Origin: Shewanella sp. TC10
Lineage (GTDB): Bacteria; Pseudomonadota; Gammaproteobacteria; Enterobacterales; Shewanellaceae
DNA: 64,000 nt
NCBI RefSeq assembly: GCF_009663145.1
Contig: NZ_VKHR01000023.1
Span: forward strand, 1 to 64,000
Direction of reading: 5' to 3'
In this document: positions 1 through 64,000 of the stretch, in pieces
Layout: the number at the start of each line of letters is the position of its first letter
How positions within the stretch are numbered: position 1 is the first letter of the stretch
Notes under the pieces: generated by a model
Database searches by the model: none
Told to the model about the DNA's origin: nothing
The model's input: only the letters and a program-made list of their open reading frames with translations
Position numbers and translations under genes: made by a program

Positions 1-213
1 TGTGATATTCCGTTTGACAGTAACAATACAGCTATAGCGAAAGCCATTATTGTTTTGGGTCATGCATTAAAGTTAACTGTTATTGCGGAAGGTGTTGAAA
101 CCAAGGAACAGGCTGCTTTTTTATTAGAAAACGGCTGCGATCAAGCGCAAGGATATTATTTTAGTAAACCACAAGTGGCGACTCTATTAACCGAACAATT
201 ACCTTCAATTTAA
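1..213 (+). CDS. C-terminal end of an EAL-domain protein (partial)
   Basis: The window opens inside this gene; 70 codons remain before a TAA. The visible residues include VIAEGVET and QGYYFSKP, hallmarks of the last part of an EAL domain, which hydrolyses cyclic di-GMP. The EGVE glutamate motif is intact, so this part gives no sign of inactivation. The upstream domains (GGDEF, PAS or membrane sensor) lie outside the window, so activity and localisation cannot be judged. A strong hairpin follows about 65 bp downstream, so the gene probably ends its transcript here. Confidence 0.85.
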   Translation, partial: CDIPFDSNNTAIAKAIIVLGHALKLTVIAEGVETKEQAAFLLENGCDQAQGYYFSKPQVATLLTEQLPSI

Positions 214-278
214 TATGCAGCGTATTGTCATAATTTGAATAGGTAACTTCTTAGTCATAGGTTCATATAAACCTCATT

Positions 279-310
279 AAAAAAGCGATAATTTTCATTA
301 TCGCTTTTTT
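279..310. terminator. Bidirectional Rho-independent terminator
   Basis: An 8-bp perfect stem (GCGATAAT / ATTATCGC) with loop TTTC is flanked by six A on the left and six T on the right, so it can stop transcription in both directions. It lies between the EAL gene (+) and the 116-residue gene (-), which converge here. Confidence 0.85.
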
Positions 311-340
311 AATGTCTGAAACATAAGCCTATTATTTTGC

Positions 341-691
341 TTAAGCGTAAGTATCTATAGCACTGCTTTGTTGCTCAGTAGAATTCATACTCGCTATGGT
401 TAATGCCTCAAAGAATACACTTCCTATATCTTCATTAGACATATTTTCAGTGAGTGGTTTTAGTTCATCCAATGATGATTTCAGTTCTGCTTGTTGCTCT
501 TTAGATAATGAGGCAAGCATTTCTGAAACTTCAGTTTGCTGTTCATCTGTTAAGGTCGAAACCGCATCTTCAAGACCAGGTGGTGTAGCGCCTGGTGGTG
601 GAGGTGGTGGCCCTTTAGGCTTGTCAGTAGAGTTGGTATTTATCTGATTTTGAGTGTTCGAGATGTTGATTGATTGAGTATTAATTTGCAT
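341..691 (-). CDS. Hypothetical small protein with polyproline run and acidic helical C-half
   Basis: 116 residues with no signal peptide or membrane segment. Residues 1-25 are N/Q/S/T-rich, followed by six consecutive prolines and a GATPPG turn. The remainder is acidic and probably helical (TDEQQTEVSEMLASLSKEQ and similar). I do not recognise a family. It starts 8 bp after the stop of the secreted 86-residue gene on the same strand, so the two probably form an operon. That pair is divergent from the two-component system at 1184-3375 and could be its target. The pairing with the kinase is inference; the Pro-rich character shared with the kinase's sensor domain is seen directly. Confidence 0.6.
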   Translation of the reverse strand: MQINTQSINISNTQNQINTNSTDKPKGPPPPPPGATPPGLEDAVSTLTDEQQTEVSEMLASLSKEQQAELKSSLDELKPLTENMSNEDIGSVFFEALTIASMNSTEQQSSAIDTYA

Positions 692-699
692 AACGGCCT

Positions 700-960
700 C
701 TATCTTTTTTGACGTTGAGGTGGTTTGTGGTTTTCAGGTACAGCCACTAATTGGTCATCCATCAGCTGACATGTCGCCTCAATTTCATCACCTTTTGGTG
801 TTGTGATGTTCACAACATCATTTTCAGATTTATCTTTGCATAAGGTATACGCTTCTTGCGGCGGTTTACGCATTTGTCTTTGTTGGTCTTGGGCTGATAC
901 AGATACTGAGGAACCACAGCTAATAATGACTAATATGATACTTGTTAACATTTTTTTCAT
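700..960 (-). CDS. Small secreted protein with a Cys pair
   Basis: 86 residues. The N-terminus (MKK, then a hydrophobic core, then VSAQ) is a clear Sec signal peptide, so the mature protein of about 62 residues is periplasmic. The mature part begins with a basic Pro segment (RQMRKPPQEAY), has two cysteines (LCKDKS, ATCQLM) that could form a disulfide, and ends basic (KPPQRQKR). From memory, similar small proteins with the pattern PPxEAxxxC...TPxGDxxxxxC occur beside two-component systems in many proteobacteria, with unknown function. It is probably first gene of an operon with the 116-residue protein and divergent from the kinase gene across a 220-bp gap that would hold both promoters. Confidence 0.7.
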   Translation of the reverse strand: MKKMLTSIILVIISCGSSVSVSAQDQQRQMRKPPQEAYTLCKDKSENDVVNITTPKGDEIEATCQLMDDQLVAVPENHKPPQRQKR

Positions 961-1183
961 GATAGTTTCCTAAGCAATGAAGAGTTTGATGATTGGATCA
1001 CCATATCAAGTAAATATGCAGGAAATGTGCAGAAATAAAGGAGATTATAATTAGCTTGTGTTACAAACTAGTGGGAAACGTAACAGGAATATATACTCAA
1101 CAAGTCTCTCATTTTTAAAAGTAATCCATGCTGATTCGACTGAATATATTGTTAACGACTACTTTAGCTTTGGTAAAACGTAA

Positions 1184-2677
1184 ATGAACATTTCTCAAAA
1201 GTTATTTTTAGCCTTTGTTGGCTTAACCAGTGTGGTACTTATTGCCACTCTTTCGCTGGCGAGGTGGGGGTTTGATCAAGGGTTTATTAGTTTCATCAAT
1301 TCGCTTCAACAAGAAAGGTTGGAAGATTTAGCCGTTTCATATGCAGAACTTTATGATAAATCTGATTCAAATTGGAATAACGTCACTGAAAAACAATTAG
1401 CAGATATCCTGCGTCAGTATACACCGCAACATGGTCCCATAGATGCCGATAGAAGTGGCCCGCCTCCAAGATTAAAGGGAATGCCACCCAGAGGAGAGGG
1501 ACGACAATCTATGCCTAAACGACCCGAACGCAATGGCCAGAACGCTATTCCTCCTCATTTAAGAGATAATTTTCCTTCACCTCCCATAAGGCGTGGTCCG
1601 CCAACTGCTTTATACTCAAACTCAGGAAAATTACTCGTGGGGAAAGAGTTTAATATTGAAGCATCGATTCCTGTTGATGTCATGTATAACGGGAAAGTAG
1701 TGGCTAAGCTTTACACCAAGCCCATTGAGAAAGTGAACAGTATTTCAGCGGAAGCTTTTTCAAAGCAGCAGTTATGGACCAGCTTAGGTATAGGCCTGCT
1801 TTGCTTATTATTAGCGAGCTTAATTTCTTGGGTTTTAGCTCGACTGTTATTAGTCCCTGTTAGAGAAGTGGTGAACGGAATTTCACATTTATCTAAAGGC
1901 AACTATGCAGAACGCTTTGACGTTAACCGACATGATGAGCTTGGTTTATTAATGAAAGATATCGATCATTTAGCGATGACCTTAGATAAAAACCGAACAG
2001 CAAAAAACCGCTGGTTTGCTGATATTTCCCATGAGCTACGAACCCCACTCAGTATTCTGTGTGGTGAAATAGACGCTATAAAAGCTGGCATTAGACCTTT
2101 TAACCAACAGCAATTAGCATCATTAGAGCAAGAGGTGATGCGAATTAAGCATTTAGTTGATGATTTATATCAACTTTCTTTATCTGATGTTGGCGGTCTT
2201 AAATATCATTTCGAACCCATTGATGTCACTTTATGTGTTGCTGAAACAATGAGCTCTTTAATTGATAAAGTGAATGAAAAAGGATTATCGATCAATTTCA
2301 TACATACCGAAGAAGTGATTGTTAATGGCGATAAAATGCGCCTTCAGCAGCTTTTCTCCAATGTGATATTAAACGCTGTAGCTTATACGGATAGTCCTGG
2401 AAATATTGATGTAGATTTGTTCAAAGAGTCTGGCAGTGTGTTAATACTTATCAATGATACCAAGCCTAGTGTCCCCATCGATGAATGCGAATTATTGTTT
2501 GATCCTTTACACAGACAAGACAGCTCGAGAGTGAGAAGAAACAATGGTGCAGGCTTAGGTTTGACCATTAGTCGAAACATTGTAGAAGCCCATGGCGGCA
2601 GTATCACTGCTAGACCATCAAACCTAGGTGGTCTTTGCGTCGAAATTAGTTTACCTATCTTTAAAGAGTCCCATTAA
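1184..2677 (+). CDS. BaeS-like sensor histidine kinase with Pro/Arg-rich periplasmic domain
   Basis: 497 residues: membrane helix about 7-28, periplasmic sensor about 30-195, second helix about 197-220, HAMP, then HisKA with phospho-acceptor His283 in FADISHELRTPLSIL and a HATPase domain (N-box NVILNA, G2 motif NNGAGLGLTI near 453). The periplasmic loop carries an unusual stretch around residues 87-146 that is dense in Pro, Arg, Lys and Gly. The G1 motif is degenerate (NDTKPSVP), comparable to the DSAPGV of BaeS. It is followed 2 bp later by its response regulator, the baeS-baeR order. The ligand is unknown; a polyanion, metal or envelope-stress signal would be guesses. Confidence 0.85.
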   Translation: MNISQKLFLAFVGLTSVVLIATLSLARWGFDQGFISFINSLQQERLEDLAVSYAELYDKSDSNWNNVTEKQLADILRQYTPQHGPIDADRSGPPPRLKGMPPRGEGRQSMPKRPERNGQNAIPPHLRDNFPSPPIRRGPPTALYSNSGKLLVGKEFNIEASIPVDVMYNGKVVAKLYTKPIEKVNSISAEAFSKQQLWTSLGIGLLCLLLASLISWVLARLLLVPVREVVNGISHLSKGNYAERFDVNRHDELGLLMKDIDHLAMTLDKNRTAKNRWFADISHELRTPLSILCGEIDAIKAGIRPFNQQQLASLEQEVMRIKHLVDDLYQLSLSDVGGLKYHFEPIDVTLCVAETMSSLIDKVNEKGLSINFIHTEEVIVNGDKMRLQQLFSNVILNAVAYTDSPGNIDVDLFKESGSVLILINDTKPSVPIDECELLFDPLHRQDSSRVRRNNGAGLGLTISRNIVEAHGGSITARPSNLGGLCVEISLPIFKESH

Positions 2678-2679
2678 TT

Positions 2680-3375
2680 ATGAATTTCAGCCATCCAAAA
2701 ATGAAGGTATTAATTGTCGAAGATGAGCCTAAAATTGCACAAGTTTTAGTGGATTTCCTTAGTCTTGAAGGCTTCGATTCGCAAGTTTTACATGATGGAC
2801 TTAATGCCGTAGAAACAATTAACCAGGGCAATGTGGACTTTGTGATATTGGATTTGATGTTACCTCATAAAGATGGGTTGTCCATTTGCAAAGAGGTTCG
2901 TCAATTTTCCAATATTCCACTATTAATGCTCACAGCGAGAGTAGAGGAAATTGACCGTCTCATTGGCTTAGAAATCGGCGCCGATGACTATGTTTGTAAA
3001 CCTTTTTCGGCGCGTGAAGTTGTGGCTAGAGTGAAAACCATTTTACGTAGAATAGAAACACCTCCACTCACTAATGAAGATGAAATTGCTTACAAGCATT
3101 TATTGATTAATATTCAACGTTTTAAATGCAATGTATCAAGCGTAGAGGTTGATTTAACACCGGTAGAGTTTAGGTTGTTACATACCATGCTTAAACGCCC
3201 TGGTGTCGTGCATTCAAGAGATAGCCTTATGCAAGTTTGTTATGTCGATGATAGAGTCGTGAGTTCGCGCACAATTGATAGCCATATTAAAAACCTGCGT
3301 TCAAAATTAACAGTTAACAATACCCAAGGTAATCTGCTTCATTCTATTTATGGTGTGGGTTACAAAGTTGAATAA
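2680..3375 (+). CDS. OmpR/BaeR-family response regulator
   Basis: 231 residues with a receiver domain (acidic pocket VEDE, phospho-acceptor Asp58 in VILDLMLP, Lys in DDYVCKPFS) and a C-terminal winged-helix DNA-binding domain (about 131-229, ending SIYGVGYKVE). The stretch EEIDRLIGLEIGADDY is strikingly BaeR-like. It begins 2 bp after the kinase stop, so the two are cotranscribed. An internal ATG at 2701 (MKVLIVEDEP) is the start most homologues would use; the ATG at 2680 adds seven residues. It probably controls the divergent small genes at 341-960, which is inference from position. Confidence 0.88.
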   Translation: MNFSHPKMKVLIVEDEPKIAQVLVDFLSLEGFDSQVLHDGLNAVETINQGNVDFVILDLMLPHKDGLSICKEVRQFSNIPLLMLTARVEEIDRLIGLEIGADDYVCKPFSAREVVARVKTILRRIETPPLTNEDEIAYKHLLINIQRFKCNVSSVEVDLTPVEFRLLHTMLKRPGVVHSRDSLMQVCYVDDRVVSSRTIDSHIKNLRSKLTVNNTQGNLLHSIYGVGYKVE

Positions 3376-3404
3376 GGGGTTTTAGCCCAATAAGTCACTA
3401 TGAC

Positions 3405-3671
3405 TAGGGCCTGTTGATCTTTGCTGGTTAAGTTTTGTTCGAAATAAAAGCGTTTTAATCGAGGCGGATGAGTTGATGCCTAGTCATCTAAGCAAAATTC
3501 ATCCAACAAAGAGTAAAACGCTTTTAGTCGAACCCTTTGGGCAGCGTTTGTTGGTCATTTTAACTGCGTTATCGACTTTTTATGTAGAATAACTACACCA
3601 CAAAGTCTCTGCCTTGTATAAATGGCCAACAATTCGCTGCAAAAACAACCTTGAAAGATCAACAGGCCCTA
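3405..3671 (+). mobile_element. MITE-like element, copy 1 (267-bp form)
   Basis: A non-coding repeat bounded by a perfect 19-bp terminal inverted repeat (CTAGGGCCTGTTGATCTTT at 3404-3422 and its complement at 3654-3672). The outermost shared bases are TA on both sides, as expected for TA target duplication (IS630/mariner-type), which is inference. Inside are two more inverted repeats: a perfect 13-bp pair (TAAAAGCGTTTTA at 3445-3457 with 3514-3526) and an imperfect pair (3541-3560 with 3620-3640). It sits 30 bp after the response-regulator stop. Other copies are at 9624, 11113 and, inverted, 45081. Confidence 0.85.
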
Positions 3672-3835
3672 GCCCAAATGGTATTCAATATGTAAGCTTT
3701 TTACATAAACTCAGTTTGTTTTCTCGCGCCTAGGCATGCTTTTGTTTAGAATAGCCTTGATATATCACTCCCTTTAGCCAAAGCTATTTGGGATAAGTTA
3801 ACTGAGGTGGACTGTTTTTCTGCCTAGGAGCCTTA

Positions 3836-4705
3836 ATGCAACTGTTCGTAAAAGATTTAACCGTTATCGATTTTTCCTATTTGTGTCCCATTCGTGGCAT
3901 GGTCGGCGAAAGCTGGATTGTGGATGTATTACTTGATGGCGGCTTAGATGAGCAAAACATGGTACTTGATTTTTCCAAGGTCAAAAAAACCATTAAAAAT
4001 ACCATTGATGATGTTGCCGACCACCGATTACTCATCCCAACAGCATGTAGTGAAGTTCGCTGGCAGCAAAAAGGCGATCGAGTGTGGATGGATTTTTCTA
4101 GTAAACTTGGTGATATTCACCTTGCATGTCCATCGCAAGCATTTGCGCTAGTACCTACCGAAGTTATTGACTTTGAGAGTGTAAATTCATTTTTAATTAA
4201 AGCACTGCGTGAAGCTTTACCTGATAACGTCGAAGGGATTAGCCTAACGCTACGTAATGAAGTATTAGATACCCCTTATTATCACTACACCCATGGCTTA
4301 AGAAAGCATGACGGAAACTGTCAGCGTATCGCTCATGGTCATCGAAGTCCGATCACCGTATTTGAAAATGGTATTGCTGCGCCTAAGTGGGATCAATATT
4401 GGGCTGATAGATGGCAAGATATTTATTTAGGTAGCGAAGAAGATGTTGTCGATGTGGCAAGTCTTGTTCTGTCTAAACAAACTATTGTCAGTAATGAAAG
4501 TCACTATGGGTTTCATTATCAAGCGCCACAAGGTGACTTTCAATTAGCTATGCCAAAAGCATGCTGTGACATCATTCCCCACGATACTACAGTTGAATTA
4601 CTAGCACAGTTTATTGCTGAGTCTATGTCAGCGCAGTCACCAAACTCAGAGTTTAAAGTCATCGCTTTTGAAGGGATTGGCAAAGGTGCTATCGCAGTCA
4701 AATAA
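3836..4705 (+). CDS. Two-domain 6-carboxytetrahydropterin synthase (QueD)-like protein
   Basis: 289 residues, about twice the length of E. coli QueD (about 120), and readable as two T-fold repeats. The N-half has DFSKVKKTIKN and an Asp62-His63 pair (VADHRLLIP) like QueD's catalytic Asp-His, but no zinc-binding HGH. The C-half has the zinc and nucleophile region, THGLRKHDGNCQRIAHGH (His153, His158, Cys162, His167, His169), but no matching DF..LK segment. The QueD family makes the pterin precursor of queuosine. The complementary motifs suggest one composite active site per polypeptide. AGGAG precedes the ATG by a few bases, and a terminator follows, so the gene is probably monocistronic. The exact substrate is not proven. 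Confidence 0.75.
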   Translation: MQLFVKDLTVIDFSYLCPIRGMVGESWIVDVLLDGGLDEQNMVLDFSKVKKTIKNTIDDVADHRLLIPTACSEVRWQQKGDRVWMDFSSKLGDIHLACPSQAFALVPTEVIDFESVNSFLIKALREALPDNVEGISLTLRNEVLDTPYYHYTHGLRKHDGNCQRIAHGHRSPITVFENGIAAPKWDQYWADRWQDIYLGSEEDVVDVASLVLSKQTIVSNESHYGFHYQAPQGDFQLAMPKACCDIIPHDTTVELLAQFIAESMSAQSPNSEFKVIAFEGIGKGAIAVK

Positions 4706-4725
4706 GTGTTTTACTTATTCTAAGC

Positions 4726-4757
4726 AGTGCGCTCACTCGTTGTGAGTGCACTTTTAT
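4726..4757 (+). terminator. Rho-independent terminator after the QueD-like gene
   Basis: A stem of AGTGC-g-CTCAC paired with GTGAG-t-GCACT around loop TCGTT (one internal mismatch), followed by TTTATCTT. It lies 21 bp after the stop codon at 4705. Confidence 0.75.
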
Positions 4758-4967
4758 CTTAAACAGTCTTTTACGCTTTCCTTAAATGTTATAATCAATC
4801 TTTTGCCATCTTTCTTGTGACCAATTTACTGCCAGTCGTTCACTGTGATGATGAGTCTTGCTATTGCCTCATCAATGAATTGAAAACCTGTCATCAACAC
4901 CCTATGATTGAGCCAATCAAACTAAAAGTATTGAGCAAAGTGTTCAAAATAGAGGAATAAATACGAC

Positions 4968-5825
4968 ATGGCTGTGAACAAACCAATAACACTCACCTTA
5001 TCTTCAATATTCGCACTTTCGCTTTGCTCTTTACCTACTGTCGCTCAAATCAATTTACAAGGTAAGTTTGAACAAGGGGCATTGGTTCGCGGAACAGTCC
5101 CAGCAGGTTCAGTGGTTAAATTGAATGGAGAAAAAGTTGACGTTACCGCATCAGGGCAGTTTGCATTTGGTTTTGAGCGTGAAGCTAAAGCTGAGCAAAT
5201 GTTAGAGGTGGTTTATCCTGATGGACTAACAGAGCTTAAACCTTTGAAGGTTGAAGCTAAAGAGTACAAGATTGATCGCCTTACTGGCATAAGTAAGAAA
5301 ATCATGAAACCTAATCCAGCAGCTCAAGAAAGGGCGGCTAAAGATGCAAAGCAAACGAGAGCAGCTAGGAACACCTTTAGTGAGCAAACAGCCTTCATGC
5401 AAGATTTTATCTGGCCTGTTACTGGCAGAATCTCCGGTGTTTATGGCAGCCAGCGTGTATACAACGGTAAGCCTGGTAGCCCACATTATGGTGTGGATGT
5501 AGCAAGACCCACAGGAACGGTAGTGGTATCACCTGCTGATGGTGTCATTACCTTGGCTGAACCCGATATGTTTTATTCTGGTGGCACTTTGATTATCGAC
5601 CATGGCTACGGCATTAACTCTACTTTTCTTCATTTGAGTAAGCTGTATGCAAAAGTAGGTGATGTGGTTAAGCAAGGACAAGATTTAGCTGAAATTGGTG
5701 CTACAGGTCGTGTAACTGGTCCACACCTTGATTGGCGAGTTAACTGGTATCAAATGCGCTTAGATCCGGTAACGATTGTACCGCCAATGTCAGAAGTGCT
5801 TGCAGCAGAGAAAGCTGCGCAATAG
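4968..5825 (+). CDS. Periplasmic M23 (LytM-type) peptidase
   Basis: 285 residues with an N-terminal signal peptide (cleavage probably after PTVAQ), an all-beta region to about residue 90, a basic helical linker and a C-terminal M23 fold. The first zinc motif HYGVD supplies His173 and Asp177. The second, normally HxH, reads HLD (His253, Asp255), so the usual third zinc ligand is Asp. I recall this HLD variant as common in a subgroup of periplasmic M23 proteins, so it may be a family trait rather than damage; activity as endopeptidase or as amidase activator is unsettled. It has its own promoter region (260-bp gap) and a strong terminator behind it. Confidence 0.85.
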   Translation: MAVNKPITLTLSSIFALSLCSLPTVAQINLQGKFEQGALVRGTVPAGSVVKLNGEKVDVTASGQFAFGFEREAKAEQMLEVVYPDGLTELKPLKVEAKEYKIDRLTGISKKIMKPNPAAQERAAKDAKQTRAARNTFSEQTAFMQDFIWPVTGRISGVYGSQRVYNGKPGSPHYGVDVARPTGTVVVSPADGVITLAEPDMFYSGGTLIIDHGYGINSTFLHLSKLYAKVGDVVKQGQDLAEIGATGRVTGPHLDWRVNWYQMRLDPVTIVPPMSEVLAAEKAAQ

Positions 5826-5864
5826 ATTTGATTCGAATGATTGGCAGGCAATTATCATCTAAAG

Positions 5865-5896
5865 AATGGGTTCAATTTATGATTGAACCCATTTTG
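5865..5896. terminator. Terminator between the M23 gene and yecM
   Basis: A perfect 12-bp stem (AATGGGTTCAAT / ATTGAACCCATT) with a 5-base loop and a short T run. It lies between convergent genes and probably serves the M23 gene, and possibly both. Confidence 0.75.
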
Positions 5897-5925
5897 ATGT
5901 CTAATAGATTATTACCATGAGGTGA

Positions 5926-6486
5926 TTAATCTTGCTCGCTGGCAATAATCGCTTCAATGGTTTGTGGGTGCACTTTAACGCAGATGCCATTTTGCTTAAA
6001 CGCAATTGTAGGGTTGGCTAAACGTTCATTATCACCTTTTGGTGAGCTAAGTTTGACTTTAATATCTGTTTTGCCATCGATGATATTTTGAGTTGATGGG
6101 GCTACTTTTATTAACTCTTCTATTAGCTGTTCACATGTGGTTGCATTGGTTGGTAGAACAAGCTCTACGTGCTCCCAGCCTTCTTGGGGATATATCTTAT
6201 CTGATGGGAAAGGAAGCTCAACACAAGGGACTTTTAAGCCATCTAGCTCCATTGGTGTATTCAACTTAATGATTAATATTGGGCGACCATTAATCATATT
6301 GTTAGAAATAACCTGACCGTGTTGCTCAAAGTTTGTTGTCAGGTGCTCAGCAGCATCAACACTATTAACTCTAAGTGCGCAATGATCGCAATCGAGCTGC
6401 AAATTATCTAAACCTAATTCTTTTATGAACAAAGTGATACGCTGACTAAAGTCAGGCCAGCTTTTCAATAACTGGGCGTAATCCAT
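5926..6486 (-). CDS. yecM: YecM family protein (VOC-like fold)
   Basis: 186 residues, matching the length of E. coli YecM. Recognisable segments are DHCALRVNS, NMINGRPILIIKL, YPQEGWEHVELVLP, KLSSPKGDNERLANPTIA and the end EAIIASEQD, all closely parallel to YecM. YecM has a vicinal-oxygen-chelate-like fold and a putative metal site; its reaction is not known. The gene is transcribed away from the L,D-transpeptidase stop, with only 73 bp between them, so the two may be cotranscribed. No membrane or signal segments. Confidence 0.85.
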   Translation of the reverse strand: MDYAQLLKSWPDFSQRITLFIKELGLDNLQLDCDHCALRVNSVDAAEHLTTNFEQHGQVISNNMINGRPILIIKLNTPMELDGLKVPCVELPFPSDKIYPQEGWEHVELVLPTNATTCEQLIEELIKVAPSTQNIIDGKTDIKVKLSSPKGDNERLANPTIAFKQNGICVKVHPQTIEAIIASEQD

Positions 6487-6559
6487 ATCTAATTCCTGTT
6501 ACTACGTTGGAAGAGAAAAATGAGTGGAGTGATAATCATGACTATCACTATGGTTATGA

Positions 6560-7066
6560 TTATGGCCAAATTTCGATTGGGGTGCCTTCTTCAATAACAC
6601 GCCATAGTTCGTCCATTTCTTTGTTTGTTACAGCAATACAACCATTGGTCCAGTTATATTGTTGAGCTTGTTCAGGTGTTAAGCTTGAATTAGGGTTTTG
6701 GCCATGGATCATTATCATGCCACCAGGACTCACGCCCAAAGCATTTGCACGGAGGCGATCTTCTTCATTTGGGTATGAAATATGAATCGATTTATAAAAA
6801 GCACTATCTGATTTTTTATAATCTAAAACGTAACGACCTTGAGGAGTGCGTTGGTCGCCTTCTTTTAACTTGTGTCCTTGGGGCGCATCACCCATCGCAA
6901 TTTGATAGGTTTTGATTTTTTGTCCTTGGTGAAATATCGACATACTCGATTCGGACTTATTAACTACCACTAAATCTACTTTTGAAGAATTAAGCTGATC
7001 GATTGAAGCATTGGCTAAGGTCGAGCAAAATATGGCTATGAAAATGAAGCATTTAACCAAGTACAT
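6560..7066 (-). CDS. L,D-transpeptidase (YkuD/YafK-type)
   Basis: 168 residues from the chosen ATG at 7066, which has GGAG 5 bases upstream and gives a clean signal peptide (MYLVKCFIFIAIF...ANA). A longer reading from 7123 would put 19 unconvincing residues before it. The catalytic region is intact: MIMIHGQNPN followed by NWTNGCIAV, with the cysteine as nucleophile. The TNGC form replaces SHGC, as I recall from YafK-like members. The family forms or removes L,D-linkages at meso-diaminopimelate of murein, in the periplasm. Probably the first gene before yecM. Confidence 0.85.
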   Translation of the reverse strand: MYLVKCFIFIAIFCSTLANASIDQLNSSKVDLVVVNKSESSMSIFHQGQKIKTYQIAMGDAPQGHKLKEGDQRTPQGRYVLDYKKSDSAFYKSIHISYPNEEDRLRANALGVSPGGMIMIHGQNPNSSLTPEQAQQYNWTNGCIAVTNKEMDELWRVIEEGTPIEIWP

Positions 7067-7251
7067 GAAGTCTCCAAAAAAGCAGTTTTTTCTAAGTTTG
7101 TTTATTGTTAATAGTGTTAACATGAGTATCAGTCGTTAGGCAATCTATCAGAAGAGCGAATAATTGCCATAATGAAATGAAATATTTTATAGATAATACC
7201 GTACTTTTACATCAAGTGCGGGATTAAATTGGACGTCATTTCGAGAGAGCT

Positions 7252-8100
7252 ATGACATTAGAAGAAAAACAAGATACCGCTTTTAAAAAACAAATAAGAA
7301 AGGTCATCTTTGGCACTGAAACCCGCTCAGGCCGTTGGTTTGACATTGGTTTAATTATTTGTATTTTACTCAGTGTGTTACTCATTATTTTAGATACGAT
7401 TGACAGTTATCATCAGCAGTATGGTCAAGCTATTTATTACGCCGAGTGGGCTTTTACTTGGTTATTTACTGTTGAATACTTATTAAGGCTGTATGGTTCT
7501 GTTAGTCGCTGGGCATACATGAAAAGCTTTTATGGCGTAGTTGATTTGTTGTCAATTTTACCTAGCTTTTTAGCGTTAATATTCCCTGGTGCTAACGTAT
7601 CACTGGCCTTTAGGATATTGCGTTTATTCAGAATATTCAGGGTACTCAAATTACTCCGCTATTTAAGTGAAGGAAATTTGTTATTAAAAGCTATGGTTCA
7701 ATCGAGAAGAAAAGTGTTTATTTTCTTCTTCTCTGTGAGCCTGATCATTATGGCGTTAAGTGTCGTAATGTATGTGGTCGAAGGCCCAAATAATGGTTTT
7801 AGTTCTATTCCGAAGTCAATGTACTGGACCATAGTGACAATAACGACTGTGGGTTATGGTGACATTACTCCACAAACTAATTTAGGGCAGGCGATAGCTT
7901 CCCTGACCATGTTAATTGGTTATTCAATTATTGCTATTCCGACAGGAATTTTAACGGCTGAAATCTCTCATGAGATGGTAGCCGAAAGAGATTTAAGAAA
8001 GTGCAGCAATTGCGGCACTCGCGGACATAATTTACAAGCGGTTTACTGTCATCATTGTGGTAGCGAATTAGAACAACCAAATTCAGAAGGGAACCCATGA
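7252..8100 (+). CDS. Voltage-gated K+ channel with C-terminal zinc ribbon
   Basis: 282 residues. Six membrane segments are visible. An Arg-spaced S4-like helix (FRILRLFRIFRVLKLLRYL) precedes a pore with the canonical filter TVGYGD (Thr199-Asp204). After the last helix the protein ends in a short cytoplasmic CxxC...CxxC module (Cys251, Cys254, Cys266, Cys269) that would bind one zinc. It is therefore a Kv-type ion-transport family channel with a rubredoxin-like tail, a possible redox or metal gate (inference). GAGAGAGC precedes the ATG. Its stop overlaps the next gene's start by ATGA, so channel and MATE exporter are translationally coupled. Confidence 0.87.
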   Translation: MTLEEKQDTAFKKQIRKVIFGTETRSGRWFDIGLIICILLSVLLIILDTIDSYHQQYGQAIYYAEWAFTWLFTVEYLLRLYGSVSRWAYMKSFYGVVDLLSILPSFLALIFPGANVSLAFRILRLFRIFRVLKLLRYLSEGNLLLKAMVQSRRKVFIFFFSVSLIIMALSVVMYVVEGPNNGFSSIPKSMYWTIVTITTVGYGDITPQTNLGQAIASLTMLIGYSIIAIPTGILTAEISHEMVAERDLRKCSNCGTRGHNLQAVYCHHCGSELEQPNSEGNP

Positions 8101-9605
8101 CCGAAGCTAAGTTTGTTCAAGGCTCGATTTTACGTCACATTCTTGTGATGAGCTCTACTGCGGCAGTGGGAATATCAGCACTGTTCGTGGTTGATTTATT
8201 AGATATCTTTTTCTTAAGTTTACTCGGTGAGCTAGAACTCGCTGCTGCGGTCGGCTATGCCGGTGCTATTTCTTTTTTCACTACATCAATCGGTATTGGT
8301 TTATCTATTGCTTTGGGAGCATTAGTTTCCCGTGCCGTGGGCGCAAAAAACATGGTGTTGGCAAAACGCATGTTACTTAACAGCGCAGTGGTTTCTCTTA
8401 TCACTAGTGTGCTAGTTGCTGTAACTGTGTTTATTTTTATTCCTGAATTATTGTCTCTTGTTGGTGCTAACGGTGAAACCGCTATTCTTGCTGAGAGTTA
8501 TCTACGTATATTAGTGCCTTCATTGCCATTTATTTGTTTAGCTATGGCTTTAGGCGGCGCTTTAAGAGCCATAGGTGATGCCAAGCTATCAATGATGTCA
8601 ACGCTTGCTGGTGGTGGCGTAAATTTAGTATTAGATCCAATATTCATTTTTGCCCTAGGTATGGGGATCGAAGGGGCTGCAGTGGCTTCTGTGTTTGCGC
8701 GCATTGCGGTATTTATCATTTCTGCGCGCGGAATTGTAGTGAAGCATAAGATGCTTGGACAGTTTAATCGTCAGCATTTTGTAGAAGACATTCGCACTAT
8801 TTTTGCCATTGCTTTACCGGCGATGTTAACCAACGTAGCGACCCCTATTGGTAATGCGGTTGTCACCAAAGCTATCGCTGATTTTGGTGATAGTTATGTC
8901 GCTGGTTGGGCAGTGTTAGGACGACTAATCCCTGTGTGTTTTGGGATGATATTTGCGCTAAGTGGCGCAGTTGGTCCGATTATTGGCCAAAATTATGGCG
9001 CATTGGAGTTTGAGCGAGTAAAGGAAAGTTTGACCAAAGCGATACAGTTTTGTGTGGTGTTTGTTCTAGGGGTTTCAATTATTCTGTTTGCCCTTAAACA
9101 TCAAATTGTTGCTGCTTTTGATATGCAAGGCGAGGCAGCAGAGTTAATTGTGTTTTTCTGTCAGTACATCGCCATCTTCTTTATTTTTAACGGTATTTTA
9201 TTTGTTGCTAATGCCTCATTTAATAATTTAGGTAAAGCCAAATACTCGACCTTCTTTAATGTGGGTAAAGCCACTATTGGTACGATTCCATTTGTGTATT
9301 TCGGTGCCCAAATTGGTGGCGTTTATGGCGTGTTAATTGGCCAGGCTTTAGGTTCAATCTTATTTGGCCTTGGAGGAGTGTGGGTCGGTTATCGGTTGAT
9401 TGAAAAAATCACAGTTAAAGAACATGCTCAACATAAGACTGAAATGAACAATGAAAACGATGAGATTGAACTCGAAATGAGTCCAACATCATCGCCGCAA
9501 TCTTCTTCTTACGTGCATTTAGCGCAACTAAATGAAGAGCCATTGTGTGAAGAAATAATTAGAGATGGCGATTTAGATAATTCGCTTTCATCTAAGGATA
9601 AGTAA
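8097..9605 (+). CDS. MATE-family multidrug/cation exporter
   Basis: 502 residues with twelve hydrophobic segments in two related halves and family-typical stretches (ALGALVSRAVGAKN, GGALRAIGDAKLSM, FNNLGKAKYST, GPIIGQNYGALEFERV). MATE proteins export cationic drugs or metabolites using Na+ or H+ gradients at the inner membrane. The last 55 or so residues form an acidic, Ser-rich cytoplasmic tail (EMNNENDEIELEMSPTSS), longer than in most members. The start overlaps the K+ channel stop (ATGA), implying one mRNA. A MITE copy begins 20 bp after the stop. Confidence 0.88.
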   Translation: MTEAKFVQGSILRHILVMSSTAAVGISALFVVDLLDIFFLSLLGELELAAAVGYAGAISFFTTSIGIGLSIALGALVSRAVGAKNMVLAKRMLLNSAVVSLITSVLVAVTVFIFIPELLSLVGANGETAILAESYLRILVPSLPFICLAMALGGALRAIGDAKLSMMSTLAGGGVNLVLDPIFIFALGMGIEGAAVASVFARIAVFIISARGIVVKHKMLGQFNRQHFVEDIRTIFAIALPAMLTNVATPIGNAVVTKAIADFGDSYVAGWAVLGRLIPVCFGMIFALSGAVGPIIGQNYGALEFERVKESLTKAIQFCVVFVLGVSIILFALKHQIVAAFDMQGEAAELIVFFCQYIAIFFIFNGILFVANASFNNLGKAKYSTFFNVGKATIGTIPFVYFGAQIGGVYGVLIGQALGSILFGLGGVWVGYRLIEKITVKEHAQHKTEMNNENDEIELEMSPTSSPQSSSYVHLAQLNEEPLCEEIIRDGDLDNSLSSKDK

Positions 9606-9623
9606 TAACTTTAAACTAAATAC

Positions 9624-9904
9624 AAGGGCCTGTTGATCTTTGCTGGTTAAGTTTTGTTCGAAATAAAAGCGTTTTAATCGAGGCGAATGAATTGATGCCT
9701 AGTCATCTAAGCACCTTTTATTCACAAAGATGCATTCAACAAAGAGTAAAACGCTTTTAGTCGAACCCTTCGGGCAGCGTTTGTTGGCCAATTTTACTGC
9801 GTTATCGACTTTTTATGTAGAATAACTACACTACAAAGTCTCTGCCTTGTATCAATGACCAACAATTCGCTGCAAAAACAACCTTGAAAAATCAACATGC
9901 CCTA
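9624..9904 (+). mobile_element. MITE-like element, copy 2 (281-bp form)
   Basis: Same family as the copy at 3405. The left end reads AAGGGCCTGTTGATCTTT. The right end has drifted (AAAAATCAACATGCCCTA), so the terminal repeats are no longer perfect. It contains 14 bp more than copy 1 in the central spacer, at the place reading CCTTTTATTCACAAAGATG. It lies just downstream of the MATE stop. Confidence 0.82.
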
Positions 9905-9942
9905 GACTAAGTGATTATCGGTAACTCGATAATAGCGGAGTT

Positions 9943-10034
9943 AGTAAACCAATGTTCTAGTAAACCAAAGCTCAAGTAAATCAATGTTCTAGTAAATCAA
10001 AGTTCTAGTAAATCAAAGTTCAAGCAAACAAAAG
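9943..10034. repeat. 16-bp tandem repeat array
   Basis: Five and three-quarter units of a 16-bp period. The first two units read AGTAAACCAATGTTCT and AGTAAACCAAAGCTCA; the rest differ at one to three positions. It starts 38 bp after MITE copy 2 and runs into the terminator hairpin at 10031. There are no spacers, so it is not CRISPR. Confidence 0.85.
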
Positions 10035-10067
10035 CCCCGAAAACCTATACGGTTTCGGGGCTTTTTT
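10031..10067. terminator. Strong Rho-independent terminator
   Basis: A GC-rich stem (AAGCCCCGAAA-CC paired with GGTTTCGGGGCTT) followed by six T on the plus strand and preceded by A on the other. It lies 40 bp after the end of the minus-strand DUF2986 gene and could also stop read-through from the MATE side. Confidence 0.88.
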
Positions 10068-10106
10068 AGTGTATCTAATTACATTCTAAACCTGTACTAG
10101 GCTAGA

Positions 10107-10322
10107 TTATTTATCGGTTACGGATACTTCTTCAGTAACAGCCTCTGTTTGTTCAGCCTGTGCAGCAAGTTTTTGTTGCTCTTCTAGCTCCATTTGAGCA
10201 CGCACGGCTTTAGAGATATAACCGACTTTAGGATTCTTCTGAGGGTTATCTTTTACAATTTTATTTTGCTTAGCTTTAGCCCGCTTAGCGGTCTTTTTGA
10301 TCATCAGCTGTTTTCTGTTCAT
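10107..10322 (-). CDS. DUF2986 family small basic protein
   Basis: 71 residues. The N-half is extremely basic (MNRKQLMIKKTAKRAKAKQN), followed by GYISKAVRAQMELEEQQ and a short acidic end. The pattern (MNRK, Lys/Ala repeats, YISKAxRA) matches what I recall of DUF2986, a small family of marine gammaproteobacteria without known function. The composition would suit nucleic-acid or ribosome binding, which is only a guess. It ends just before a strong terminator and appears monocistronic. Confidence 0.7.
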   Translation of the reverse strand: MNRKQLMIKKTAKRAKAKQNKIVKDNPQKNPKVGYISKAVRAQMELEEQQKLAAQAEQTEAVTEEVSVTDK

Positions 10323-10557
10323 GGGTCTATCTAACTCGCTTCATTGCGCATATGGCGCTTGTATTACTCAGTAAAACAGGTATCTACGATTAGGTTTCAA
10401 TAGAGTTTATTTCGATTGAAGGTAAATGTGATGACATGTTTTTAAAATGATTTGGGTTAAGTTTAGCTCAAACTGACTAGAGGTTATAGTTAAACCCTTT
10501 ATTTATCGTATTTCATGGCTGTTTTAAGCAATAGCAGCTGGTGATGTAAATTAATCG

Positions 10558-11013
10558 TTAATAATTACGGCTAAATTTCTTAATATCTTCTTCTGTTGCG
10601 CCATCGTTGCACTCGCCTCGAACTTCCCCGCGACCTTCGCTGACACTTCGGTTGAGCACCATATAACCATCTTTACAATAACCCGTCATATCAATGGTCT
10701 TTTTTAAGCCTAGATCAACTTGTTCGCTCCATAACTCTAGACGTTCTTGTCTGCGCTCTTGTTCAATGGCATAACTACGTGCATCTTGACGGCGGCGGTT
10801 AACTCTTTGTTGATGGGGAAGAGGATCTTCAATACCGCGATCAGTAGCGGAAGCGACTTTGGCTTGGTAAGTGAATAGCTTGATTCCTTCACCTTTAATG
10901 GAGGTGCTGAATTTATCTTTAAATTGTCCAGCGTAAGCTTCAGGTTCAATAGGTGCAGAAGAGCAGGCAGATAGCAGTAGTAAACTAAAAAATAATACAG
11001 AGTACTTTGGCAC
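10558..11013 (-). CDS. Putative lipoprotein, unknown function
   Basis: 151 residues. It begins at GTG with AAAGGA about 9 bases upstream. A type II signal peptide with lipobox LLSAC places an acylated cysteine at residue 16. The +2 residue is Ser, so LolCDE should deliver it to the outer membrane. The mature part is charged and includes an Arg-rich segment (RVNRRRQDARSYAIEQERR) and two cysteines near the end (GYCKDGY, GECNDGA). No family recognised. The gene stands alone between a DUF2986 gene and a MITE. Confidence 0.72.
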   Translation of the reverse strand: MPKYSVLFFSLLLLSACSSAPIEPEAYAGQFKDKFSTSIKGEGIKLFTYQAKVASATDRGIEDPLPHQQRVNRRRQDARSYAIEQERRQERLELWSEQVDLGLKKTIDMTGYCKDGYMVLNRSVSEGRGEVRGECNDGATEEDIKKFSRNY

Positions 11014-11112
11014 CAGAAATAGTCCTTTATCAAGCTTTAAATAGATTCAATTCATATTAAAACGAAATGGGTTGTAATTGATAGTGTTTGGGTATGTTTG
11101 ACAATGATTAAC

Positions 11113-11393
11113 TAGGGCCTGTTGAACTTTGCCGGATAAGTTTTGTTCGAAATGAAAGCGTTTTAATCGAGGCGGATGAGTTGATGCCTAGTCATCTAAG
11201 CACCTTTTATTCACAAAGATGCATCCAGCAAAAAGTAAAACGCTTTAAGTAGAACCCTTTGGGCTGCGTTTGTTGGTCATTTTTACTGCGTTATCGACTT
11301 TTTATGTAGAATAACTACACTACAAAGTCTCTGCCTTGTATAAATGGCCAACAATTCGCTGCAAAAACTACCTTGAAAGATCAACAGGCCCTA
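11113..11393 (+). mobile_element. MITE-like element, copy 3 (281-bp form)
   Basis: Same family as the copy at 3405. Left end TAGGGCCTGTTGAACTTT, right end AAAGATCAACAGGCCCTA, flanked by TA on both sides. It shares with copy 2 the 14 extra central bases. It lies in the 560-bp gap between the lipoprotein gene and the glutaredoxin-like gene. Confidence 0.84.
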
Positions 11394-11438
11394 TCTTATT
11401 AAGTTTATATTTCTGCTCGTGAAGTGTCTTTATTTTTA

Positions 11439-11503
11439 CCTATATTACCATTGACCTATATTACCATTGACCTATATTAGCTTGTGACCTTTATTAGCAA
11501 TGA
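11439..11503. repeat. 16/17-bp tandem repeat array
   Basis: Four units: CCTATATTACCATTGA twice, then two diverged units of 17 and 16 bp (CCTATATTAGCTTGTGA, CCTTTATTAGCAATGA). It begins 46 bp after MITE copy 3. The array after MITE copy 2 has the same period but a different sequence. Confidence 0.8.
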
Positions 11504-11577
11504 CATTGTGTACCTGATTTAAACCGCTCCACATAGGCACTAAATCCAGTACACAAGGTCAATAGTTTAAATTGAGG

Positions 11578-11934
11578 CTAAGCGTATTGCTTCTGTAGAT
11601 AAGCAATAATGTCATTAGACTCATACATCCATTGTGTCTGACCGTCTTTTTCAATTTTTAAACAAGGGACTTTTAGTTGGCCGCCTTCTTTAACGAGTAG
11701 TTGTTTATTGGTTTCTTGTTTTGCATCAATAGTAACAATGTTCAAACCTTGACGGCGAATAGCGCGACGTACTTTAACGCAGAAAGGGCATGCAGCATAT
11801 TGATATAAAGCTAACGCCTTGGTTTGCTCATCCATTTTTGCTTGCTCAGAGACAGGTCGTTGAAATTTTTTACCTGGGAATAAAAAGTTAACTAACAAGA
11901 TAATGCGGCCAAGAAGCCAACGGATTGCAAACAT
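11578..11934 (-). CDS. Glutaredoxin-like protein with N-terminal membrane-type segment
   Basis: 118 residues from the ATG at 11934, which has AAAGGAAG just upstream; a longer reading from 11979 lacks a ribosome site. A hydrophobic N-terminal stretch (MFAIRWLLGRIILLVNFLF) could anchor it in the inner membrane. A thioredoxin fold follows with the redox motif CPFC, then VKVRRAIRRQGL, a cis-Pro strand (KVPCLKI) and the helix ending YESNDIIAYLQKQYA, typical of glutaredoxin/GST-N domains. The CPFC dithiol suggests glutathione-linked disulfide exchange. An extra cysteine follows the cis-Pro. Probably monocistronic. Confidence 0.82.
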   Translation of the reverse strand: MFAIRWLLGRIILLVNFLFPGKKFQRPVSEQAKMDEQTKALALYQYAACPFCVKVRRAIRRQGLNIVTIDAKQETNKQLLVKEGGQLKVPCLKIEKDGQTQWMYESNDIIAYLQKQYA

Positions 11935-12030
11935 ACCACTTCCTTTAATTATCGAATTTAACAAACTTGCTAAAAACAAATCGTATATTAAGTCATTTTA
12001 CTTAATTTTCTGCGACAGTTTACGTGATGT

Positions 12031-12059
12031 TGTTCACAGATAACAGTCATCTGTGAACA
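12031..12059. promoter_or_regulatory. Perfect 11-bp inverted repeat upstream of the glutaredoxin-like gene
   Basis: TGTTCACAGAT and ATCTGTGAACA flank 7 bases. There is no T run on either strand, so it does not look like a terminator. It lies about 100 bp upstream of the glutaredoxin-like start (minus strand) and could be an operator or a leader hairpin. No protein can be named for it. Confidence 0.4.
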
Positions 12060-12203
12060 GAGCCAGCTTTAATGTCTATTTATACGTCTATTCAGAAAAA
12101 GTGGCCTAATTTTAACATTAGCGGATAAAGCCAGTTGGGGTTTATCAGCAACTTTCTATCAGATAAAACTTAAATTCATAACATATCTTGCCATTGCAGG
12201 GGC

Positions 12204-15200
12204 TTAATTTGCATCCAAAGTCAGCAGCGCTTGGGCATCTGTTTGTTCCATATGTACGCGACTTTCTAAGATAAATACTCGGCTTGGGTCAATGTTTGAC
12301 TGTTCAACTAAATAAGTTTTAACCGTTTTAGCTCTATTTTGAGCCAATAGCCCAAGCTGAGACTGCTCAATTTCTTGCTGGTTCATGGTGAAGTTATATA
12401 GAGCAATATGCCAGCGGGTTTGCAGTTCTGCAGTTTCAATTTCTGGGTTTTCTGTTTCAATATTCTGTCTTATTAATTGCGGGTCTAGTTGGGTTTCTGT
12501 TTGATATACATTGATTAATGCATCCACTAACGGGCCTTGTTGAGGATATTGACTAGCAGATAAATCTTCTGGTAATGCTGACAATTCCATTTGAGCTTGT
12601 GTTGCAAGCTTTTGGTGTAACTCCTGCTGTTGAAGAGCTTGTTGATCGTTAACTAAATCAACACTTCCTTTAATATTAAGCATCAGTAATGGACGATCGT
12701 TCAACGCTTTAGCTAATGAAGTTAATGTGGCTTGTTGCTCGCTGGAAATATCAGCCTGACCATATTGAAAGTTTATCTTATCCATTTCATCTTCATCGCC
12801 ACCGACAAGTCCTGCTAATAATGAAAATGGCGCAGTAATCGCTTTAGTGATGACATTCGTTATTGCTGTCATCACTATGCTGCCAAAACTAAAGCTGGGT
12901 GAGTCTAGGTCGCCATCTACATCAACACCTAAATCAATCACACCATGTCTATCTTGTAATAGGGCAATGGCCAAAGTAATCGGTAATGAGGTAGCAAGCG
13001 AGCTGTTACTTGGCTTACCAAGTTCTAATTGATCAATAACTAAATGATTACTGCCAACTAATTGGTTATTTTCTAATTGATAATTAAGCGCGAGGGATAA
13101 CTGACCCTTGTCAATGTAATAACCTGCATAAGTCCCTGAATAAGGATTGATTGAAGTTAATTCAACTTTATTGAACGCTAGGTTCAAATCTAAATAGGGA
13201 CTCGCCAGTAATGGGTTAACATCGCCTTTTAAAGTAACTGGCGCATATTTATCAATTTTTCCTTCTAAATCAACTGATGCTCGCGTTTCTGGATTGGTCG
13301 AAATTTGAGTTATTTCGCCGTTTAACTGTTCAATTCCGGATGCGAAGTTTGGGGTAAGGGAGTTATCTGCAAAAAATGCAGAGCTATCTTTAAAGCCTAT
13401 GCGTTTAATATCGATTTCGAAAGCGGACTCTTGTGCCATGTTATCGTTAGTTTCAGGGGATTTTAAGTTAGTCGATTTGGTATTAGTCTGCTTTGTTACT
13501 TCAAGATTAATCTCATCTGGGTTACTGCTATCTTCGCTTGTAGATTGAACCACAAGATCTGCAATATTAGTGCTTCTGTCTTCAGCAATAATCAATCGGC
13601 TAAATAGGCCGTCAAATAAAATCTCATCAATAGCTAAGGATTGCGCTAAGTTATCGAAAGTAAATGCCGTTACTGCCATTGACTCCCAATTCAGTAACGG
13701 CTGCTTAAGCAAGTTATCTCTAATCTTTAATTGATTGACAGAGGCTTGTCCTTGATAAACAAAATGCTGTTCAGCATTGGCACTGATATGGCCATTAGTA
13801 TTGAATAAGCCCGATTCAAGGGTGATATTCATAAATGGCGAAATGTAAGGCTGCAATTTAGTTAAGTTAAGTTTTTGATAGCTAATGTCTGCTTCTAAAC
13901 TTAATTTTTTTGCATCAAATTGACCTTGGGACGTCAATTCACTCTGTTCATTAATGGTTAAACCTAACTGATAATCAATGGGTAAACTTAAGTCAGATTT
14001 TATCGTTTGAGTTGAAAGGTTAATTTCAGATATTTTCCAGAAATTAGCCGTTTTATTGGCTACCGACTCTGTCAATTCGAATTGATAGTTTTCTAAATTG
14101 AACTGGTTTAGTGAAACTAACCAAGTCGGTGTCTCATCTGTAGTATCAACAGTTGCAGTATCAACAGCGGTTGGCGCTTGTTCACTAGACTCTTTAGCAC
14201 TTGCTAACGGAGCATTAGCATCTTTAGCTGTGCTTTCATCATCGACAAAAATGGGAGTAAATAACTCCACTAAATTAATTTTTTCTGGCGCAATTGTTAG
14301 CCAAAAGTCTGCATCTGTAGTGCGTAGTTCATCAATATCAATTGTTTGATTTTGAGTTGAGACATTGATGCCGTTTAAAGCGAATAAATCTATCTTACTA
14401 ACCTGTCGTTTATCATCGTTGGCAGCTATGTTGTCGAGCTTAATATCAGTATTAGAAATCTCAATAGCAAGCGGTGAACTAGCTGATTCAGTATCTGTTG
14501 ATGAATCCACTGCGCTAGGCTCTTTAATATTGAATGTAGAACTTAGATTTAAATTAGCAGATTGTAATGAGACTTTAAAAAGTGCTTCTACAAAAGACCA
14601 ATACTGGGTTAAATCCACTTGAATGACTGATAGCTTTCCTTTGGCGTCGATGGGGGATAACTGCACTTGCGACTCTAGGTTAACTTGACCGTTCTGAGCG
14701 TCAGTTATGCTGAGTGTTAACTTGTTGGCTTCAGGTACTTCAGATAATAAGGCATCGGTTTTTATTTGTGGCGCCGTTAAGTTGATATTTGGATATTGCA
14801 ATTGAGTATCAGTGAGCTTATCGACGATTTGTAAGCTGGCATTTTTAAACGCAAATTGATTAATATGAATGGCAACGGGGTTAGAAGGCTCTTCAGTCTC
14901 AATGGCTTCATCAGTTTGATTTTTAGCAGCTTGTTCAGCTCTATTATCAAATGTTTCAATTATATCGGTGAAATTAAATTGATAACCAAGCTGTTCGTTG
15001 GTTGGCGTTGATTTAGTCTGCGCTGAGCTGTTGAGTGTGGCTATGCGTTCAAGTGCCAGTGTGGTTCCTTCAATGGTTAAGTAATCTAAACTCACATTGA
15101 GGTTAAACAAAGAGCGCCAAAACATGATGTCGACGTCGAGCTTGTCTAGATGGAAAAATGCTTTGTTATTGTCTTGTTCATTAATGGTAAATTGGCTAAT

Positions 15201-15425
15201 GCTAACTTCAAAAGTGAAGGGGTTCACTTTAATTGATTCGATGTTAACCGTTCTACCCAGTAACTCAGATAACGAATTAGGTGCTTGCTTGGTAGCAATA
15301 AATGGCAGTAACAGCCCTAAGGTTAATACGAAAAGTAAGTAGATAAATGAAAAAATGATCGCAATTTTTTGATAACGAGGGCGATGATTAAAGGCAATTT
15401 TCAATGTGTTTAACAACGGCATCAT
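12204..15425 (-). CDS. DUF748 / AsmA-like envelope protein
   Basis: 1073 residues. One N-terminal membrane helix (about 20-43), then a long periplasmic beta-rich region. Typical DUF748 features are visible: LLGRTVNIESIKVNPFTFEV near the start, repeated short beta segments, low-complexity linkers rich in Thr, Asp and Ala (around 310 and 405-435), the LDLNLAFNKVELTSINPYSG block, and the terminal FAFGSI-like / LLAGLVGG region. It closes with an OmpA-like half (NRAKTVKTYLVEQSNIDPSRVFILES). AsmA-like proteins are thought to help move phospholipids or assemble the outer membrane; a specific role here is inference. It appears to be transcribed alone. Confidence 0.82.
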   Translation of the reverse strand: MMPLLNTLKIAFNHRPRYQKIAIIFSFIYLLFVLTLGLLLPFIATKQAPNSLSELLGRTVNIESIKVNPFTFEVSISQFTINEQDNNKAFFHLDKLDVDIMFWRSLFNLNVSLDYLTIEGTTLALERIATLNSSAQTKSTPTNEQLGYQFNFTDIIETFDNRAEQAAKNQTDEAIETEEPSNPVAIHINQFAFKNASLQIVDKLTDTQLQYPNINLTAPQIKTDALLSEVPEANKLTLSITDAQNGQVNLESQVQLSPIDAKGKLSVIQVDLTQYWSFVEALFKVSLQSANLNLSSTFNIKEPSAVDSSTDTESASSPLAIEISNTDIKLDNIAANDDKRQVSKIDLFALNGINVSTQNQTIDIDELRTTDADFWLTIAPEKINLVELFTPIFVDDESTAKDANAPLASAKESSEQAPTAVDTATVDTTDETPTWLVSLNQFNLENYQFELTESVANKTANFWKISEINLSTQTIKSDLSLPIDYQLGLTINEQSELTSQGQFDAKKLSLEADISYQKLNLTKLQPYISPFMNITLESGLFNTNGHISANAEQHFVYQGQASVNQLKIRDNLLKQPLLNWESMAVTAFTFDNLAQSLAIDEILFDGLFSRLIIAEDRSTNIADLVVQSTSEDSSNPDEINLEVTKQTNTKSTNLKSPETNDNMAQESAFEIDIKRIGFKDSSAFFADNSLTPNFASGIEQLNGEITQISTNPETRASVDLEGKIDKYAPVTLKGDVNPLLASPYLDLNLAFNKVELTSINPYSGTYAGYYIDKGQLSLALNYQLENNQLVGSNHLVIDQLELGKPSNSSLATSLPITLAIALLQDRHGVIDLGVDVDGDLDSPSFSFGSIVMTAITNVITKAITAPFSLLAGLVGGDEDEMDKINFQYGQADISSEQQATLTSLAKALNDRPLLMLNIKGSVDLVNDQQALQQQELHQKLATQAQMELSALPEDLSASQYPQQGPLVDALINVYQTETQLDPQLIRQNIETENPEIETAELQTRWHIALYNFTMNQQEIEQSQLGLLAQNRAKTVKTYLVEQSNIDPSRVFILESRVHMEQTDAQALLTLDAN

Positions 15426-15774
15426 AGGGGCGACTGCTTATAGTAAGTTTTAGACAGTAGTTGTTTAGACATTTTAACGAATTTAAGGTTCAGTTACTCG
15501 TTTGTTTTAGATTTATTTACAAATTTTCTTCATAAGCTTTTTTAAATGGACAAAAGTGGTATTTATATTTAAGCTAATGTATTAATGAGTATTTTAAGTG
15601 TTAACGTAACGGTTTGCTGCAAGTGATTTATCGACAGATATACAAAGGCGAGAAACATTATGTTGCTCCTTTGTTGTGTTTTACCTGTGCAAACCAAGTA
15701 ACGTAAAATCGATACTTTAGGCGTGACTTTCATTAAATGCCACAACCTAAGCAACCATTTTCAAGGACGAAATA
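15426..15774. other. Intergenic region, divergent promoters expected
   Basis: A 349-bp AT-rich gap between the divergent DUF748 and acetyltransferase genes. A short reading frame on the minus strand (15569-15754) lacks a ribosome site and codon character, so I do not call it. I see no strong hairpin or repeat. Confidence 0.5.
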
Positions 15775-16206
15775 ATGCAGATTCGCCTAGCATCAGAGTT
15801 AGACACCGACGTTTTAGTGAGTTTATTTGATGACTACCGTCAGAGTATGGGGTTTCAATCTGAACCTAAAAAATGCCTTCAGTTTATTAAAACTCGCTTA
15901 GTTGAAAATGACTCTATGATTTTGATGGCATGGGAGCTGCAAAAGTGTCTCGGTTTTGTGCAACTTTATCCTTCATATTCTTCATTGTTACTCAAGCCTG
16001 TTTGGTATTTTGATGATGTATTTGTGGATGTATCTCGTCGTGGTGAAGGCATTGCCACTCAGTTAATCGAAAAAGCAAAAATGCTAGCAGCTGGAACAGA
16101 AGTGATGTTAGTTAAGCGGACGAAAGTACTTGATAACGAGCTCGAAGGAAGTTTATCGAATATGACTGAATCTGAAGGAATGTACTTGTACCATTCAGGT
16201 CTGTAG
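15775..16206 (+). CDS. GNAT-family acetyltransferase
   Basis: 143 residues. Motif A is clear: VSRRGEGIATQLIEKA, the acetyl-CoA pyrophosphate loop. It follows the strand DDVFVD. The segment FVQLYPSYSS and the N-terminal LFDDYRQ are shared with the acetyltransferase at 61602, so the two are paralogues. The last 30 residues do not resemble the paralogue's ALYESLGYKK region and may have diverged through a frameshift, so activity is uncertain. A terminator follows directly. Substrate unknown. Confidence 0.78.
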   Translation: MQIRLASELDTDVLVSLFDDYRQSMGFQSEPKKCLQFIKTRLVENDSMILMAWELQKCLGFVQLYPSYSSLLLKPVWYFDDVFVDVSRRGEGIATQLIEKAKMLAAGTEVMLVKRTKVLDNELEGSLSNMTESEGMYLYHSGL

Positions 16207-16237
16207 TTAAATTTATTAAATAGTCAGTAGCATCTAG

Positions 16238-16272
16238 CCTTTGGAAATTGATAAAATACCAAAGGTTTTTTT
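16238..16272 (+). terminator. Terminator hairpin that also covers the ribosome site of the DUF445 gene
   Basis: A CCTTTGG / CCAAAGG stem with a 14-base loop is followed by seven T, and the ATG of the next gene comes immediately after the T run. The AAAGG on the right arm is the only ribosome-binding candidate for that ATG, so the hairpin would end the acetyltransferase mRNA and, in a longer transcript, hide the ribosome site. Confidence 0.6.
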
Positions 16273-16992
16273 ATGTCCGAGGATTTAAGGTTGAACAAGA
16301 GTTTAGTGACGAATGTCATTGCCGCAGCATTAGTATTAATTGGTTACTTTGCTGAAATCACCATGGTGTTTACCATTGGTTTATTTGCTTTGTCTGGCGC
16401 AGTAACAAACTGGCTAGCTGTGCATATGTTATTTGAAAAAGTCCCTGGATTATATGGCTCTGGCGTTATTCCATCACGCTTTGAAGAGTTTAAAGCTGGC
16501 ATTAAACATCTGATGATGGAACAGTTTTTTACTCAAGAGAACATAGATCGTTTACTGACTGAAAACAGCGCGAGTGCTATCGATTTAACACCTGTGATTG
16601 ATAAAGTTGATTTAGCGCCTTCGTTTGATGCGCTTGTGACGACCGTTGAGAACTCTTCTTTTGGTGGTATGTTATCCATGTTTGGCGGAACAGAAGCGCT
16701 TATTCCGTTGAAAGAACCTTTTATTGATAAAATGAAGCAGTCGCTGACAGAGCTGACTCAAAGCGAAGAGTTTAACCAAATTTTAATCAATGAACTTGAG
16801 CAGCCTAATGTGATGGCTGACTTACAAGGTAAGGTCTCAAATATTGTCGATCAACGTCTTGATGAATTAACCCCGGTTATGGTGAAAGATATTATTCAAG
16901 AAATGATCCGCAAGCATCTCGGTTGGTTAGTGGTATGGGGTGGGGTATTTGGCGGCTTAATTGGTGCTTTAGCAGCAGTACTTCAATCTTAA
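16273..16992 (+). CDS. DUF445 family membrane protein
   Basis: 239 residues. Two hydrophobic segments at the N-terminus (about 14-48) contain the family motif LSGAVTNWLAVHMLFEKVPG, followed by GVIPSRFEEFKAGI. A long helical cytoplasmic or periplasmic region is followed by a C-terminal membrane segment (WLVVWGGVFGGLIGALAAVL). DUF445 (YheB/YjiN-type) proteins have unknown function. The start codon lies immediately after a terminator-like hairpin, an odd arrangement discussed in the findings. Confidence 0.82.
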   Translation: MSEDLRLNKSLVTNVIAAALVLIGYFAEITMVFTIGLFALSGAVTNWLAVHMLFEKVPGLYGSGVIPSRFEEFKAGIKHLMMEQFFTQENIDRLLTENSASAIDLTPVIDKVDLAPSFDALVTTVENSSFGGMLSMFGGTEALIPLKEPFIDKMKQSLTELTQSEEFNQILINELEQPNVMADLQGKVSNIVDQRLDELTPVMVKDIIQEMIRKHLGWLVVWGGVFGGLIGALAAVLQS

Positions 16993-17169
16993 TTGACTCA
17001 TTGGCATGAAGTGAGCGTGAAGGAAGTGTGAGATTAACTACAACGCTTTGGCTTTCGTTTATCGCTAATTTCCCAACCCGTTCGACAATCTGCTTAAATT
17101 CCTCTATTTTGAAATAAGGTCGCTTAGGTTGTAGCGGTATAGATCTGTTAACCAAATAAGGGGTTACTT

Positions 17170-17520
17170 ATGTCTAAACACCATAAAATTAACTACTTAG
17201 AAATACCTGCTTTAGATTTAGTTAAAACAAAGGCGTTTTTTACTGACGTATTTGGTTGGCATTTTAAAGACTATGGCCCTGAATACAGTTGCTTTTTGGA
17301 TGTCGGTATTGATGGTGGTTTTTACCAAGCAGAACAAGGATTTAATTTGGGTACAGGTTGCCCATTGATTGTACTTTATAGTCAATGCCTTGAAACCAGT
17401 GAACGCAAAGTACTGGCTGCTGGTGGTGAAATCCTCAAACCCGTATTTAGCTTTCCTGGTGGCAAGCGTTTTCACTTTGCAGATATTAATGGGAATGAGT
17501 ATGCCGTCTGGTCTGAATGA
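17170..17520 (+). CDS. VOC (glyoxalase/bleomycin-resistance-like) protein
   Basis: 116 residues. A single VOC module with two beta-alpha-beta-beta-beta units: INYLEIPALDLVKTKAFFTDVFGWHF and FHFADINGNEYAVWSE, the typical first and last segments. The family covers metal-dependent lyases, dioxygenases and drug-binding proteins; the substrate cannot be read from the sequence. The end of the gene overlaps the start of the DUF1289 gene by 20 bp, so the two are probably coupled in translation. Confidence 0.82.
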   Translation: MSKHHKINYLEIPALDLVKTKAFFTDVFGWHFKDYGPEYSCFLDVGIDGGFYQAEQGFNLGTGCPLIVLYSQCLETSERKVLAAGGEILKPVFSFPGGKRFHFADINGNEYAVWSE

Positions 17521-17698
17521 ACCTCGTTCACCCTGTGTAGCCAATTGTTGCCTTGATCAACAAGATACTTGTTTAGGGTGTCTTAGAACCCATCAAGAAA
17601 TATTGGCTTGGCACAAAATGACTATTGATGATAAAAATGCCCACTTAACGGATTTAGCAATGAGAGCGGCTCTAGCTAAAAAGCGCCGCCAGTATTAG
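17501..17698 (+). CDS. DUF1289 family small Cys-rich protein
   Basis: 65 residues from the ATG at 17501; in-frame ATGs at 17489 and 17495 would add two to four residues. The pattern SPCVANCCLDQQDTCLGC then RTHQEILAWHKM matches DUF1289, where the cysteines probably bind a metal. The reading frame overlaps the VOC gene by 20 bp. Function unknown. The frame extends further upstream into the VOC gene, but that part is a shadow. Confidence 0.78.
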   Translation: MPSGLNEPRSPCVANCCLDQQDTCLGCLRTHQEILAWHKMTIDDKNAHLTDLAMRAALAKKRRQY

Positions 17699-17743
17699 GT
17701 CGCTAAATAGTAGGGCATTTATTATATTCACAGACTGTGAAAG

Positions 17744-18238
17744 CTAAGCTTCAATTTCTGTCTTGAATATTGAAAATCCACGAGCTTGATAGTTTTTTAA
17801 AGCACTAGGATGGTCAAGAGAGCAAGTGTGAACCCAAACTCTTTGGGTATTTTCAAGTGACCATGCTTTTTCGATAGCTTGGCTAAGTAAATACCCACCC
17901 ATGCCTTTACCAATATAGCGAACCCCAAGTCCGAAGTACATTATCTCGACGTTTCCATCTTCTTGTTGCTGCAGCTCAAAGTAACCCGCTGGAGAGCCTT
18001 CAAAGTACGCGACATATAAATGAAGCTTATTATCTTCGCTATACTGCTGCCATTGTGCTTCACTCCAGCCCAACTTGTCAGTCCATTCCCAAGCTGCGCC
18101 AACAAACTGATACAAGAAACGATTATATTCAAATTGCGGAACCTCAGCTTTTGTCACTGTTAACCCTTTTGCATCAGTTTTTGCGTTTAATTGATTTACA
18201 TGGGTCATTTCTAAATGAAAAATAGTTACATCAGACAT
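17744..18238 (-). CDS. GNAT-family acetyltransferase
   Basis: 164 residues. Visible are the strand NVEIMYFGLGV, motif A RYIGKGMGGYLLSQAIEKA with the acetyl-CoA loop, and the terminal HPSALKNYQARGFSIF. The N-terminal 60 residues contain a Trp-rich segment (WEWTDKLGWSEAQWQQY). AAGG lies before the ATG at 18238. Substrate unknown. It is followed by no obvious terminator and converges on the VOC/DUF1289 pair. Confidence 0.84.
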   Translation of the reverse strand: MSDVTIFHLEMTHVNQLNAKTDAKGLTVTKAEVPQFEYNRFLYQFVGAAWEWTDKLGWSEAQWQQYSEDNKLHLYVAYFEGSPAGYFELQQQEDGNVEIMYFGLGVRYIGKGMGGYLLSQAIEKAWSLENTQRVWVHTCSLDHPSALKNYQARGFSIFKTEIEA

Positions 18239-18287
18239 GGAAAACCTTTAAAAATTAGTAGGAACAGTGACTTTAAGATTGGAGGCT

Positions 18288-18515
18288 TCAACTTACAGGT
18301 TTTAAAGGCGAATTATCTTTAATCATGACCAAAACTGCAATATAAATTAGTGCTAAAGGAGGAAAGAAAGCGAGTAAAAAACCAATCGTAGTGGCTAGTT
18401 TAGGTGAAGACGTTTTTTTACTCCCTAATTTATAACTGCTCCAAGTAATAAAAATCGTAAATGGTAACCAAAGCAGCATCACTAATTGTCCAATAAAAGT
18501 GGCATTAATTGACAT
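18288..18515 (-). CDS. Small two-helix membrane protein
   Basis: 75 residues with two membrane segments (about 8-28 and 42-65) joined by a basic Ser/Lys loop (YKLGSKKTSSPKLA). AAGGA precedes the ATG by 7 bases. No family recognised. It lies about 50 bp upstream of the acetyltransferase on the same strand, so the two may be cotranscribed. Confidence 0.65.
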   Translation of the reverse strand: MSINATFIGQLVMLLWLPFTIFITWSSYKLGSKKTSSPKLATTIGFLLAFFPPLALIYIAVLVMIKDNSPLKPVS

Positions 18516-18591
18516 TATTTAATCCTTTAAATATTGAATTTATAACTAATTGTTAAAATAGCATTGAAAATATAGTGTATAAACAATAATA

Positions 18592-18622
18592 AAAAAGCCA
18601 TCGACAGTCGATGGCTTTATTA
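18592..18622. terminator. Terminator behind the asnB relic
   Basis: An 11-bp stem (AAAGCCATCGA / TCGATGGCTTT) with a 3-base loop and A/T runs on both sides. On the minus strand it comes 22 bp after the relic's TAA, so it may be the original asnB terminator, left behind when the insert separated it from the gene (inference). Confidence 0.8.
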
Positions 18623-18643
18623 AAAATAGGCTGTTTATAACAG

Positions 18644-18777
18644 TTAATAAGCACTGTCATGGACGTTTTTAACGGCACGTCCAGATGGGTCGTTAATGCT
18701 CTGTAAGCTTCTCTTACAGTAGCGTTCAGAGAGGGGAGGAACAAACAACTGTTTTAATAGCAGGTACTGTTTCATTT
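18644..18777 (-). pseudogene. Frameshifted relic of the asnB 3' end
   Basis: Reading the minus strand, the last codons give SLQSINDPSGRAVKNVHDSAY and a TAA, identical except for one residue to the end of the intact asnB at 21264 (SLQGINDPSG...). Farther upstream another frame gives ETVPAIKTVVCSSP, matching ETVPGGKTVACSTP of AsnB, so at least one frameshift separates the two pieces. The homology stops about 10 bp before the stop codon of the 390-residue gene. It marks one edge of an insert whose other edge is the living asnB end. No start codon or remaining function. Confidence 0.85.
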
Positions 18778-18787
18778 CAGAATATTT

Positions 18788-19960
18788 TTAAAGCTTTATG
18801 TTGAGCTTTGGGGAAAATAGAACTCTGCAGGGATAATATTTTTCAGTATTCACTAATTGTTCTAAATCTACTATGAGTTTTTTTTGAGCTTCACTTTCAC
18901 CTAACACTTCCTGGTTATCTAGCCAATTACTGGCGAACTCTTCATCAACTAGCATAATTAAATTTGCATAAGGCGGTAAACTAATAAATTGATCTGATCT
19001 GAATTTGTTGATTTGCCTTTGTATTTCTTCTGCTGCTTTTTCGTTGTTTTCATTTTGATATGTGTTTTTGAGTATTGAGTACCCGAAAGCCTGATTCGAG
19101 ACAGTCGTTGGTCTTTCAACTATGTTTCTACCAACGGTTAGGCAGGCATTTGACGTTTTAACATCATTATCTTCATTGTTACACCAAGTTGTTATAGGTG
19201 ACAATATAGCAGGGATGGTAGCTGCTTCCACTCCTATAGCTGTAATTAAATTCGAGCCAAAGTGGCCAAATTGGTTATTCTCCATTATTTGTGTAAATAG
19301 CTTGATTCGCTTGGCATAGTTGTTAGAAAAAAAAGTGCTTTCGTCTAAATTGGTGATAGCTTCATATATTTGAGCATCATTTTTTTGGGATATAAAGTAA
19401 GCTGTAGCTGCTAACCAAAAAGCGCCATCTTTTTTAACCGTTTCCGATGTACTTTCGATCAAGTTTTCATTGCATATTGGGTTATTTGAATTAGTTACAC
19501 ACTCACCGATAAGGCTTATACGAGATACTGGTTCCTCAGGATTATTTAAACTAAATTGATAAAGGTTGTCTAACCTTGAACCTTCCTGAGGGCTTGAAAA
19601 TAACGCAAAACCCAATTTATCCTCAGCTAAAGTTGATTTTTCTAGCCCATCTATAATTGATTTCGGGTTATCAAAAGGAGCATTTAATCTTTCTGTATCA
19701 ACACCGCATTGTGACAATAAATCCATTACCTCTGATTCTGATAATATTATTTCAGGTTCAGCATTTTTTATGACGTTAGCTTTATCATCTTGCATTGTCA
19801 CTTTGGTTTCGAGCTGTTCGGAGAAGTTTTGCGGAGTGGTTAAGGTTTTTTCTTTTTTGCTATTTACTAAGGGCTCACTTAGCTTACTAAAGTGATTAAA
19901 CATTACAATAGTTCCAATAGATATAATGATTACTATCGATACGATACCTTTGTTTATCAT
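18788..19960 (-). CDS. Unrecognised membrane-anchored periplasmic protein
   Basis: 390 residues. One N-terminal hydrophobic anchor (about 5-24), then a soluble, presumably periplasmic, acidic region with probable helical character. Single cysteines occur throughout (QCGVDTERL, GECVTNSNNPICNENL, TWCNNEDN, NACLTVG), which could form disulfides. No family recognised. The gene is AT-rich compared with its neighbours. It lies between the asnB relic and an IS30-type element, so it probably arrived by transfer and may be the cargo of that insert. GGGAG lies 11 bases before the ATG. Confidence 0.65.
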   Translation of the reverse strand: MINKGIVSIVIIISIGTIVMFNHFSKLSEPLVNSKKEKTLTTPQNFSEQLETKVTMQDDKANVIKNAEPEIILSESEVMDLLSQCGVDTERLNAPFDNPKSIIDGLEKSTLAEDKLGFALFSSPQEGSRLDNLYQFSLNNPEEPVSRISLIGECVTNSNNPICNENLIESTSETVKKDGAFWLAATAYFISQKNDAQIYEAITNLDESTFFSNNYAKRIKLFTQIMENNQFGHFGSNLITAIGVEAATIPAILSPITTWCNNEDNDVKTSNACLTVGRNIVERPTTVSNQAFGYSILKNTYQNENNEKAAEEIQRQINKFRSDQFISLPPYANLIMLVDEEFASNWLDNQEVLGESEAQKKLIVDLEQLVNTEKYYPCRVLFSPKLNIKL

Positions 19961-20162
19961 TTTGTAGCGAACTCCCTGTGACTATAAAAATATAATTTTA
20001 AATCCTTTATTTTTATTACTTTGTATTAATTCAAAACTAAGGTCAAGGCATAGTAATTTAAGATGATGTAATTGATTTACCTAAGGGAAATCAATTTTAG
20101 CTAATGCAGGGTAATGTATTCTTCTTTGGATAAACAAAATATTTAACCCAGCATTCAGATAA

Positions 20163-21197
20163 TAACTGCGACACTCTTAACTGAGGTATAGAGGAGCTAA
20201 CTGAAGAAAGTGGTAGGCTTTATTTCGCCAAAGAAAAAAGAGTATCACTATGAGTTATAAGCAGTTGACTGAGGGAGGAAGATATCAGATTTCAGCCCTT
20301 TTGGAAGGAGATATTTCAGTATCAGACATTGCAGGCGCAGTAAAATGTCATCGTTCAACCGTTTATCTAGAATTGAAGCGTGGTTGTAATAATTCGCAGT
20401 ATTCACCTGTGGTAGCGCACCAGTTATCAGTGATGAAACGACGTTATGCAACCAAGTATCGAATACCACAACATCGTATCGATTCTACTGAGGTTTTACT
20501 CACCAATGACTGGAGCCCTGGGCAAATATCGAACGTGTTAACCCATGTGGGTGCTAATGTAAATCATGAATGGATTTATCGTTTCATTGCGCTCGATAAG
20601 AGGCAAGGCGGCAAGCTATACCGTCACTTGCGTCAGGGGCATAAAAGGTATCGACGAGGTAAAAAAGAACGCAAACCTGTCATTAAGAATGCAGTTTCTA
20701 TAGATGAAAGACCAGAGGTTGTTGATAAGCGTGAGCGTTTTGGTGACTGGGAAATTGATACTGTTTTGGGTAAGCATGGAACTGGGGTAATAGTGACAAT
20801 TTTAGAACGAGAAACACGTTTTTACCTAGCCAAGAAAGTGCCTTCAAAATCAGCAGAAGATGTCTCTAGAGCAACAATCGTACAAGCAGTTCGTTCATAC
20901 AATAACGGCTGACAATGGTCGAAAATTTACAGGCCACCAAGACATAGCTAAGGCACTAGAAACAGATGTGTACTTCGCCCACCCATACAGCTCCTGGGAA
21001 CGTGGTGCGAATGAAAACGCCAATGGTCTGTTTAGGCGATATGTTAAAAAAGTTACCGATTTAAGCAAAGTAAGTGATGAGACTATTGTGTTTGCAATGA
21101 ACAGAATTAACTGCAGACCAAGGAAGTGTTTGAAGTTTAAGCAGCCAGCTTTTGTATTTAAACAACTAGCCGCTTAATTTACCGAGTGTCGCACTTC
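20163..21197 (+). mobile_element. IS30-type insertion sequence, decayed
   Basis: About 1.03 kb. The left end reads AACTGCGACACTCTTAA and the right end, inverted, AAGTGCGACACTCGGTAA, sharing the 10-bp core TGCGACACTC. The enclosed gene is an IS30-type transposase broken by a frameshift. The exact outer limits and target duplication could not be fixed by eye. It lies 70 bp from the asnB stop codon. Confidence 0.75.
20250..21177 (+). pseudogene. IS30-family transposase, frameshifted
   Basis: The first frame (20250-20912) carries the N-terminal helix-turn-helix (SVSDIAGAVKCHRSTVYLEL) and the first catalytic Asp (FGDWEIDTVLGK). It then stops in the middle of the DDE domain at a TGA. A second frame, from about 20885, continues with VHTITADNGRKF (second Asp) and GANENANGLFRRY (Glu), ending at 21177. 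Compared with intact IS30 members, a few residues before the VHTIT strand seem lost, so a small deletion or frameshift rather than programmed slippage is likely. The element is probably immobile unless helped in trans. Confidence 0.85.
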
Positions 21198-21263
21198 GTA
21201 GTTGAATTCGGGACTAACCACTAATTCAAGTGGTTAGTTATTATGGTTTTTTATGTGTAAAAC

Positions 21264-22928
21264 TTAATAAGCACTATCATGAACGTTTTTAACTGCGCGT
21301 CCAGAAGGATCGTTAATGCCCTGTAAGCTTTCATCCCAAAGTAGTGCTTCAGGTGTTGAACAAGCAACCGTTTTCCCGCCAGGAACTGTTTCAGCCGCAG
21401 TTTCAAGTGGGAAGAACTCTTCAAAGAAACTACGGTAGTAATAGGCTTCTTTAGATTCTGGCGTGTTATATGGGAATCTAAATTTAGCATTTGCCAGCTG
21501 TAAGTCGTCTACTTGTTCTGCTGCAATATCTTTCAATCCATCAATCCAAGAGTAACCCACGCCATCACTGAACTGCTCTTTTTGACGCCATACCACTTCA
21601 TGTGGCAATGCATGTTCAAAGGCTTCACGTAAGATGTTTTTCTCAATGCGTCCATCTTTAGACATTTTCGCTTCAGGGTTGATACGCATCGCTACATCCA
21701 TAAACTCTTTGTCTAAGAAGGGTACACGAGCTTCAAGTCCCCACGCTGCCATCGCTTTGTTTGCGCGTAAGCAGTCAAATAAATGCAGTTTATCAAGCTT
21801 ACGAACCAATTCTTCATGAAAAGCTTGTGCGTTTGGTGCTTTATGGAAGTACAAGTAACCGCCAAATAGCTCATCTGCACCTTCGCCTGATAACACCATT
21901 TTAATCCCCATGGCTTTAATCTTACGTGCCATTAGATACATTGGAGTTGCAGCGCGGATGGTTGTAACGTCATAGGTTTCTAAGTGGTAAATCACTTCCT
22001 TAATCGCATCAAGACCTTCTTGGAAAGTGAAGTGGATTTCGTGATGAATAGTGCCAATATCATCAGCCACTTTTTTAGCTGCAATTAAATCAGGAGCACC
22101 TTCTAAGCCTACTGCAAACGAGTGCAGTTGTGGCCACCAAGCATCAGTTTCACTGTCGTTTTCAATTCGACGTTTCGCAAACGTTTGAGTAATGGCCGAT
22201 ATAACGGATGAATCTAAGCCGCCTGATAATAATACGCCGTAAGGTACATCTGACATTAGTTGACGTTTTACCGCAGCTTCTAAGGCATCACGTAAGTCTT
22301 CTTTACTTGCTGGGTTGTCTTTTACAGCATCATAATCACGCCAATCGCGTTGATAATACTCGGTTAAATCAGCATCTTTTGAATAGTGATAATGACCAGG
22401 CTTAAATTCCTCTACGGTTTTACATACAGGCATTAATGCTTTCATTTCAGAGGCAATATAATAGTTGCCTAAACTGTCACGGCCAGAGTAAAGCGGGATA
22501 ATTCCCATGTGATCGCGACCAACTAAAAATGCATCTTTTGTTTTGTCGTAAAGTACAAAAGCAAAAATACCGTTCAGCTTATCTAAGAAGTCTACGCCGT
22601 ATTCTTGGTATAAGGCTAAAATAACTTCACAGTCAGAGTTCGTTTTATAACGATACTTTTCACCTAACTGTTCTTTAAGTTGCTTATGGTTATAAATTTC
22701 ACCATTCACTGCGAGGACGATGCTGTCATCTTCGCTGATTAGTGGTTGTGCGCCGTGATCAACGTCGACAATGGCAAGACGTTCATGGGCAAGAATCGCT
22801 TTATCATCGGCATAAACGCCTGACCAATCTGGACCACGGTGACGTAATAGCTTTGACATTTCTAAAGCCACTTGACGCAATTCTTTAGCGTCTGATTGAA
22901 TATCTAAAATCGAAAAAATTGAACACAT
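21264..22928 (-). CDS. asnB: Asparagine synthetase B (glutamine-hydrolysing)
   Basis: 554 residues, the same length as E. coli AsnB. Cys2 is the N-terminal glutaminase nucleophile (MCSIFSILD), with LLRHRGPDWSG and NGEIYNHKQL of the class II amidotransferase domain. The synthetase half has the PP-loop LLSGGLDSSVISAI and SGEGADELFGGYLYF. It converts aspartate plus glutamine and ATP to asparagine. GGAG lies 7 bases before the ATG. The 3' end is also present as a degenerate copy at 18644-18777, so the living gene may have had its end replaced or restored by an insertion. No hairpin with a T run follows the stop. Confidence 0.95.
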   Translation of the reverse strand: MCSIFSILDIQSDAKELRQVALEMSKLLRHRGPDWSGVYADDKAILAHERLAIVDVDHGAQPLISEDDSIVLAVNGEIYNHKQLKEQLGEKYRYKTNSDCEVILALYQEYGVDFLDKLNGIFAFVLYDKTKDAFLVGRDHMGIIPLYSGRDSLGNYYIASEMKALMPVCKTVEEFKPGHYHYSKDADLTEYYQRDWRDYDAVKDNPASKEDLRDALEAAVKRQLMSDVPYGVLLSGGLDSSVISAITQTFAKRRIENDSETDAWWPQLHSFAVGLEGAPDLIAAKKVADDIGTIHHEIHFTFQEGLDAIKEVIYHLETYDVTTIRAATPMYLMARKIKAMGIKMVLSGEGADELFGGYLYFHKAPNAQAFHEELVRKLDKLHLFDCLRANKAMAAWGLEARVPFLDKEFMDVAMRINPEAKMSKDGRIEKNILREAFEHALPHEVVWRQKEQFSDGVGYSWIDGLKDIAAEQVDDLQLANAKFRFPYNTPESKEAYYYRSFFEEFFPLETAAETVPGGKTVACSTPEALLWDESLQGINDPSGRAVKNVHDSAY

Positions 22929-23224
22929 AATGTGGCTCCAAAAATGTAATACAACACTTAATAATCTTTATCTGGAATTCACTTTGACAGCATTTTATGC
23001 AGGGTTCAACCTTAATTTTTGAATTATTCTTAGTAAAATGTTGTTTCTGGTGTGGTTAATCTTTGTTTTTGCCTTGTCGTTTTGAGGATCGGTTAAACTT
23101 GTAACGATTTTATTGATGAATATTGATTTTACTCTCTAAAATTGCCATGTCGATTTGAGAATATTGAATCAGGGAGAGATAAATTCTAAAGATTAAAATA
23201 TGTATTTATTTGGCGTAAATTTAA
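22929..23224. other. Upstream region of asnB
   Basis: About 300 bp, AT-rich, between asnB (start) and the end of the M28 peptidase gene. It must hold the asnB promoter; I cannot single out -35/-10 boxes with confidence. No coding frame worth calling. Confidence 0.45.
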
Positions 23225-23257
23225 ACAAAAAACCCTTGGAATAGAAACTTCCAAGGG
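23225..23257 (-). terminator. Terminator of the M28 peptidase gene
   Basis: On the minus strand CCCTTGGAA pairs with TTCCAAGGG around 7 bases, followed by TTTTTTG. It begins 35 bp after the gene's stop codon. Confidence 0.85.
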
Positions 23258-23291
23258 ATTGAGTAATGAAAATCGTTATAACGTTCTCGGA

Positions 23292-24965
23292 TTAGTCTTT
23301 TGCTGGTCGAAGGCTGTTAAACTCTGAGCCTTTATAATAACCAGGCCAGTCATTACTGTTTGCCAAGGTTTCAGCTGCTTGATAATAAACAGCGAGATCT
23401 TGCAGAGCTCCAGATAAGTCCCAACCTTCTCGGTAGTGATCGCAGACGCTGTGATAACAACCTTTCATTTCGATTTGCATCGCTTGTTTATACTTTGCTG
23501 TGGCTTCATCTAATGGAACACTTCCACCACCTGCAAACACTGCTGGCACACCCAGTTTGGCAAAACTGAAATGGTCAGAGCGGAAAAAACCACCTGATGC
23601 AGGGTTACGTTCACGGGTAGCGGTTCGGTTTTGAGTGCTTGCTACAGAAATAAGGTACTCTTCTAATTCCGACTGTCCTTTACCCACAATAGTGTAATCT
23701 TGGGTTTTACCGTACACATTGGTGCTGTCTAAATTAAACACGGCAACGGTTTTATCAATAGGGTAAATAGGGTTGGCGGCGTAATAACGAGATCCAAGTA
23801 AGCCTTGCTCTTCACCTGTTGTTGCAATAAATGTCAGCGAGCGTTTTAAGCCATTTCCTTGCTCAGCTTGTTTAGCGAATTGGCGCGCAATTTCTAGAAT
23901 ACCGGCTGTACCAGAGGCGTTATCAAGTGCGCCATTATAGATATTATCGCCATCTTTGGTTAAATCGATGCCGAGGTGATCCCAGTGAGCCGTGAACAAA
24001 ATATGCTCTGCTTTTGCGTCTGTTCCAGGAAGCGTTGCGACTACGTTATAACTGTCGGCGTATTCGGCTTTACTGGTAAAGGCAATATCAGCAGTTTGGT
24101 TTAAGTCGAGGCTAATTGCACTGTCTGAAGCTCGGGCCATTAAGTTAGGCAGCTCAAAACCTGCTTTTTTGAAAATAGCAGTGGCACTTTCTAAGGTCAT
24201 CCAGCCTTCAACTGCGATACGCTTATCTTGTATTTCTTTACTGAATACCAGATCTTGTTGTGCGCCAGTCCAGCTATTTTCGACAACTGACCAAGGGTAA
24301 GAAGCTGGAGCTGTATCATGAATAATGATGGCACCTAACGCACCTTGTCGACTCGCTTCTTCAAATTTATAACTCCAACGGCCGTAATAAGTCATGGCTT
24401 TACCATTAAACTTATCAGACTCTGGGTGAGCAAAACCGGGATCGTTAACCATGATCACCGCAATCTTGCCTTTCATGTCTAAACCGTCATAGTCATTCCA
24501 TTGATATTCTGGTGCGTTAACGCCGTAACCGACGAAAACCAATGGTGCATTGTTAATATCAACGCCACCTTTATCATGGCGAGTACCTAAAACAATATCT
24601 TCTCGATTGGTTAAATTAATTCCAGCTAAGCTAATCTGCTGAGATTCACTGGCAGTGTAGCTCACCATAGGGACAGGCTGTAAATAGCTGTCTTGGTAAG
24701 TCGTTTTTAAGCCCATTTCTTTAAAGGCTGCAGATAGGTAATCAAGGGTTAACTTTTCACCTTTAGTTGTGGGAGCACGTCCTTCAAACTCATCTGACGA
24801 TAATGTTTTAATATCTTTTCTAAAACGAGCTTCATCAAAGGTTACCTGACTGGATGAAGTTGAATCAGCAGTTACAGAAGAGGGATTAGAGGTTTGCTCT
24901 TTAGCACTTTGAGGGCTGCATGCGCTTAATAAAGCTAAGGCGCAGAATGGGAGCAATTTTTTCAT
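23292..24965 (-). CDS. M28-family metallopeptidase, lipoprotein
   Basis: 557 residues. Type II signal peptide with lipobox LLSAC (Cys16, then Ser), so probably an outer-membrane lipoprotein. A protease-associated (PA) insert around 130-280 (INNAPLVFVGYGVNAPEY, GALGAIIIHDT) precedes the M28 zinc domain: FTAHWDHLGI (first His), GALDNASGTAGILE (bridging Asp), TTGEEQGLLGSRYYA (catalytic Glu), NLDSTN and SDHFSFAKLGVPAV. All metal and catalytic residues are present. Members are broad aminopeptidases of the cell surface. AGGA lies 6 bases before the ATG. A three-copy 21-bp repeat lies just upstream. Confidence 0.9.
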   Translation of the reverse strand: MKKLLPFCALALLSACSPQSAKEQTSNPSSVTADSTSSSQVTFDEARFRKDIKTLSSDEFEGRAPTTKGEKLTLDYLSAAFKEMGLKTTYQDSYLQPVPMVSYTASESQQISLAGINLTNREDIVLGTRHDKGGVDINNAPLVFVGYGVNAPEYQWNDYDGLDMKGKIAVIMVNDPGFAHPESDKFNGKAMTYYGRWSYKFEEASRQGALGAIIIHDTAPASYPWSVVENSWTGAQQDLVFSKEIQDKRIAVEGWMTLESATAIFKKAGFELPNLMARASDSAISLDLNQTADIAFTSKAEYADSYNVVATLPGTDAKAEHILFTAHWDHLGIDLTKDGDNIYNGALDNASGTAGILEIARQFAKQAEQGNGLKRSLTFIATTGEEQGLLGSRYYAANPIYPIDKTVAVFNLDSTNVYGKTQDYTIVGKGQSELEEYLISVASTQNRTATRERNPASGGFFRSDHFSFAKLGVPAVFAGGGSVPLDEATAKYKQAMQIEMKGCYHSVCDHYREGWDLSGALQDLAVYYQAAETLANSNDWPGYYKGSEFNSLRPAKD

Positions 24966-24999
24966 AGGTCGTCCTATTGTTATTTTTAGGTATTGTTAT

Positions 25000-25062
25000 C
25001 TATAGGTATATTAAAACCAGCTATAGGTATATTAAAACCAGCTATAGGTATATTAAAACCAG
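25000..25062. repeat. Three perfect 21-bp direct repeats upstream of the M28 gene
   Basis: Three identical head-to-tail copies of a 21-bp unit (start CTATAGGTATATT, end AAAACCAG) at 25000, 25021 and 25042. They lie 35-97 bp upstream of the M28 start on the opposite reading strand. On the minus strand each copy offers TAATAT and TATACC, which resemble -10 boxes. The next 225 bp toward nagD hold nothing I can name. Confidence 0.9.
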
Positions 25063-25290
25063 AACTACCTCAGTGAGTTTGCGACAGGTAATTGGATATA
25101 GCCATGCAGGCATAATGAATCAAGCTTATAACACGAACAAGGTTATAAGCTTGAAAATATGTTACCTAATGTTAACCGAAAGGAGAGGTAGCAGATTCCT
25201 CTGAATAATGACTATTTAACAGAGTATTTAAGTATATTGAGCTGAGCTAATTGCTTATGTATGAGCCTAGTTAACTTTAGCCTTGAGCTG

Positions 25291-26037
25291 CTAGACCACA
25301 TCAATATCGCCAGCGCATTTGAATACATGATTGGGTCTGAAAGGCTCTTTATCGATATCGGCCATTTGGCTGACGCCACTGGTTACTAATATCGTTTCTA
25401 AACCAGCTTGAAAGCCTGCCAGAATATCAGTGCGCATATTGTCGCCGATAATAACCGTGTTTTCTGAGTGACCTTTGATATGATTTAACGCTGAACGTAT
25501 TATCCAAGAGCTAGGTTTCCCCACGTAAAAAGGCTTCTTACCTGTAATACGCTCTATTGGTGAGCAAAGTGCGCCGCAAGCTGGACTGTAAGCAGGACCA
25601 TGGGTATCTGGGTTCGTCGCGATGAAGCGGGCGCCATCAGCAATAAAACGTGAAGCTTTATGGATCATGTCCCAGTTAAATGAGCGAGTCTCACCGACAA
25701 TGACAAAGTCAGGATTAATATCAGTAATCGTAAAGCCAGCGTTATAGAGTTCATGGGTTAGGGCACCTTCACCAATCACATAGGCCTTACTGCCTTGTTG
25801 GTGCTTAAGGAAATCGGCAGTGGCCATTGCTGAGGTGTAAAAGCAGGTTTCAGGAACATTAATTCCTGCAGCCCCAAGGCGGTTTTGCAGATCTTTTCCT
25901 GTTTGTACTGGGTAGTTGGTGAGTATAACGAGCGGATTACCTTGCTCTAGTACTCTATGGATAAAAGTATCACTTCCAGGGATGAGTTTGTTGTCGTGCA
26001 GTAAAACGCCGTCAATATCGCAGATAATATTTTTCAT
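25291..26037 (-). CDS. nagD: HAD-family nucleotide phosphatase NagD
   Basis: 248 residues, like E. coli NagD (250). HAD motifs are in order: CDIDGVLLHD (nucleophile Asp), LTNYPVQTG, YVGKPSSW and IIGDNMRTDILAGFQAG. Long stretches are almost identical to NagD (FYTSAMATADFLKH, NPDFVIVGETRSFNWDM, ARFIATNPDTHGP). NagD dephosphorylates UMP and other nucleotides in the cytoplasm; in enterobacteria it sits in the nag operon. Here it stands alone between an M28 peptidase gene and sdaA. The gene is short but complete. Confidence 0.93.
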   Translation of the reverse strand: MKNIICDIDGVLLHDNKLIPGSDTFIHRVLEQGNPLVILTNYPVQTGKDLQNRLGAAGINVPETCFYTSAMATADFLKHQQGSKAYVIGEGALTHELYNAGFTITDINPDFVIVGETRSFNWDMIHKASRFIADGARFIATNPDTHGPAYSPACGALCSPIERITGKKPFYVGKPSSWIIRSALNHIKGHSENTVIIGDNMRTDILAGFQAGLETILVTSGVSQMADIDKEPFRPNHVFKCAGDIDVV

Positions 26038-26172
26038 TGAACGCTCTTAATTGGATGAATACTATAAACATCTAAAGGTATTTCTACCTAAAAAACAATC
26101 AAAAGCGCACTAATCATCCAAATTCTGATAAATGCGCAAAAGTGAACAAGGCTTTATAGAAAATCGAGTCAC

Positions 26173-26197
26173 AAAAAAGAGGCTAAATAGCCTCTTT
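26173..26197 (-). terminator. Terminator behind sdaA
   Basis: AAAGAGGC and GCCTCTTT pair around six bases. On the minus strand a T run follows, so it ends the sdaA transcript. The plus strand has a shorter T run. Confidence 0.78.
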
Positions 26198-26231
26198 CAG
26201 TTGGACGAATTAAACTCGTAGATTAATCTGT

Positions 26232-26293
26232 GTAATTAATGACGTAGCTACTAATGATGTAATTAACGAGGTAACTAACGACGTAATTAACCC
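26232..26293. repeat. Degenerate 12-bp tandem array at the sdaA 3' end
   Basis: Units GTAATTAATGAC, GTAGCTACTAATGAT (15 bp), GTAATTAACGAG, GTAACTAACGAC and a partial GTAATTAACCC follow each other up to the sdaA stop codon. The repeat is outside the coding frame. Confidence 0.65.
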
Positions 26294-27670
26294 TTAACAT
26301 TCGACAATATTTACCGCTAAACCACCTTTAGCTGTTTCTTTGTATTTACTGCGCATATCTTTGCCAGTATCCATCATAGTTTTAATCACTTTATCTAAAC
26401 TGACTTTATGATTACCGTCGCCGCGAAGCGCCATGCGTGATGCATTAATGGCTTTCACTGCGCCCATAGCGTTACGCTCAATACAAGGCACTTGAACTAA
26501 ACCACCGACGGGATCGCAGGTTAATCCAAGATTATGCTCCATACCGATTTCGGCTGCATTTTCAACATGCTCAACAGTGCCGCCCATGATTTCGGTTAAT
26601 GCTGCTGCAGCCATTGAACAGGCTACGCCAACTTCGCCCTGACAACCCACTTCTGCACCAGAGATAGAGGCATTCTTCTTGTACAGAATACCGATAGCAG
26701 CGGCGGTGAGTAAGTAACGACAACACACGTCCATATCCACTTCTTGTACAAAGGTATGGTAGTAACATAGAACCGCTGGAATGATACCTGCTGCGCCGTT
26801 TGTCGGAGCTGTAACTACGCGATCACCTGCAGCATTTTGCTCATTTACAGACAAGGCGAATAAATCTACCCAGTCCATTGCCGTTAATGGATCCATATTA
26901 TTACGTCCTTCTGCCTGCAAGCGACGATATAACGCTGGAGCACGGCGACGCAGTTTAAGTCCGCCAGGAAGCATGCCTTCTTTTTGATAACCGCGTTCGA
27001 TACAGTTTTTCATGGTTTGCCATATGTTCCACAAACCTTGTTTGACGTCATCTTCAGATGCGATGCTAAGTTCGTTAGCCATCATTAATGACGAAATACT
27101 TAAACCGTTATCGCAACATACATCGAGTAATTCACTTGCTGTATTAAAGTCATAAGGGGCTGACTTTATCGGAGTGGCAGGGGATGCATTGGTTTGGGTG
27201 ATTTCATCTTCATCAAGAATAAAACCACCACCAACGGAGTAATATGTGCGCTCAAAAATACATTCGCCTTGGCTAAAAGCGTATAAGGTCATTGCATTTG
27301 CGTGAGCGGGTAAACTTTTACGGCGATGATAAGTAATGCCATTATCACGGGTAAACTTAACTGAACGTCCATCTGCAATGGTTAAGGTTTGATTGCTTGA
27401 GACTTGCTCAAGGATAGCGTCAATAGCATCAGTGTCCACGGTATCAGGATCTTCACCCATCAAGCCTAAAATAACCGCTTTTCCGGTGCCATGGCCTTTG
27501 CCTGTTTGGCCTAAAGAACCGAATAATTCTGAACGTAATTCATCTGTTTGAGGTAAATGGCCTCGGTCAGATAAATGCTGCATAAACAGCTTGCCTGCTT
27601 TCATTGGTCCGACAGTATGGGAGCTCGATGGTCCAATACCGATTTTGAACATATCAAATACGCTAATCAT
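26294..27670 (-). CDS. sdaA: L-serine ammonia-lyase (iron-sulfur, single-chain)
   Basis: 458 residues from the ATG at 27670, giving [28 protein letters not shown], the E. coli SdaA/SdaB start; AAGG lies 9 bases upstream. A reading from a TTG at 27679 would add three residues. The beta-domain is followed by the catalytic alpha-domain with [32 protein letters not shown] and [16 protein letters not shown], which carry the cysteines that hold the [4Fe-4S] cluster. It deaminates L-serine to pyruvate in the cytoplasm. sdaA or sdaB cannot be told apart from the sequence alone. Confidence 0.92.
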
Positions 27671-28028
27671 TGTTATCAACCTTAGTGTTCAGTCGTTTTT
27701 ATTATAGTCGTTTATTCATTTACCGCGGTGTTGATAAAGCTTCCACTTAGATTAACAATTCTTGGTTAACTGTATCTCTAGCTTGTGTTTCTCTGCATAA
27801 TAGTGAGTAATTAAAAGCAGATTTTAAAGCAGTATTGACCTAACGGTTTTTCAAACGTTTTTTGTTATTTTACTGAGTATCCCATACTTTTTATGAGAGT
27901 GTTCATTAGATTTTTTTATGCGATTAGCTTCAGATTAGTTGAAGTAATTGCAGTCGAGATCACAATGGCGACTTTTTTGTAATATGGACAATCAAGCTGC
28001 TAGCGTTATGGAATAAATAGGAGTTAGC
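27671..28028. other. Divergent intergenic region sdaA / nagZ
   Basis: About 360 bp of AT-rich DNA holding the promoters of two divergent genes. I see no strong repeat, hairpin or extra reading frame. Confidence 0.45.
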
Positions 28029-29039
28029 GTGAGTTATTTAATGATGGATTTAGCTGGACTCAGTGTCAGCGATGAAGAAACGGCTTTATTACAGCATCCT
28101 CAAGTGGGGGGAATCATTTTATTTACCCGCAATTTTTCTAATAAAGCTCAGTTGATTGATTTAGTTAAGTCGGTTCGTGCTATTCGCGCAGATCTTTTAA
28201 TCGCAGTGGATCACGAAGGTGGCCGAGTGCAGCGCTTTAGAGATGAGTTTACCCTTATCCCTGCAATGGGAGATATTCTACCCGCTGCAAATGGAGATAT
28301 GAGCTTAGCGCAGCGCTGGAGCAAAGAGCTTGGTTTCTTGATGGCGATAGAGTTAGTGGCTTGTGATATTGATTTAAGTTTTGCCCCTGTGCTTGATGTC
28401 AATGGCATTAGTGATGTTATTGGCAAGCGTAGTTTTAGTCCAAATCCACAGGAAGTTAGCTTGCTAGCTGCAAGCTTTATTGAAGGAATGAATCAAGCGG
28501 GTATGGCTGCAGTGGGTAAACATTTCCCAGGTCATGGCAGTGTCAAAGCGGATACCCATGTGGCTATGGCTGAGGACAACCGCAGTAAAGATGATATTTT
28601 CAATCATGACATTTTGCCTTTTAAACAGTTAATGGCCAACAAGCAGCTCAATGGTGTCATGCCTGCTCATGTTGTTTACAAGCAAGTTGATGCTAATCCA
28701 GCAGGTTTTTCATCGTACTGGCTGCAAGATGTTTTACGTCAAGCTCTCGCATTTGACGGTGTTATTTTCTCAGATGACTTGGGCATGAAAGGGGCTTCAT
28801 TTGCAGGAGATTATTTAGGTCGTGCCCAAGCTGCGCTATCTGCAGGCTGCGATATGATTTTGGTATGTAATGATCCTGAAGGCGTGAAAACACTGCTGAG
28901 TGACTTTACTTGGCCGTCTACTGCGCCGAAAAATAATGCAAAGTTACTTAAGGCTGATATGGCGCAGGTCATGATAGGGCTTGGTTCAACTGAACGTTGG
29001 GAAAAAGCGCAAATGCTGGCTAAGCAAATATTAGGCTAG
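28029..29039 (+). CDS. nagZ: Beta-N-acetylhexosaminidase NagZ
   Basis: 336 residues (E. coli 341). It starts at GTG with AGGAG five bases upstream. Glycoside hydrolase family 3 signatures are complete: AVDHEGGRVQRFRD, AAVGKHFPGHGSVKADTHVA (the flexible loop with the acid/base His-Asp dyad) and VIFSDDLGMKGA with the nucleophile Asp. NagZ removes GlcNAc from anhydro-muropeptides in the cytoplasm during murein recycling; its products can signal to AmpR-type regulators in other bacteria. A monocistronic gene, with terminators about 250 bp downstream. Confidence 0.94.
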   Translation: MSYLMMDLAGLSVSDEETALLQHPQVGGIILFTRNFSNKAQLIDLVKSVRAIRADLLIAVDHEGGRVQRFRDEFTLIPAMGDILPAANGDMSLAQRWSKELGFLMAIELVACDIDLSFAPVLDVNGISDVIGKRSFSPNPQEVSLLAASFIEGMNQAGMAAVGKHFPGHGSVKADTHVAMAEDNRSKDDIFNHDILPFKQLMANKQLNGVMPAHVVYKQVDANPAGFSSYWLQDVLRQALAFDGVIFSDDLGMKGASFAGDYLGRAQAALSAGCDMILVCNDPEGVKTLLSDFTWPSTAPKNNAKLLKADMAQVMIGLGSTERWEKAQMLAKQILG

Positions 29040-29285
29040 GGCCTTTAGTAACTTGTCACTTTTATTAAAACTAATTTGAGTAAAAGCCATTTGAGTTTGA
29101 GTCTGGGCTCTTTTGAATAAGGCTGTTTAGCGTAAATCCATAAGAATTGGTTAATTGCTGAGCGGTTAAACTCGAAGTGTTAGCATAAATGATATGGGTA
29201 TGTTACAAAATGATACAGATGAGTTTAACATGCGACTTAAATTCATTTATATCAATGTCATATTATTTGCAAATTTTTGCTTAAT

Positions 29286-29316
29286 ACAGCTAGCCGTATG
29301 GTTAGCTGTTTTTTTA
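29286..29316 (+). terminator. Terminator downstream of nagZ
   Basis: ACAGCTAGCC and GGTTAGCTGT (one G-T pair) around loop GTAT, followed by seven T. The 245 bp before it, after nagZ, hold no gene that I can see. Confidence 0.82.
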
Positions 29317-29319
29317 TGT

Positions 29320-29368
29320 AAAAAACCGAATGATAAGTATTGAATACTACACATTCGGTTTTAATTTT
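29320..29368. terminator. Second hairpin, probably the csiV terminator
   Basis: AAAACCGAATG and CATTCGGTTTT pair across a 20-base loop, with A and T runs at both ends. Read on the minus strand it lies about 40 bp after the csiV stop codon. Confidence 0.72.
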
Positions 29369-29406
29369 TGCTAAAGCTATTTACTAATATTTAATCAAGG
29401 CTGCTT

Positions 29407-30438
29407 TTAATTAAGCTGGCTTTGAGTCGAACTGGTACCAGCAGCCATCGATTCAGTAACTGGTTCTGTATTCAATTCAATCTGTGAATCATCTTCAAGT
29501 GCTAAATCAGCAGGTTTTGTCGTCGTTGGCTGTTCCATCTTTCTGATTTGCATAATGATCCCCAAGTTTGGGTGATCAAAGTAATGAACTTCGCCAGATC
29601 TGACCCGGCGGTTTTGTACCATAGGGATGGATTGTAAAAACGGGCTCATGACTTTTTCATTATTTGTATCAGAGCTGTACTGGTAATAATCATTGGTGTT
29701 GGTTTGTTTTTGAATCGGCTTACGTAATGCAAGTTTGGTTTCAATAAACAAATAATGACTGAGATAAATATTGATATTCCCGTCTAGTTCCCACACAGGC
29801 TTAGTTTGCGGTTCATCAACAAAACTGCCAAAAGAGTAGAAGTCAAAAGTTGAAAATTCATCTTCTACTTTTTCAGTTACTGGGTGGCCTGCATAATCAA
29901 ACTGTTCAGAAAAATCTTTACCAGCAAAGATACGAATCGGTTTTGCACGATTGCGTGACTGCATGTCTTGTTGCCAAGTTAAATGCAGTAAACTGCGGAC
30001 ATCTTTTTCACGGCGTACAGTACTAATAATGTCAGCAAATTCGCTTTGAGATTCAGCCAATAGCAGTGGGCCTTCTTCAAGGTAAGCCACTTGCGGCTCC
30101 TCTGCTGCAATTGAAAATGGCACTTGGCTTGGGAAAGTTGTTTTATTGGCACTGACTAATGGATCTTGGCAATCTACTTCGCTGCTAGTCCAGTCAGAAG
30201 ATGTGCAACCCGTTAACCCTAAAGCGACCCCAGTAATATCATTGCTGATCATTGGGGTGATTAAATCGATATTTTTACGGTTAGCTGGCAGTGCAGTGTT
30301 TTCTTGCCATTGCTCTAGACTGTTTGACTGTCTTTCGAATACAAACACTTCAACCTCAAACCATGATTTGGCTTGAGCATTAATTGATACTGTCATCGCT
30401 GTTATAGCGGCAATGGAAATAGCAAAGTTACGCAGCAC
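29407..30438 (-). CDS. csiV: CsiV-family periplasmic protein
   Basis: 343 residues. It begins at GTG, overlapping the mfd stop by one base (TAGTG), so it is translationally coupled to mfd. A signal peptide (cleavage near AQAKS) is followed by the block WFEVEVFVFERQSNS typical of CsiV. Two cysteines (GCTSSDW, VDCQDP) could form a disulfide. The C-terminus is acidic and Thr-rich. CsiV was described in Vibrio cholerae as a peptidoglycan-binding cell-shape factor; the mfd linkage supports the call. The start codon choice follows the overlap. Confidence 0.82.
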   Translation of the reverse strand: MLRNFAISIAAITAMTVSINAQAKSWFEVEVFVFERQSNSLEQWQENTALPANRKNIDLITPMISNDITGVALGLTGCTSSDWTSSEVDCQDPLVSANKTTFPSQVPFSIAAEEPQVAYLEEGPLLLAESQSEFADIISTVRREKDVRSLLHLTWQQDMQSRNRAKPIRIFAGKDFSEQFDYAGHPVTEKVEDEFSTFDFYSFGSFVDEPQTKPVWELDGNINIYLSHYLFIETKLALRKPIQKQTNTNDYYQYSSDTNNEKVMSPFLQSIPMVQNRRVRSGEVHYFDHPNLGIIMQIRKMEQPTTTKPADLALEDDSQIELNTEPVTESMAAGTSSTQSQLN

Positions 30439-33400
30439 TATTTAGTTTCTCCAATACGGTGTTTAGCTAATTGCTCCAGTAAAGTCTTAATTAAGTCTAG
30501 ACGTTGTTTACTGGTTTCTGCAGGCATAGTGAACTTTAACTTATTTGAGCCTTCCATTCGATAAATTTGTGGCTGACTCTGTAATAAACCAATGATAAAC
30601 ATAGGATCGATTTTATGGTCATCACTAAATTCGATACTACCGCCTTTGGCGTGCATTTCAATTTTGCTGGCGCCTAAGGCTGTTGCTTGGTGTTTATATA
30701 AAGTCAGTTCCATCAAGTTACGTGTTGGATCAGGCAATAAACCAAAGCGGTCAATGAACTCGACTTTCAATTCATCAAGCATTTTTTCCGTTTCACAATT
30801 GGCAATACGTTTGTATAAAGACAAGCGCATATTGACGTCGGATACATAATCATCAGGCAAAAGAGCAGGTATGCGTAAATCCACTTCACATTGTGAATTG
30901 AGCATATATGTAAGTGATGGTTCCTTACCTTCTTTTAATGCTTTAACTGCTGATTCAAGCATTTCCATGTAAAGGCTAAAGCCAATTTTTGAAATATGAC
31001 CACTTTGCTCATCACCAAGGAGTTCACCCGCGCCGCGGATTTCTAAATCCTGAGTAGCAAGCATAAAGCCTGCGCCTAAATCTTCTAAAGCATCAATAGC
31101 GGCAAGACGTTTACGGGCATCTGCACTCATTAGTTTCGGGTGCGGCGTCATTAAATATGCATAAGCTTGGTGATGTGAGCGTCCCACACGACCACGTAAT
31201 TGATGTAACTGAGCTAAACCAAACTTATCAGCACGGTCAATAATGATGGTGTTAGCACTTGGTACATCAATACCTGTTTCAATAATCGTGGTACACACTA
31301 AAACGTTAAAACGCTGGTGGTAAAACTCTGACATCACTTTTTCAAGTTCACGCTCTCGCATTTGACCATGAGCGGTTACAACACGGGCTTCTGGCAATAA
31401 ATCACGAATGTCTTGGGCACACTTTTCAATGGTCTCAACATTGTTATGTAGGAAGTAAACCTGACCACCACGGAGGATTTCACGTAAAATCGCTTCTCTT
31501 ACTGTCGCGATATCATATTCGCGAACAAAAGTTTTTACTGCTAAGCGTTTAGCGGGTGGGGTCGCGATAATCGATAAATCACGCATGCCCGACATCGCCA
31601 TGTTCAAAGTACGTGGAATTGGGGTGGCGGTTAGGGTAAGGATATCCACATTCGCACGCAGGGCTTTGATTTTTTCTTTTTGACGCACACCAAAGCGGTG
31701 TTCTTCATCAATAACCAGCAAACCTAAGTTATCGAAGTTGGCTTCGGCTTGAAGCAATTTATGAGTACCGATAACGATATCCACTTTGCCTTCTGATAAT
31801 TGTTGTAGCACGCCATTTTGCTCTTTAACTGAGCGAAAACGTGACATGACCTCTATAACCACAGGCCAATCGGCAAAACGGTCTTTAAAGTTTTCATAAT
31901 GCTGCTGGGCAAGCAGGGTAGTTGGCACTAACACAACCACTTGTTTACCGGCATTTACCGCAACAAAAGCAGCGCGCATAGCCACTTCGGTTTTACCAAA
32001 GCCCACATCGCCACAGACTAGTCTATCCATTGCCATGGGGGTTTGCATATCGGTGAGTACGGCTTCAATCGCCGTTTCTTGGTCAACGGTTTCTTCAAAT
32101 GGGAAACCTTGCGCAAACTGAGCATATTCATCTGCTTCAATTTTCATCGCATCGCCAGGACGGGCTTGTCTGCGCGCGTAAACATCGAGTAATTCAGCGG
32201 CAACATCACGAATTTTTTCAATGGCTTTTTTCTTGGCTTTTGCCCAAGTTTCATTGCCAAGCTTATTTAAGCTTGGCGTTTCATCAGCGCCAACACTGTA
32301 ACGGCTGATTAAATGTAATGATGAAACAGGTACATATAATTTATCGCCGCCAGTGTATTCAAGCTGTAAATATTCTGCGACTAAGCCACCGGTATCAAGG
32401 GTCACTAGGCCGTTATAAAGTGCAACGCCATGTTCAAGGTGAACAATTGGCTCACCAACTTTAAGTTCAGCAAGGTTTTTAACCAGTACATCTGAGCTCA
32501 CTTGCTTTTGCTTTTCACGGCGGCGCTGCTGAGATATACGCTGGCCAAATAATTCGGTTTCGCAAATTATGCTGACTTCACCTTTAGGCGTGTCATGTAG
32601 CACACAACCACGGGAAAGCGGAGATACCACAAGGCCAATACTGTCTTTGGCGTTTAAGTACTCATCAAGGTGATTAAACAGCTTGGGTTTCAGGCCAATT
32701 TTGGCTAACAGTTCGATTAACGCTTCTCGGCGGCCTTCAGATTCGGCGCAAAACACCAATTGTTTGTGGGTTTCGCTGTACTCCTGCAAATTAATCAGTG
32801 GCTGCTTTAATTTATGGTTTGCATTAATGTCTGGCAGCGCTGAAACATTGGCTAGCTGCGCTTTAGCAACATCTTCGCTATTTAAAGCAAACTGAGAGCG
32901 CTGGTAGTTTTTAAACTGAGCAAACAGTTCATCAATCAGTAAATACAACTCTTGCGGAGCAAGAAGTGGTCTTAACGGATCGACACGTCTGTCTTCATAA
33001 CGCGCATTAATTTCATTTAAGTGATGTTGGCTTGCTTGTTCAATATCACCCAAGGTCATTAGCTGAGTATCAGCAGGCAAATAGTCAAACAAGTTAGCTG
33101 AATCATCAAAAAATAGCGGCAGGTAGTTTTCTATCCCTGCTGGCATTAAGTTGCGACTGACCAGCTGATAAACAGATTCAGCCTCTTTGGAAATTACTTC
33201 AAAGCGGCGGCGATAACGTTGCCTAAAACCTTCAATACCGGCAGCGTCCGTTGGGAACTCTTTTGCAGGTAGCATACGCACTGCATCAACTTCTTGTTTA
33301 GAACGCTGGGTATCAACATCAAAATAGCGAATAGACTCAACTTCATCATCGAATAATTCGATACGTAACGGCTGATCTGAACCTGTCAGGAATATATCCA

Positions 33401-33920
33401 TAATTGAGCCACGAATGGCAAACTCGCCGTGCTCATAAACTTGGTCAACAAGGTAATAACCTGTATCTGTTAGATGCTGACGAACCTGCTGCAGGCTGTA
33501 TGTGTCGCCTTTTTTGAGCAACATGACATTGGCGGTTAAAAACGACTTTGGCGGCAATTTCACCATTAAGGTATTCACCGGCACAATAATGACATTGTGC
33601 TGGCTTTGGCTCATTTGCGCTAACGTTTCTAATCGCTGAGAAATCAAATCTTGATGAGGTGAAAAGCTGTCATATGGCAGCGTTTCTCTATCGGGAAATA
33701 AACACACATTTACATCAGACTGCGATAATAGATAGGCCAATTCAACTTCCAGTTGTAATGCACTTGGCGTATCACTGGTGACAATTAAACTGGTACCAGA
33801 ATGCTGGGTGATGAGACTGGCAAGCGTTATGGCTTGCGACACGCCACCTAAAGTCGATAAGGTCTGAAATTGTTGGCCTTTTTTGACACTAGGCGGTGTT
33901 AAAACGCTAAAATTCTTCAT
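30438..33920 (-). CDS. mfd: Transcription-repair coupling factor Mfd
   Basis: 1160 residues (E. coli 1148). Domains in order: UvrB-like damage-recruitment region (1-330), RNA-polymerase-interacting domain (about 490-560), superfamily 2 helicase with Walker A CGDVGFGKTEVAMR, DEEH box (VIDEEHRFGVRQKEK), motif III LTATPIPRTL, the translocase part TIIETGIDVPSANTIIIDRA with QLRGRVGR, and the C-terminal TRCF domain. It releases stalled RNA polymerase and brings in UvrA. No ribosome site is obvious before the ATG. csiV follows with a one-base overlap. Confidence 0.96.
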   Translation of the reverse strand: MKNFSVLTPPSVKKGQQFQTLSTLGGVSQAITLASLITQHSGTSLIVTSDTPSALQLEVELAYLLSQSDVNVCLFPDRETLPYDSFSPHQDLISQRLETLAQMSQSQHNVIIVPVNTLMVKLPPKSFLTANVMLLKKGDTYSLQQVRQHLTDTGYYLVDQVYEHGEFAIRGSIMDIFLTGSDQPLRIELFDDEVESIRYFDVDTQRSKQEVDAVRMLPAKEFPTDAAGIEGFRQRYRRRFEVISKEAESVYQLVSRNLMPAGIENYLPLFFDDSANLFDYLPADTQLMTLGDIEQASQHHLNEINARYEDRRVDPLRPLLAPQELYLLIDELFAQFKNYQRSQFALNSEDVAKAQLANVSALPDINANHKLKQPLINLQEYSETHKQLVFCAESEGRREALIELLAKIGLKPKLFNHLDEYLNAKDSIGLVVSPLSRGCVLHDTPKGEVSIICETELFGQRISQQRRREKQKQVSSDVLVKNLAELKVGEPIVHLEHGVALYNGLVTLDTGGLVAEYLQLEYTGGDKLYVPVSSLHLISRYSVGADETPSLNKLGNETWAKAKKKAIEKIRDVAAELLDVYARRQARPGDAMKIEADEYAQFAQGFPFEETVDQETAIEAVLTDMQTPMAMDRLVCGDVGFGKTEVAMRAAFVAVNAGKQVVVLVPTTLLAQQHYENFKDRFADWPVVIEVMSRFRSVKEQNGVLQQLSEGKVDIVIGTHKLLQAEANFDNLGLLVIDEEHRFGVRQKEKIKALRANVDILTLTATPIPRTLNMAMSGMRDLSIIATPPAKRLAVKTFVREYDIATVREAILREILRGGQVYFLHNNVETIEKCAQDIRDLLPEARVVTAHGQMRERELEKVMSEFYHQRFNVLVCTTIIETGIDVPSANTIIIDRADKFGLAQLHQLRGRVGRSHHQAYAYLMTPHPKLMSADARKRLAAIDALEDLGAGFMLATQDLEIRGAGELLGDEQSGHISKIGFSLYMEMLESAVKALKEGKEPSLTYMLNSQCEVDLRIPALLPDDYVSDVNMRLSLYKRIANCETEKMLDELKVEFIDRFGLLPDPTRNLMELTLYKHQATALGASKIEMHAKGGSIEFSDDHKIDPMFIIGLLQSQPQIYRMEGSNKLKFTMPAETSKQRLDLIKTLLEQLAKHRIGETK

Positions 33921-34099
33921 TGAATTATTAAGTTGGCTTCTATAAATGTGTAGTTTATCCAGCTAATGTTTTCGATATCGGTCATATAAAAAACAGCGTA
34001 ACTGGTCATAAAAGGTTTTAACTAAGGCAAGCTTCCTCGCTGCCTTAAATGATGGCAGCTATTATAAGCGAGCATAAGCTAAGTTGCAGGAATTATTCG

Positions 34100-34705
34100 T
34101 TAGTCAGCAGCTTGTTGACGACTTTGTTTACGCATTTTAAGCATTTTTTGTTGCACATTTAAGCTGGCTTTAACGAGTTGCTCAACATCGGCATCTAAAA
34201 TTTGGCTAAATTCGAGGCTAATATTGAATAGAACAGTGTCATCATTATGAATTGCTGATGGGTCGACTTTTTGGCATTGAGTGACTTGGCATAAACATAA
34301 TATGGCCACTAATTCACTGCTGATATAAATGGATGATTTAAAATAATCGCCAACGTTAAGGGGAGTGTCTGAGCTTAGGTTAATGCCGCTTCCGCCAAAA
34401 TGAGTACCGCTGAATCTCTCACCCGTTTGGACTTCTTTCTCCAAAACGTGGTGCAGCACTAAATCGACTTTACGTGATTGAAGCTTAAGGAAGTCAACCA
34501 CAGCTTTAGCGTCATTATCTAAACTACGCAGCTGTAATAGGCAGCTTGATTCAAGTTCTTTGACTTCAGACAGCAGCTTTAAGCCAACAGATTGCATTGA
34601 ACGTAAGTCTTCTTCTGTCGGGATACCTTTTGAATCAGGCCAGGTTTCTAAATAGACATTAAATTGATGAGGCACAGTAAAATATGCATTGGATTCAGTG
34701 ATCAA
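34100..34705 (-). CDS. PilZ-like domain protein
   Basis: 201 residues with no signal peptide or membrane segment. A helical N-terminal half (about 20-85) precedes a beta-rich part containing GTHFGGSGINLSSDTPLNVGDYFKSSIYI, which resembles the second half of a PilZ domain (the D/N-x-S-x-x-G region); the first PilZ Arg motif is not clear. A C-terminal helix follows (LVKASLNVQQKMLKMRKQSR). c-di-GMP binding is therefore possible but unproven. It diverges from lolC across about 150 bp. Confidence 0.5.
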   Translation of the reverse strand: MITESNAYFTVPHQFNVYLETWPDSKGIPTEEDLRSMQSVGLKLLSEVKELESSCLLQLRSLDNDAKAVVDFLKLQSRKVDLVLHHVLEKEVQTGERFSGTHFGGSGINLSSDTPLNVGDYFKSSIYISSELVAILCLCQVTQCQKVDPSAIHNDDTVLFNISLEFSQILDADVEQLVKASLNVQQKMLKMRKQSRQQAAD

Positions 34706-34859
34706 GGTTTGCCTCTTTATTTATCAAACTAATACCCCTATTATCATGCTCATCTTTATCATTTAGCAAGTTTTAGCCCGCTTGCTTAATTAAATGGCTG
34801 TTTTTTATTCTAATAAACGACTTTTTAATTCAAATTACACCAGGGATGCATTTTTCTTT

Positions 34860-36092
34860 ATGAACTTTCGGTTTTCATTATTTATTGGTTACCGCTATTG
34901 GCGCACAAGAAAGGCCAATGCTTTTGCATCTTTCATTACTTTTTTCGCTGTTTCTGGCATTTTTCTAGGCGTTGCTGCATTGATCATCGTCAGCTCAGTG
35001 ATGAATGGCTTAGAAGGCCAGCTTAAAGACCGTATTTTAGGCGCTGTTCCACAATTGACCTTAGTGAATGAAGCAGGTTTTAGTGACTGGCAACAACAGA
35101 CCCAGTCATTAACTGCTCAATCTCAAGTACATGGGCTAGCGCCTACTGTAACAACTCAAGCCATGGTGCAATCCAGTCAAAATATCAGTGCTGTGCAAGT
35201 TTATGGCGTATTCCCTGAATATGAACAAAACTTGTCGGCCATTATCGCTAATACCTATTCCAGTGCGTTTGAGCAGCTGACACCGGGTAGTTACAATATT
35301 GTACTTGGCAGTGAATTAGCGAGAAAGTTATCCATCAATATTGGCGACAGAGTCAGACTACTTAGTGGTGACGGTGTGGTGTATTCGCCCCTCGGTCCTG
35401 TGCCAAGTCAGCGTAAATTTACTGTTGCTGGCGTATTTGAAATGGGCTCGCAAGTCGATTCAGCGTTAGCTTATATCCATTATCAAGATGCCAGACGGTT
35501 AATGCGCTTAAAGCCAAGTGAGATTAACGAGCTTAGAGTGTATCTAGCCGATCCTTTTTCTGCACCGCAAATGGGTGAAACCATAAAAGCTCAGCTTAAT
35601 CAGCAGGACATTGATATCACCACAAGAGATTGGCGCGATGATTTCGGTCATTTATTTGCTGCGGTGAAAATGGAAAAAAACATGATGTCGCTGATGTTAT
35701 CGCTAATTGTTGCGGTAGCTGCATTTAATATTGTGTCGGCCTTGGTCATGATGGTAATTGATAAAACCACCGATGTGGCAGTGCTAAAAACCCAAGGGTT
35801 AACCACTCAGGCTGTGATGAACATTTTCATCGTTCAAGGCTCCCTTAACGCCATTATTGGTTTAGCGTTGGGAGCATTGGCTGGAGTCACCATCACCCTA
35901 AACTTGAACCTTATTTTGGGTGTCTTGGGCATTTCTGTCCTTGGTGCGGGTCAAATGTTACCAGTTGCAATATCCGTCACCCAGATTGCTATTATCGTTG
36001 TGGGCACACTGGCAATGACCTTAATTGCCACTATTTACCCTGCATTAACCGCTGCTCGAGTTCAGCCTGCAACCGCATTGAGATATGAATAA
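34860..36092 (+). CDS. lolC: Lipoprotein-releasing ABC transporter permease LolC
   Basis: 410 residues from the ATG at 34860 (MNFRFSLFIGYRYWRTRKAN), which aligns with the E. coli LolC start. A longer frame from 34794 would add 22 residues without family support. One membrane helix near the N-terminus (about 25-48), a large periplasmic MacB-like domain, then three helices. LolC with LolE forms the inner-membrane part that passes outer-membrane lipoproteins to LolA; the ATPase is the next gene. The stop and the lolD start overlap (TAATG). Confidence 0.9.
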   Translation: MNFRFSLFIGYRYWRTRKANAFASFITFFAVSGIFLGVAALIIVSSVMNGLEGQLKDRILGAVPQLTLVNEAGFSDWQQQTQSLTAQSQVHGLAPTVTTQAMVQSSQNISAVQVYGVFPEYEQNLSAIIANTYSSAFEQLTPGSYNIVLGSELARKLSINIGDRVRLLSGDGVVYSPLGPVPSQRKFTVAGVFEMGSQVDSALAYIHYQDARRLMRLKPSEINELRVYLADPFSAPQMGETIKAQLNQQDIDITTRDWRDDFGHLFAAVKMEKNMMSLMLSLIVAVAAFNIVSALVMMVIDKTTDVAVLKTQGLTTQAVMNIFIVQGSLNAIIGLALGALAGVTITLNLNLILGVLGISVLGAGQMLPVAISVTQIAIIVVGTLAMTLIATIYPALTAARVQPATALRYE

Positions 36093-36823
36093 TGAATAAT
36101 GAACGTCCTGTGATATTGCAAGTTAGCAATGTAAGTAAACAGTTTCACGATGGCGAAACCACCACTAAAGTTCTGGCAAATGTTGACTTGAATGTATTCA
36201 AAGGTGAGCAGTTGGCCATTGTGGGGAGTTCAGGTTCTGGCAAGAGTACCTTGCTACATATAATGGGAACGTTAGATATTCCAACTTCTGGTCAAGTGTT
36301 ACTGGATGGGGAAAACCTGTACCAATTAACTGCTACTCGTCAGGCTGAAATTCGTAATCAAGATTTAGGGTTTATTTATCAATTTCATCACTTGTTACCT
36401 GAGTTTTCAGCACTTGAAAATGTGGCGATGCCAGCATTTATTCAAGGCCGAGATAAAAAGCAAACCCTGAAAGAGGCGACTGAATTACTCGAAAGAGTCG
36501 GGCTAGGTCATCGCCTGCAACATATTCCCGCGCAACTTTCTGGTGGTGAACGTCAACGTGTCGCGATTGCTAGAGCGCTAATTAATAAACCTAAACTTGT
36601 CCTTGCTGATGAGCCGACGGGTAACTTAGATGCCAACAGCGGCGACAGTGTTTATCAACTGATCCGAGAGTTGGCTCAACAGTTAGGGACAGCATTTGTT
36701 GTGGTAACCCATGATTACAAGTTAGCCGCAAAAATGGATAGGCAACTGACAATGAAAGATGGAGTGCTACAAACTTTATCAAATGAGTCTTCGTCTGAAT
36801 CGATTGCAGTGGAAAATAGCTAA
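36092..36823 (+). CDS. lolD: Lipoprotein-releasing ABC transporter ATPase LolD
   Basis: 243 residues with complete ABC ATPase motifs: Walker [15 protein letters not shown]-loop FIYQFHHLLPEFSALENV, signature [13 protein letters not shown], Walker B LVLADEPTGNLD and H-loop VVTHDYKLA. The FHHLLPEFSALENVAMP stretch is LolD-specific. It overlaps lolC and lolE by one base on each side (TAATG twice), so the three genes form a tightly coupled operon. The C-terminal 15 residues are Ser/Glu-rich. Confidence 0.95.
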   Translation: MNNERPVILQVSNVSKQFHDGETTTKVLANVDLNVFKGEQLAIVGSSGSGKSTLLHIMGTLDIPTSGQVLLDGENLYQLTATRQAEIRNQDLGFIYQFHHLLPEFSALENVAMPAFIQGRDKKQTLKEATELLERVGLGHRLQHIPAQLSGGERQRVAIARALINKPKLVLADEPTGNLDANSGDSVYQLIRELAQQLGTAFVVVTHDYKLAAKMDRQLTMKDGVLQTLSNESSSESIAVENS

Positions 36824-38070
36824 TGAAATCATTATTGCCACTGACAATAGGCTGGCGTTTTTATCGAGCAAGGCAATCTAATGGATTCATTGGGTTTATT
36901 TCATTTGCCTCTACCGCGGGTATTGCCCTTGGGGTTGCTGTCCTTATTTTAGTGTTATCCGCCATGAACGGTTTTGAGCGCGAGCTTGAACAGCGTTTGC
37001 TAGGGGTCGTTTCCCATGGTGAATTGCTCAGTGTGAATGAGCCATTACATGATTGGCAGTCTATTGCAGAAACAGCTAAAAACATGCCCGAAATCGTCGC
37101 CACAGCGCCCTTTATTCGAATGCAAGGACTCGTGCAAAAGCCGGGTGGTTTTCAAGGTATTGAGCTTAACGGTATCGAGCCTGACTTTGAGCGACAGGTT
37201 TCAACCTTGGCTGAATTTATGCCTGCCAAGGCTTGGAATGCGTTAGCAGAACCTGTAAATAACATCGTATTAGGACGAAGCTTACTTGATAAGCTAGGGT
37301 TGAAAGAAGGCGATACATTATCTATGTATACGCCGGACATGAGCCAATCTAATAAATTGTCAGCAGCTAAAAGTCACCGTTTTATTGTCGCAGGCGTTTA
37401 CGATTTAGGCGGCGAGATTGAATCGACTCAGGCTTATGTTTCGATGTCATACCTTGCTGACGTATTAAAAATTCCCCAAGGTTCAGCAACGGGCCTTAGA
37501 ATTACCGTTAACAATGTATTCAGTGCGCCAAGAATTACTCGCGATCTAGGTTATGCGCAAAGTCAGTATTTGCATTTAAATAATTGGACTCGCTCTCAAG
37601 GACATTTATATCAAGATATTCAGCTTGTTAGAATGGTAATGTACCTTGTGCTAGCTCTTGTTATCGCTGTGGCGTGTTTTAATATCGTGTCTACCTTAGT
37701 GATGGCAGTAAGAGACAAAAGCGCTGAAATAGCGATTTTAATGACCATGGGCTTAAAACGTGGCGCTGTTATGGCGATTTTTATCATGCAGGGTGGTTTG
37801 AACGGATTGTTAGGTTGTACCATCGGCGCTGGTATTGGTGTGCTGCTGGCAACCAACTTAAGCGCAACAGCCAGTTTTGTTGAACAAACCTTCGGGATCC
37901 AGCTATTAGCTTCAGATATTTATTTTATCGATTTTTTACCGTCTGAATTACAACAACAAGATGTAATTCTAGTGGTCTCAATGGGACTCATCATGAGCTT
38001 ACTTGCGACAATTTACCCAGCTTATAAAGCCACTAAAATTGCTCCAGCATCAGCACTGGCAGGTCGTTAA
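36823..38070 (+). CDS. lolE: Lipoprotein-releasing ABC transporter permease LolE
   Basis: 415 residues, homologous to LolC upstream. The start MKSLLPLTIGWRFYRARQSNGF matches LolE. One N-terminal helix (about 25-48), a periplasmic domain, and three C-terminal helices (around 270-295, 318-340 and 378-400). LolE binds the lipoprotein, and LolC recruits LolA. The next 158 bp contain no gene; a gene cassette then begins (38229), so the operon's original 3' region is interrupted there. Confidence 0.93.
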   Translation: MKSLLPLTIGWRFYRARQSNGFIGFISFASTAGIALGVAVLILVLSAMNGFERELEQRLLGVVSHGELLSVNEPLHDWQSIAETAKNMPEIVATAPFIRMQGLVQKPGGFQGIELNGIEPDFERQVSTLAEFMPAKAWNALAEPVNNIVLGRSLLDKLGLKEGDTLSMYTPDMSQSNKLSAAKSHRFIVAGVYDLGGEIESTQAYVSMSYLADVLKIPQGSATGLRITVNNVFSAPRITRDLGYAQSQYLHLNNWTRSQGHLYQDIQLVRMVMYLVLALVIAVACFNIVSTLVMAVRDKSAEIAILMTMGLKRGAVMAIFIMQGGLNGLLGCTIGAGIGVLLATNLSATASFVEQTFGIQLLASDIYFIDFLPSELQQQDVILVVSMGLIMSLLATIYPAYKATKIAPASALAGR

Positions 38071-38228
38071 GGGCTTATTTCTACGCCGCTAGTTTTCCAG
38101 AGCAAGCAAGGTTTGTTTGATTCTGTAAGTTGAGTTTGTTGTCTTTATCAATAAGATAGCAAGTGCTTGGTGTAATTAATCAATAACTTAAACGCTCGGC
38201 TTTATCAGGCGAGCCCTATAATAAGCTG

Positions 38229-38653
38229 TTACATGGCACTAAAGTATGGCTGATGAAATCGAGTATGTTGAATGTTGCCAACATGGAAAGCAGCAAGAAA
38301 CTTTTGTTTGCCAGCACATCGTTGAAAGCTTGAAAGATGACAAGCCTAGAGGTTTTTGGTGGTCAATTGAGCAACCAGAAAATCCTAGACCAGATGCGTG
38401 GTGTTCAGAGTGTGAAGACTTAGTAAATAAGACTGGAGAATGGGAAGGAGAAGCTGAGAAATTTGCAAACATCAAAATTCTATGTGGCATCTGCTACGAC
38501 AACGCTAAACTTCTTAACTTTCCTAATAAAAAACCATGGTGGCGATTTTGGTAGCTTTGCCATATAACAAGCTAATAAATAAGGACAAAAAACAGCTTGC
38601 TGTTTTCGTTCCTCAACATTTTAGCAAACAATTTTTTGCCCATTATTAGGGCG
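38229..38653 (+). mobile_element. Solitary integron gene cassette (ORF plus attC)
   Basis: A 425-bp unit with the anatomy of an integron cassette. The left junction is G^TTACATGG (cut after 38228), the right junction is GGGCG^TTGAGG (after 38653), with the ORF on the plus strand and an attC site right after it. In the circular form the right end would read GGGCGTTACATGG, and its GTTACATGG would pair with CCATATAAC of the attC (38560-38568) with one G-T pair. Removing the cassette restores a simple AAGCTGTTGAGG site. No integrase or second cassette lies in the window. Confidence 0.72.
38246..38554 (+). CDS. Cysteine-rich small protein, cassette-borne
   Basis: 102 residues, soluble, acidic in the middle. 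Four Cys/His clusters, VECCQHGKQQ, TFVCQHIVES, AWCSECEDL and ILCGICYDN, give seven cysteines and two histidines, enough for one or two zinc sites; it ends in a Trp/basic tail (KKPWWRFW). No named family is recognised. The start is only 17 bp inside the cassette boundary and has no ribosome site, as is common for cassette genes. A strong signal for transfer is the attC site that follows within 6 bp of the stop. Confidence 0.8.
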   Translation: MADEIEYVECCQHGKQQETFVCQHIVESLKDDKPRGFWWSIEQPENPRPDAWCSECEDLVNKTGEWEGEAEKFANIKILCGICYDNAKLLNFPNKKPWWRFW

Positions 38654-38660
38654 TTGAGGA
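38560..38660 (+). other. attC recombination site (59-base element)
   Basis: An imperfect palindrome: CCATATAAC-aa-GCTAATAA at 38560-38578 pairs with TTATTAG-g-GC-GTT ending at 38655. Inside, GGaCAAAAAA (38583-38592) pairs with TTTTTTGcCC (38633-38642), and AAAACAGC-tt-GCTGTTTT forms a small hairpin. The conserved AAC/GTT boxes with extra unpaired bases match the R/L box plan of attC. The core GTT is at 38653-38655. The GGACAAAAAACAG and TTTAGC...TTTTTTGCC stretches are like those I recall from marine gammaproteobacterial cassette arrays. Confidence 0.72.
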
Positions 38661-38892
38661 TATAGAATTAATCTATAGTGGTAAAATGTAGATGATTTCT
38701 TTGTTTACAGCGTCCGTACAACTCACTTTCTAGTGGAATATTCCCTTTGATTTCACGTATCAACACCATTAGAGGCTTAATTTTAACGATTCTGAAGCTG
38801 GTTTACTGAAATAGAAATTCTACTGGCTCGTTAAATGCCTCTCGATTTCAGCTCATGGAGTCCAATTCCCTTGTTAGATCTAACCACTCACC

Positions 38893-39324
38893 TTAGTCAA
38901 AGTAACTTTTAACACTGTCCCAAATCCCTAAAGACGTATCAGGAAATAAGTCGATACCCAGTGCCGATTTTAAAAGGTACAACATTAGCAGTCCAAATAG
39001 CATACTAACAATGATAAAGCCACTGACACTAGCAAACATCATCAGCATAGATAGGTTCTTTTCTCGACGAGTATAGGCGCGTTTGTTTTTACCTAATAAA
39101 AACACATAATAAAAACGCAACTTAATGAAAGGAAATTTGAATGTCCCCCGTTTATCTACGAAGTGTCCTCCCCAAGTATTAGGACCTAGTGACATCTTTA
39201 TGGCATGGAGTTGTTCATCAGTAAAACTTGATGCAACATCGGATGGTGAGCGTTTGAGCATTTTTTCAATGAGTGGATCTTGCCTAATGGCGTCATTTGT
39301 TGGAACTTGAGGAGCGCCAGTCAT
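38893..39324 (-). CDS. Hypothetical membrane protein, unrecognised
   Basis: 143 residues. A soluble N-terminal region (to about 65) includes KMSLGPNTWGGHFVDKRGTFKFPFIKL and a basic stretch (KNKRAYTRREKNLS). One strong membrane segment (MLMMFASVSGFIIVSMLFGLLMLYLL) and a short acidic tail follow. I do not recognise a family; I recall similar Shewanella proteins annotated without function. It converges on the gap behind the gene cassette, where I see no terminator. Likely inner membrane. Confidence 0.62.
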   Translation of the reverse strand: MTGAPQVPTNDAIRQDPLIEKMLKRSPSDVASSFTDEQLHAIKMSLGPNTWGGHFVDKRGTFKFPFIKLRFYYVFLLGKNKRAYTRREKNLSMLMMFASVSGFIIVSMLFGLLMLYLLKSALGIDLFPDTSLGIWDSVKSYFD

Positions 39325-39425
39325 ACTAACCTTACTCTTGTTTATCTTTATTAACCATTAAGTTAAATCTAGCATACAATTGTATGGTTACTGAAATGGA
39401 ACACAACGGAATATTTAAGGCATTA

Positions 39426-39971
39426 ATGATGACAGATTTTCAGCAAGTGATTTCATTTTGGTTTGATGAAATAGACAAGGCAATGTGGTTTAAAAAAGAC
39501 ACTGAGTTCGATCGAGTTATCATGTCTAAATTTACCTCGCTGCACAGTCAAGCTATGGCTGGTGAACTGTATGAGTGGCGAAAGCATCCTCAAGGCAGGT
39601 TGGCAGAAATTATTATATTGGATCAGTTTTCCAGAAATATGTTCCGAGACACTGCAAAAGCGTTCGCATCAGACGCACTTGCATTGGTATTAGCCCAAGA
39701 AGCCGTAGCGCAGGGGCAAGATAAGCTGTTAACAGTCACTGAGCGCAGCTTTTTATACATGCCTTACATGCATAGCGAGTCTATGGCTATCCATCAGCAG
39801 GCATTAGTGTTATTTAATCAAGATGGCTTGGAGTCAAACTATCAGTTTGAAATTAAGCATTTTGACATCATCAAGCAATTTGGCCGCTACCCTCATCGAA
39901 ACAATATTTTAGCTAGAGAGTCTACTGCTACTGAAATGACCTTTCTCACTCAACCTGGCTCATCGTTTTAA
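39426..39971 (+). CDS. DUF924 family protein
   Basis: 181 residues from the ATG at 39426, which has AAGG 6 bases upstream; the frame is open from 39384, but those 14 residues have no parallel. Family signatures: VISFWFDEIDKAMWFKKDTEFD at the start, LAEIIILDQFSRNMFRDTAKAFASD, FLYMPYMHSES and FGRYPHRNNIL. DUF924 (YPO4056-type) proteins are small all-helical TPR-like proteins of unknown function. Monocistronic, diverging from the gene at 38893. Confidence 0.85.
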   Translation: MMTDFQQVISFWFDEIDKAMWFKKDTEFDRVIMSKFTSLHSQAMAGELYEWRKHPQGRLAEIIILDQFSRNMFRDTAKAFASDALALVLAQEAVAQGQDKLLTVTERSFLYMPYMHSESMAIHQQALVLFNQDGLESNYQFEIKHFDIIKQFGRYPHRNNILARESTATEMTFLTQPGSSF

Positions 39972-39999
39972 GCGTGAATTAGTGTGCAAACGTCTAAGA

Positions 40000-40038
40000 T
40001 TAAAAACAAAAACGCCTATCAATAGCTTGATAGGCGTT
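40000..40038 (-). terminator. Terminator of the XRE-type regulator gene
   Basis: A perfect 12-bp stem (AACGCCTATCAA / TTGATAGGCGTT) with loop TAGC. On the minus strand it is followed by TTTTTGTTTTT, and it begins 44 bp after the regulator's stop codon. The plus strand run is weak. Confidence 0.82.
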
Positions 40039-40081
40039 AATCTTACGTCACATCATGAGTGACTTTACTCAATAAGTGACG

Positions 40082-40891
40082 TTAGTCAGTATTTTGCTCA
40101 TAGCGAAGTAATACCAAGTCATCGTTACCGTTGAGTACGTGTTTAATAAAAGGATTATTAAACAGGCTCTCACTCGTAGCGCTATGCAAGGTGATTGGGC
40201 CGCTAGTTGGCACTTGTTCAAGGTAAATGTCATTAAACAAATGGCTATAATAGTTAATGAAGCTTGGTAAAATCAGTACAAGATTTGATGATAACGTTTG
40301 AATGAATTTGAAAATATTCATACGAATAGTTTTATCAATCGCCACGACACTCGCCAGTTTCAGGTAACCGTTTTGTGCAACACAAAAAGCAAGGTGTCCG
40401 ATGATTGAATTGTTGTAGTAAAAACATACAACCTTTAAACGTTTACATTCAATATGCTTAAGAGTCTCATTAAAGTCGTAACCGCTTTGTACTTTGTGCG
40501 CTTGGTATATCGACTCTTTGTCATCTTCAGTCATCTCGTCAAACCAAAACTCTTTAATTTGATTAATGCTGTAATTGTAAATGTTTGGCATTTGGCCATC
40601 ATGAGTACGATTTTTACGGGCTTTTCTGATAACTTTTAATTCATGTTCGTCGTATTGGTAGCACTGATTAAAAAAGTTCGCTAAACCTACTCTTCGATTT
40701 AAAGACGGAAGAATAGTGCCTTTTTCCCAAAGACTCACCATTGACTGGTTGATGTTTTTAAACAGGCTGTGATTATTAGCTAAATCATCAGCTAAGGTTT
40801 GTTGAGATAGACGATACGACTTTCGGTATTGTCTTAACACAGTTGAAAAACTTTCTTTGTTAAATTCGGTCTCAGTGAACTGATTTGCCAC
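40082..40891 (-). CDS. XRE-type transcriptional regulator with unusual C-terminal domain
   Basis: 269 residues from a GTG at 40891 with AAGGGGA five bases upstream. The N-terminal helix-turn-helix (VLRQYRKSYRLSQQTLADDL...SQMV-like SMVSLWEKGTILPS) is typical of XRE regulators. A basic linker (IRKARKNRTHDG) leads into a 150-residue C-terminal domain beginning FWFDEMTEDD and containing RLKVVCFYYNNSIIGHLAFC, which recalls an acetyltransferase fold without a convincing acetyl-CoA loop. It diverges from a LysR-type gene across 140 bp and may share a control region with it. The ligand is unknown. Confidence 0.72.
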   Translation of the reverse strand: MANQFTETEFNKESFSTVLRQYRKSYRLSQQTLADDLANNHSLFKNINQSMVSLWEKGTILPSLNRRVGLANFFNQCYQYDEHELKVIRKARKNRTHDGQMPNIYNYSINQIKEFWFDEMTEDDKESIYQAHKVQSGYDFNETLKHIECKRLKVVCFYYNNSIIGHLAFCVAQNGYLKLASVVAIDKTIRMNIFKFIQTLSSNLVLILPSFINYYSHLFNDIYLEQVPTSGPITLHSATSESLFNNPFIKHVLNGNDDLVLLRYEQNTD

Positions 40892-41032
40892 GCGCTTCCC
40901 CTTGATACATATGTGAGCTAAATGTCGTTGCTATTTAAACGGTGCAAATCCTAGTTAACATCTGTGACATAGGCTACTTATAATAACTATAAGCTATGCT
41001 AATATTAGGGCGAATTTATCAAGGGTTAACGC

Positions 41033-41992
41033 ATGTACGTAAAGTATTCTGATCAAATAAACCTCAACTACCTACGTGTATTTAATGAACTGTATATTAC
41101 ACGCAGTACCACAGGTGCGGCGGCAAAATTAGGGATCTCTCAGTCTGCTGTAAGCCAGATATTATCTAAGTTACGCGAAGCTACTGGCGATCCTTTATTC
41201 ATCAAGGGCCAAGGTCATTTAGTACCTACAGTTAGAGCAACAACAATCGGTGATGGTTTAGCTGCTGAGCTGATGTCATTGGAAAAAAAGCTATATCCTG
41301 ATGAGTTTTTTAATCAGGCCGATTTTGACGGCGAGATCACATTTGCCATTTCCAGTCCACTGATTGATATCATTTCAAAACCACTCGTTGAGGTCAGCTC
41401 AAAGATTTTGCCAAAAGCGAGAATTTCGTTTATTCATTGGAACGACCATACCCTTGATCAAATTATTAATGGTGATGTTCATATTGGTTTTAACCTGTTT
41501 CCATTAAATGCCCCAAAAGAAATTAGACAAATTCCTATCAGAGAATCAAAGCCTATTTTTGTTAGCAGAACTGAAAATAAATGGATTGAAGAGGGCATGG
41601 AAAATAGTGGCTTTAAAGACCACGTTTTTGCTGGTGTCATACTCAGTGGGATTAATCGCATTCAGGCAATTCTAGAAAACACGGATTTAATGGAAGGGTT
41701 TAGATTTAAATATCGGTCTGAGTCACAGTCGATATTGGCGAATCATTTACTGAATGACAATAGTGTTATCTTAGTCGATGAGTTGTCTAGCCATTATTAT
41801 GAAGAATATTATTGTTATCAAGCGCCACAGCGATTGAATAAGCTGTTACCGACGTCCTTGAGTTATGCCATTTATTACTTGCAAGCAAACCATCAGCATC
41901 CTATTTACTCTGATGCTGAGCGTGTGGTTCGCAATCTTCTAGACGAGCTTTTAGCTGGGGTTGAGATTATCCCCAACCAAAACCGTTATTAA
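41033..41992 (+). CDS. LysR-type transcriptional regulator
   Basis: 319 residues. Winged helix at the N-terminus (NLNYLRVFNELYITRSTTGAAAKLGISQSAVSQILSKLREATGD within 9-55), then an effector domain (about 95-300). The stretch GDPLFIKGQGHLVPTVRA resembles the NodD/LeuO-type LysR branch. AAGGG precedes the ATG by 8 bases. Neighbour genes give no clear target: an XRE regulator diverges from it and the CurA-type reductase converges. The effector is unknown. Confidence 0.87.
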   Translation: MYVKYSDQINLNYLRVFNELYITRSTTGAAAKLGISQSAVSQILSKLREATGDPLFIKGQGHLVPTVRATTIGDGLAAELMSLEKKLYPDEFFNQADFDGEITFAISSPLIDIISKPLVEVSSKILPKARISFIHWNDHTLDQIINGDVHIGFNLFPLNAPKEIRQIPIRESKPIFVSRTENKWIEEGMENSGFKDHVFAGVILSGINRIQAILENTDLMEGFRFKYRSESQSILANHLLNDNSVILVDELSSHYYEEYYCYQAPQRLNKLLPTSLSYAIYYLQANHQHPIYSDAERVVRNLLDELLAGVEIIPNQNRY

Positions 41993-42027
41993 GTCAGCTA
42001 AGTGCTGTGACATGGATAAAGCTGCTG

Positions 42028-42062
42028 AGCACATAGCACATAGCACATAGCACATAGCACAT
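42028..42062. repeat. Five perfect 7-bp tandem repeats
   Basis: AGCACAT repeated five times without error between the LysR gene and the reductase gene. This is a typical slippage-prone microsatellite, so copy number may differ between strains. Confidence 0.92.
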
Positions 42063-42164
42063 AAAAAAGCGCTACATTTGGGGGAATGCAACGCTAATAA
42101 GCAGTTTTTTGAACTGATTAAATATCAATAAAATCAATGTCGAAGGAGAGACGACTTCATTGAA

Positions 42165-43163
42165 TTAGAGCTTCACCATCAGCTTACCTTTGTTACCACC
42201 ACTAAAGAAAAAATTTAGTCCTTCAATTGATGACTCAAGCCCTTCTAATACGTGTGCACGATGTTTGATTTTACCTTGTAGCACATAAGGGGTTAACTTC
42301 TCTAGTAGGCTTGGTACTTCGCCATAATGATCTGGCATAGTAAACCCTTGCACTGTAATGCGTCGTTTTAGGATATTCATCCAACTTGGTCCTGGTGCAG
42401 GTGTTTGTTTGCTGTAATCAGCAATTAAGCCGCATACCATGACGCGCCCATGTGGATTCATTCTGTCGATAATTAAGCTTTGAATTGGACCAGCGGTATT
42501 TTCAAAAAATAAGTCAATTCCTTGCGGGGCTAACTTATCTAATTCAGCAGCGAGATCTGCTGTTTTATAATTTATCGCAGAATCAAAACCAAGCTCGTTG
42601 ACAATCCAGTCTGCTTTTTCATCACTGCCTACCACGCCAATCACATGTAAGCCATCAGCTTTAGCTAATTGCCCCACAATAGAACCAACAGAGCCCGCTG
42701 CGCCGGTGACAATGATTGTTTCGCCAGCTTTGGGTTTACCGACATTGAATAAACCTTGAGTGGCTGTAAGTCCTGGTAATGCGAAAACAGATAAAATGGC
42801 TTCATCAGGGAGCGGTGCATCGATTTTGTTTAAACCTTTACCTTCACTGACAAAGTATTCTTGCCAACCCATCATACCCATCACGCGATCGCCAGCTTTA
42901 AAATCAGGATGATTACTTTCAACGACCTCACCAACACCACTACTTCGCATCACATCGCCTAAATTAACCGGTGGAATATAGCTATCAGTATCCGGCTGCA
43001 TCCAACCAAACATAGCAGGGTCTAGTGACATGTAGTTTTGCTTAACCAGTAACTCACCAGGTTTAACGGTAGGCATTGGCTTTTGAACCACTTCAAAAAT
43101 GTCTGATGTGATTGGGCCACCTTGTGGACGCTTGACAAGTTTAATGGCGGTAAAGGTGCTCAT
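42165..43163 (-). CDS. NADPH-dependent reductase, CurA/MDR family
   Basis: 332 residues, zinc-free medium-chain dehydrogenase/reductase. N-terminal GroES-like half (MSLDPAMFGWMQPDTDSYIPPV), then the nucleotide-binding half with VTGAAGSVGSIVGQLAK and VIGVVGSDEKADWI. The FALPGLTATQGL block and the end NKGKLMVKL match the CurA (YncB) / leukotriene B4 dehydrogenase-like group, which reduces activated double bonds of alkenals and curcumin. AAGGA precedes the ATG. A divergent LysR gene (43289) probably controls it. Confidence 0.87.
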   Translation of the reverse strand: MSTFTAIKLVKRPQGGPITSDIFEVVQKPMPTVKPGELLVKQNYMSLDPAMFGWMQPDTDSYIPPVNLGDVMRSSGVGEVVESNHPDFKAGDRVMGMMGWQEYFVSEGKGLNKIDAPLPDEAILSVFALPGLTATQGLFNVGKPKAGETIIVTGAAGSVGSIVGQLAKADGLHVIGVVGSDEKADWIVNELGFDSAINYKTADLAAELDKLAPQGIDLFFENTAGPIQSLIIDRMNPHGRVMVCGLIADYSKQTPAPGPSWMNILKRRITVQGFTMPDHYGEVPSLLEKLTPYVLQGKIKHRAHVLEGLESSIEGLNFFFSGGNKGKLMVKL

Positions 43164-43257
43164 TGAAAATCCTTATTAAATGGAAACGGTTTTAAAAGTT
43201 AATGAAGTTATTATTCCTTTTCTTTTTTATAAGATATAGTGGTTAAAAAGCGATTCT

Positions 43258-43278
43258 TTATTGCTTTTAAGACAATAA
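43258..43278. promoter_or_regulatory. Putative LysR-type operator between curA-like gene and its regulator
   Basis: TTATTG and CAATAA flank nine bases (T-N11-A form), 10 bp before the LysR start. Position and form suit a LysR autoregulatory and activation site in a divergent pair. Only one such site is obvious; an activation half-site closer to the reductase is not. Confidence 0.4.
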
Positions 43279-43288
43279 TGGTTGGGGT

Positions 43289-44188
43289 ATGGATCAATTA
43301 AGAGCGCTTAAATACTTTGTGAAAGTGGTGGAGCTTGGTAGTTTCACTCAAGCTGCTAAGGTTTTTTCGGTTCCCGCTTCTTCACTTTCAAGGCGTGTGG
43401 CTGATTTAGAAAAAAGCCTTGGGGCAACCTTATTAAAACGCTCAACAAGGGCGGTGAACTTAACTGAGATTGGCGCTGAATATTATAAGCAAGTCTCGGT
43501 GTTGCTGAACCAGCTAGAGCAAAGTAATGAGGCAGTGAGAACTTATCAGACCGAACCAATGGGAAAGCTGCGAATAAGTGCAATGGTGGGGATTGGTCGA
43601 GAAGTGTTAATTCCACTGATGGAAGAGTTTTCGCAGTTATATCCTAAGGTGATCCTTGATATTGAGTTAAGCGATGAATTGTCTTCTGTGGGCCGTGATG
43701 ATGTCGATATTGCTATAAGAGGGGGTTATGCTCCCAATGATAGAGTGATGGCTATACGCCTGATGGACAATCAGTTTATTCCAGCTGCAACCGAGCAATA
43801 TTTACAAAAAATGGGCCGGCCAAGTCATCCTAACCAGTTATCAAACCATAAAGGTCTATATTACCGCTCGCCCAATGGCAGAGTATCTTGGCTTAGTTAT
43901 ATTGATGGCCAATGGCAGGATGTTTCTGCTCCCGCAGCTGCAATCAGTAACGTAGGGGAGTGGCTAATAGAAAAAGCCAAAAACCATGATGGTATTGTGA
44001 TGATGCCTCGTTGGGTGCTTAGTCCTTTTTTAGAAAGAGGCGAGTTATTAGAGTTAAATTTTGAACCACCATTATCAGCAACTCAAAGTGCTGATTTTGG
44101 GGTTTATCTTATATATCAAAAACAGCGCTATCATGTTCCGAAAGTCAAAGCGGCAGTGGATTTCTTGGTGGCTAGAATGAAACAATAA
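43289..44188 (+). CDS. LysR-type transcriptional regulator (CrgA-like)
   Basis: 299 residues. N-terminal winged helix (MDQLRALKYFVKVVELGSFTQAA...ASSLSRRVADLEKSLGATLL within 1-53), then a substrate-binding-like effector domain (about 88-295). The SLSRRVADLEKSLGATLLKRSTRAVNLT style is that of the CrgA/YafC-type branch. Divergent from the CurA-type reductase gene with a 125-bp shared region, so it probably regulates that gene (inference from the pair). Confidence 0.88.
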   Translation: MDQLRALKYFVKVVELGSFTQAAKVFSVPASSLSRRVADLEKSLGATLLKRSTRAVNLTEIGAEYYKQVSVLLNQLEQSNEAVRTYQTEPMGKLRISAMVGIGREVLIPLMEEFSQLYPKVILDIELSDELSSVGRDDVDIAIRGGYAPNDRVMAIRLMDNQFIPAATEQYLQKMGRPSHPNQLSNHKGLYYRSPNGRVSWLSYIDGQWQDVSAPAAAISNVGEWLIEKAKNHDGIVMMPRWVLSPFLERGELLELNFEPPLSATQSADFGVYLIYQKQRYHVPKVKAAVDFLVARMKQ

Positions 44189-44281
44189 TTTATGAGCTTT
44201 TTATTCAAGCATTGAGCAGTACGAGCTTTATTGAGAAAACACAATGAACCTGAATATAATTTGCAACGTTTTGAGGTAAAC

Positions 44282-44848
44282 ATGGATATTCAAATAAAAA
44301 CGCAACGTCTTAGCATTCGAGCGTTTGAAGCGGGCGATTTAGCGGCATTTACGAAATACAGAGCTGATCCTCAGATTGCGCAATACCAAAGTTGGACTGA
44401 TTATAGCCTTGAGCAAGCTCAAGCCATGTTTGAGCAAATGGATTATCAACAATTCGGTGAATCTGGTTTATGGTTTCAATTGGCGATTGCAGATAATCAA
44501 ACTAATCAGCTCATGGGCGATATTGCATTGCATTTTATTGATAAGCAGCAAATAGAAATCGGTTTCACGATTGCTCAAGATTACCAACAACAAGGGATTG
44601 CGTATGAAGCGGTATCAGCAGTGATCGAGTACTTGTTTAATTCGTTAAATAAACATCGAATCGTTGCCACTACAGATGCTGAAAACCTTGCTTCAATGGC
44701 CTTATTGCTAAAGTTAGGATTTAGAAAAGAAGGCCATTATTTGCAAAACATCTTTTTTAAAGGCCGCTGGGGCGATGAATGTTTTTTTGCCATGCTTAAT
44801 AGTGAATACATGACTAAATCAAAGGAAGGCGTCAATGTCTTGCGATGA
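44282..44848 (+). CDS. GNAT acetyltransferase, RimJ/RimL type
   Basis: 188 residues from the ATG at 44282, which has TGAGG 6 bases upstream. An upstream TTG (44231) in frame lacks support. Typical features are QRLSIRAFEAGDLAAFTKYRADP at the start, IEIGFTIAQDYQQQGIAYEAVSAVIEYLF (acetyl-CoA loop) and the end TDAENLASMALLLKLGFRKEG. RimJ/RimL-type enzymes acetylate N-terminal or amino groups of proteins or small molecules. It overlaps the DUF3624 gene by 14 bp. Confidence 0.87.
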   Translation: MDIQIKTQRLSIRAFEAGDLAAFTKYRADPQIAQYQSWTDYSLEQAQAMFEQMDYQQFGESGLWFQLAIADNQTNQLMGDIALHFIDKQQIEIGFTIAQDYQQQGIAYEAVSAVIEYLFNSLNKHRIVATTDAENLASMALLLKLGFRKEGHYLQNIFFKGRWGDECFFAMLNSEYMTKSKEGVNVLR

Positions 44849-45074
44849 TTGTCAGGATTCTATTTTTAAACAAAAAATTGGCCGTTGTAAGACTTGTATG
44901 TGGCAATTAACGGTTTTATCGTTGTTGGGGTGGCCACTTTGGTGGTATTTGTTTAGCGACGATATTTCATCCGTTGAATCTATTGCAATGATGTTCTTTT
45001 GTGGCGCTTTTACTGGTTTATTAAGCATTCACTTGCTGGTATTGGGGTATCGAAAGCTTAATCACTTAGAATGA
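44835..45074 (+). CDS. DUF3624 family small membrane protein
   Basis: 79 residues. A Cys-rich N-terminus (SCDDCQDSIFKQKIGRCKTCMWQL, four Cys) with two membrane segments behind it (about 25-42 and 50-72). The pattern CxxCxxxxFxxKIGRCxxCMxQLTVLS matches DUF3624, found in Shewanella and Vibrio, of unknown function. AAGG lies before the ATG, and the start overlaps the acetyltransferase stop region by 14 bp. A MITE copy begins 7 bp after its stop. Confidence 0.82.
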   Translation: MSCDDCQDSIFKQKIGRCKTCMWQLTVLSLLGWPLWWYLFSDDISSVESIAMMFFCGAFTGLLSIHLLVLGYRKLNHLE

Positions 45075-45080
45075 ATAGGT

Positions 45081-45347
45081 TAGGGCCTGTTGATCTTTCG
45101 AGGTTGCTTTTGCAGCGAATTGTTGGTCATTTGTACAAGGCAGAGACTTTGTGGTGTAGTTATTCTACATAAAAAGTCGATAACGCAGTAAAAATGACCA
45201 ACAAACGCTGCCCGAAGGGTTCGACTAAAAGCGTTTTACTCTTTGTTGAATGAACTTTGCTTAGATGACTAGGCATCAATTCATCCGCCTCGATTAAAAT
45301 GCTTTTATTTCGAACAAAACTTAACCTGCAAAGATCAACAGGCCCTA
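45081..45347 (-). mobile_element. MITE-like element, copy 4 (267-bp form, inverted)
   Basis: The same family as at 3405, in opposite orientation, bounded by TAGGGCCTGTTGATCTTT and AAGATCAACAGGCCCTA with TA at both ends. It has the same length as copy 1. It fills almost the whole gap between the DUF3624 and DUF2062 genes and starts directly behind the DUF3624 stop. Confidence 0.85.
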
Positions 45348-45383
45348 GGGTTTTATATAAAAAACGGCTAATAGGATATCAAT

Positions 45384-45411
45384 AAAAAGTCAGCGAACAA
45401 GCTGACTTTTT
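45384..45411. terminator. Bidirectional terminator before the DUF2062 gene end
   Basis: AAAAAGTCAGC and GCTGACTTTTT pair around GAACAA, with A and T runs on both sides. It is placed to end the minus-strand DUF2062 transcript and to block plus-strand read-through from the DUF3624 side. Confidence 0.82.
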
Positions 45412-45440
45412 ATTTTGACTTGTTTGATGCTGCTAATGGG

Positions 45441-45944
45441 TTAACTTCTGTTTTTCCATTTAAAGAGTACTGAGTACTTCCACAGGCTTTTAATCACAAA
45501 GAAGCTAATAAAAGCAAAAATAAGTCCTAGTGCTACACACCCTAATAGAAAAGGTGGACCAATGGTTCCAATTGAGCTTTCTATCCACTGCCAATTGGCT
45601 TCAAACGCAAAGTCAGTGGTGTCCATACCTAATATTTTAGCGCCTAACAGGTAAGCGGCGTAAAACATAAACGGCATTGTGATTGGGTTTGTTAACCATA
45701 CAAGTGCAACCGCCAAAGGAATATTGACGTTAAAAAATATCGCCATGCCAGCAGCAATGACCATTTGAAATGGGACTGGAAGCCAAGCAACAAATAGACC
45801 TACCGCAAATGAACCTGGAGCTGACTTACGATTTAAACTCCACAAGTTGGGCTTATCTAATAAATTACCGAAAACACGTAAATACTTGTGATTACGCAAG
45901 GTTTCAGGCTTCGGCATAAATTTTTGTAATAATTTTTTTGGCAT
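45441..45944 (-). CDS. DUF2062 family membrane protein
   Basis: 167 residues. N-terminal basic amphipathic segment (MPKKLLQKFMPKPETLRNHK), then three membrane segments including SFAVGLFVAWLPVPFQMVIAAG and IPLAVALVWLTNPITMPFMFYAAY. The family motif (GxFxAWLPxPxQM ... LTNPITxPP/F) is clear. Function unknown; the family sits near comEC and msbA in related bacteria. It diverges from comEC across 28 bp, so their promoters overlap. Confidence 0.85.
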   Translation of the reverse strand: MPKKLLQKFMPKPETLRNHKYLRVFGNLLDKPNLWSLNRKSAPGSFAVGLFVAWLPVPFQMVIAAGMAIFFNVNIPLAVALVWLTNPITMPFMFYAAYLLGAKILGMDTTDFAFEANWQWIESSIGTIGPPFLLGCVALGLIFAFISFFVIKSLWKYSVLFKWKNRS

Positions 45945-45972
45945 ATACGCGATTACTGTCTTTAATTAATCA

Positions 45973-48561
45973 ATGATAAATCGATTCATTTATGGTTTTT
46001 GCGCCAGTATGCTTTTTAGCAATATATTGCCAAGCTTACTTCCTATATGGATGGCGTCTATCATTCTGATTGTCGTTTTATCCACCTTCAAAAAATGGCC
46101 ATTCATCAGTGGGACACTTAGTGGAGTTTTATTAGTTTCTTTTTGTTTTAATTCACTATTTTCATCACACGAATCTGAAATTCCTGTTCAAAAACAATTC
46201 AAGGCAGAGATAGTATCACTAGTTAGCACAAACAGCGACTGGATAAGTTTCGACATTCGGTTGATTTCTGAACATAAAGCATTCTACCAATCTAACTATA
46301 GACTCACTTGGCAACATCCGCCCGAGGTTAAAGTCGGTCAAGTATGGTTATTTACAGCCCGCATGAAACCCATAACAAGCCCATTGAATCAAGGTGGTTT
46401 TAATCAACAAAAATACTTATTAAGTCGTCATATTGTCGCTAAAGGTAGAGTCAAGCAAGCAAAGCTTCTTCATTATGAAGCGCCAATACGACAAATAATC
46501 ATTGATAAGATGACGCCAATATTACACAGCTTATCTAATGGATCTGTGTTAAGAGCGCTTTTATTCGGTGACAAGTCAGCATTAACGCCACAGCAATGGC
46601 AGCAATTAAGGCAAACGGGTACTGGACATTTAGTGGCAATATCAGGTTTGCACTTATCAGTGGTATTTGGCTTGTTTTGGTTTTTATCTCGCTTTGGTTT
46701 GCAACGCATTTTACCTACAGAAAGTAGACGAAATGTATTGATGGCCATGGTTTTTGCTGTGTTAATGACAGCTGGGTATGGCTACTTAGCTGGGTTTGCT
46801 ATTTCGACTCAGCGAGCATTCGTAATGTTACTTATGCTGGTGGTACTCACTATGGTGAATCAATACTCATCACCCTGGCAGCGGCTTATGTGGGCGTTAT
46901 TTGCCGTTTTAATCATTGATCCATTCGCAAGTTTAAGTGCAGGGTTTTGGCTATCGTTTAGTGCACTGGTCATCATACTGTTTACACTTGAATATTCAGA
47001 AGCTAATTCCAGAAGCATAAATGAAGTGATCGAATTTAACGACACAGGAGCTAACGACGCTGGAACTAACGACACTGAATTTAACAATGATGAAGTTAAC
47101 AACGATGAAGTTAATGCTGCTAAAGGTATCGATACTCAAGATATCGATACTCATGATAACCAAACTCAAGATAACGAAAAAAGTATCCATCAAGTTGACC
47201 CATCATTAGCAAATAATTGGTCATATATTCATTTGTTCAAAATGAAGTCTCGAAATTATTTTTGGCAGTTAGTGATTTATTTTCAGCGGTTTTGGTCAAT
47301 TCAATGGCGACTCGCTGTTGGACTTGGGTTAATTCAAGCCGTTTTGTTCGGTACAGTATCGATTAATAGTATATGGGTTAATTTGCTCATGGTGCCATGG
47401 TTTAGCATTTTGGTTATCCCCTTAAGCATCATTGCATTGGTATTAATTTTACTGATGATGTTGTTGCCATTGTCTGATGAAATAATGGTTGGTATTGGCA
47501 CTCAGTTAATGACGGTGGCAAATTTTACACTTGAAGGTTTTCAGCTACTTATCAGCCAAAGCAACCATTGGCCAGTGGCGTTAATTTATTTACCTGATCG
47601 ATTAATTATCTGTTTAATGATGTTTGTTTTTGGGCTGTTTCTATTGAAATGGACGGGCAATATCCAGTGGCGGTTATGTGCTGGGTTACTGTGTTTGCCA
47701 TTTTTTATGTATCTCACTAACAACTTAATAAATGAAGAAAACAATGACCTTCCTACAAACTGGCAAGCCCATATTTTAGATGTTGGTCAGGGCACTGCTG
47801 TTTTGATCCAACAAGGGAATAGGGGAATACTTTATGATACTGGCGCTGCATACGGCGAAAATTTCAGTTATGCAGAGCGGGTGATTATTCCCACCTTAAA
47901 AGCTAAAGGCGTAAGCCAGCTTGATTATATTATTATTAGCCATGACGATAATGATCATGCTGGTGGACTAAGCACATTACTCGCTCAATATCCTAATAGC
48001 ACGCTCATTAGCGATACGCATGAGCATCACTTTAATCTAAGCAAGGTAAAAGAGCCTATTGTAAACCCGTGTAGTAAACGGCAATTTATTTGGCAGGGAC
48101 TAAAGGTGGATCTAGCTGTTAACTCCAAAGCTGAAAACGATAATAATCGTTCCTGTATTGCTTATATTAGTGATGATAAACATCAGCTGTTATTGGCTGG
48201 AGATATTGAGAAGCAATCTGAGCAGTATTTTATCGAAAATAACAGCTTAACCAAGGCTGATATATTACTGGCACCACATCACGGCAGTCGTACTTCATCT
48301 ACAGCTGCATTTATTGATGAAGTGTCACCAAAGCAAGTTATCTTTACAGCAGGATTTGCCAATCAATATGGATTCCCTAAAGATGATGTCGTTAATCGAT
48401 ACAAAATAAGAGGAATAGAAACACTTGTAAGCGGACGGTCTGGTCAAATTAGTATAGATTTTAAACCATCAAATTATGTTATTCGTCAATATCGTACAGA
48501 TATTGCGCCATTTTGGTATAACAAGCTGTTTAGATTTGGTGAGAAAGTTAAAGCAGAGTAG
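45973..48561 (+). CDS. comEC: ComEC/Rec2-family DNA-uptake channel
   Basis: 862 residues. N-terminal OB-like region, competence (membrane) domain with HLVAISGLHLSVVFGLFWF and many helices, then a periplasmic metallo-beta-lactamase-like domain (ILDVGQGTAVLIQQGN, ISHDDNDHAGG with His657, LLAGDIEKQSE, LLAPHHGSRTSS). It is the inner-membrane channel for single-stranded DNA during transformation. Residues about 356-405 form an insertion of ten acidic five-residue repeats encoded by 15-bp units, placed between membrane helices. It heads the group msbA-lpxK-Trm112; msbA starts 41 bp later. Confidence 0.88.
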   Translation: MINRFIYGFCASMLFSNILPSLLPIWMASIILIVVLSTFKKWPFISGTLSGVLLVSFCFNSLFSSHESEIPVQKQFKAEIVSLVSTNSDWISFDIRLISEHKAFYQSNYRLTWQHPPEVKVGQVWLFTARMKPITSPLNQGGFNQQKYLLSRHIVAKGRVKQAKLLHYEAPIRQIIIDKMTPILHSLSNGSVLRALLFGDKSALTPQQWQQLRQTGTGHLVAISGLHLSVVFGLFWFLSRFGLQRILPTESRRNVLMAMVFAVLMTAGYGYLAGFAISTQRAFVMLLMLVVLTMVNQYSSPWQRLMWALFAVLIIDPFASLSAGFWLSFSALVIILFTLEYSEANSRSINEVIEFNDTGANDAGTNDTEFNNDEVNNDEVNAAKGIDTQDIDTHDNQTQDNEKSIHQVDPSLANNWSYIHLFKMKSRNYFWQLVIYFQRFWSIQWRLAVGLGLIQAVLFGTVSINSIWVNLLMVPWFSILVIPLSIIALVLILLMMLLPLSDEIMVGIGTQLMTVANFTLEGFQLLISQSNHWPVALIYLPDRLIICLMMFVFGLFLLKWTGNIQWRLCAGLLCLPFFMYLTNNLINEENNDLPTNWQAHILDVGQGTAVLIQQGNRGILYDTGAAYGENFSYAERVIIPTLKAKGVSQLDYIIISHDDNDHAGGLSTLLAQYPNSTLISDTHEHHFNLSKVKEPIVNPCSKRQFIWQGLKVDLAVNSKAENDNNRSCIAYISDDKHQLLLAGDIEKQSEQYFIENNSLTKADILLAPHHGSRTSSTAAFIDEVSPKQVIFTAGFANQYGFPKDDVVNRYKIRGIETLVSGRSGQISIDFKPSNYVIRQYRTDIAPFWYNKLFRFGEKVKAE
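47037..47186 (+). repeat. 15-bp tandem array inside comEC
   Basis: Ten 15-bp units in frame: TAACGACACAGGAGC, TAACGACGCTGGAAC and so on, encoding NDTGA, NDAGT, NDTEF, NNDEV, NNDEV, NAAKG, IDTQD, IDTHD, NQTQD and NEKSI. The array adds about 50 hydrophilic residues to a loop of the channel. The reading frame stays open through it. Confidence 0.88.
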
Positions 48562-48601
48562 AATATGGCCTTTGTTTGCTATTCAAGTGTTAATGTAATC
48601 A

Positions 48602-50407
48602 ATGACAACAACTAATAACGAAATGTCGAGCGTATTTAGACGCCTTCTTACTTATCTGGTCCCTATGAAAGGGATGTTCCTGTTAGCTATCGCAGGCCTA
48701 CTGACTTATGGCCTAGTTGATGCTGCTTTTATTGCATTCATTAAGCCTTTTATTGATGAAGGCTTCGGCCAAGCGCCTGCTGTTGTAGGAGGCGTTGAAG
48801 TCGATGTTCCTACCCACGGTGGCTTTAATGCCAATAAAGATATTATGTTGATGGCACCATTAGTGGTGATTGGCATGTTTACTTTGCGTGGTATTGCCAA
48901 CTTTGTATCCACTTATTGTGTTTCGTATATGAGTGCAAAGTTAATCATGGATATGCGCCAACAGGTATTTGAGCATTATTTACGTTTACCTGTGAGTTAT
49001 ATTGACCGTGAAAATAGCGGTAACTTAATTTCTCGTGTGACCTTTGATACTGAGCAAATTGCACGTGCATCAGGCAGCGCGCTAATTTCTATCGTCCGTG
49101 ACTCAATCACTGTTATTGCTATGCTAGCCATTATGTTCTTTTATTCATGGAAATTATCACTGTGTATTTTAGTGATTGGTCCATTGATGGGCATTGTTAT
49201 TAGTGTTGTGAGTAAGCGTTTTCGTAAAGTCTCTAAGCAAATTCAATCTGCAATGGGCGGCGTAACAGCAACTACAGAGCAGATGATTAAAGGCCATAAA
49301 AATGTGTTGGCTTTTGGTGGTCAAAAGACCGAAGTTAATCGATTCTTTAAAGTGAATGACTCTAACCGTCATCAGAATATGAAACTTGCTGTGGCTCAAG
49401 CTATTAGCCAACCAGTCATTATGATTATTGGCTCTTTTGCTCTGGCCTTTGTGTTATATGCAGCGACTTTTCCTGGTCTTAAAGAAGACATCACAGCAGG
49501 TACTTTTGCGGCTATTTTAGGTGCCATGATGGCGATGCTTCAGCCAATTAAAAACTTAACCCGAGTTAACGCTGAGTTTCAGCGTGGTATTGCAGCTTGT
49601 ACCACAGTGTTCGAGTTATTAGATACCGCGCCTGAATCTGATACCGGTGAATTTGAAACCAAGCGCGTTAAAGGTAATTTGAAGTTTAATAACGTGACGT
49701 TCAGCTATCCTGATACCGAAAAACCAGCATTAACCAATATCGATTTTGAAGTTAAGCAAGGTAAAACTATTGCATTGGTAGGTCGCAGTGGCTCGGGTAA
49801 GTCGACGATTGCCAGCTTAATGACACGTTTTTATACTGGGGTATCTGAAGGGGATATTACTCTTGATGATGTTAGTATTTATGATTACAAATTAACCTCT
49901 TTACGTAATCAAGTGGCACTAGTCTCTCAACAAGTGACCTTATTCAATGACACCATTGCCAATAATATTGCTTACGCATATCCAGGTGAGGTAACCCGTG
50001 AACAAATTGTCAAAGCAGCTGAGCTTGCTTATGCCATGGAGTTTATTGAAACCTTACCTGAAGGTTTAGATACCGAAGTGGGCGAGAATGGTGTTTTACT
50101 TTCTGGTGGTCAGCGTCAACGAATTGCGATAGCAAGAGCGATGTTACGTGATGCTCCTGTGTTGATTTTAGATGAAGCAACGTCTGCCTTAGACACTGAA
50201 TCAGAAAAAGCCATTCAACATGGTTTAGACAATTTACGCCATAACCGTACTTCAATCGTGATTGCTCACCGCCTTTCAACTATTGAATCTGCTGATGAAA
50301 TCTTAGTGATAGATCAAGGCTCGGTCGTTGAGCGTGGAACTCACACAGATCTTATCGCCAAAGAAGGCATTTATTCCAACCTGTACCAAATGCAATTTGG
50401 TAATTAA
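48602..50407 (+). CDS. msbA: Lipid A flippase MsbA
   Basis: 601 residues, a half-transporter with six membrane helices (about 20-310) and an ABC ATPase domain: Walker A VGRSGSGKSTIASLM, signature [17 protein letters not shown], Walker B VLILDEATSALD and H-loop IAHRLSTIE. MsbA moves core-lipid A across the inner membrane as a homodimer. Its stop codon is directly followed by the lpxK start (TAAATG), and comEC lies just upstream, so the genes are probably cotranscribed. Shewanella and E. coli share this order. Confidence 0.95.
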   Translation: MTTTNNEMSSVFRRLLTYLVPMKGMFLLAIAGLLTYGLVDAAFIAFIKPFIDEGFGQAPAVVGGVEVDVPTHGGFNANKDIMLMAPLVVIGMFTLRGIANFVSTYCVSYMSAKLIMDMRQQVFEHYLRLPVSYIDRENSGNLISRVTFDTEQIARASGSALISIVRDSITVIAMLAIMFFYSWKLSLCILVIGPLMGIVISVVSKRFRKVSKQIQSAMGGVTATTEQMIKGHKNVLAFGGQKTEVNRFFKVNDSNRHQNMKLAVAQAISQPVIMIIGSFALAFVLYAATFPGLKEDITAGTFAAILGAMMAMLQPIKNLTRVNAEFQRGIAACTTVFELLDTAPESDTGEFETKRVKGNLKFNNVTFSYPDTEKPALTNIDFEVKQGKTIALVGRSGSGKSTIASLMTRFYTGVSEGDITLDDVSIYDYKLTSLRNQVALVSQQVTLFNDTIANNIAYAYPGEVTREQIVKAAELAYAMEFIETLPEGLDTEVGENGVLLSGGQRQRIAIARAMLRDAPVLILDEATSALDTESEKAIQHGLDNLRHNRTSIVIAHRLSTIESADEILVIDQGSVVERGTHTDLIAKEGIYSNLYQMQFGN

Positions 50408-51415
50408 ATGCAATCGTTAGTGAATAAAATCTGGTACCAAGGGCATCCAGCTAAATGGTTATTAATGCCATTAAGCTGGTTGTTTGCTTTAGTGTCTTTT
50501 CTTAGACGTCTAGGTTATAAACTAGGTTTAAGCACTGCAGAAACTCTCCCTGTTCCAGTCATTATCGTAGGTAATATTACCGCTGGCGGAAGTGGTAAAA
50601 CGCCCACGGTGATTTATTTGATTAATTTATTGCGCCAACAAGGTTACAAGCCTGGGGTCATTAGCCGTGGTTACGGTGTTAATATTGATGGCGTTAAAGC
50701 GGTAAGGCCTACTGATAAAGCGACTGAAGTAGGTGATGAGCCAGCTATGATTGTTGCTCGTACTCAAGTTCCTATGGTTGTTGGCGCGAAACGTATCGAT
50801 GCTGCTAAGTCATTATTATCTGAATTTGATGTTGATGTGATCATTAGTGATGATGGCTTACAGCATTATGCTTTAGCAAGAGATATAGAGCTTGCCATTG
50901 TTGATGGGCAACGCCGTTATGGTAATGAATGTTTAATCCCAGCAGGACCACTTAGAGAAGGGCTATGGCGATTAAACAGTATCGATTGGGTGATAAATAA
51001 TGGCGGAGAGTCTCAAGCTAATGAAGTTAGTATGAGTCTAGAGCCTAGTACGCTTAAATCAGTAAAGCCGTCAAATAATGATGGATGGCTGCATCAAGAT
51101 GCTGTGGCGATGGCTGGCATTGGTAATCCCCAACGGTTTTTTGATAGTCTGCAGACTTTGGGTTATTCAATTACACAAACTAAAGCATTTGAAGACCATC
51201 AAACCTTTGATGAAGAGGAGTTAAAGCAGCTATCTCTTCAAAGTCCATTGATTATGACTGAAAAAGATGCGGTTAAATGTCGCGATTTTGCACAACAAAA
51301 CTGGTGGTATTTGCCAGTAAATGCGAAGCTTAATGAAAGTTTTGATCTAGCATTTTTGAACAGACTAAAAGAAGTCATCAAAGTTAAACAAGGAAACCTC
51401 CATGGCGTTCGATAA
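50408..51415 (+). CDS. lpxK: Tetraacyldisaccharide 4'-kinase LpxK
   Basis: 335 residues. A membrane-associated N-terminus (about 15-35), then the P-loop [18 protein letters not shown] typical of Lpx[48 protein letters not shown] and [10 protein letters not shown]. It phosphorylates the lipid A precursor at the 4' position, using ATP, on the inner face of the inner membrane. Starts immediately after msbA; overlaps the Trm112 gene by 14 bp. An essential core gene, complete here. Confidence 0.95.
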
Positions 51416-51575
51416 AAAATTACTTGAGATTGTGGCTTGCCCTGTATGTAAAGGTAAGTTGGAATTTGATAAAGAAGCAGATCAACTTATCTGTAAAGCT
51501 GATAAATTAGCTTACCCAATAACAGAAGGTATTCCTGTATTACTCGAAAACAGAGCGATACCACTAGAGTCGTAA
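51402..51575 (+). CDS. ycaR: Trm112/YcaR-family small zinc-ribbon-like protein
   Basis: 57 residues ([20 protein letters not shown]...). AAGGAAA lies 8 bases before the ATG, and the start overlaps the lpxK stop by 14 bp. Three cysteines (CPVC and ICKAD) and the terminal block [20 protein letters not shown] are diagnostic of the Trm112/YcaR group (UPF0434), which often lacks the fourth cysteine. In eukaryotes Trm112 activates methyltransferases; the bacterial function is unclear. In E. coli it is followed by kdsB, which is absent here. Confidence 0.9.
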
Positions 51576-51576
51576 T

Positions 51577-51669
51577 GATTCTTAGCTTGCGAGAAGTCAT
51601 TAGCTTACGGTTAAAGCCTTTAGCTTGTTAGAAGCCTTTAGCTTGCGAAAATCCTTTAGCTGACTTTTA
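51577..51669. repeat. Degenerate 18-bp tandem array after the Trm112 gene
   Basis: Five units of 18-20 bp built on the core CTTTAGCTTGCGAGAAG (for example GCCTTTAGCTTGTTAGAA then GCCTTTAGCTTGCGAAAA). The array ends 23 bp before the operon terminator. It lies in the mRNA 3' end. Confidence 0.72.
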
Positions 51670-51692
51670 GTAAACGAGTTTATTAAAATGAT

Positions 51693-51719
51693 AAAAAGCG
51701 CCTATATGGCGCTTTTTTT
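51693..51719 (+). terminator. Terminator of the msbA-lpxK-Trm112 operon
   Basis: AAAAGCGCC and GGCGCTTTT pair around TATAT, followed by seven T. The remaining 200 bp to the kinase-like gene hold nothing that I can name. Confidence 0.88.
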
Positions 51720-51920
51720 GTGCCTACTTTAACTGAGGTACATTTAATTGCTTTGGTTAAATTTTGTGCGTTTAATGTTATTCGTATGTAGGTACTGTTT
51801 ATAGAGTAATTGCACTAAGTTTGTCTGAAGTAAAACTTAGAGAATTAATTCTGCTTAAGTTTGCAGTTATTGTCTTTTTATCAGGATACTGAATATTCAG
51901 ATCAGTATCGGATAATTTCA

Positions 51921-52643
51921 ATGACTCAAATGCAATCCTTCAAAGACAAAGTCGCTCAAATGTTGGTATTAAACCAAGGGCAAAGGATCAGTCACTTTGA
52001 ATATGATGGTAAGCGTTACTGGTTAAAACAAGTTGAACAGTTAGAAGGTGCAATGCGTTTTTTAAAAGCCAATTCTGCTAAAGCGTTGACTAAAGAAACA
52101 CAAGTTTTAAAACAACTGGATACCGAAGGAGCACCTGTGCCTAAAGTTGTGGCGAACGGTGAAGGTTATTTAGTGGTTGAAGACGCGGGTAGAACGGTTC
52201 GAGAATGGTTAGATAGAGATGATATCGAATCTTCAAAGTTGCAAGGTATCCTCAATGACTCAAGCCAAGCATTAGCCCACTTACATCAAATGCAATTAGC
52301 TCACGGACGTCCTGCACTAAGGGATATCAGCTGGCGATCAGGTGAAGTTAAATTTATTGATTTTGAAGCAAATCAGCAAAAAGGCACAGTGGTGGATCTA
52401 CAGATCCGTGATTTATTGGTTTATGTTCATAGCTTATATCGATATTTAGGTGAAGACAGCGAGCGGATTTCGAAGGCTATTACCGCTTATCGACAGGCTG
52501 GTGGTGAATTGATTTGGCAAAAATCTAAGCAGTTTCTCACTTCATGGCAATGGTTGTATTACTGTGCACGTCCTTTTAAAAACATTGGCGGTAAAGACTT
52601 AAAGCCTGTTTATTGGGTTTTATGGCATTTCAGAAATAATTAA
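51921..52643 (+). CDS. Kinase-like protein (KdkA/InaA/RIO-type fold)
   Basis: 240 residues from the ATG at 51921; a TTG-initiated frame from 51861 adds 20 residues without family support. The N-half has RISHFEYDGKRYWLKQVEQ (candidate ATP-Lys) and TKETQVLKQLDTEGAPVPKVVANGEGYLVVED. The C-half has LAHGRPALRDISWRSGEVKFIDFEANQ, like the catalytic HGD..RDI and metal IDFE of LPS-type and RIO kinases, though the Asp of the HGD motif reads Arg here. It may modify lipopolysaccharide or a protein. Monocistronic, followed by a strong terminator. Confidence 0.7.
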   Translation: MTQMQSFKDKVAQMLVLNQGQRISHFEYDGKRYWLKQVEQLEGAMRFLKANSAKALTKETQVLKQLDTEGAPVPKVVANGEGYLVVEDAGRTVREWLDRDDIESSKLQGILNDSSQALAHLHQMQLAHGRPALRDISWRSGEVKFIDFEANQQKGTVVDLQIRDLLVYVHSLYRYLGEDSERISKAITAYRQAGGELIWQKSKQFLTSWQWLYYCARPFKNIGGKDLKPVYWVLWHFRNN

Positions 52644-52656
52644 TTGCTGAGCAACT

Positions 52657-52686
52657 AAAAAAGCTTGTGACAAGCACAAGCTTTTT
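52657..52686. terminator. Bidirectional terminator
   Basis: A 12-bp stem (AAAAAGCTTGTG / CACAAGCTTTTT) with loop ACAAG between the convergent kinase-like and MBL genes. Runs of A and T on both sides make it work in both directions. Confidence 0.88.
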
Positions 52687-52702
52687 ATTGAAACTTAAAC
52701 GC

Positions 52703-53578
52703 TTAAGCCTTTAAGTCTTGATAAAGAGTATCAATCCACTTTTTCTCAGTGATGAAATTCCAACTCCAACTTTTCCATTGTTCTGGTAAACCTGTCGCAT
52801 GGATTTGCTCAAGCGTTCTTCCGTTAGTTAATTGCTTGTTCATCCAATTAATTGAATCGTCGAGCATATGTTTAAATTTCATTAAATCATCTTTGCTCGC
52901 GAGCTCGCCATGTCCCGGGATGACCTGAGTTTGGTTATCAATGATCATAAGCACTTTAGCGACATTATTGCGATAGCCAAGAACCGAGCCGCCGCCTTTT
53001 AAGTCAACATAAGGAAAGCGGTCTTTAAAGAATAAATCGCCCATATGCACGACATTATCCTTTTTCCAAAATACGACACTGTCCCCATCAGTATGCCCAG
53101 GACCTAAGTGCTTTAAGGTCAAAGTATCATTATTAAAATGAATTGAGACATCTTCTGAGTAGGTGACTACAGGTAATGCCGCTTTGGGTGTGCCTTCTTT
53201 AGCGCTAAGACGTTTTAATACATTGTGATGGGCAAAAATTATGCCTTGTTCACCGAAGTGAGCATTACCACCAGTATGATCACCATGATAATGGGTATTG
53301 ATGACGTACTTAGGATTACCCGGTTGAATTTTATTTAATGAAGCACTTATTTTATCTGCTAAAGGGGCAAATTGGTCATCAATGATTAATATGCCATCAC
53401 TGCCAGCTGAGACGCCGATATTGCCACCAGAGCCGGTGAACATGTATGTGGAATCAGTGAGTTTTTGCGAAGTGATTTGTACATCTTTAAAACGGTCATC
53501 ATCTGCAAGTGCAGCGGTGCTATAAAAGGATAGTTGTATCAATGAAAGGGTCAATAAACTGAGACGTTTCAGCGTCAT
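52703..53578 (-). CDS. Periplasmic MBL-fold metallohydrolase
   Basis: 291 residues with a signal peptide (cleavage near ALADDD). Metallo-beta-lactamase superfamily motifs are complete: THYHGDHTGG, LGPGHTDGDS, VHMGDLFF and VIPGHGE. Two zinc ions are therefore expected. The overall sequence does not match the true class B beta-lactamases that I know; it is closer to periplasmic hydrolases of unknown substrate. AGGAG lies 6 bases before the ATG. It follows the RND operon on the same strand, but a 109-bp gap with a long inverted repeat separates them. Confidence 0.85.
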   Translation of the reverse strand: MTLKRLSLLTLSLIQLSFYSTAALADDDRFKDVQITSQKLTDSTYMFTGSGGNIGVSAGSDGILIIDDQFAPLADKISASLNKIQPGNPKYVINTHYHGDHTGGNAHFGEQGIIFAHHNVLKRLSAKEGTPKAALPVVTYSEDVSIHFNNDTLTLKHLGPGHTDGDSVVFWKKDNVVHMGDLFFKDRFPYVDLKGGGSVLGYRNNVAKVLMIIDNQTQVIPGHGELASKDDLMKFKHMLDDSINWMNKQLTNGRTLEQIHATGLPEQWKSWSWNFITEKKWIDTLYQDLKA

Positions 53579-53600
53579 TACAAGCTCCTGTGTTATTTGA

Positions 53601-53666
53601 CCATCTTGCCAGTAAAGCGACTAAATTAGTAAAGCTACTTAATCAGTAGAGCTTCTGGCAAGATGG
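53601..53666. repeat. Long inverted repeat between RND operon and MBL gene
   Basis: CCATCTTGCCAG (53601-53612) and CTGGCAAGATGG (53655-53666) are perfect complements, with a weaker inner pair (AAGCTACT / AGTAGAGCTT) inside the 42-base spacer. There is no T run, so it may be an mRNA-stabilising or REP-like structure rather than a terminator. Confidence 0.72.
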
Positions 53667-53687
53667 TTAAGCATTGGTATTACTCCA

Positions 53688-56600
53688 TTACAATGTCCAA
53701 GGTAGCAGTTTTTTTGCTCTTTTGTCAGCTAAACCTAATTTAACTGAAGATTGATAACGGATACGGTACAAGGCCTGATAGCACAAGGGCACCAAATATA
53801 AACTTGTGATAGTGGAGAAGCTTAATCCACCAATAATCGCAATCGCCATTGGTGAGTAAGGTGGTCCACCACCGCCTATTTGAGTGTCTCCCATTGCTAA
53901 TGGCACAAGACCTAATACTGTGGTTGCCACTGTCATCAATACCGGACGTAATCGTGTAATACAAATTGATTTTATGGTTGTCGAAAGATCGGTAAGTTTA
54001 GGTGTCATCTGGTTTATTTGGTCAACCAGAACAATCCCATTGTTTACTACGATCCCCATCAGGATAAGGATCCCTATCATTGCCATAACTGACATCGCTG
54101 TACCTGATATCCATAAGGCCCAGAATACACCAGTAATTGAAAACAAGATTGAGCTGATAATCGCAGTAGGTAATAACAGTGATTCGAACAAGGCTGCCAT
54201 AACGATATAAATCATCGCCAGCGCTAAAATCATGTTTACTGCCATAATCGATTGGTCTTCATCTTGGCGTTGGAAGCCACCACGCAGACTATAGTCATAC
54301 CCGTATGGGAAGTTAACATTCTGCATGACTTTTTCTATTTGTTCTTGAGCCTCTTCAGTGGTGATATCGTTGACATTGGCGCCAATGGATAACGCAGTTT
54401 GGCGATTGTAATGTCTGATGGTGTCAAAACGCGGCTGGATTTTAATCTCAGCTAAGTTATCTAAGCTGTATACTCGTTCACCTTTACGAATGATAGGTAA
54501 TTGCTTTAGTTGCTCTAAAGAGCGTTGCCAGCTTTTATCGTAAGCCAATTCAATACGTAACTCGCCGTTAGGATCGTGCCTGAATGAGCGAAGTGGTGAG
54601 CCGCGAAGTGCCATCGAAATATGCGATGCAACCTCATTAAGTTTTAAGTCTAAACGCGCAGCCATTTCTCGATTTATAGTCACAATGACTTCTTGCTGGG
54701 CAGCATTAACTTCAGAGCGGACATCTTCAAGCCCTTCAATAGCGCTTAATAACGGCACGACTTGTTCACTTAAGGTAATTAACTCAGACGTTGAACGACC
54801 AGTTAAGGTTATCCTTAGCCCAGAGTTTTCATTGCCCCAACCAAATTGCGGAGTTGCTGCCGCGTATTTAGGAAAACCATCTCGGATAGTTTGTTTAAGC
54901 TCAGACATCGGTGTTTCAATGTCTTTTTGCAAAAGAATCGTCGTCTGAATACTGTCGGCTGAATAATAGCTATAAACCGAATCAATCATAAATGCTTCTT
55001 TATTGCTATAAAGATAGTCTTCCATTTGATTAATCATGGCTTCAGTGACTTTAAGGTTATGGCGACCTTCTAATTGATAGTTAATATAGAGGCGGTCGTT
55101 TCCTTCACCATCAGATTGGTCTTGCTTTACCAAGCTCAGGGGAAGGGCAGTAGAAACAAGGATTAATACCGCAAGTACTCCTGATATTTTTGAGTGGGCT
55201 AAAACCCAGCTTAAGCTACGCTGATAATAGTGTTGCAGCTTAGACTCTTTTTCTTCGGTATCAATTTCAAAATGCAACTTGGTGAGCAGTAACGGAATTA
55301 ATGTTTTTGCCACTAATAAAGATGCTGCCAGAGAAATACAAATTGAGATTGCTACATGCTCAAGGAAAATGGTCAGCTCAACCTTTACCCCCACAATGTT
55401 TGGCAAAAATACAATCGCTGTGGTTAATGTACCAGCCAGTACCGCCAAGGCGACTTTCTCGACACCTGTTAATACCGCGGATTCATTGGCCTTTTGGCAC
55501 TGAGGCTTAGTATCTTCTTGGCCAGTTAAACCATTGCGTTGTTTCTCCTGCAATACGCTTTCGGTAACCACAACCGCATTATCAATCAGCATACCCACAG
55601 CTAATAACAGTCCCATCATTGATAAAATATTTAAGCTGTAGCCCAGTAAATACATACCAGCGAGGGTCATACAAATTGATATAGGTACCGATGAAACCAC
55701 CACTAGTGTCATTTTCAGGTTTCGTAAAAATAGATACAGAACTCCAAATGATAAGAAGGCACCGATTAATCCTGAAATCAGCAAATCTTGTAATGATGAT
55801 TTAACCCCATAGGCTTGGTCTTCCATGACAAAGAGTTTGATGCCTTGGAATTGTTGGTCTTGTTTAGTTTGTTCAATGACATTAAGAACACGCTCTGACA
55901 CATGTACGAGGTTTGCACCAGATTCTTTAAATACATCTAAACCGACGGCATACTTTTGATCCAAATGACGACCTTCAAAAGGTTCTGGCAAAGTGAACTT
56001 AACAGATGCGATATCTCCCACAGTGGTTGTGGTATTGAGTTTCACAGCTTTGATATCTTCAAGAGATAAAAACTCACCTTTAGGCGATACCTGAAATACC
56101 TGATTGTTATTACGCACTGTGCCAGCACTAATGACAAAGTTTTCTAATTGCAGACGTTGTCTCAGCTCTGATGGGTTAATTCCTGAAGCTGCAAGCTTGT
56201 CTGCATCAAGTCGGATCTCTATTTGTTTTTGGTCAACACCATAGAGAGTCACTTTGGAAACACCTTCAATACGTTCGAGGGGTTTACGAAGCTGTTTATC
56301 GAGCAAGTCAAATGCGTTAGATAACTCTCGTTCACTTGAGATCCGTATAGTGAGCACTGGCATGTCTGCAGTTGAGAACTGCTGAATAAATACCCGCTCA
56401 ACATCTTTAGGAAGTAAGTGCCTTACTGTATCAATTTTTTCCCTAGCCTCTAAGCTTTTGGTGGCGACATCTTCTCCCCATTTCATGTTCAGTTGAATAT
56501 TCGCGCCATCTTGTGAAGAGTTTGAGCGTACCTCTTCGATGCCGCTCATTGTTGCCAATGACTCTTCTAACACACGAGTAATATCTCGCTCGACTTCAGC

Positions 56601-56819
56601 AGGAGTTGAGCCTTTGTACGGCACATTAACCTGAATTTGTGGAATGTCGATCCCAGGAAACATTTCTAGAGGTAACAATCGGCTTGAAGCCATGCCAAAC
56701 AATAAAATGGCGAGGAAGAACATGCTCGTTGTGACAGGTCTTTTTATTGCCAATCTGGTAATACTAAAACCTGGCTGCTCATTTTTCATGTTTTGTGTAT
56801 TGGGGTTTTCTTTACTCAT
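53688..56819 (-). CDS. RND efflux permease (second of the operon)
   Basis: 1043 residues, twelve membrane helices in the usual 1+5+1+5 order with two large periplasmic loops. Recognisable segments: FSITRLAIKRPVTTSMFFL, MFPGIDIPQIQVNVPYKGSTPAEVE, GMLIDNAVVVTESVL (the Asp of the proton relay followed by Asn rather than a second Asp) and RLRPVLMTVATTVLGLVPLA. It starts within the upstream permease gene (overlap of four bases, ATGA), with GGAGG just before the ATG. With the other permease it may form a mixed trimer as in MdtBC, which is inference. Confidence 0.92.
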   Translation of the reverse strand: MSKENPNTQNMKNEQPGFSITRLAIKRPVTTSMFFLAILLFGMASSRLLPLEMFPGIDIPQIQVNVPYKGSTPAEVERDITRVLEESLATMSGIEEVRSNSSQDGANIQLNMKWGEDVATKSLEAREKIDTVRHLLPKDVERVFIQQFSTADMPVLTIRISSERELSNAFDLLDKQLRKPLERIEGVSKVTLYGVDQKQIEIRLDADKLAASGINPSELRQRLQLENFVISAGTVRNNNQVFQVSPKGEFLSLEDIKAVKLNTTTTVGDIASVKFTLPEPFEGRHLDQKYAVGLDVFKESGANLVHVSERVLNVIEQTKQDQQFQGIKLFVMEDQAYGVKSSLQDLLISGLIGAFLSFGVLYLFLRNLKMTLVVVSSVPISICMTLAGMYLLGYSLNILSMMGLLLAVGMLIDNAVVVTESVLQEKQRNGLTGQEDTKPQCQKANESAVLTGVEKVALAVLAGTLTTAIVFLPNIVGVKVELTIFLEHVAISICISLAASLLVAKTLIPLLLTKLHFEIDTEEKESKLQHYYQRSLSWVLAHSKISGVLAVLILVSTALPLSLVKQDQSDGEGNDRLYINYQLEGRHNLKVTEAMINQMEDYLYSNKEAFMIDSVYSYYSADSIQTTILLQKDIETPMSELKQTIRDGFPKYAAATPQFGWGNENSGLRITLTGRSTSELITLSEQVVPLLSAIEGLEDVRSEVNAAQQEVIVTINREMAARLDLKLNEVASHISMALRGSPLRSFRHDPNGELRIELAYDKSWQRSLEQLKQLPIIRKGERVYSLDNLAEIKIQPRFDTIRHYNRQTALSIGANVNDITTEEAQEQIEKVMQNVNFPYGYDYSLRGGFQRQDEDQSIMAVNMILALAMIYIVMAALFESLLLPTAIISSILFSITGVFWALWISGTAMSVMAMIGILILMGIVVNNGIVLVDQINQMTPKLTDLSTTIKSICITRLRPVLMTVATTVLGLVPLAMGDTQIGGGGPPYSPMAIAIIGGLSFSTITSLYLVPLCYQALYRIRYQSSVKLGLADKRAKKLLPWTL

Positions 56820-59800
56820 GACTGTCCCTCCATTGAAGGTTCAGTTGATACTTTTGACGCTGTTTGCTCTGCATCAGTTTGTTGATAATTTTTCTTATCG
56901 AATATGCCGTACAGGGCAGGGATCACCAACAGCGTCAGCATGGTTGACATACTTAGGCCAAATATAACGGTAATTGCCATTGGCGCACGGATTTCACTAC
57001 CATCACCGACACCAATTGCCATTGGTAATAAGCCAAGTGTAGTTGTCATGGTTGTCATCATAATTGGGCGAAGCCTAGATTTAGCAGCAGTGCTAATTGC
57101 TTGGTCTTTTTCTATGCCTTCTTTACGCAATTGGTTAATTCTGTCGACTAATACAATGGCGTTGTTCACCACAATACCTGCCAACATAATCAAGCCTATA
57201 AAGACGACGACGCTGATATGTGTGCCAGTAATAAATAAACCAATAACACTTCCGCCAACAGCCATAGGTACAGCGAATAAAATGAGTAAAGGGTGCAATA
57301 ACGACTCAAACTGACTCGCCATGACCAGATAAACCAAGAACACAGCAAGCACTAATGCAATTTTAAGCGACTCAAAAGAATGTTCCATTTCTTCATTTTG
57401 ACCGCCAAAACGAGCCTGAATAGAAGAAGGGAATTGCTGTTGGTTTAAGATTAGCTGTGCTTCTTTAACTGCTTCACTTAAATCACCATAACTTAAATTA
57501 GCCGATACAATTGCCACACGCTGCTGACTCACTCGGTTAATTGCAGAAGGGCCAACTTGTAATGAAACATCGGCTACCGCACTCAATGGAATGGCATGTT
57601 GGCTATTAGGGTTGATGATTAATGCATTCACATCTTCGATATTGTTTCGCTCTGCTAATTCACTACGAACGAGAATATCGACTTTACGATCGCGAACGGT
57701 ATATTGGCTGGCAATGGTACCGCCAACACGGTGCGCAATGCGGCTTGCGACAGTAGGCGCATCTAAATCAAGCGCGGCTAGACGAGCATGGTCAAACCGA
57801 ATACTGATTTCAGGTTGGCCGTCACGAAGCGATGTATTGATATCGCTAAATCGAGTTGATTGCGATAATGCTGAAACCAGTTGGTCACCGCTTTGTTTTA
57901 ATTGTGCTAAGTCGTAGCCTGATAGTTCAATTTCTAACGGAGTTTTGAAACTGAACAATTCAGGATGCTCAATTTTCGCATCGAGTGCCGGTATACGCCT
58001 TGCTGTTTCTCGTAACGTTGCAGCAACAGTATCGAAAGCTTGGGTGTTTGCTAGTACAACTTGTAAACGTCCCCAATTTTCTCCGCCACGTGCGGTATCA
58101 GAGGTCATTAGTCCGCCGCTACCTGCTTGGCTGAAAGTGTGTTTAACATCTTCACTATCACTGATTGAGTAAGCTAGCTCTTCAAGTACGGAATCCGTTT
58201 TTTGAACCGCTGTTCCAGGTGGTAATAATATCTCAACGTAAAACTCACCTTGGTTCATTGGTGGAATTAATTCGACGCCTAATCTTGGGAATAGGCTGCC
58301 AGCACCAACTGTCAATATAATAGCGATAATCACGGTGACAACTTTATGTGCCATGGCATGCTTTAATACACGGTGATAAATTCTTTCAATAAAGCGATAG
58401 AATAAATGAAAACCTGCACTGAGAGGGCGCATAACCAGGCTAAATAACCATGAGAAAAATCGAGTTAAAATAATCACTAAATTTAGCATCGCATTTGGCA
58501 AGTAACTCAGCACTAATTTAAACGGGAAACCGAGTATCAATGCTAAGTAGTGACCAACTTTGCCTTTGGTGGTTGTAGGTTTAGCTTTAGGTTCTGTAAC
58601 CGTCTCTTCTGGTAATTGAGTAAATCCTTGGCGCGAAGCCAGCATTGGAATCGCAGTTAAGGCGACAAAAAGTGACGCTAACAGAGCAAAAGTAACAGTG
58701 AGAGCTTGGTCTGAGAACAAAGCGCCAGCGATACCATCAACGAACACTAACGGTACAAATACTGCTAATGTAGTCAGGGTTGAGGCGAAAATTGCCCCAG
58801 CTACTTCTTTACTGCCTTTTACTGCAGCCTCTAATCTTGCTAATCCTTGAGCTTTATATCGGTCAATATTTTCCAGTACTACAATTGCATTATCGACTAA
58901 TAGGCCGATAGCTAATGCAATTCCCCCTAGTGACATGATGTTTAAACTGATATCTGCAAAGTACATCATGTTAAAGGTTGCAATAACCGAAAATGGGATT
59001 GAGATTGAAATTATTAGCGTGGCGATAATGTCGCGTAAAAATAGATAAATCACTAGCATAGCCAATAAGCTGCCGAATAATGCGGCAGAGGTCACTTCGC
59101 TGACAGCGCTTTGAATAAATTCTGATTGGTCGTAAATGACTTTTAATTGATTCTCTTCAGACTCTGCATTGAGGTTATCAAGTTCAGCCTTAATCTTTTG
59201 AGCCACAGAAACAGTATTGGCATCACCTTCCTTATAAATAGCCAGTTCTATCGACTCGACATCGCCAATACGGGTGACATCACTGCGCTCTTTATATCCG
59301 TCCACAATGTCGGCTACTTCACGCAAGCGAATTAAGGTTTGGTCATTTCGATATACAATCACGTCACGCAATTCTTCAAGCGAGTTAAACTGATTTAAGG
59401 TTCTGACTAAGTATTCTTTGTCTCCTTGAATCACTTTACCGGCCGATAAATTGATATTTTCTTCGTTAATACGACGCTTTATATCATCAGCATTGAGGTT
59501 TAACTGCTGAAGCTTTTGTTGGTTTAATAGAATATGAACTTCTTGCTCTAAACCACCAGATAATCTCACCGCAGCAACACCAGATAATGCTTCAAGTCGT
59601 CTTTTTAGTTCTTCATCGGCAAAAGTTCTCATGCCTTTTAATTCAGACTCGCTTGCATCAGGTACGGATAATGCTAAGCGCATGATTGGGTCTAAATTTG
59701 GATTAAAGCGCAGTAAAAGTGGCTTATTAATATCTAATGGCAATTCAATAGTGTCGATTTTTTCACGTACTTCTAGGCTCGCCATATCCATATTGGTGCC

Positions 59801-60091
59801 CCATTCAAACTCGAGCACGACATCTGACATGCCTGAGCGCGAAATAGAGCTGATTTTGCGTAATCCTTTTACAACACCAACGGCTTCTTCAATTGGTTTG
59901 GAAATAAGTTGTTCGACTTCAACTGGAGCTGCACCATCATAAGCTGTACGAACCGTGACACTCGGATAACTTAAATCTGGCAGTAATTTAACCGCTAAAC
60001 GAGTGAAGCCAACCATGCCGAAAAGCATAATGGCAAGCATAAACATCCACACGGTGACGGGACGTTTAACCGAGGTATTAATTAATGACAT
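56816..60091 (-). CDS. RND efflux permease (first of the operon)
   Basis: 1091 residues, again RND-type (SVKRPVTVWMFMLAIMLFG, LPDLSYPSVTVRTAYDGAAPVEVE, GLLVDNAIVVLENID, SRLRPIMMTTMTTTLGLLPMA). It is about 50 residues longer than its partner because of an insert after the sixth helix (around 490-570) that carries a Lys/Thr-rich linker and extra hydrophobic stretches. AAGGA precedes the ATG by 7 bases. Lies 10 bp after the adaptor gene and overlaps the second permease by four bases. The substrate cannot be deduced. Confidence 0.92.
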   Translation of the reverse strand: MSLINTSVKRPVTVWMFMLAIMLFGMVGFTRLAVKLLPDLSYPSVTVRTAYDGAAPVEVEQLISKPIEEAVGVVKGLRKISSISRSGMSDVVLEFEWGTNMDMASLEVREKIDTIELPLDINKPLLLRFNPNLDPIMRLALSVPDASESELKGMRTFADEELKRRLEALSGVAAVRLSGGLEQEVHILLNQQKLQQLNLNADDIKRRINEENINLSAGKVIQGDKEYLVRTLNQFNSLEELRDVIVYRNDQTLIRLREVADIVDGYKERSDVTRIGDVESIELAIYKEGDANTVSVAQKIKAELDNLNAESEENQLKVIYDQSEFIQSAVSEVTSAALFGSLLAMLVIYLFLRDIIATLIISISIPFSVIATFNMMYFADISLNIMSLGGIALAIGLLVDNAIVVLENIDRYKAQGLARLEAAVKGSKEVAGAIFASTLTTLAVFVPLVFVDGIAGALFSDQALTVTFALLASLFVALTAIPMLASRQGFTQLPEETVTEPKAKPTTTKGKVGHYLALILGFPFKLVLSYLPNAMLNLVIILTRFFSWLFSLVMRPLSAGFHLFYRFIERIYHRVLKHAMAHKVVTVIIAIILTVGAGSLFPRLGVELIPPMNQGEFYVEILLPPGTAVQKTDSVLEELAYSISDSEDVKHTFSQAGSGGLMTSDTARGGENWGRLQVVLANTQAFDTVAATLRETARRIPALDAKIEHPELFSFKTPLEIELSGYDLAQLKQSGDQLVSALSQSTRFSDINTSLRDGQPEISIRFDHARLAALDLDAPTVASRIAHRVGGTIASQYTVRDRKVDILVRSELAERNNIEDVNALIINPNSQHAIPLSAVADVSLQVGPSAINRVSQQRVAIVSANLSYGDLSEAVKEAQLILNQQQFPSSIQARFGGQNEEMEHSFESLKIALVLAVFLVYLVMASQFESLLHPLLILFAVPMAVGGSVIGLFITGTHISVVVFIGLIMLAGIVVNNAIVLVDRINQLRKEGIEKDQAISTAAKSRLRPIMMTTMTTTLGLLPMAIGVGDGSEIRAPMAITVIFGLSMSTMLTLLVIPALYGIFDKKNYQQTDAEQTASKVSTEPSMEGQS

Positions 60092-60101
60092 ACTTTTATC
60101 C

Positions 60102-61211
60102 TTACTTAGCGTTTAGGCTGTTTTTTGCATAAGAAAGGGGCGTAATTATTTCAACTAACGATTGATCTTTAAGGTTTTGCTGACCACGAACAACGATCTG
60201 CTCACCGTGTTCAACACCTGAAATAACCTCGACTTTATCTTTTTCACGATAGCCTAGTTTTACTTCACGGCGAGTGGCGGTATTGTCTTCAATTACATAC
60301 AAGGCTTGAGTATCATCTTGATTAATCACGGCATTGAAAGGCACTGTTACTACATCTTCATGGGTATCGTATTTAAGTTCTACACGAGTGAACATGCCAG
60401 CTTTTAGATTTGCTTTACTATTATCAATAGCGATAGTGACTTTAAATGTGCCGCTTTGGGCATCAACGATTGGACTGATACGCAATACGTTTGCGATGAT
60501 TTCATTAGATTGAGAGTTGTCAGCACTGTTAGCGTATTGATTACTTATTTTAGCTTGTTGACCTAAGCGAAGGCTGGTTAATTGCTGCTCAGGAAGGTGA
60601 ACAATGCCATGCAGTTCATCTTGATTAACAATATAAAATAACTCTTCGAACTCTTTCGCCATATTGCCTTTTTTGACATGTCTCATTGCGACAATGCCGT
60701 CGATAGGTGACACAATTTGGCTTTCGATCACATGTAACTCTGCTAGGTCACGTTGAGCGATAGCCGCTTGTAAGTTGAACTCTAATTTGGCCATGACATC
60801 TTGGCTGATGAATTCTTTATTCTTCATCTGCTTTAAGCGGTTCAATTCTTGCTCGATTATTTGAACTTCAGCTTGTGAGCGTTTGTAATCATAATGCTGG
60901 CGTTTGGCATCAATGGTGGCTAAGGCTTGACCTTTAGTCACTCGGTCACCTTCTTCAACGTTAATCTCTTCAATTAGACCTGCTATTCGAGTTACCACAT
61001 GAGCTTCTTCAGGTGCTTCTAGCGTCGCGGTCGTACTATAGAAAGAAGAAACATTACCTTGTGTTACTTGTGATACTTCAACCGGTACGGCATACTTTTC
61101 TTCTTCTTTTGATTCTTCTTGCTCACCCGTACATCCACTTAAACCTGTAGTAAGTGCTGCAATACAAAATAGTGAGATTGTCATTTTTTTCATGCTGATT
61201 AACCTATCCAT
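60102..61211 (-). CDS. RND efflux periplasmic adaptor (membrane-fusion) lipoprotein
   Basis: 369 residues from ATG 61211; an ATG at 61193 (MKKMTISLFCIAALTTGLSGC) gives a more typical lipoprotein signal peptide and may be the true start. The lipobox is LSGC, followed by an acidic Glu-rich stretch. Then come the split lipoyl domain (VVTRIAGLIEEINVEEGDRV and SQIVSPIDGIVAMRHVKKG), a coiled hairpin (about 110-165) and beta-barrel parts. It links the inner-membrane pump to an outer-membrane channel, which is not encoded here. First gene of a three-gene efflux operon. Confidence 0.9.
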   Translation of the reverse strand: MDRLISMKKMTISLFCIAALTTGLSGCTGEQEESKEEEKYAVPVEVSQVTQGNVSSFYSTTATLEAPEEAHVVTRIAGLIEEINVEEGDRVTKGQALATIDAKRQHYDYKRSQAEVQIIEQELNRLKQMKNKEFISQDVMAKLEFNLQAAIAQRDLAELHVIESQIVSPIDGIVAMRHVKKGNMAKEFEELFYIVNQDELHGIVHLPEQQLTSLRLGQQAKISNQYANSADNSQSNEIIANVLRISPIVDAQSGTFKVTIAIDNSKANLKAGMFTRVELKYDTHEDVVTVPFNAVINQDDTQALYVIEDNTATRREVKLGYREKDKVEVISGVEHGEQIVVRGQQNLKDQSLVEIITPLSYAKNSLNAK

Positions 61212-61601
61212 GGGGTACCTGCCAGTTCAATAATTTGAATTAATGACGCTTATGGAGTTAAGTGTGGAGCGTTAACTTGTAAACGTCACGTTATCAATTG
61301 TAACTAATGTTAATTTTGCTTGATTAAAGCAGTATCTATGCCATAATTTAAATTGTTTTATTTTCAGTGGTTTACTGTGTTTATGTGGGTTTTGAAGAAC
61401 AGGTTAATATTATTATGTAGTGAAAATGTTTAATTTTTAGTGGGATTGATTAAATTCACACTAACCAAAAGTAAAACGGTTTAGCTGACGTTGTTTGTCT
61501 TTTGAGGTAAGTTAACTAACTAATGGAAGTCAGCCAGTTGTTAAGGCACGAACAGTAATTAAAGCAATAAAGTAAAGGCTGAAGATTAAAGGGAGTCTCT
61601 G
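61212..61601. other. Divergent intergenic region, RND operon / acetyltransferase
   Basis: 390 bp without a coding frame. It must hold the promoters of the efflux operon (minus) and of the acetyltransferase gene (plus). Apart from the near-palindrome at 61277 and AT-rich stretches I see nothing specific. Confidence 0.5.
61277..61297. promoter_or_regulatory. Putative operator upstream of the RND operon
   Basis: TTG-ta-AACGT-c-ACGTT-at-CAA is a 21-bp near-palindrome (core AACGTCACGTT perfect), 66-86 bp before the adaptor start. TetR-type regulators commonly use sites like this at efflux operons, but no such regulator lies in the window. The bases between it and 61601 are AT-rich with no other clear signal. 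Confidence 0.35.
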
Positions 61602-62045
61602 TTGAAAATTATCCAAGCAACTATCGAACAATTAAATTTGGTGACAGCACTGTTTGATGAATATCGCCAATTTTATGGACAAGCTGCCAACCTTGAGCAA
61701 TGTAAAAAGTTCATCAAGGAACGTTTAATAGAGAGTGATTCTGTCATTTTTATTGCGACTAATGAGGAAGGTGACGGCTTAGGTTTTATACAGCTTTATC
61801 CTACGTTTTCTTCTGTTGCAATGAAAAGAATGTGGATACTGAATGATATGTTTGTCGCAACAGCAGCAAGGCAACAAGGTGTAGCCAATAAATTATTGAA
61901 ACAAGTTGATCTTTTTGCGCAATATACTGATGCCAGTACAGTGAAATTGGCAACAGCTGTCGATAATGACGTTGCTAAAGCACTATATGAATCTCTGGGC
62001 TATAAAAAAACCACAGCTTTTGATCACTACACAAAGATATTTTAA
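61602..62045 (+). CDS. GNAT-family acetyltransferase
   Basis: 147 residues starting at TTG, supported by AGGGAG 7 bases upstream. Domain order is complete: VTALFDEYRQFYGQ, LGFIQLYPTFSSVAMKRMWILNDMFV, motif A TAARQQGVANKLLKQV and the end KALYESLGYKKTTAFDHYTKIF. The protein is a paralogue of the one at 15775, which has the same front half but a different end. Substrate unknown. Lies divergent from the RND operon; not obviously cotranscribed with the racemase-like gene 130 bp downstream. Confidence 0.87.
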   Translation: MKIIQATIEQLNLVTALFDEYRQFYGQAANLEQCKKFIKERLIESDSVIFIATNEEGDGLGFIQLYPTFSSVAMKRMWILNDMFVATAARQQGVANKLLKQVDLFAQYTDASTVKLATAVDNDVAKALYESLGYKKTTAFDHYTKIF

Positions 62046-62174
62046 TGTTTTCATTGTGGCTCATGACTTGATAGCTAAATAGAGGGTCAGATCCTTCAAG
62101 CGTGATTAACTTGATTCAATGACGAGTCTTACTATGTTCGTATATTTAAATGAACAAGTAAATCGGGCTATACA

Positions 62175-63074
62175 ATGAAGGATTTAATTTTCGGTGTCAT
62201 AGGTAATATGGAAGCTGAAGCTGATATTCTATTTCAAGATATTCTTTTTAAAGAAGAAGTCGCCAATGGTGCATTGAGAGATCAAGACCACATGGGGATG
62301 GTGGTAATTAAAAACCCTGATATCCCAGATTGCTCTGAAGCAATTAATGAAGGTGGTGAAGATCCTGCCTCTGAAATGTTAGAATCCATCAAGTTTTTAG
62401 AACGAAATCAAGTCCACTTTGCTGTGATGGCCTGCAATATCTCGCATTACTATCGAAATTCTTTACAAGCTAAAACTGATGTTTATTTACTGGATATGCT
62501 GCGAGCAACGACCCAGAAAATTAAACAAGAAAACCCAGACGCAATCGTTGGGGTTCTGTCTAGCAATGCGACTTATCTTTCTTCGATTTATGACAGGTAC
62601 CTGGATGAGGCTAAATTAGAGTTTCATAAACTCGAAATCGAAGTACAAGAACGGTATGTTCACAGTGCTATATTTGGTGCCAAAACAGGTGAACAATCAA
62701 CTTGCGGTGAAGAGTTACGAACTCCATTTGGGATCAAAGAAGGGGAGTTGACGAGCAATATAAAACTGTTAACCAAAGCTATTGAAACCTTAGTCGTAAA
62801 AGGAACAGATACTATTATTTTGGGCTGTACTGAATTGCCGTCAGTAAGAGCTCAACTTCAGGATAATTTTCCACAGATTGATTTCGTTGATCCTATGGAG
62901 GTGGTCGCTGAAAAAGTAGTGAATGTTTATGAAGCATCAAAAAGCTTGTACTTGAATGACCAATTGCCAGTAGGAATTGAAAATATGAACTTAATTGATA
63001 TGCATTCAGTTGATGATGTGGCTCACTATGTTGTTTCAAAAGTTAAAGCGCACCAGTCATCTTTAAATGCGTAG
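62175..63074 (+). CDS. Aspartate/glutamate racemase family protein
   Basis: 299 residues. The two-domain racemase fold is recognisable from VIGNMEAEADILFQD, the first catalytic Cys in FAVMACNISHYYR and the second in TIILGCTELPSVRAQL. The two-cysteine PLP-independent racemases and related epimerases or lyases share this plan, so the substrate (Asp, Glu or another acid) cannot be fixed. It is longer than typical aspartate racemases (about 230) by an extra 40 residues at the C-terminus and a loop near residue 30 (RDQDHMGMVV). Monocistronic as far as visible. Confidence 0.82.
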   Translation: MKDLIFGVIGNMEAEADILFQDILFKEEVANGALRDQDHMGMVVIKNPDIPDCSEAINEGGEDPASEMLESIKFLERNQVHFAVMACNISHYYRNSLQAKTDVYLLDMLRATTQKIKQENPDAIVGVLSSNATYLSSIYDRYLDEAKLEFHKLEIEVQERYVHSAIFGAKTGEQSTCGEELRTPFGIKEGELTSNIKLLTKAIETLVVKGTDTIILGCTELPSVRAQLQDNFPQIDFVDPMEVVAEKVVNVYEASKSLYLNDQLPVGIENMNLIDMHSVDDVAHYVVSKVKAHQSSLNA

Positions 63075-63272
63075 TTGAAAATCATCAACGTATTAAATTT
63101 ACTTTTGAACAGCGAGCATGAAACGCCCTGAATAATACACTAAAAAGTATTATATTTAGCTGAATTTAATAGTTATTTTTTAAAGTGAATTTTTAATGTT
63201 TTGAGATTAATAAGCATACAATCTAATTTTTATTGATATGATGTTATTTTTGAATCATTCGAAAGACGTTAA

Positions 63273-63962
63273 ATGATAAAAGTTGATGATTTAACCAAAG
63301 AATATCCCATGGGCGATTCCAGTGTAAAAGCGCTCAAAGGGGTAAGTTTTGAAATTAATGAAAATGAATTTGTGGCGATAATGGGACCTTCTGGTTCAGG
63401 TAAATCGACATTAATGAACATCATTGGCTGTTTAGATAAACCAACATCTGGCAGTTATCAGCTAAACGAGCAGCAAGTCGCATCGCTTGATGACGATGCA
63501 CTTTCTGTAGTGCGAAATAAAGATATTGGCTTTGTATTTCAGAGCTTTCATCTACTCCCTCGTCTATCCGCATTACAAAATGTACTACTTCCTCTACGTT
63601 TTTCGTCTTCTGAAACACAAGAAACTGACTATGCTCATGAGTTGTTAAATCGAGTCAGTTTGGCAGACCGTTATGATCATAGACCAAATCAGTTATCGGG
63701 CGGCCAACGTCAACGTGTTGCAATAGCGCGTTCATTAGTAAATAAACCCGCTATTCTGCTCGCTGATGAACCTACAGGTGCGCTTGATAGTAAGACATCG
63801 GTTGAAATCATGGCGTTGTTTACTGAACTGCATCGGGCAGGGCAAACTATTATTTTAGTCACACATGAAGAGGAAGTCGCAGCGTATGCCCAAAGAGTGA
63901 TCCGAATGCGGGATGGTGAAATTGTCGAAATAGAACATAATCTAGGAGAGTGCAATGCTTAA
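63273..63962 (+). CDS. ABC transporter ATP-binding protein, MacB/LolD-type
   Basis: 229 residues with a complete set of motifs: Walker [18 protein letters not shown]-loop [18 protein letters not shown], signature [19 protein letters not shown], Walker [14 protein letters not shown] and H-loop VTHEEEVAA. This is the ATPase of a MacB-like exporter of type VII ABC systems, which works with a periplasmic-domain permease. Its stop overlaps the next gene's start by 8 bases, so the permease is probably that next gene. Substrate unknown. Confidence 0.92.
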
Positions 63963-64000
63963 GTCGGTTAGCAGGATCTCGACATTAGGATTCACTTTTT
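63955..64000 (+). CDS. Start of the next ABC exporter gene, probably the permease (partial)
   Basis: Only 15 codons are visible ([15 protein letters not shown]). AGGAGAG lies a few bases before the ATG, which overlaps the ATPase stop by 8 bp. By position this should be the MacB/FtsX-type permease; the sequence present cannot confirm it. Confidence 0.55.

What the first reader, a model, noticed from the sequence alone, without database searches (positions are those of the whole stretch)
18644..21264. asnB 3' end is duplicated around a 2.5-kb insert
A frameshifted relic of the AsnB C-terminus (SLQSINDPSGRAVKNVHDSAY) lies behind the 390-residue gene, and the intact asnB ends just past the IS30-type element. 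This is the picture left when a piece of DNA carrying its own asnB end inserts at the 3' end of the gene and displaces the old end, as integrative elements do at other housekeeping genes. No integrase is visible, so it may be a decayed island, a gene conversion, or a second asnB copy eroded by deletion.
Basis: partly seen in the sequence, partly recalled or inferred. Interest (0 to 1): 0.65.

Follow-up and report, generated by a model that had tools for sequence, protein, structure and literature searches.

The report
Foreign DNA displaced asnB gene's end
In a Shewanella, a small piece of foreign DNA carrying one gene of unknown role, and probably its own copy of the end of the asparagine-synthase gene, was inserted there and left a decaying second copy of that gene end behind; this is an ordinary kind of gene-transfer scar.

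Summary
asnB (21264-22928, minus strand) is intact, and a second, frameshifted copy of its last ~130 bases lies at 18644-18774 (77.6% identical; 100 bits, against at most 29.2 in shuffled DNA). The window is a Shewanella next to S. olleyana. In the two nearest genomes asnB ends once, directly before the DNA that follows the relic here, and the relic's terminator matches those of S. olleyana and genome G128. So the relic's place is the old asnB end, and 18775-21263 is an insertion; a second asnB tail occurs in 1 of 129 Shewanella genomes. The insert holds one low-GC accessory gene (390 aa), a broken IS30 element, and a different hairpin behind the working asnB end.

An integrative element is not supported: no tyrosine integrase on the contig, longest shared run 12 bases, no relative using the site. 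I favour insertion anchored by homology in asnB (a single crossover, less likely homology-facilitated illegitimate recombination). Ordinary; low interest.

The parts
21264..22928 (-). asnB, intact asparagine synthase B (554 aa)
   Evidence: PRK09431 equivalog E 6.8e-289; 99% aa identity to the two nearest relatives
21264..21542 (-). last ~279 nt of asnB: possibly a donor-supplied end (boundary inferred, not proved)
   Evidence: 12.9% differences from S. olleyana here, 6.2% in the rest; 1 of 2000 codon shuffles reaches the changepoint; sister support 99/100 in the first 1386 nt, none in the last 279, but the sister pair is not rejected there (p-AU 0.416); wide background variation
21213..21238 (-). 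new hairpin behind asnB (10-bp stem, 6-nt loop), probable terminator whose T-rich run now lies beyond the IS
   Evidence: fold of the two flanks without the IS, -14.8 kcal/mol; no match beside asnB among those listed for 129 Shewanella genomes except its own
20147..21212 (+). IS30-family element, transposase frameshifted near 20900, terminal repeats present
   Evidence: NF033563 hits on both frames; ends by comparison with other copies
19961..20146 (-). leader of the 390-aa gene; only matches of 25-43 nt elsewhere in the genus
18788..19960 (-). 390-aa accessory gene of unknown function, hydrophobic N-terminus, GC 34.7%
   Evidence: lowest GC of 36 ORFs of 200 aa or more in the window; relatives at about 50% in 3 of 117 Shewanella genomes at other loci
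18644..18774 (-). decaying second copy of the asnB 3' end (about 130 nt), at the ancestral position
18590..18622 (-). ancestral asnB terminator, now behind the relic
   Evidence: inverted repeat I4; same hairpin behind asnB of S. olleyana and G128
17744..18515 (-). ancestral downstream genes (75-aa ORF 18288-18515, GNAT 17744-18238)
   Evidence: they directly follow asnB in G031; GNAT alone does in G028

Best explanation
A piece of DNA from another bacterium, most likely a Shewanella, holding the 3' end of its asnB with its own terminator and the 390-aa gene, entered the chromosome at asnB by recombination anchored in the asnB sequence. The likelier route is one crossover of a circular molecule that carried a piece of an asnB end; the other is a linear piece anchored by homology on the asnB side and joined illegitimately on the other. 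The working gene took the donor's end; the native end and terminator were pushed about 1.55 kb downstream (stop to stop; 2.62 kb now, after a later IS30 insertion at the base of the new hairpin) and decay as a relic. Shown: the two ends, the empty site in relatives, the ancestral terminator and flank behind the relic, the unrelated hairpin behind the working end. Inferred: the donor, that the working tail is the donor's, the route, the order of events.
For: Empty site with one asnB end in both nearest relatives; relic's downstream DNA and terminator orthologous to those of S. olleyana and G128; second tail in 1 of 129 Shewanella genomes and 1 of 136 fetched loci; last 279 nt of asnB twice as far from S. 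olleyana as the rest, sister support 99/100 in the body and no supported sister in the tail; the divergent tract (best 279 nt, lnL gain 6.64 against 3.48 at 132 nt) looks longer than the 130-nt duplication, which a cut at a fixed att core would not give; 390-aa gene with low GC and unusual codons, found at other loci elsewhere; no tyrosine integrase on the contig. In E. coli, single crossovers of a circular molecule gave duplications of 109-950 bp of a gene end beside the inserted DNA (PMC3240628, passages seen).
Against: Tail kinship does not decide which copy is native and partly leans the other way. All six AU tests on the 132-nt tails have p above 0.1. On the last 279 nt the window plus S. 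olleyana is not rejected (p-AU 0.416; the best tree joins window and G028 at 44/85). Of 8 informative sites, 5 join working tail with S. olleyana and relic with G028, 1 joins the two window copies, 2 join relic with S. olleyana. Identity to S. olleyana varies from 66 to 96% per 200 bp across the flanks, so the tail's drop could be ordinary variation. The relic's first part is far more changed than its last 69 columns (18 of 60 against 4 of 68 differences from G028, Fisher 0.0003), unexplained. No donor with asnB next to the 390-aa gene was found. Against the linear route: the passages of PMC3240628 say that HFIR products generally carry a deletion, not a duplication, and that HFIR is very rare.
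Confidence: 0.5

Rival explanations
1. Remnant of a site-specific integrative element that used the asnB 3' end as attB, supplied a replacement end and later lost its integrase.
For: The anatomy is the same: gene kept whole by an element-borne end, old terminator displaced. Islands at the 3' ends of trmE and yicC are known (PMC8409611, passages seen).
Against: No PF00589 match on contig C2, 9 elsewhere in the genome; no exact run above 12 nt; 0 of 128 other Shewanella genomes has a second tail; no asnB tail in 50,697 phage records or in viral contigs (one exact degenerate pattern); the 14 plasmid-collection hits carry an asnB tail at 58-64%, contexts not examined; the divergent tract seems longer than the repeat.
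Confidence: 0.2
2. The reverse assignment: the working asnB tail is native and the relic came in with the insert, the crossover lying near the stop codon.
For: 5 of 8 informative sites join working tail and S. olleyana against relic and G028; the relic's last 69 nt are 92.8% identical to G028 but 82.6% to S. olleyana. It would also explain a relic of two unlike halves.
Against: The bases after the relic's stop are like S. olleyana and G128, those after the working stop match nothing beside asnB, so the crossover would have to fall in the last few bases; the last 279 nt of asnB have no supported link to S. olleyana; AU tests do not decide.
Confidence: 0.15
3. Duplication within the same genome: an event at asnB copied its last 130 nt while joining in foreign DNA, or a tandem asnB copy was eroded by deletion.
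For: The divergence of the two copies (22% over 130 nt) is not too large for decay since about the split from S. olleyana (inference); the two copies as sisters are not rejected (AU p 0.406).
Against: The working copy lacks the ancestral terminator and downstream DNA while the relic has them; only 1 of 8 informative sites joins the two copies; none of the 128 other Shewanella genomes has two tails.
Confidence: 0.13

Closest known systems
Single-crossover partial duplications and homology-facilitated illegitimate recombination (HFIR)
   Same: Foreign DNA of about 1-2 kb joined through homology on one side; single crossovers leave part of the target gene's end duplicated beside it (E. coli; PMC3240628, passages seen)
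   Different: Natural and old; donor unknown; the duplicated end is divergent. True HFIR products there generally carry deletions instead
Displaced 3' ends in V. cholerae T6SS effector clusters and Rhs loci
   Same: An incoming module replaces the 3' part of a gene and pushes the old end downstream, with HFIR proposed as the route (PMC5361080, passages seen)
   Different: There the replaced part is a variable toxin or effector region; here both ends encode the same housekeeping C-terminus
Genomic islands at gene 3' ends (SGI1 at trmE, elements at yicC)
   Same: Target gene carries the island at its 3' end (PMC8409611, passages seen); that it keeps working with an element-supplied end is recalled
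   Different: No integrase found here, no clear att repeat, site not reused in the relatives searched
IS30 family
   Same: Transposase family and terminal repeats
   Different: Transposase broken; a passenger, not the cause of the duplication

Membership tests
Site-specific integrative element / genomic island | Own integrase at one end | tested here: not met
   No PF00589 match on contig C2; 9 matches on other contigs. Serine recombinases not searched
Site-specific integrative element / genomic island | Short near-identical att repeats at both ends | tested here: inconclusive
   130-nt divergent repeat; exact runs of 10 or more: 12, 11, 10 and 10 nt; a core may have decayed
Site-specific integrative element / genomic island | Target gene kept whole, old end displaced | tested here: met
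   (that the working tail is the element's is not proved)
Site-specific integrative element / genomic island | Same site used by related elements elsewhere | tested here: not met
   Second asnB tail in 1 of 129 Shewanella genomes, 1 of 136 loci with a median of 8 kb downstream
Homology-anchored insertion (single crossover or HFIR) | Foreign DNA flanked by a partial duplication of the target gene, no recombinase of its own seen | tested here: met
Homology-anchored insertion (single crossover or HFIR) | Donor sequence on the homologous side of the junction | tested here: inconclusive
   Changepoint at 279 nt and no supported sister, but AU tests undecided and site counts lean the other way
Homology-anchored insertion (single crossover or HFIR) | 3-10 bp microhomology at the other junction (HFIR; PMC3240628) | not testable with these tools
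   No donor sequence found
IS30 family | IS30-type transposase | tested here: met
   NF033563, E 6.5e-49 and 1.6e-33 on two frames
IS30 family | Terminal inverted repeats and short target duplication | tested here: inconclusive
   Terminal repeats match other copies; the 3 bases on either side (TAA, ACT; read) are not a duplication; the duplication as a family trait is recalled

The most novel reading that the evidence does not exclude
The 390-aa gene family is a single-gene mobile unit without a recombinase that spreads through marine Shewanella by using homology at its landing place: a 98.7% identical 1470-bp unit lies at unrelated loci in two species, and here a relative came with a borrowed asnB end.
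Probability: 0.07. Interest if true: 0.45.

Novelty: new member of a known kind. Interest (0 to 1): 0.2.

Why it matters
It is a readable scar of gene transfer: two ends of a housekeeping gene are kept, each with its own hairpin, so an insertion at a gene's 3' end can be told from tandem duplication. It also warns that a broken copy of a gene end beside an IS need not mean an IS-made duplication or an integrase island. Beyond that it is ordinary.

Tried and rejected
IS30 as cause of the duplication: rejected, because its ends lie 51 bases and about 1.4 kb away from the two asnB ends. Tandem duplication: disfavoured by the terminators. Trees of the 132-nt tail with 24 rows and 9 rows with six AU tests: no decision. 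My first count of shared sites, made by eye, was redone by script (5, 1 and 2 of 8). Structure prediction of the 390-aa protein from one sequence: mean pLDDT 40.5, useless, so no fold search was run. Families for the 390-aa protein: Pfam DUF4476 only below its cut-off; NCBIfam and PADLOC none; PHROGs only hits of E 0.28 or worse. Empty sites of its relatives in G021 and G116: no flanking direct duplication was found, and the regions of related genomes that I fetched gave no clean empty site. The plasmid, phage and viral collections gave no donor. Papers on asnB as an integration site: none; one search listed one paper, whose listing shows 0 occurrences of asnB. One search (Shewanella competence) listed nothing that I used; the listings were seen, and of their papers only PMC5361080, PMC3240628 and PMC8409611 were opened, by passages.
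Full report
Observation. asnB is complete at 21264-22928 on the minus strand. A second copy of its last ~130 nt lies at 18644-18774, 77.6% identical with small indels that break the frame. It scores 100 bits against at most 29.2 in 500 shuffles, 439 of which gave any hit. Between them lie a 390-aa ORF (18788-19960, minus) and an IS30-family element whose transposase is split over two frames; by comparison with other copies the IS spans 20147-21212.

What the ancestor looked like. In G031, window 17751-18772 and 21265-26105 align to one unbroken stretch in which the asnB end is used twice. There asnB is followed after ~130 bp by the 75-aa ORF and then GNAT; in G028 by GNAT alone. The relic's hairpin, GCCATCGAC/GTCGATGGC, stands behind asnB in G031 and almost letter for letter in G128. 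So the relic's position and terminator are the ancestral junction and 18775-21263 is an insertion. Among the 20 loci compared, GNAT lies in the roughly 8 kb held downstream of asnB in 4, so the neighbourhood is informative only in close relatives.

How rare. A search with the last 42 residues of AsnB (E up to 0.01) found one match in each of 128 other Shewanella genomes and two in this one. In 136 loci (window included, some genomes twice; 4 with under 2 kb downstream; median 8 kb) only the window has a same-strand copy of its own asnB tail; L159 had a 22-nt opposite-strand match that I take as chance.

The new end. After the working stop codon come 51 bases with a perfect 10-bp hairpin and then the IS; the T-rich stretch expected of a terminator lies on the far side of the IS, next to the leader of the 390-aa gene. 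Of the 39 of 129 genomes with any match to these bases (E up to 0.1), only the own genome has it beside asnB; the others are short matches away from the asnB places. The leader has only matches of 25-43 nt.

Kinship of the tails. In the first 1386 nt of asnB the window is sister to S. olleyana (99/100; the pair with G028 has p-AU 5e-6). In the last 279 nt it is 12.9% different from S. olleyana and 10.8% from G028; the best tree joins it to G028 weakly (44/85), and the pair with S. olleyana is not rejected (p-AU 0.416). The changepoint is reached by 1 of 2000 codon shuffles, and the window-S. olleyana pair gives the strongest changepoint of 57 pairs (that genome was fetched twice, so it appears twice). 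Against a donor tail: identity along the flanks varies from 66 to 96% per 200 bp; tail trees place neither copy; and of 8 informative sites among window tail, relic, S. olleyana and G028, 5 join working tail with S. olleyana and relic with G028, 1 joins the two window copies and 2 join relic with S. olleyana. The relic is also of two unlike parts: 18 of 60 differences from G028 in the first, 4 of 68 in the last 69 columns (Fisher 0.0003). I therefore rest the assignment on terminators and flanks, and keep the reverse assignment open.

The cargo. The 390-aa protein has no family above a cut-off and no convincing hit in PADLOC or PHROGs. Its gene has the lowest GC of 36 ORFs of 200 aa or more in the window and the second lowest codon score. 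Relatives at about 50% identity occur in 3 of 117 Shewanella genomes at other loci, with weak ones in 5 more, and matches occur in 28 of 394 genomes of the order, own genome counted. Two of the 50% relatives, in G021 and G116, share a 1470-bp stretch at 98.7% in unrelated surroundings, so this gene travels. None was found in plasmids or viral contigs.

Mechanism. An integrase island needs an integrase and an att core: there is no PF00589 match on the contig although nine lie elsewhere in the genome, the longest shared run is 12 nt, and no relative uses the site. A single crossover of a circle with an asnB end, or homology-facilitated illegitimate recombination (HFIR) of a linear piece, needs only homology in asnB. 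The former gave duplications of 109-950 bp of a gene end in E. coli; the same passages say that HFIR is very rare and generally leaves a deletion, which speaks for the crossover (PMC3240628, passages). HFIR was proposed for displaced 3' ends in V. cholerae T6SS clusters (PMC5361080, passages). The divergent tract appears longer (279 nt, lnL gain 6.64 against 3.48 at 132 nt) than the repeat, which, if real, fits homology-anchored insertion better than a fixed att core. I give homology-anchored insertion with a donor tail 0.5, an integrase island 0.2, the reverse assignment 0.15 and duplication inside the genome 0.13.

Verdict. A real, well-preserved scar of an insertion at a housekeeping gene, of a known kind. 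Interest low.

Noticed in passing
L081:7711-9179 (G021, S. abyssi) and L082:8779-10248 (G116): A 1470-bp unit with a relative of the 390-aa gene is 98.7% identical between two Shewanella species at unrelated loci. The left flank of the first recurs in its own genome; pieces of the left flank of the second recur many times in related genomes. No flanking direct duplication was found.
   Followed up: partly
L083, around the relative of the 390-aa gene (G122): Both flanks of the unit carry short pieces in inverted order (32, 23, 19, 15 and 18 nt pairs, 94-100% alike) up to 1.4 kb away, as if the unit sat inside an old inverted duplication.
   Followed up: no
20147-21212: The IS30 element sits at the base of a perfect 10-bp hairpin, as if it had chosen a terminator as target; no target duplication is visible.
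   Followed up: partly
G000:C104:42059-42729: A second, truncated copy of the IS30 element (89% over 671 bp) elsewhere in the same genome.
   Followed up: no
11113-11393: Window 11113-11236 aligns in the opposite orientation to its neighbours in S. olleyana, and 11190-11393 aligns to a different place (between GNAT2 and the DUF445 gene) in G028: probably a small interspersed repeat.
   Followed up: no
18644-18774: The first part of the relic is much more changed than its last 69 columns (18 of 60 against 4 of 68 differences from G028); unexplained, unless the relic itself is a recombinant.
   Followed up: partly
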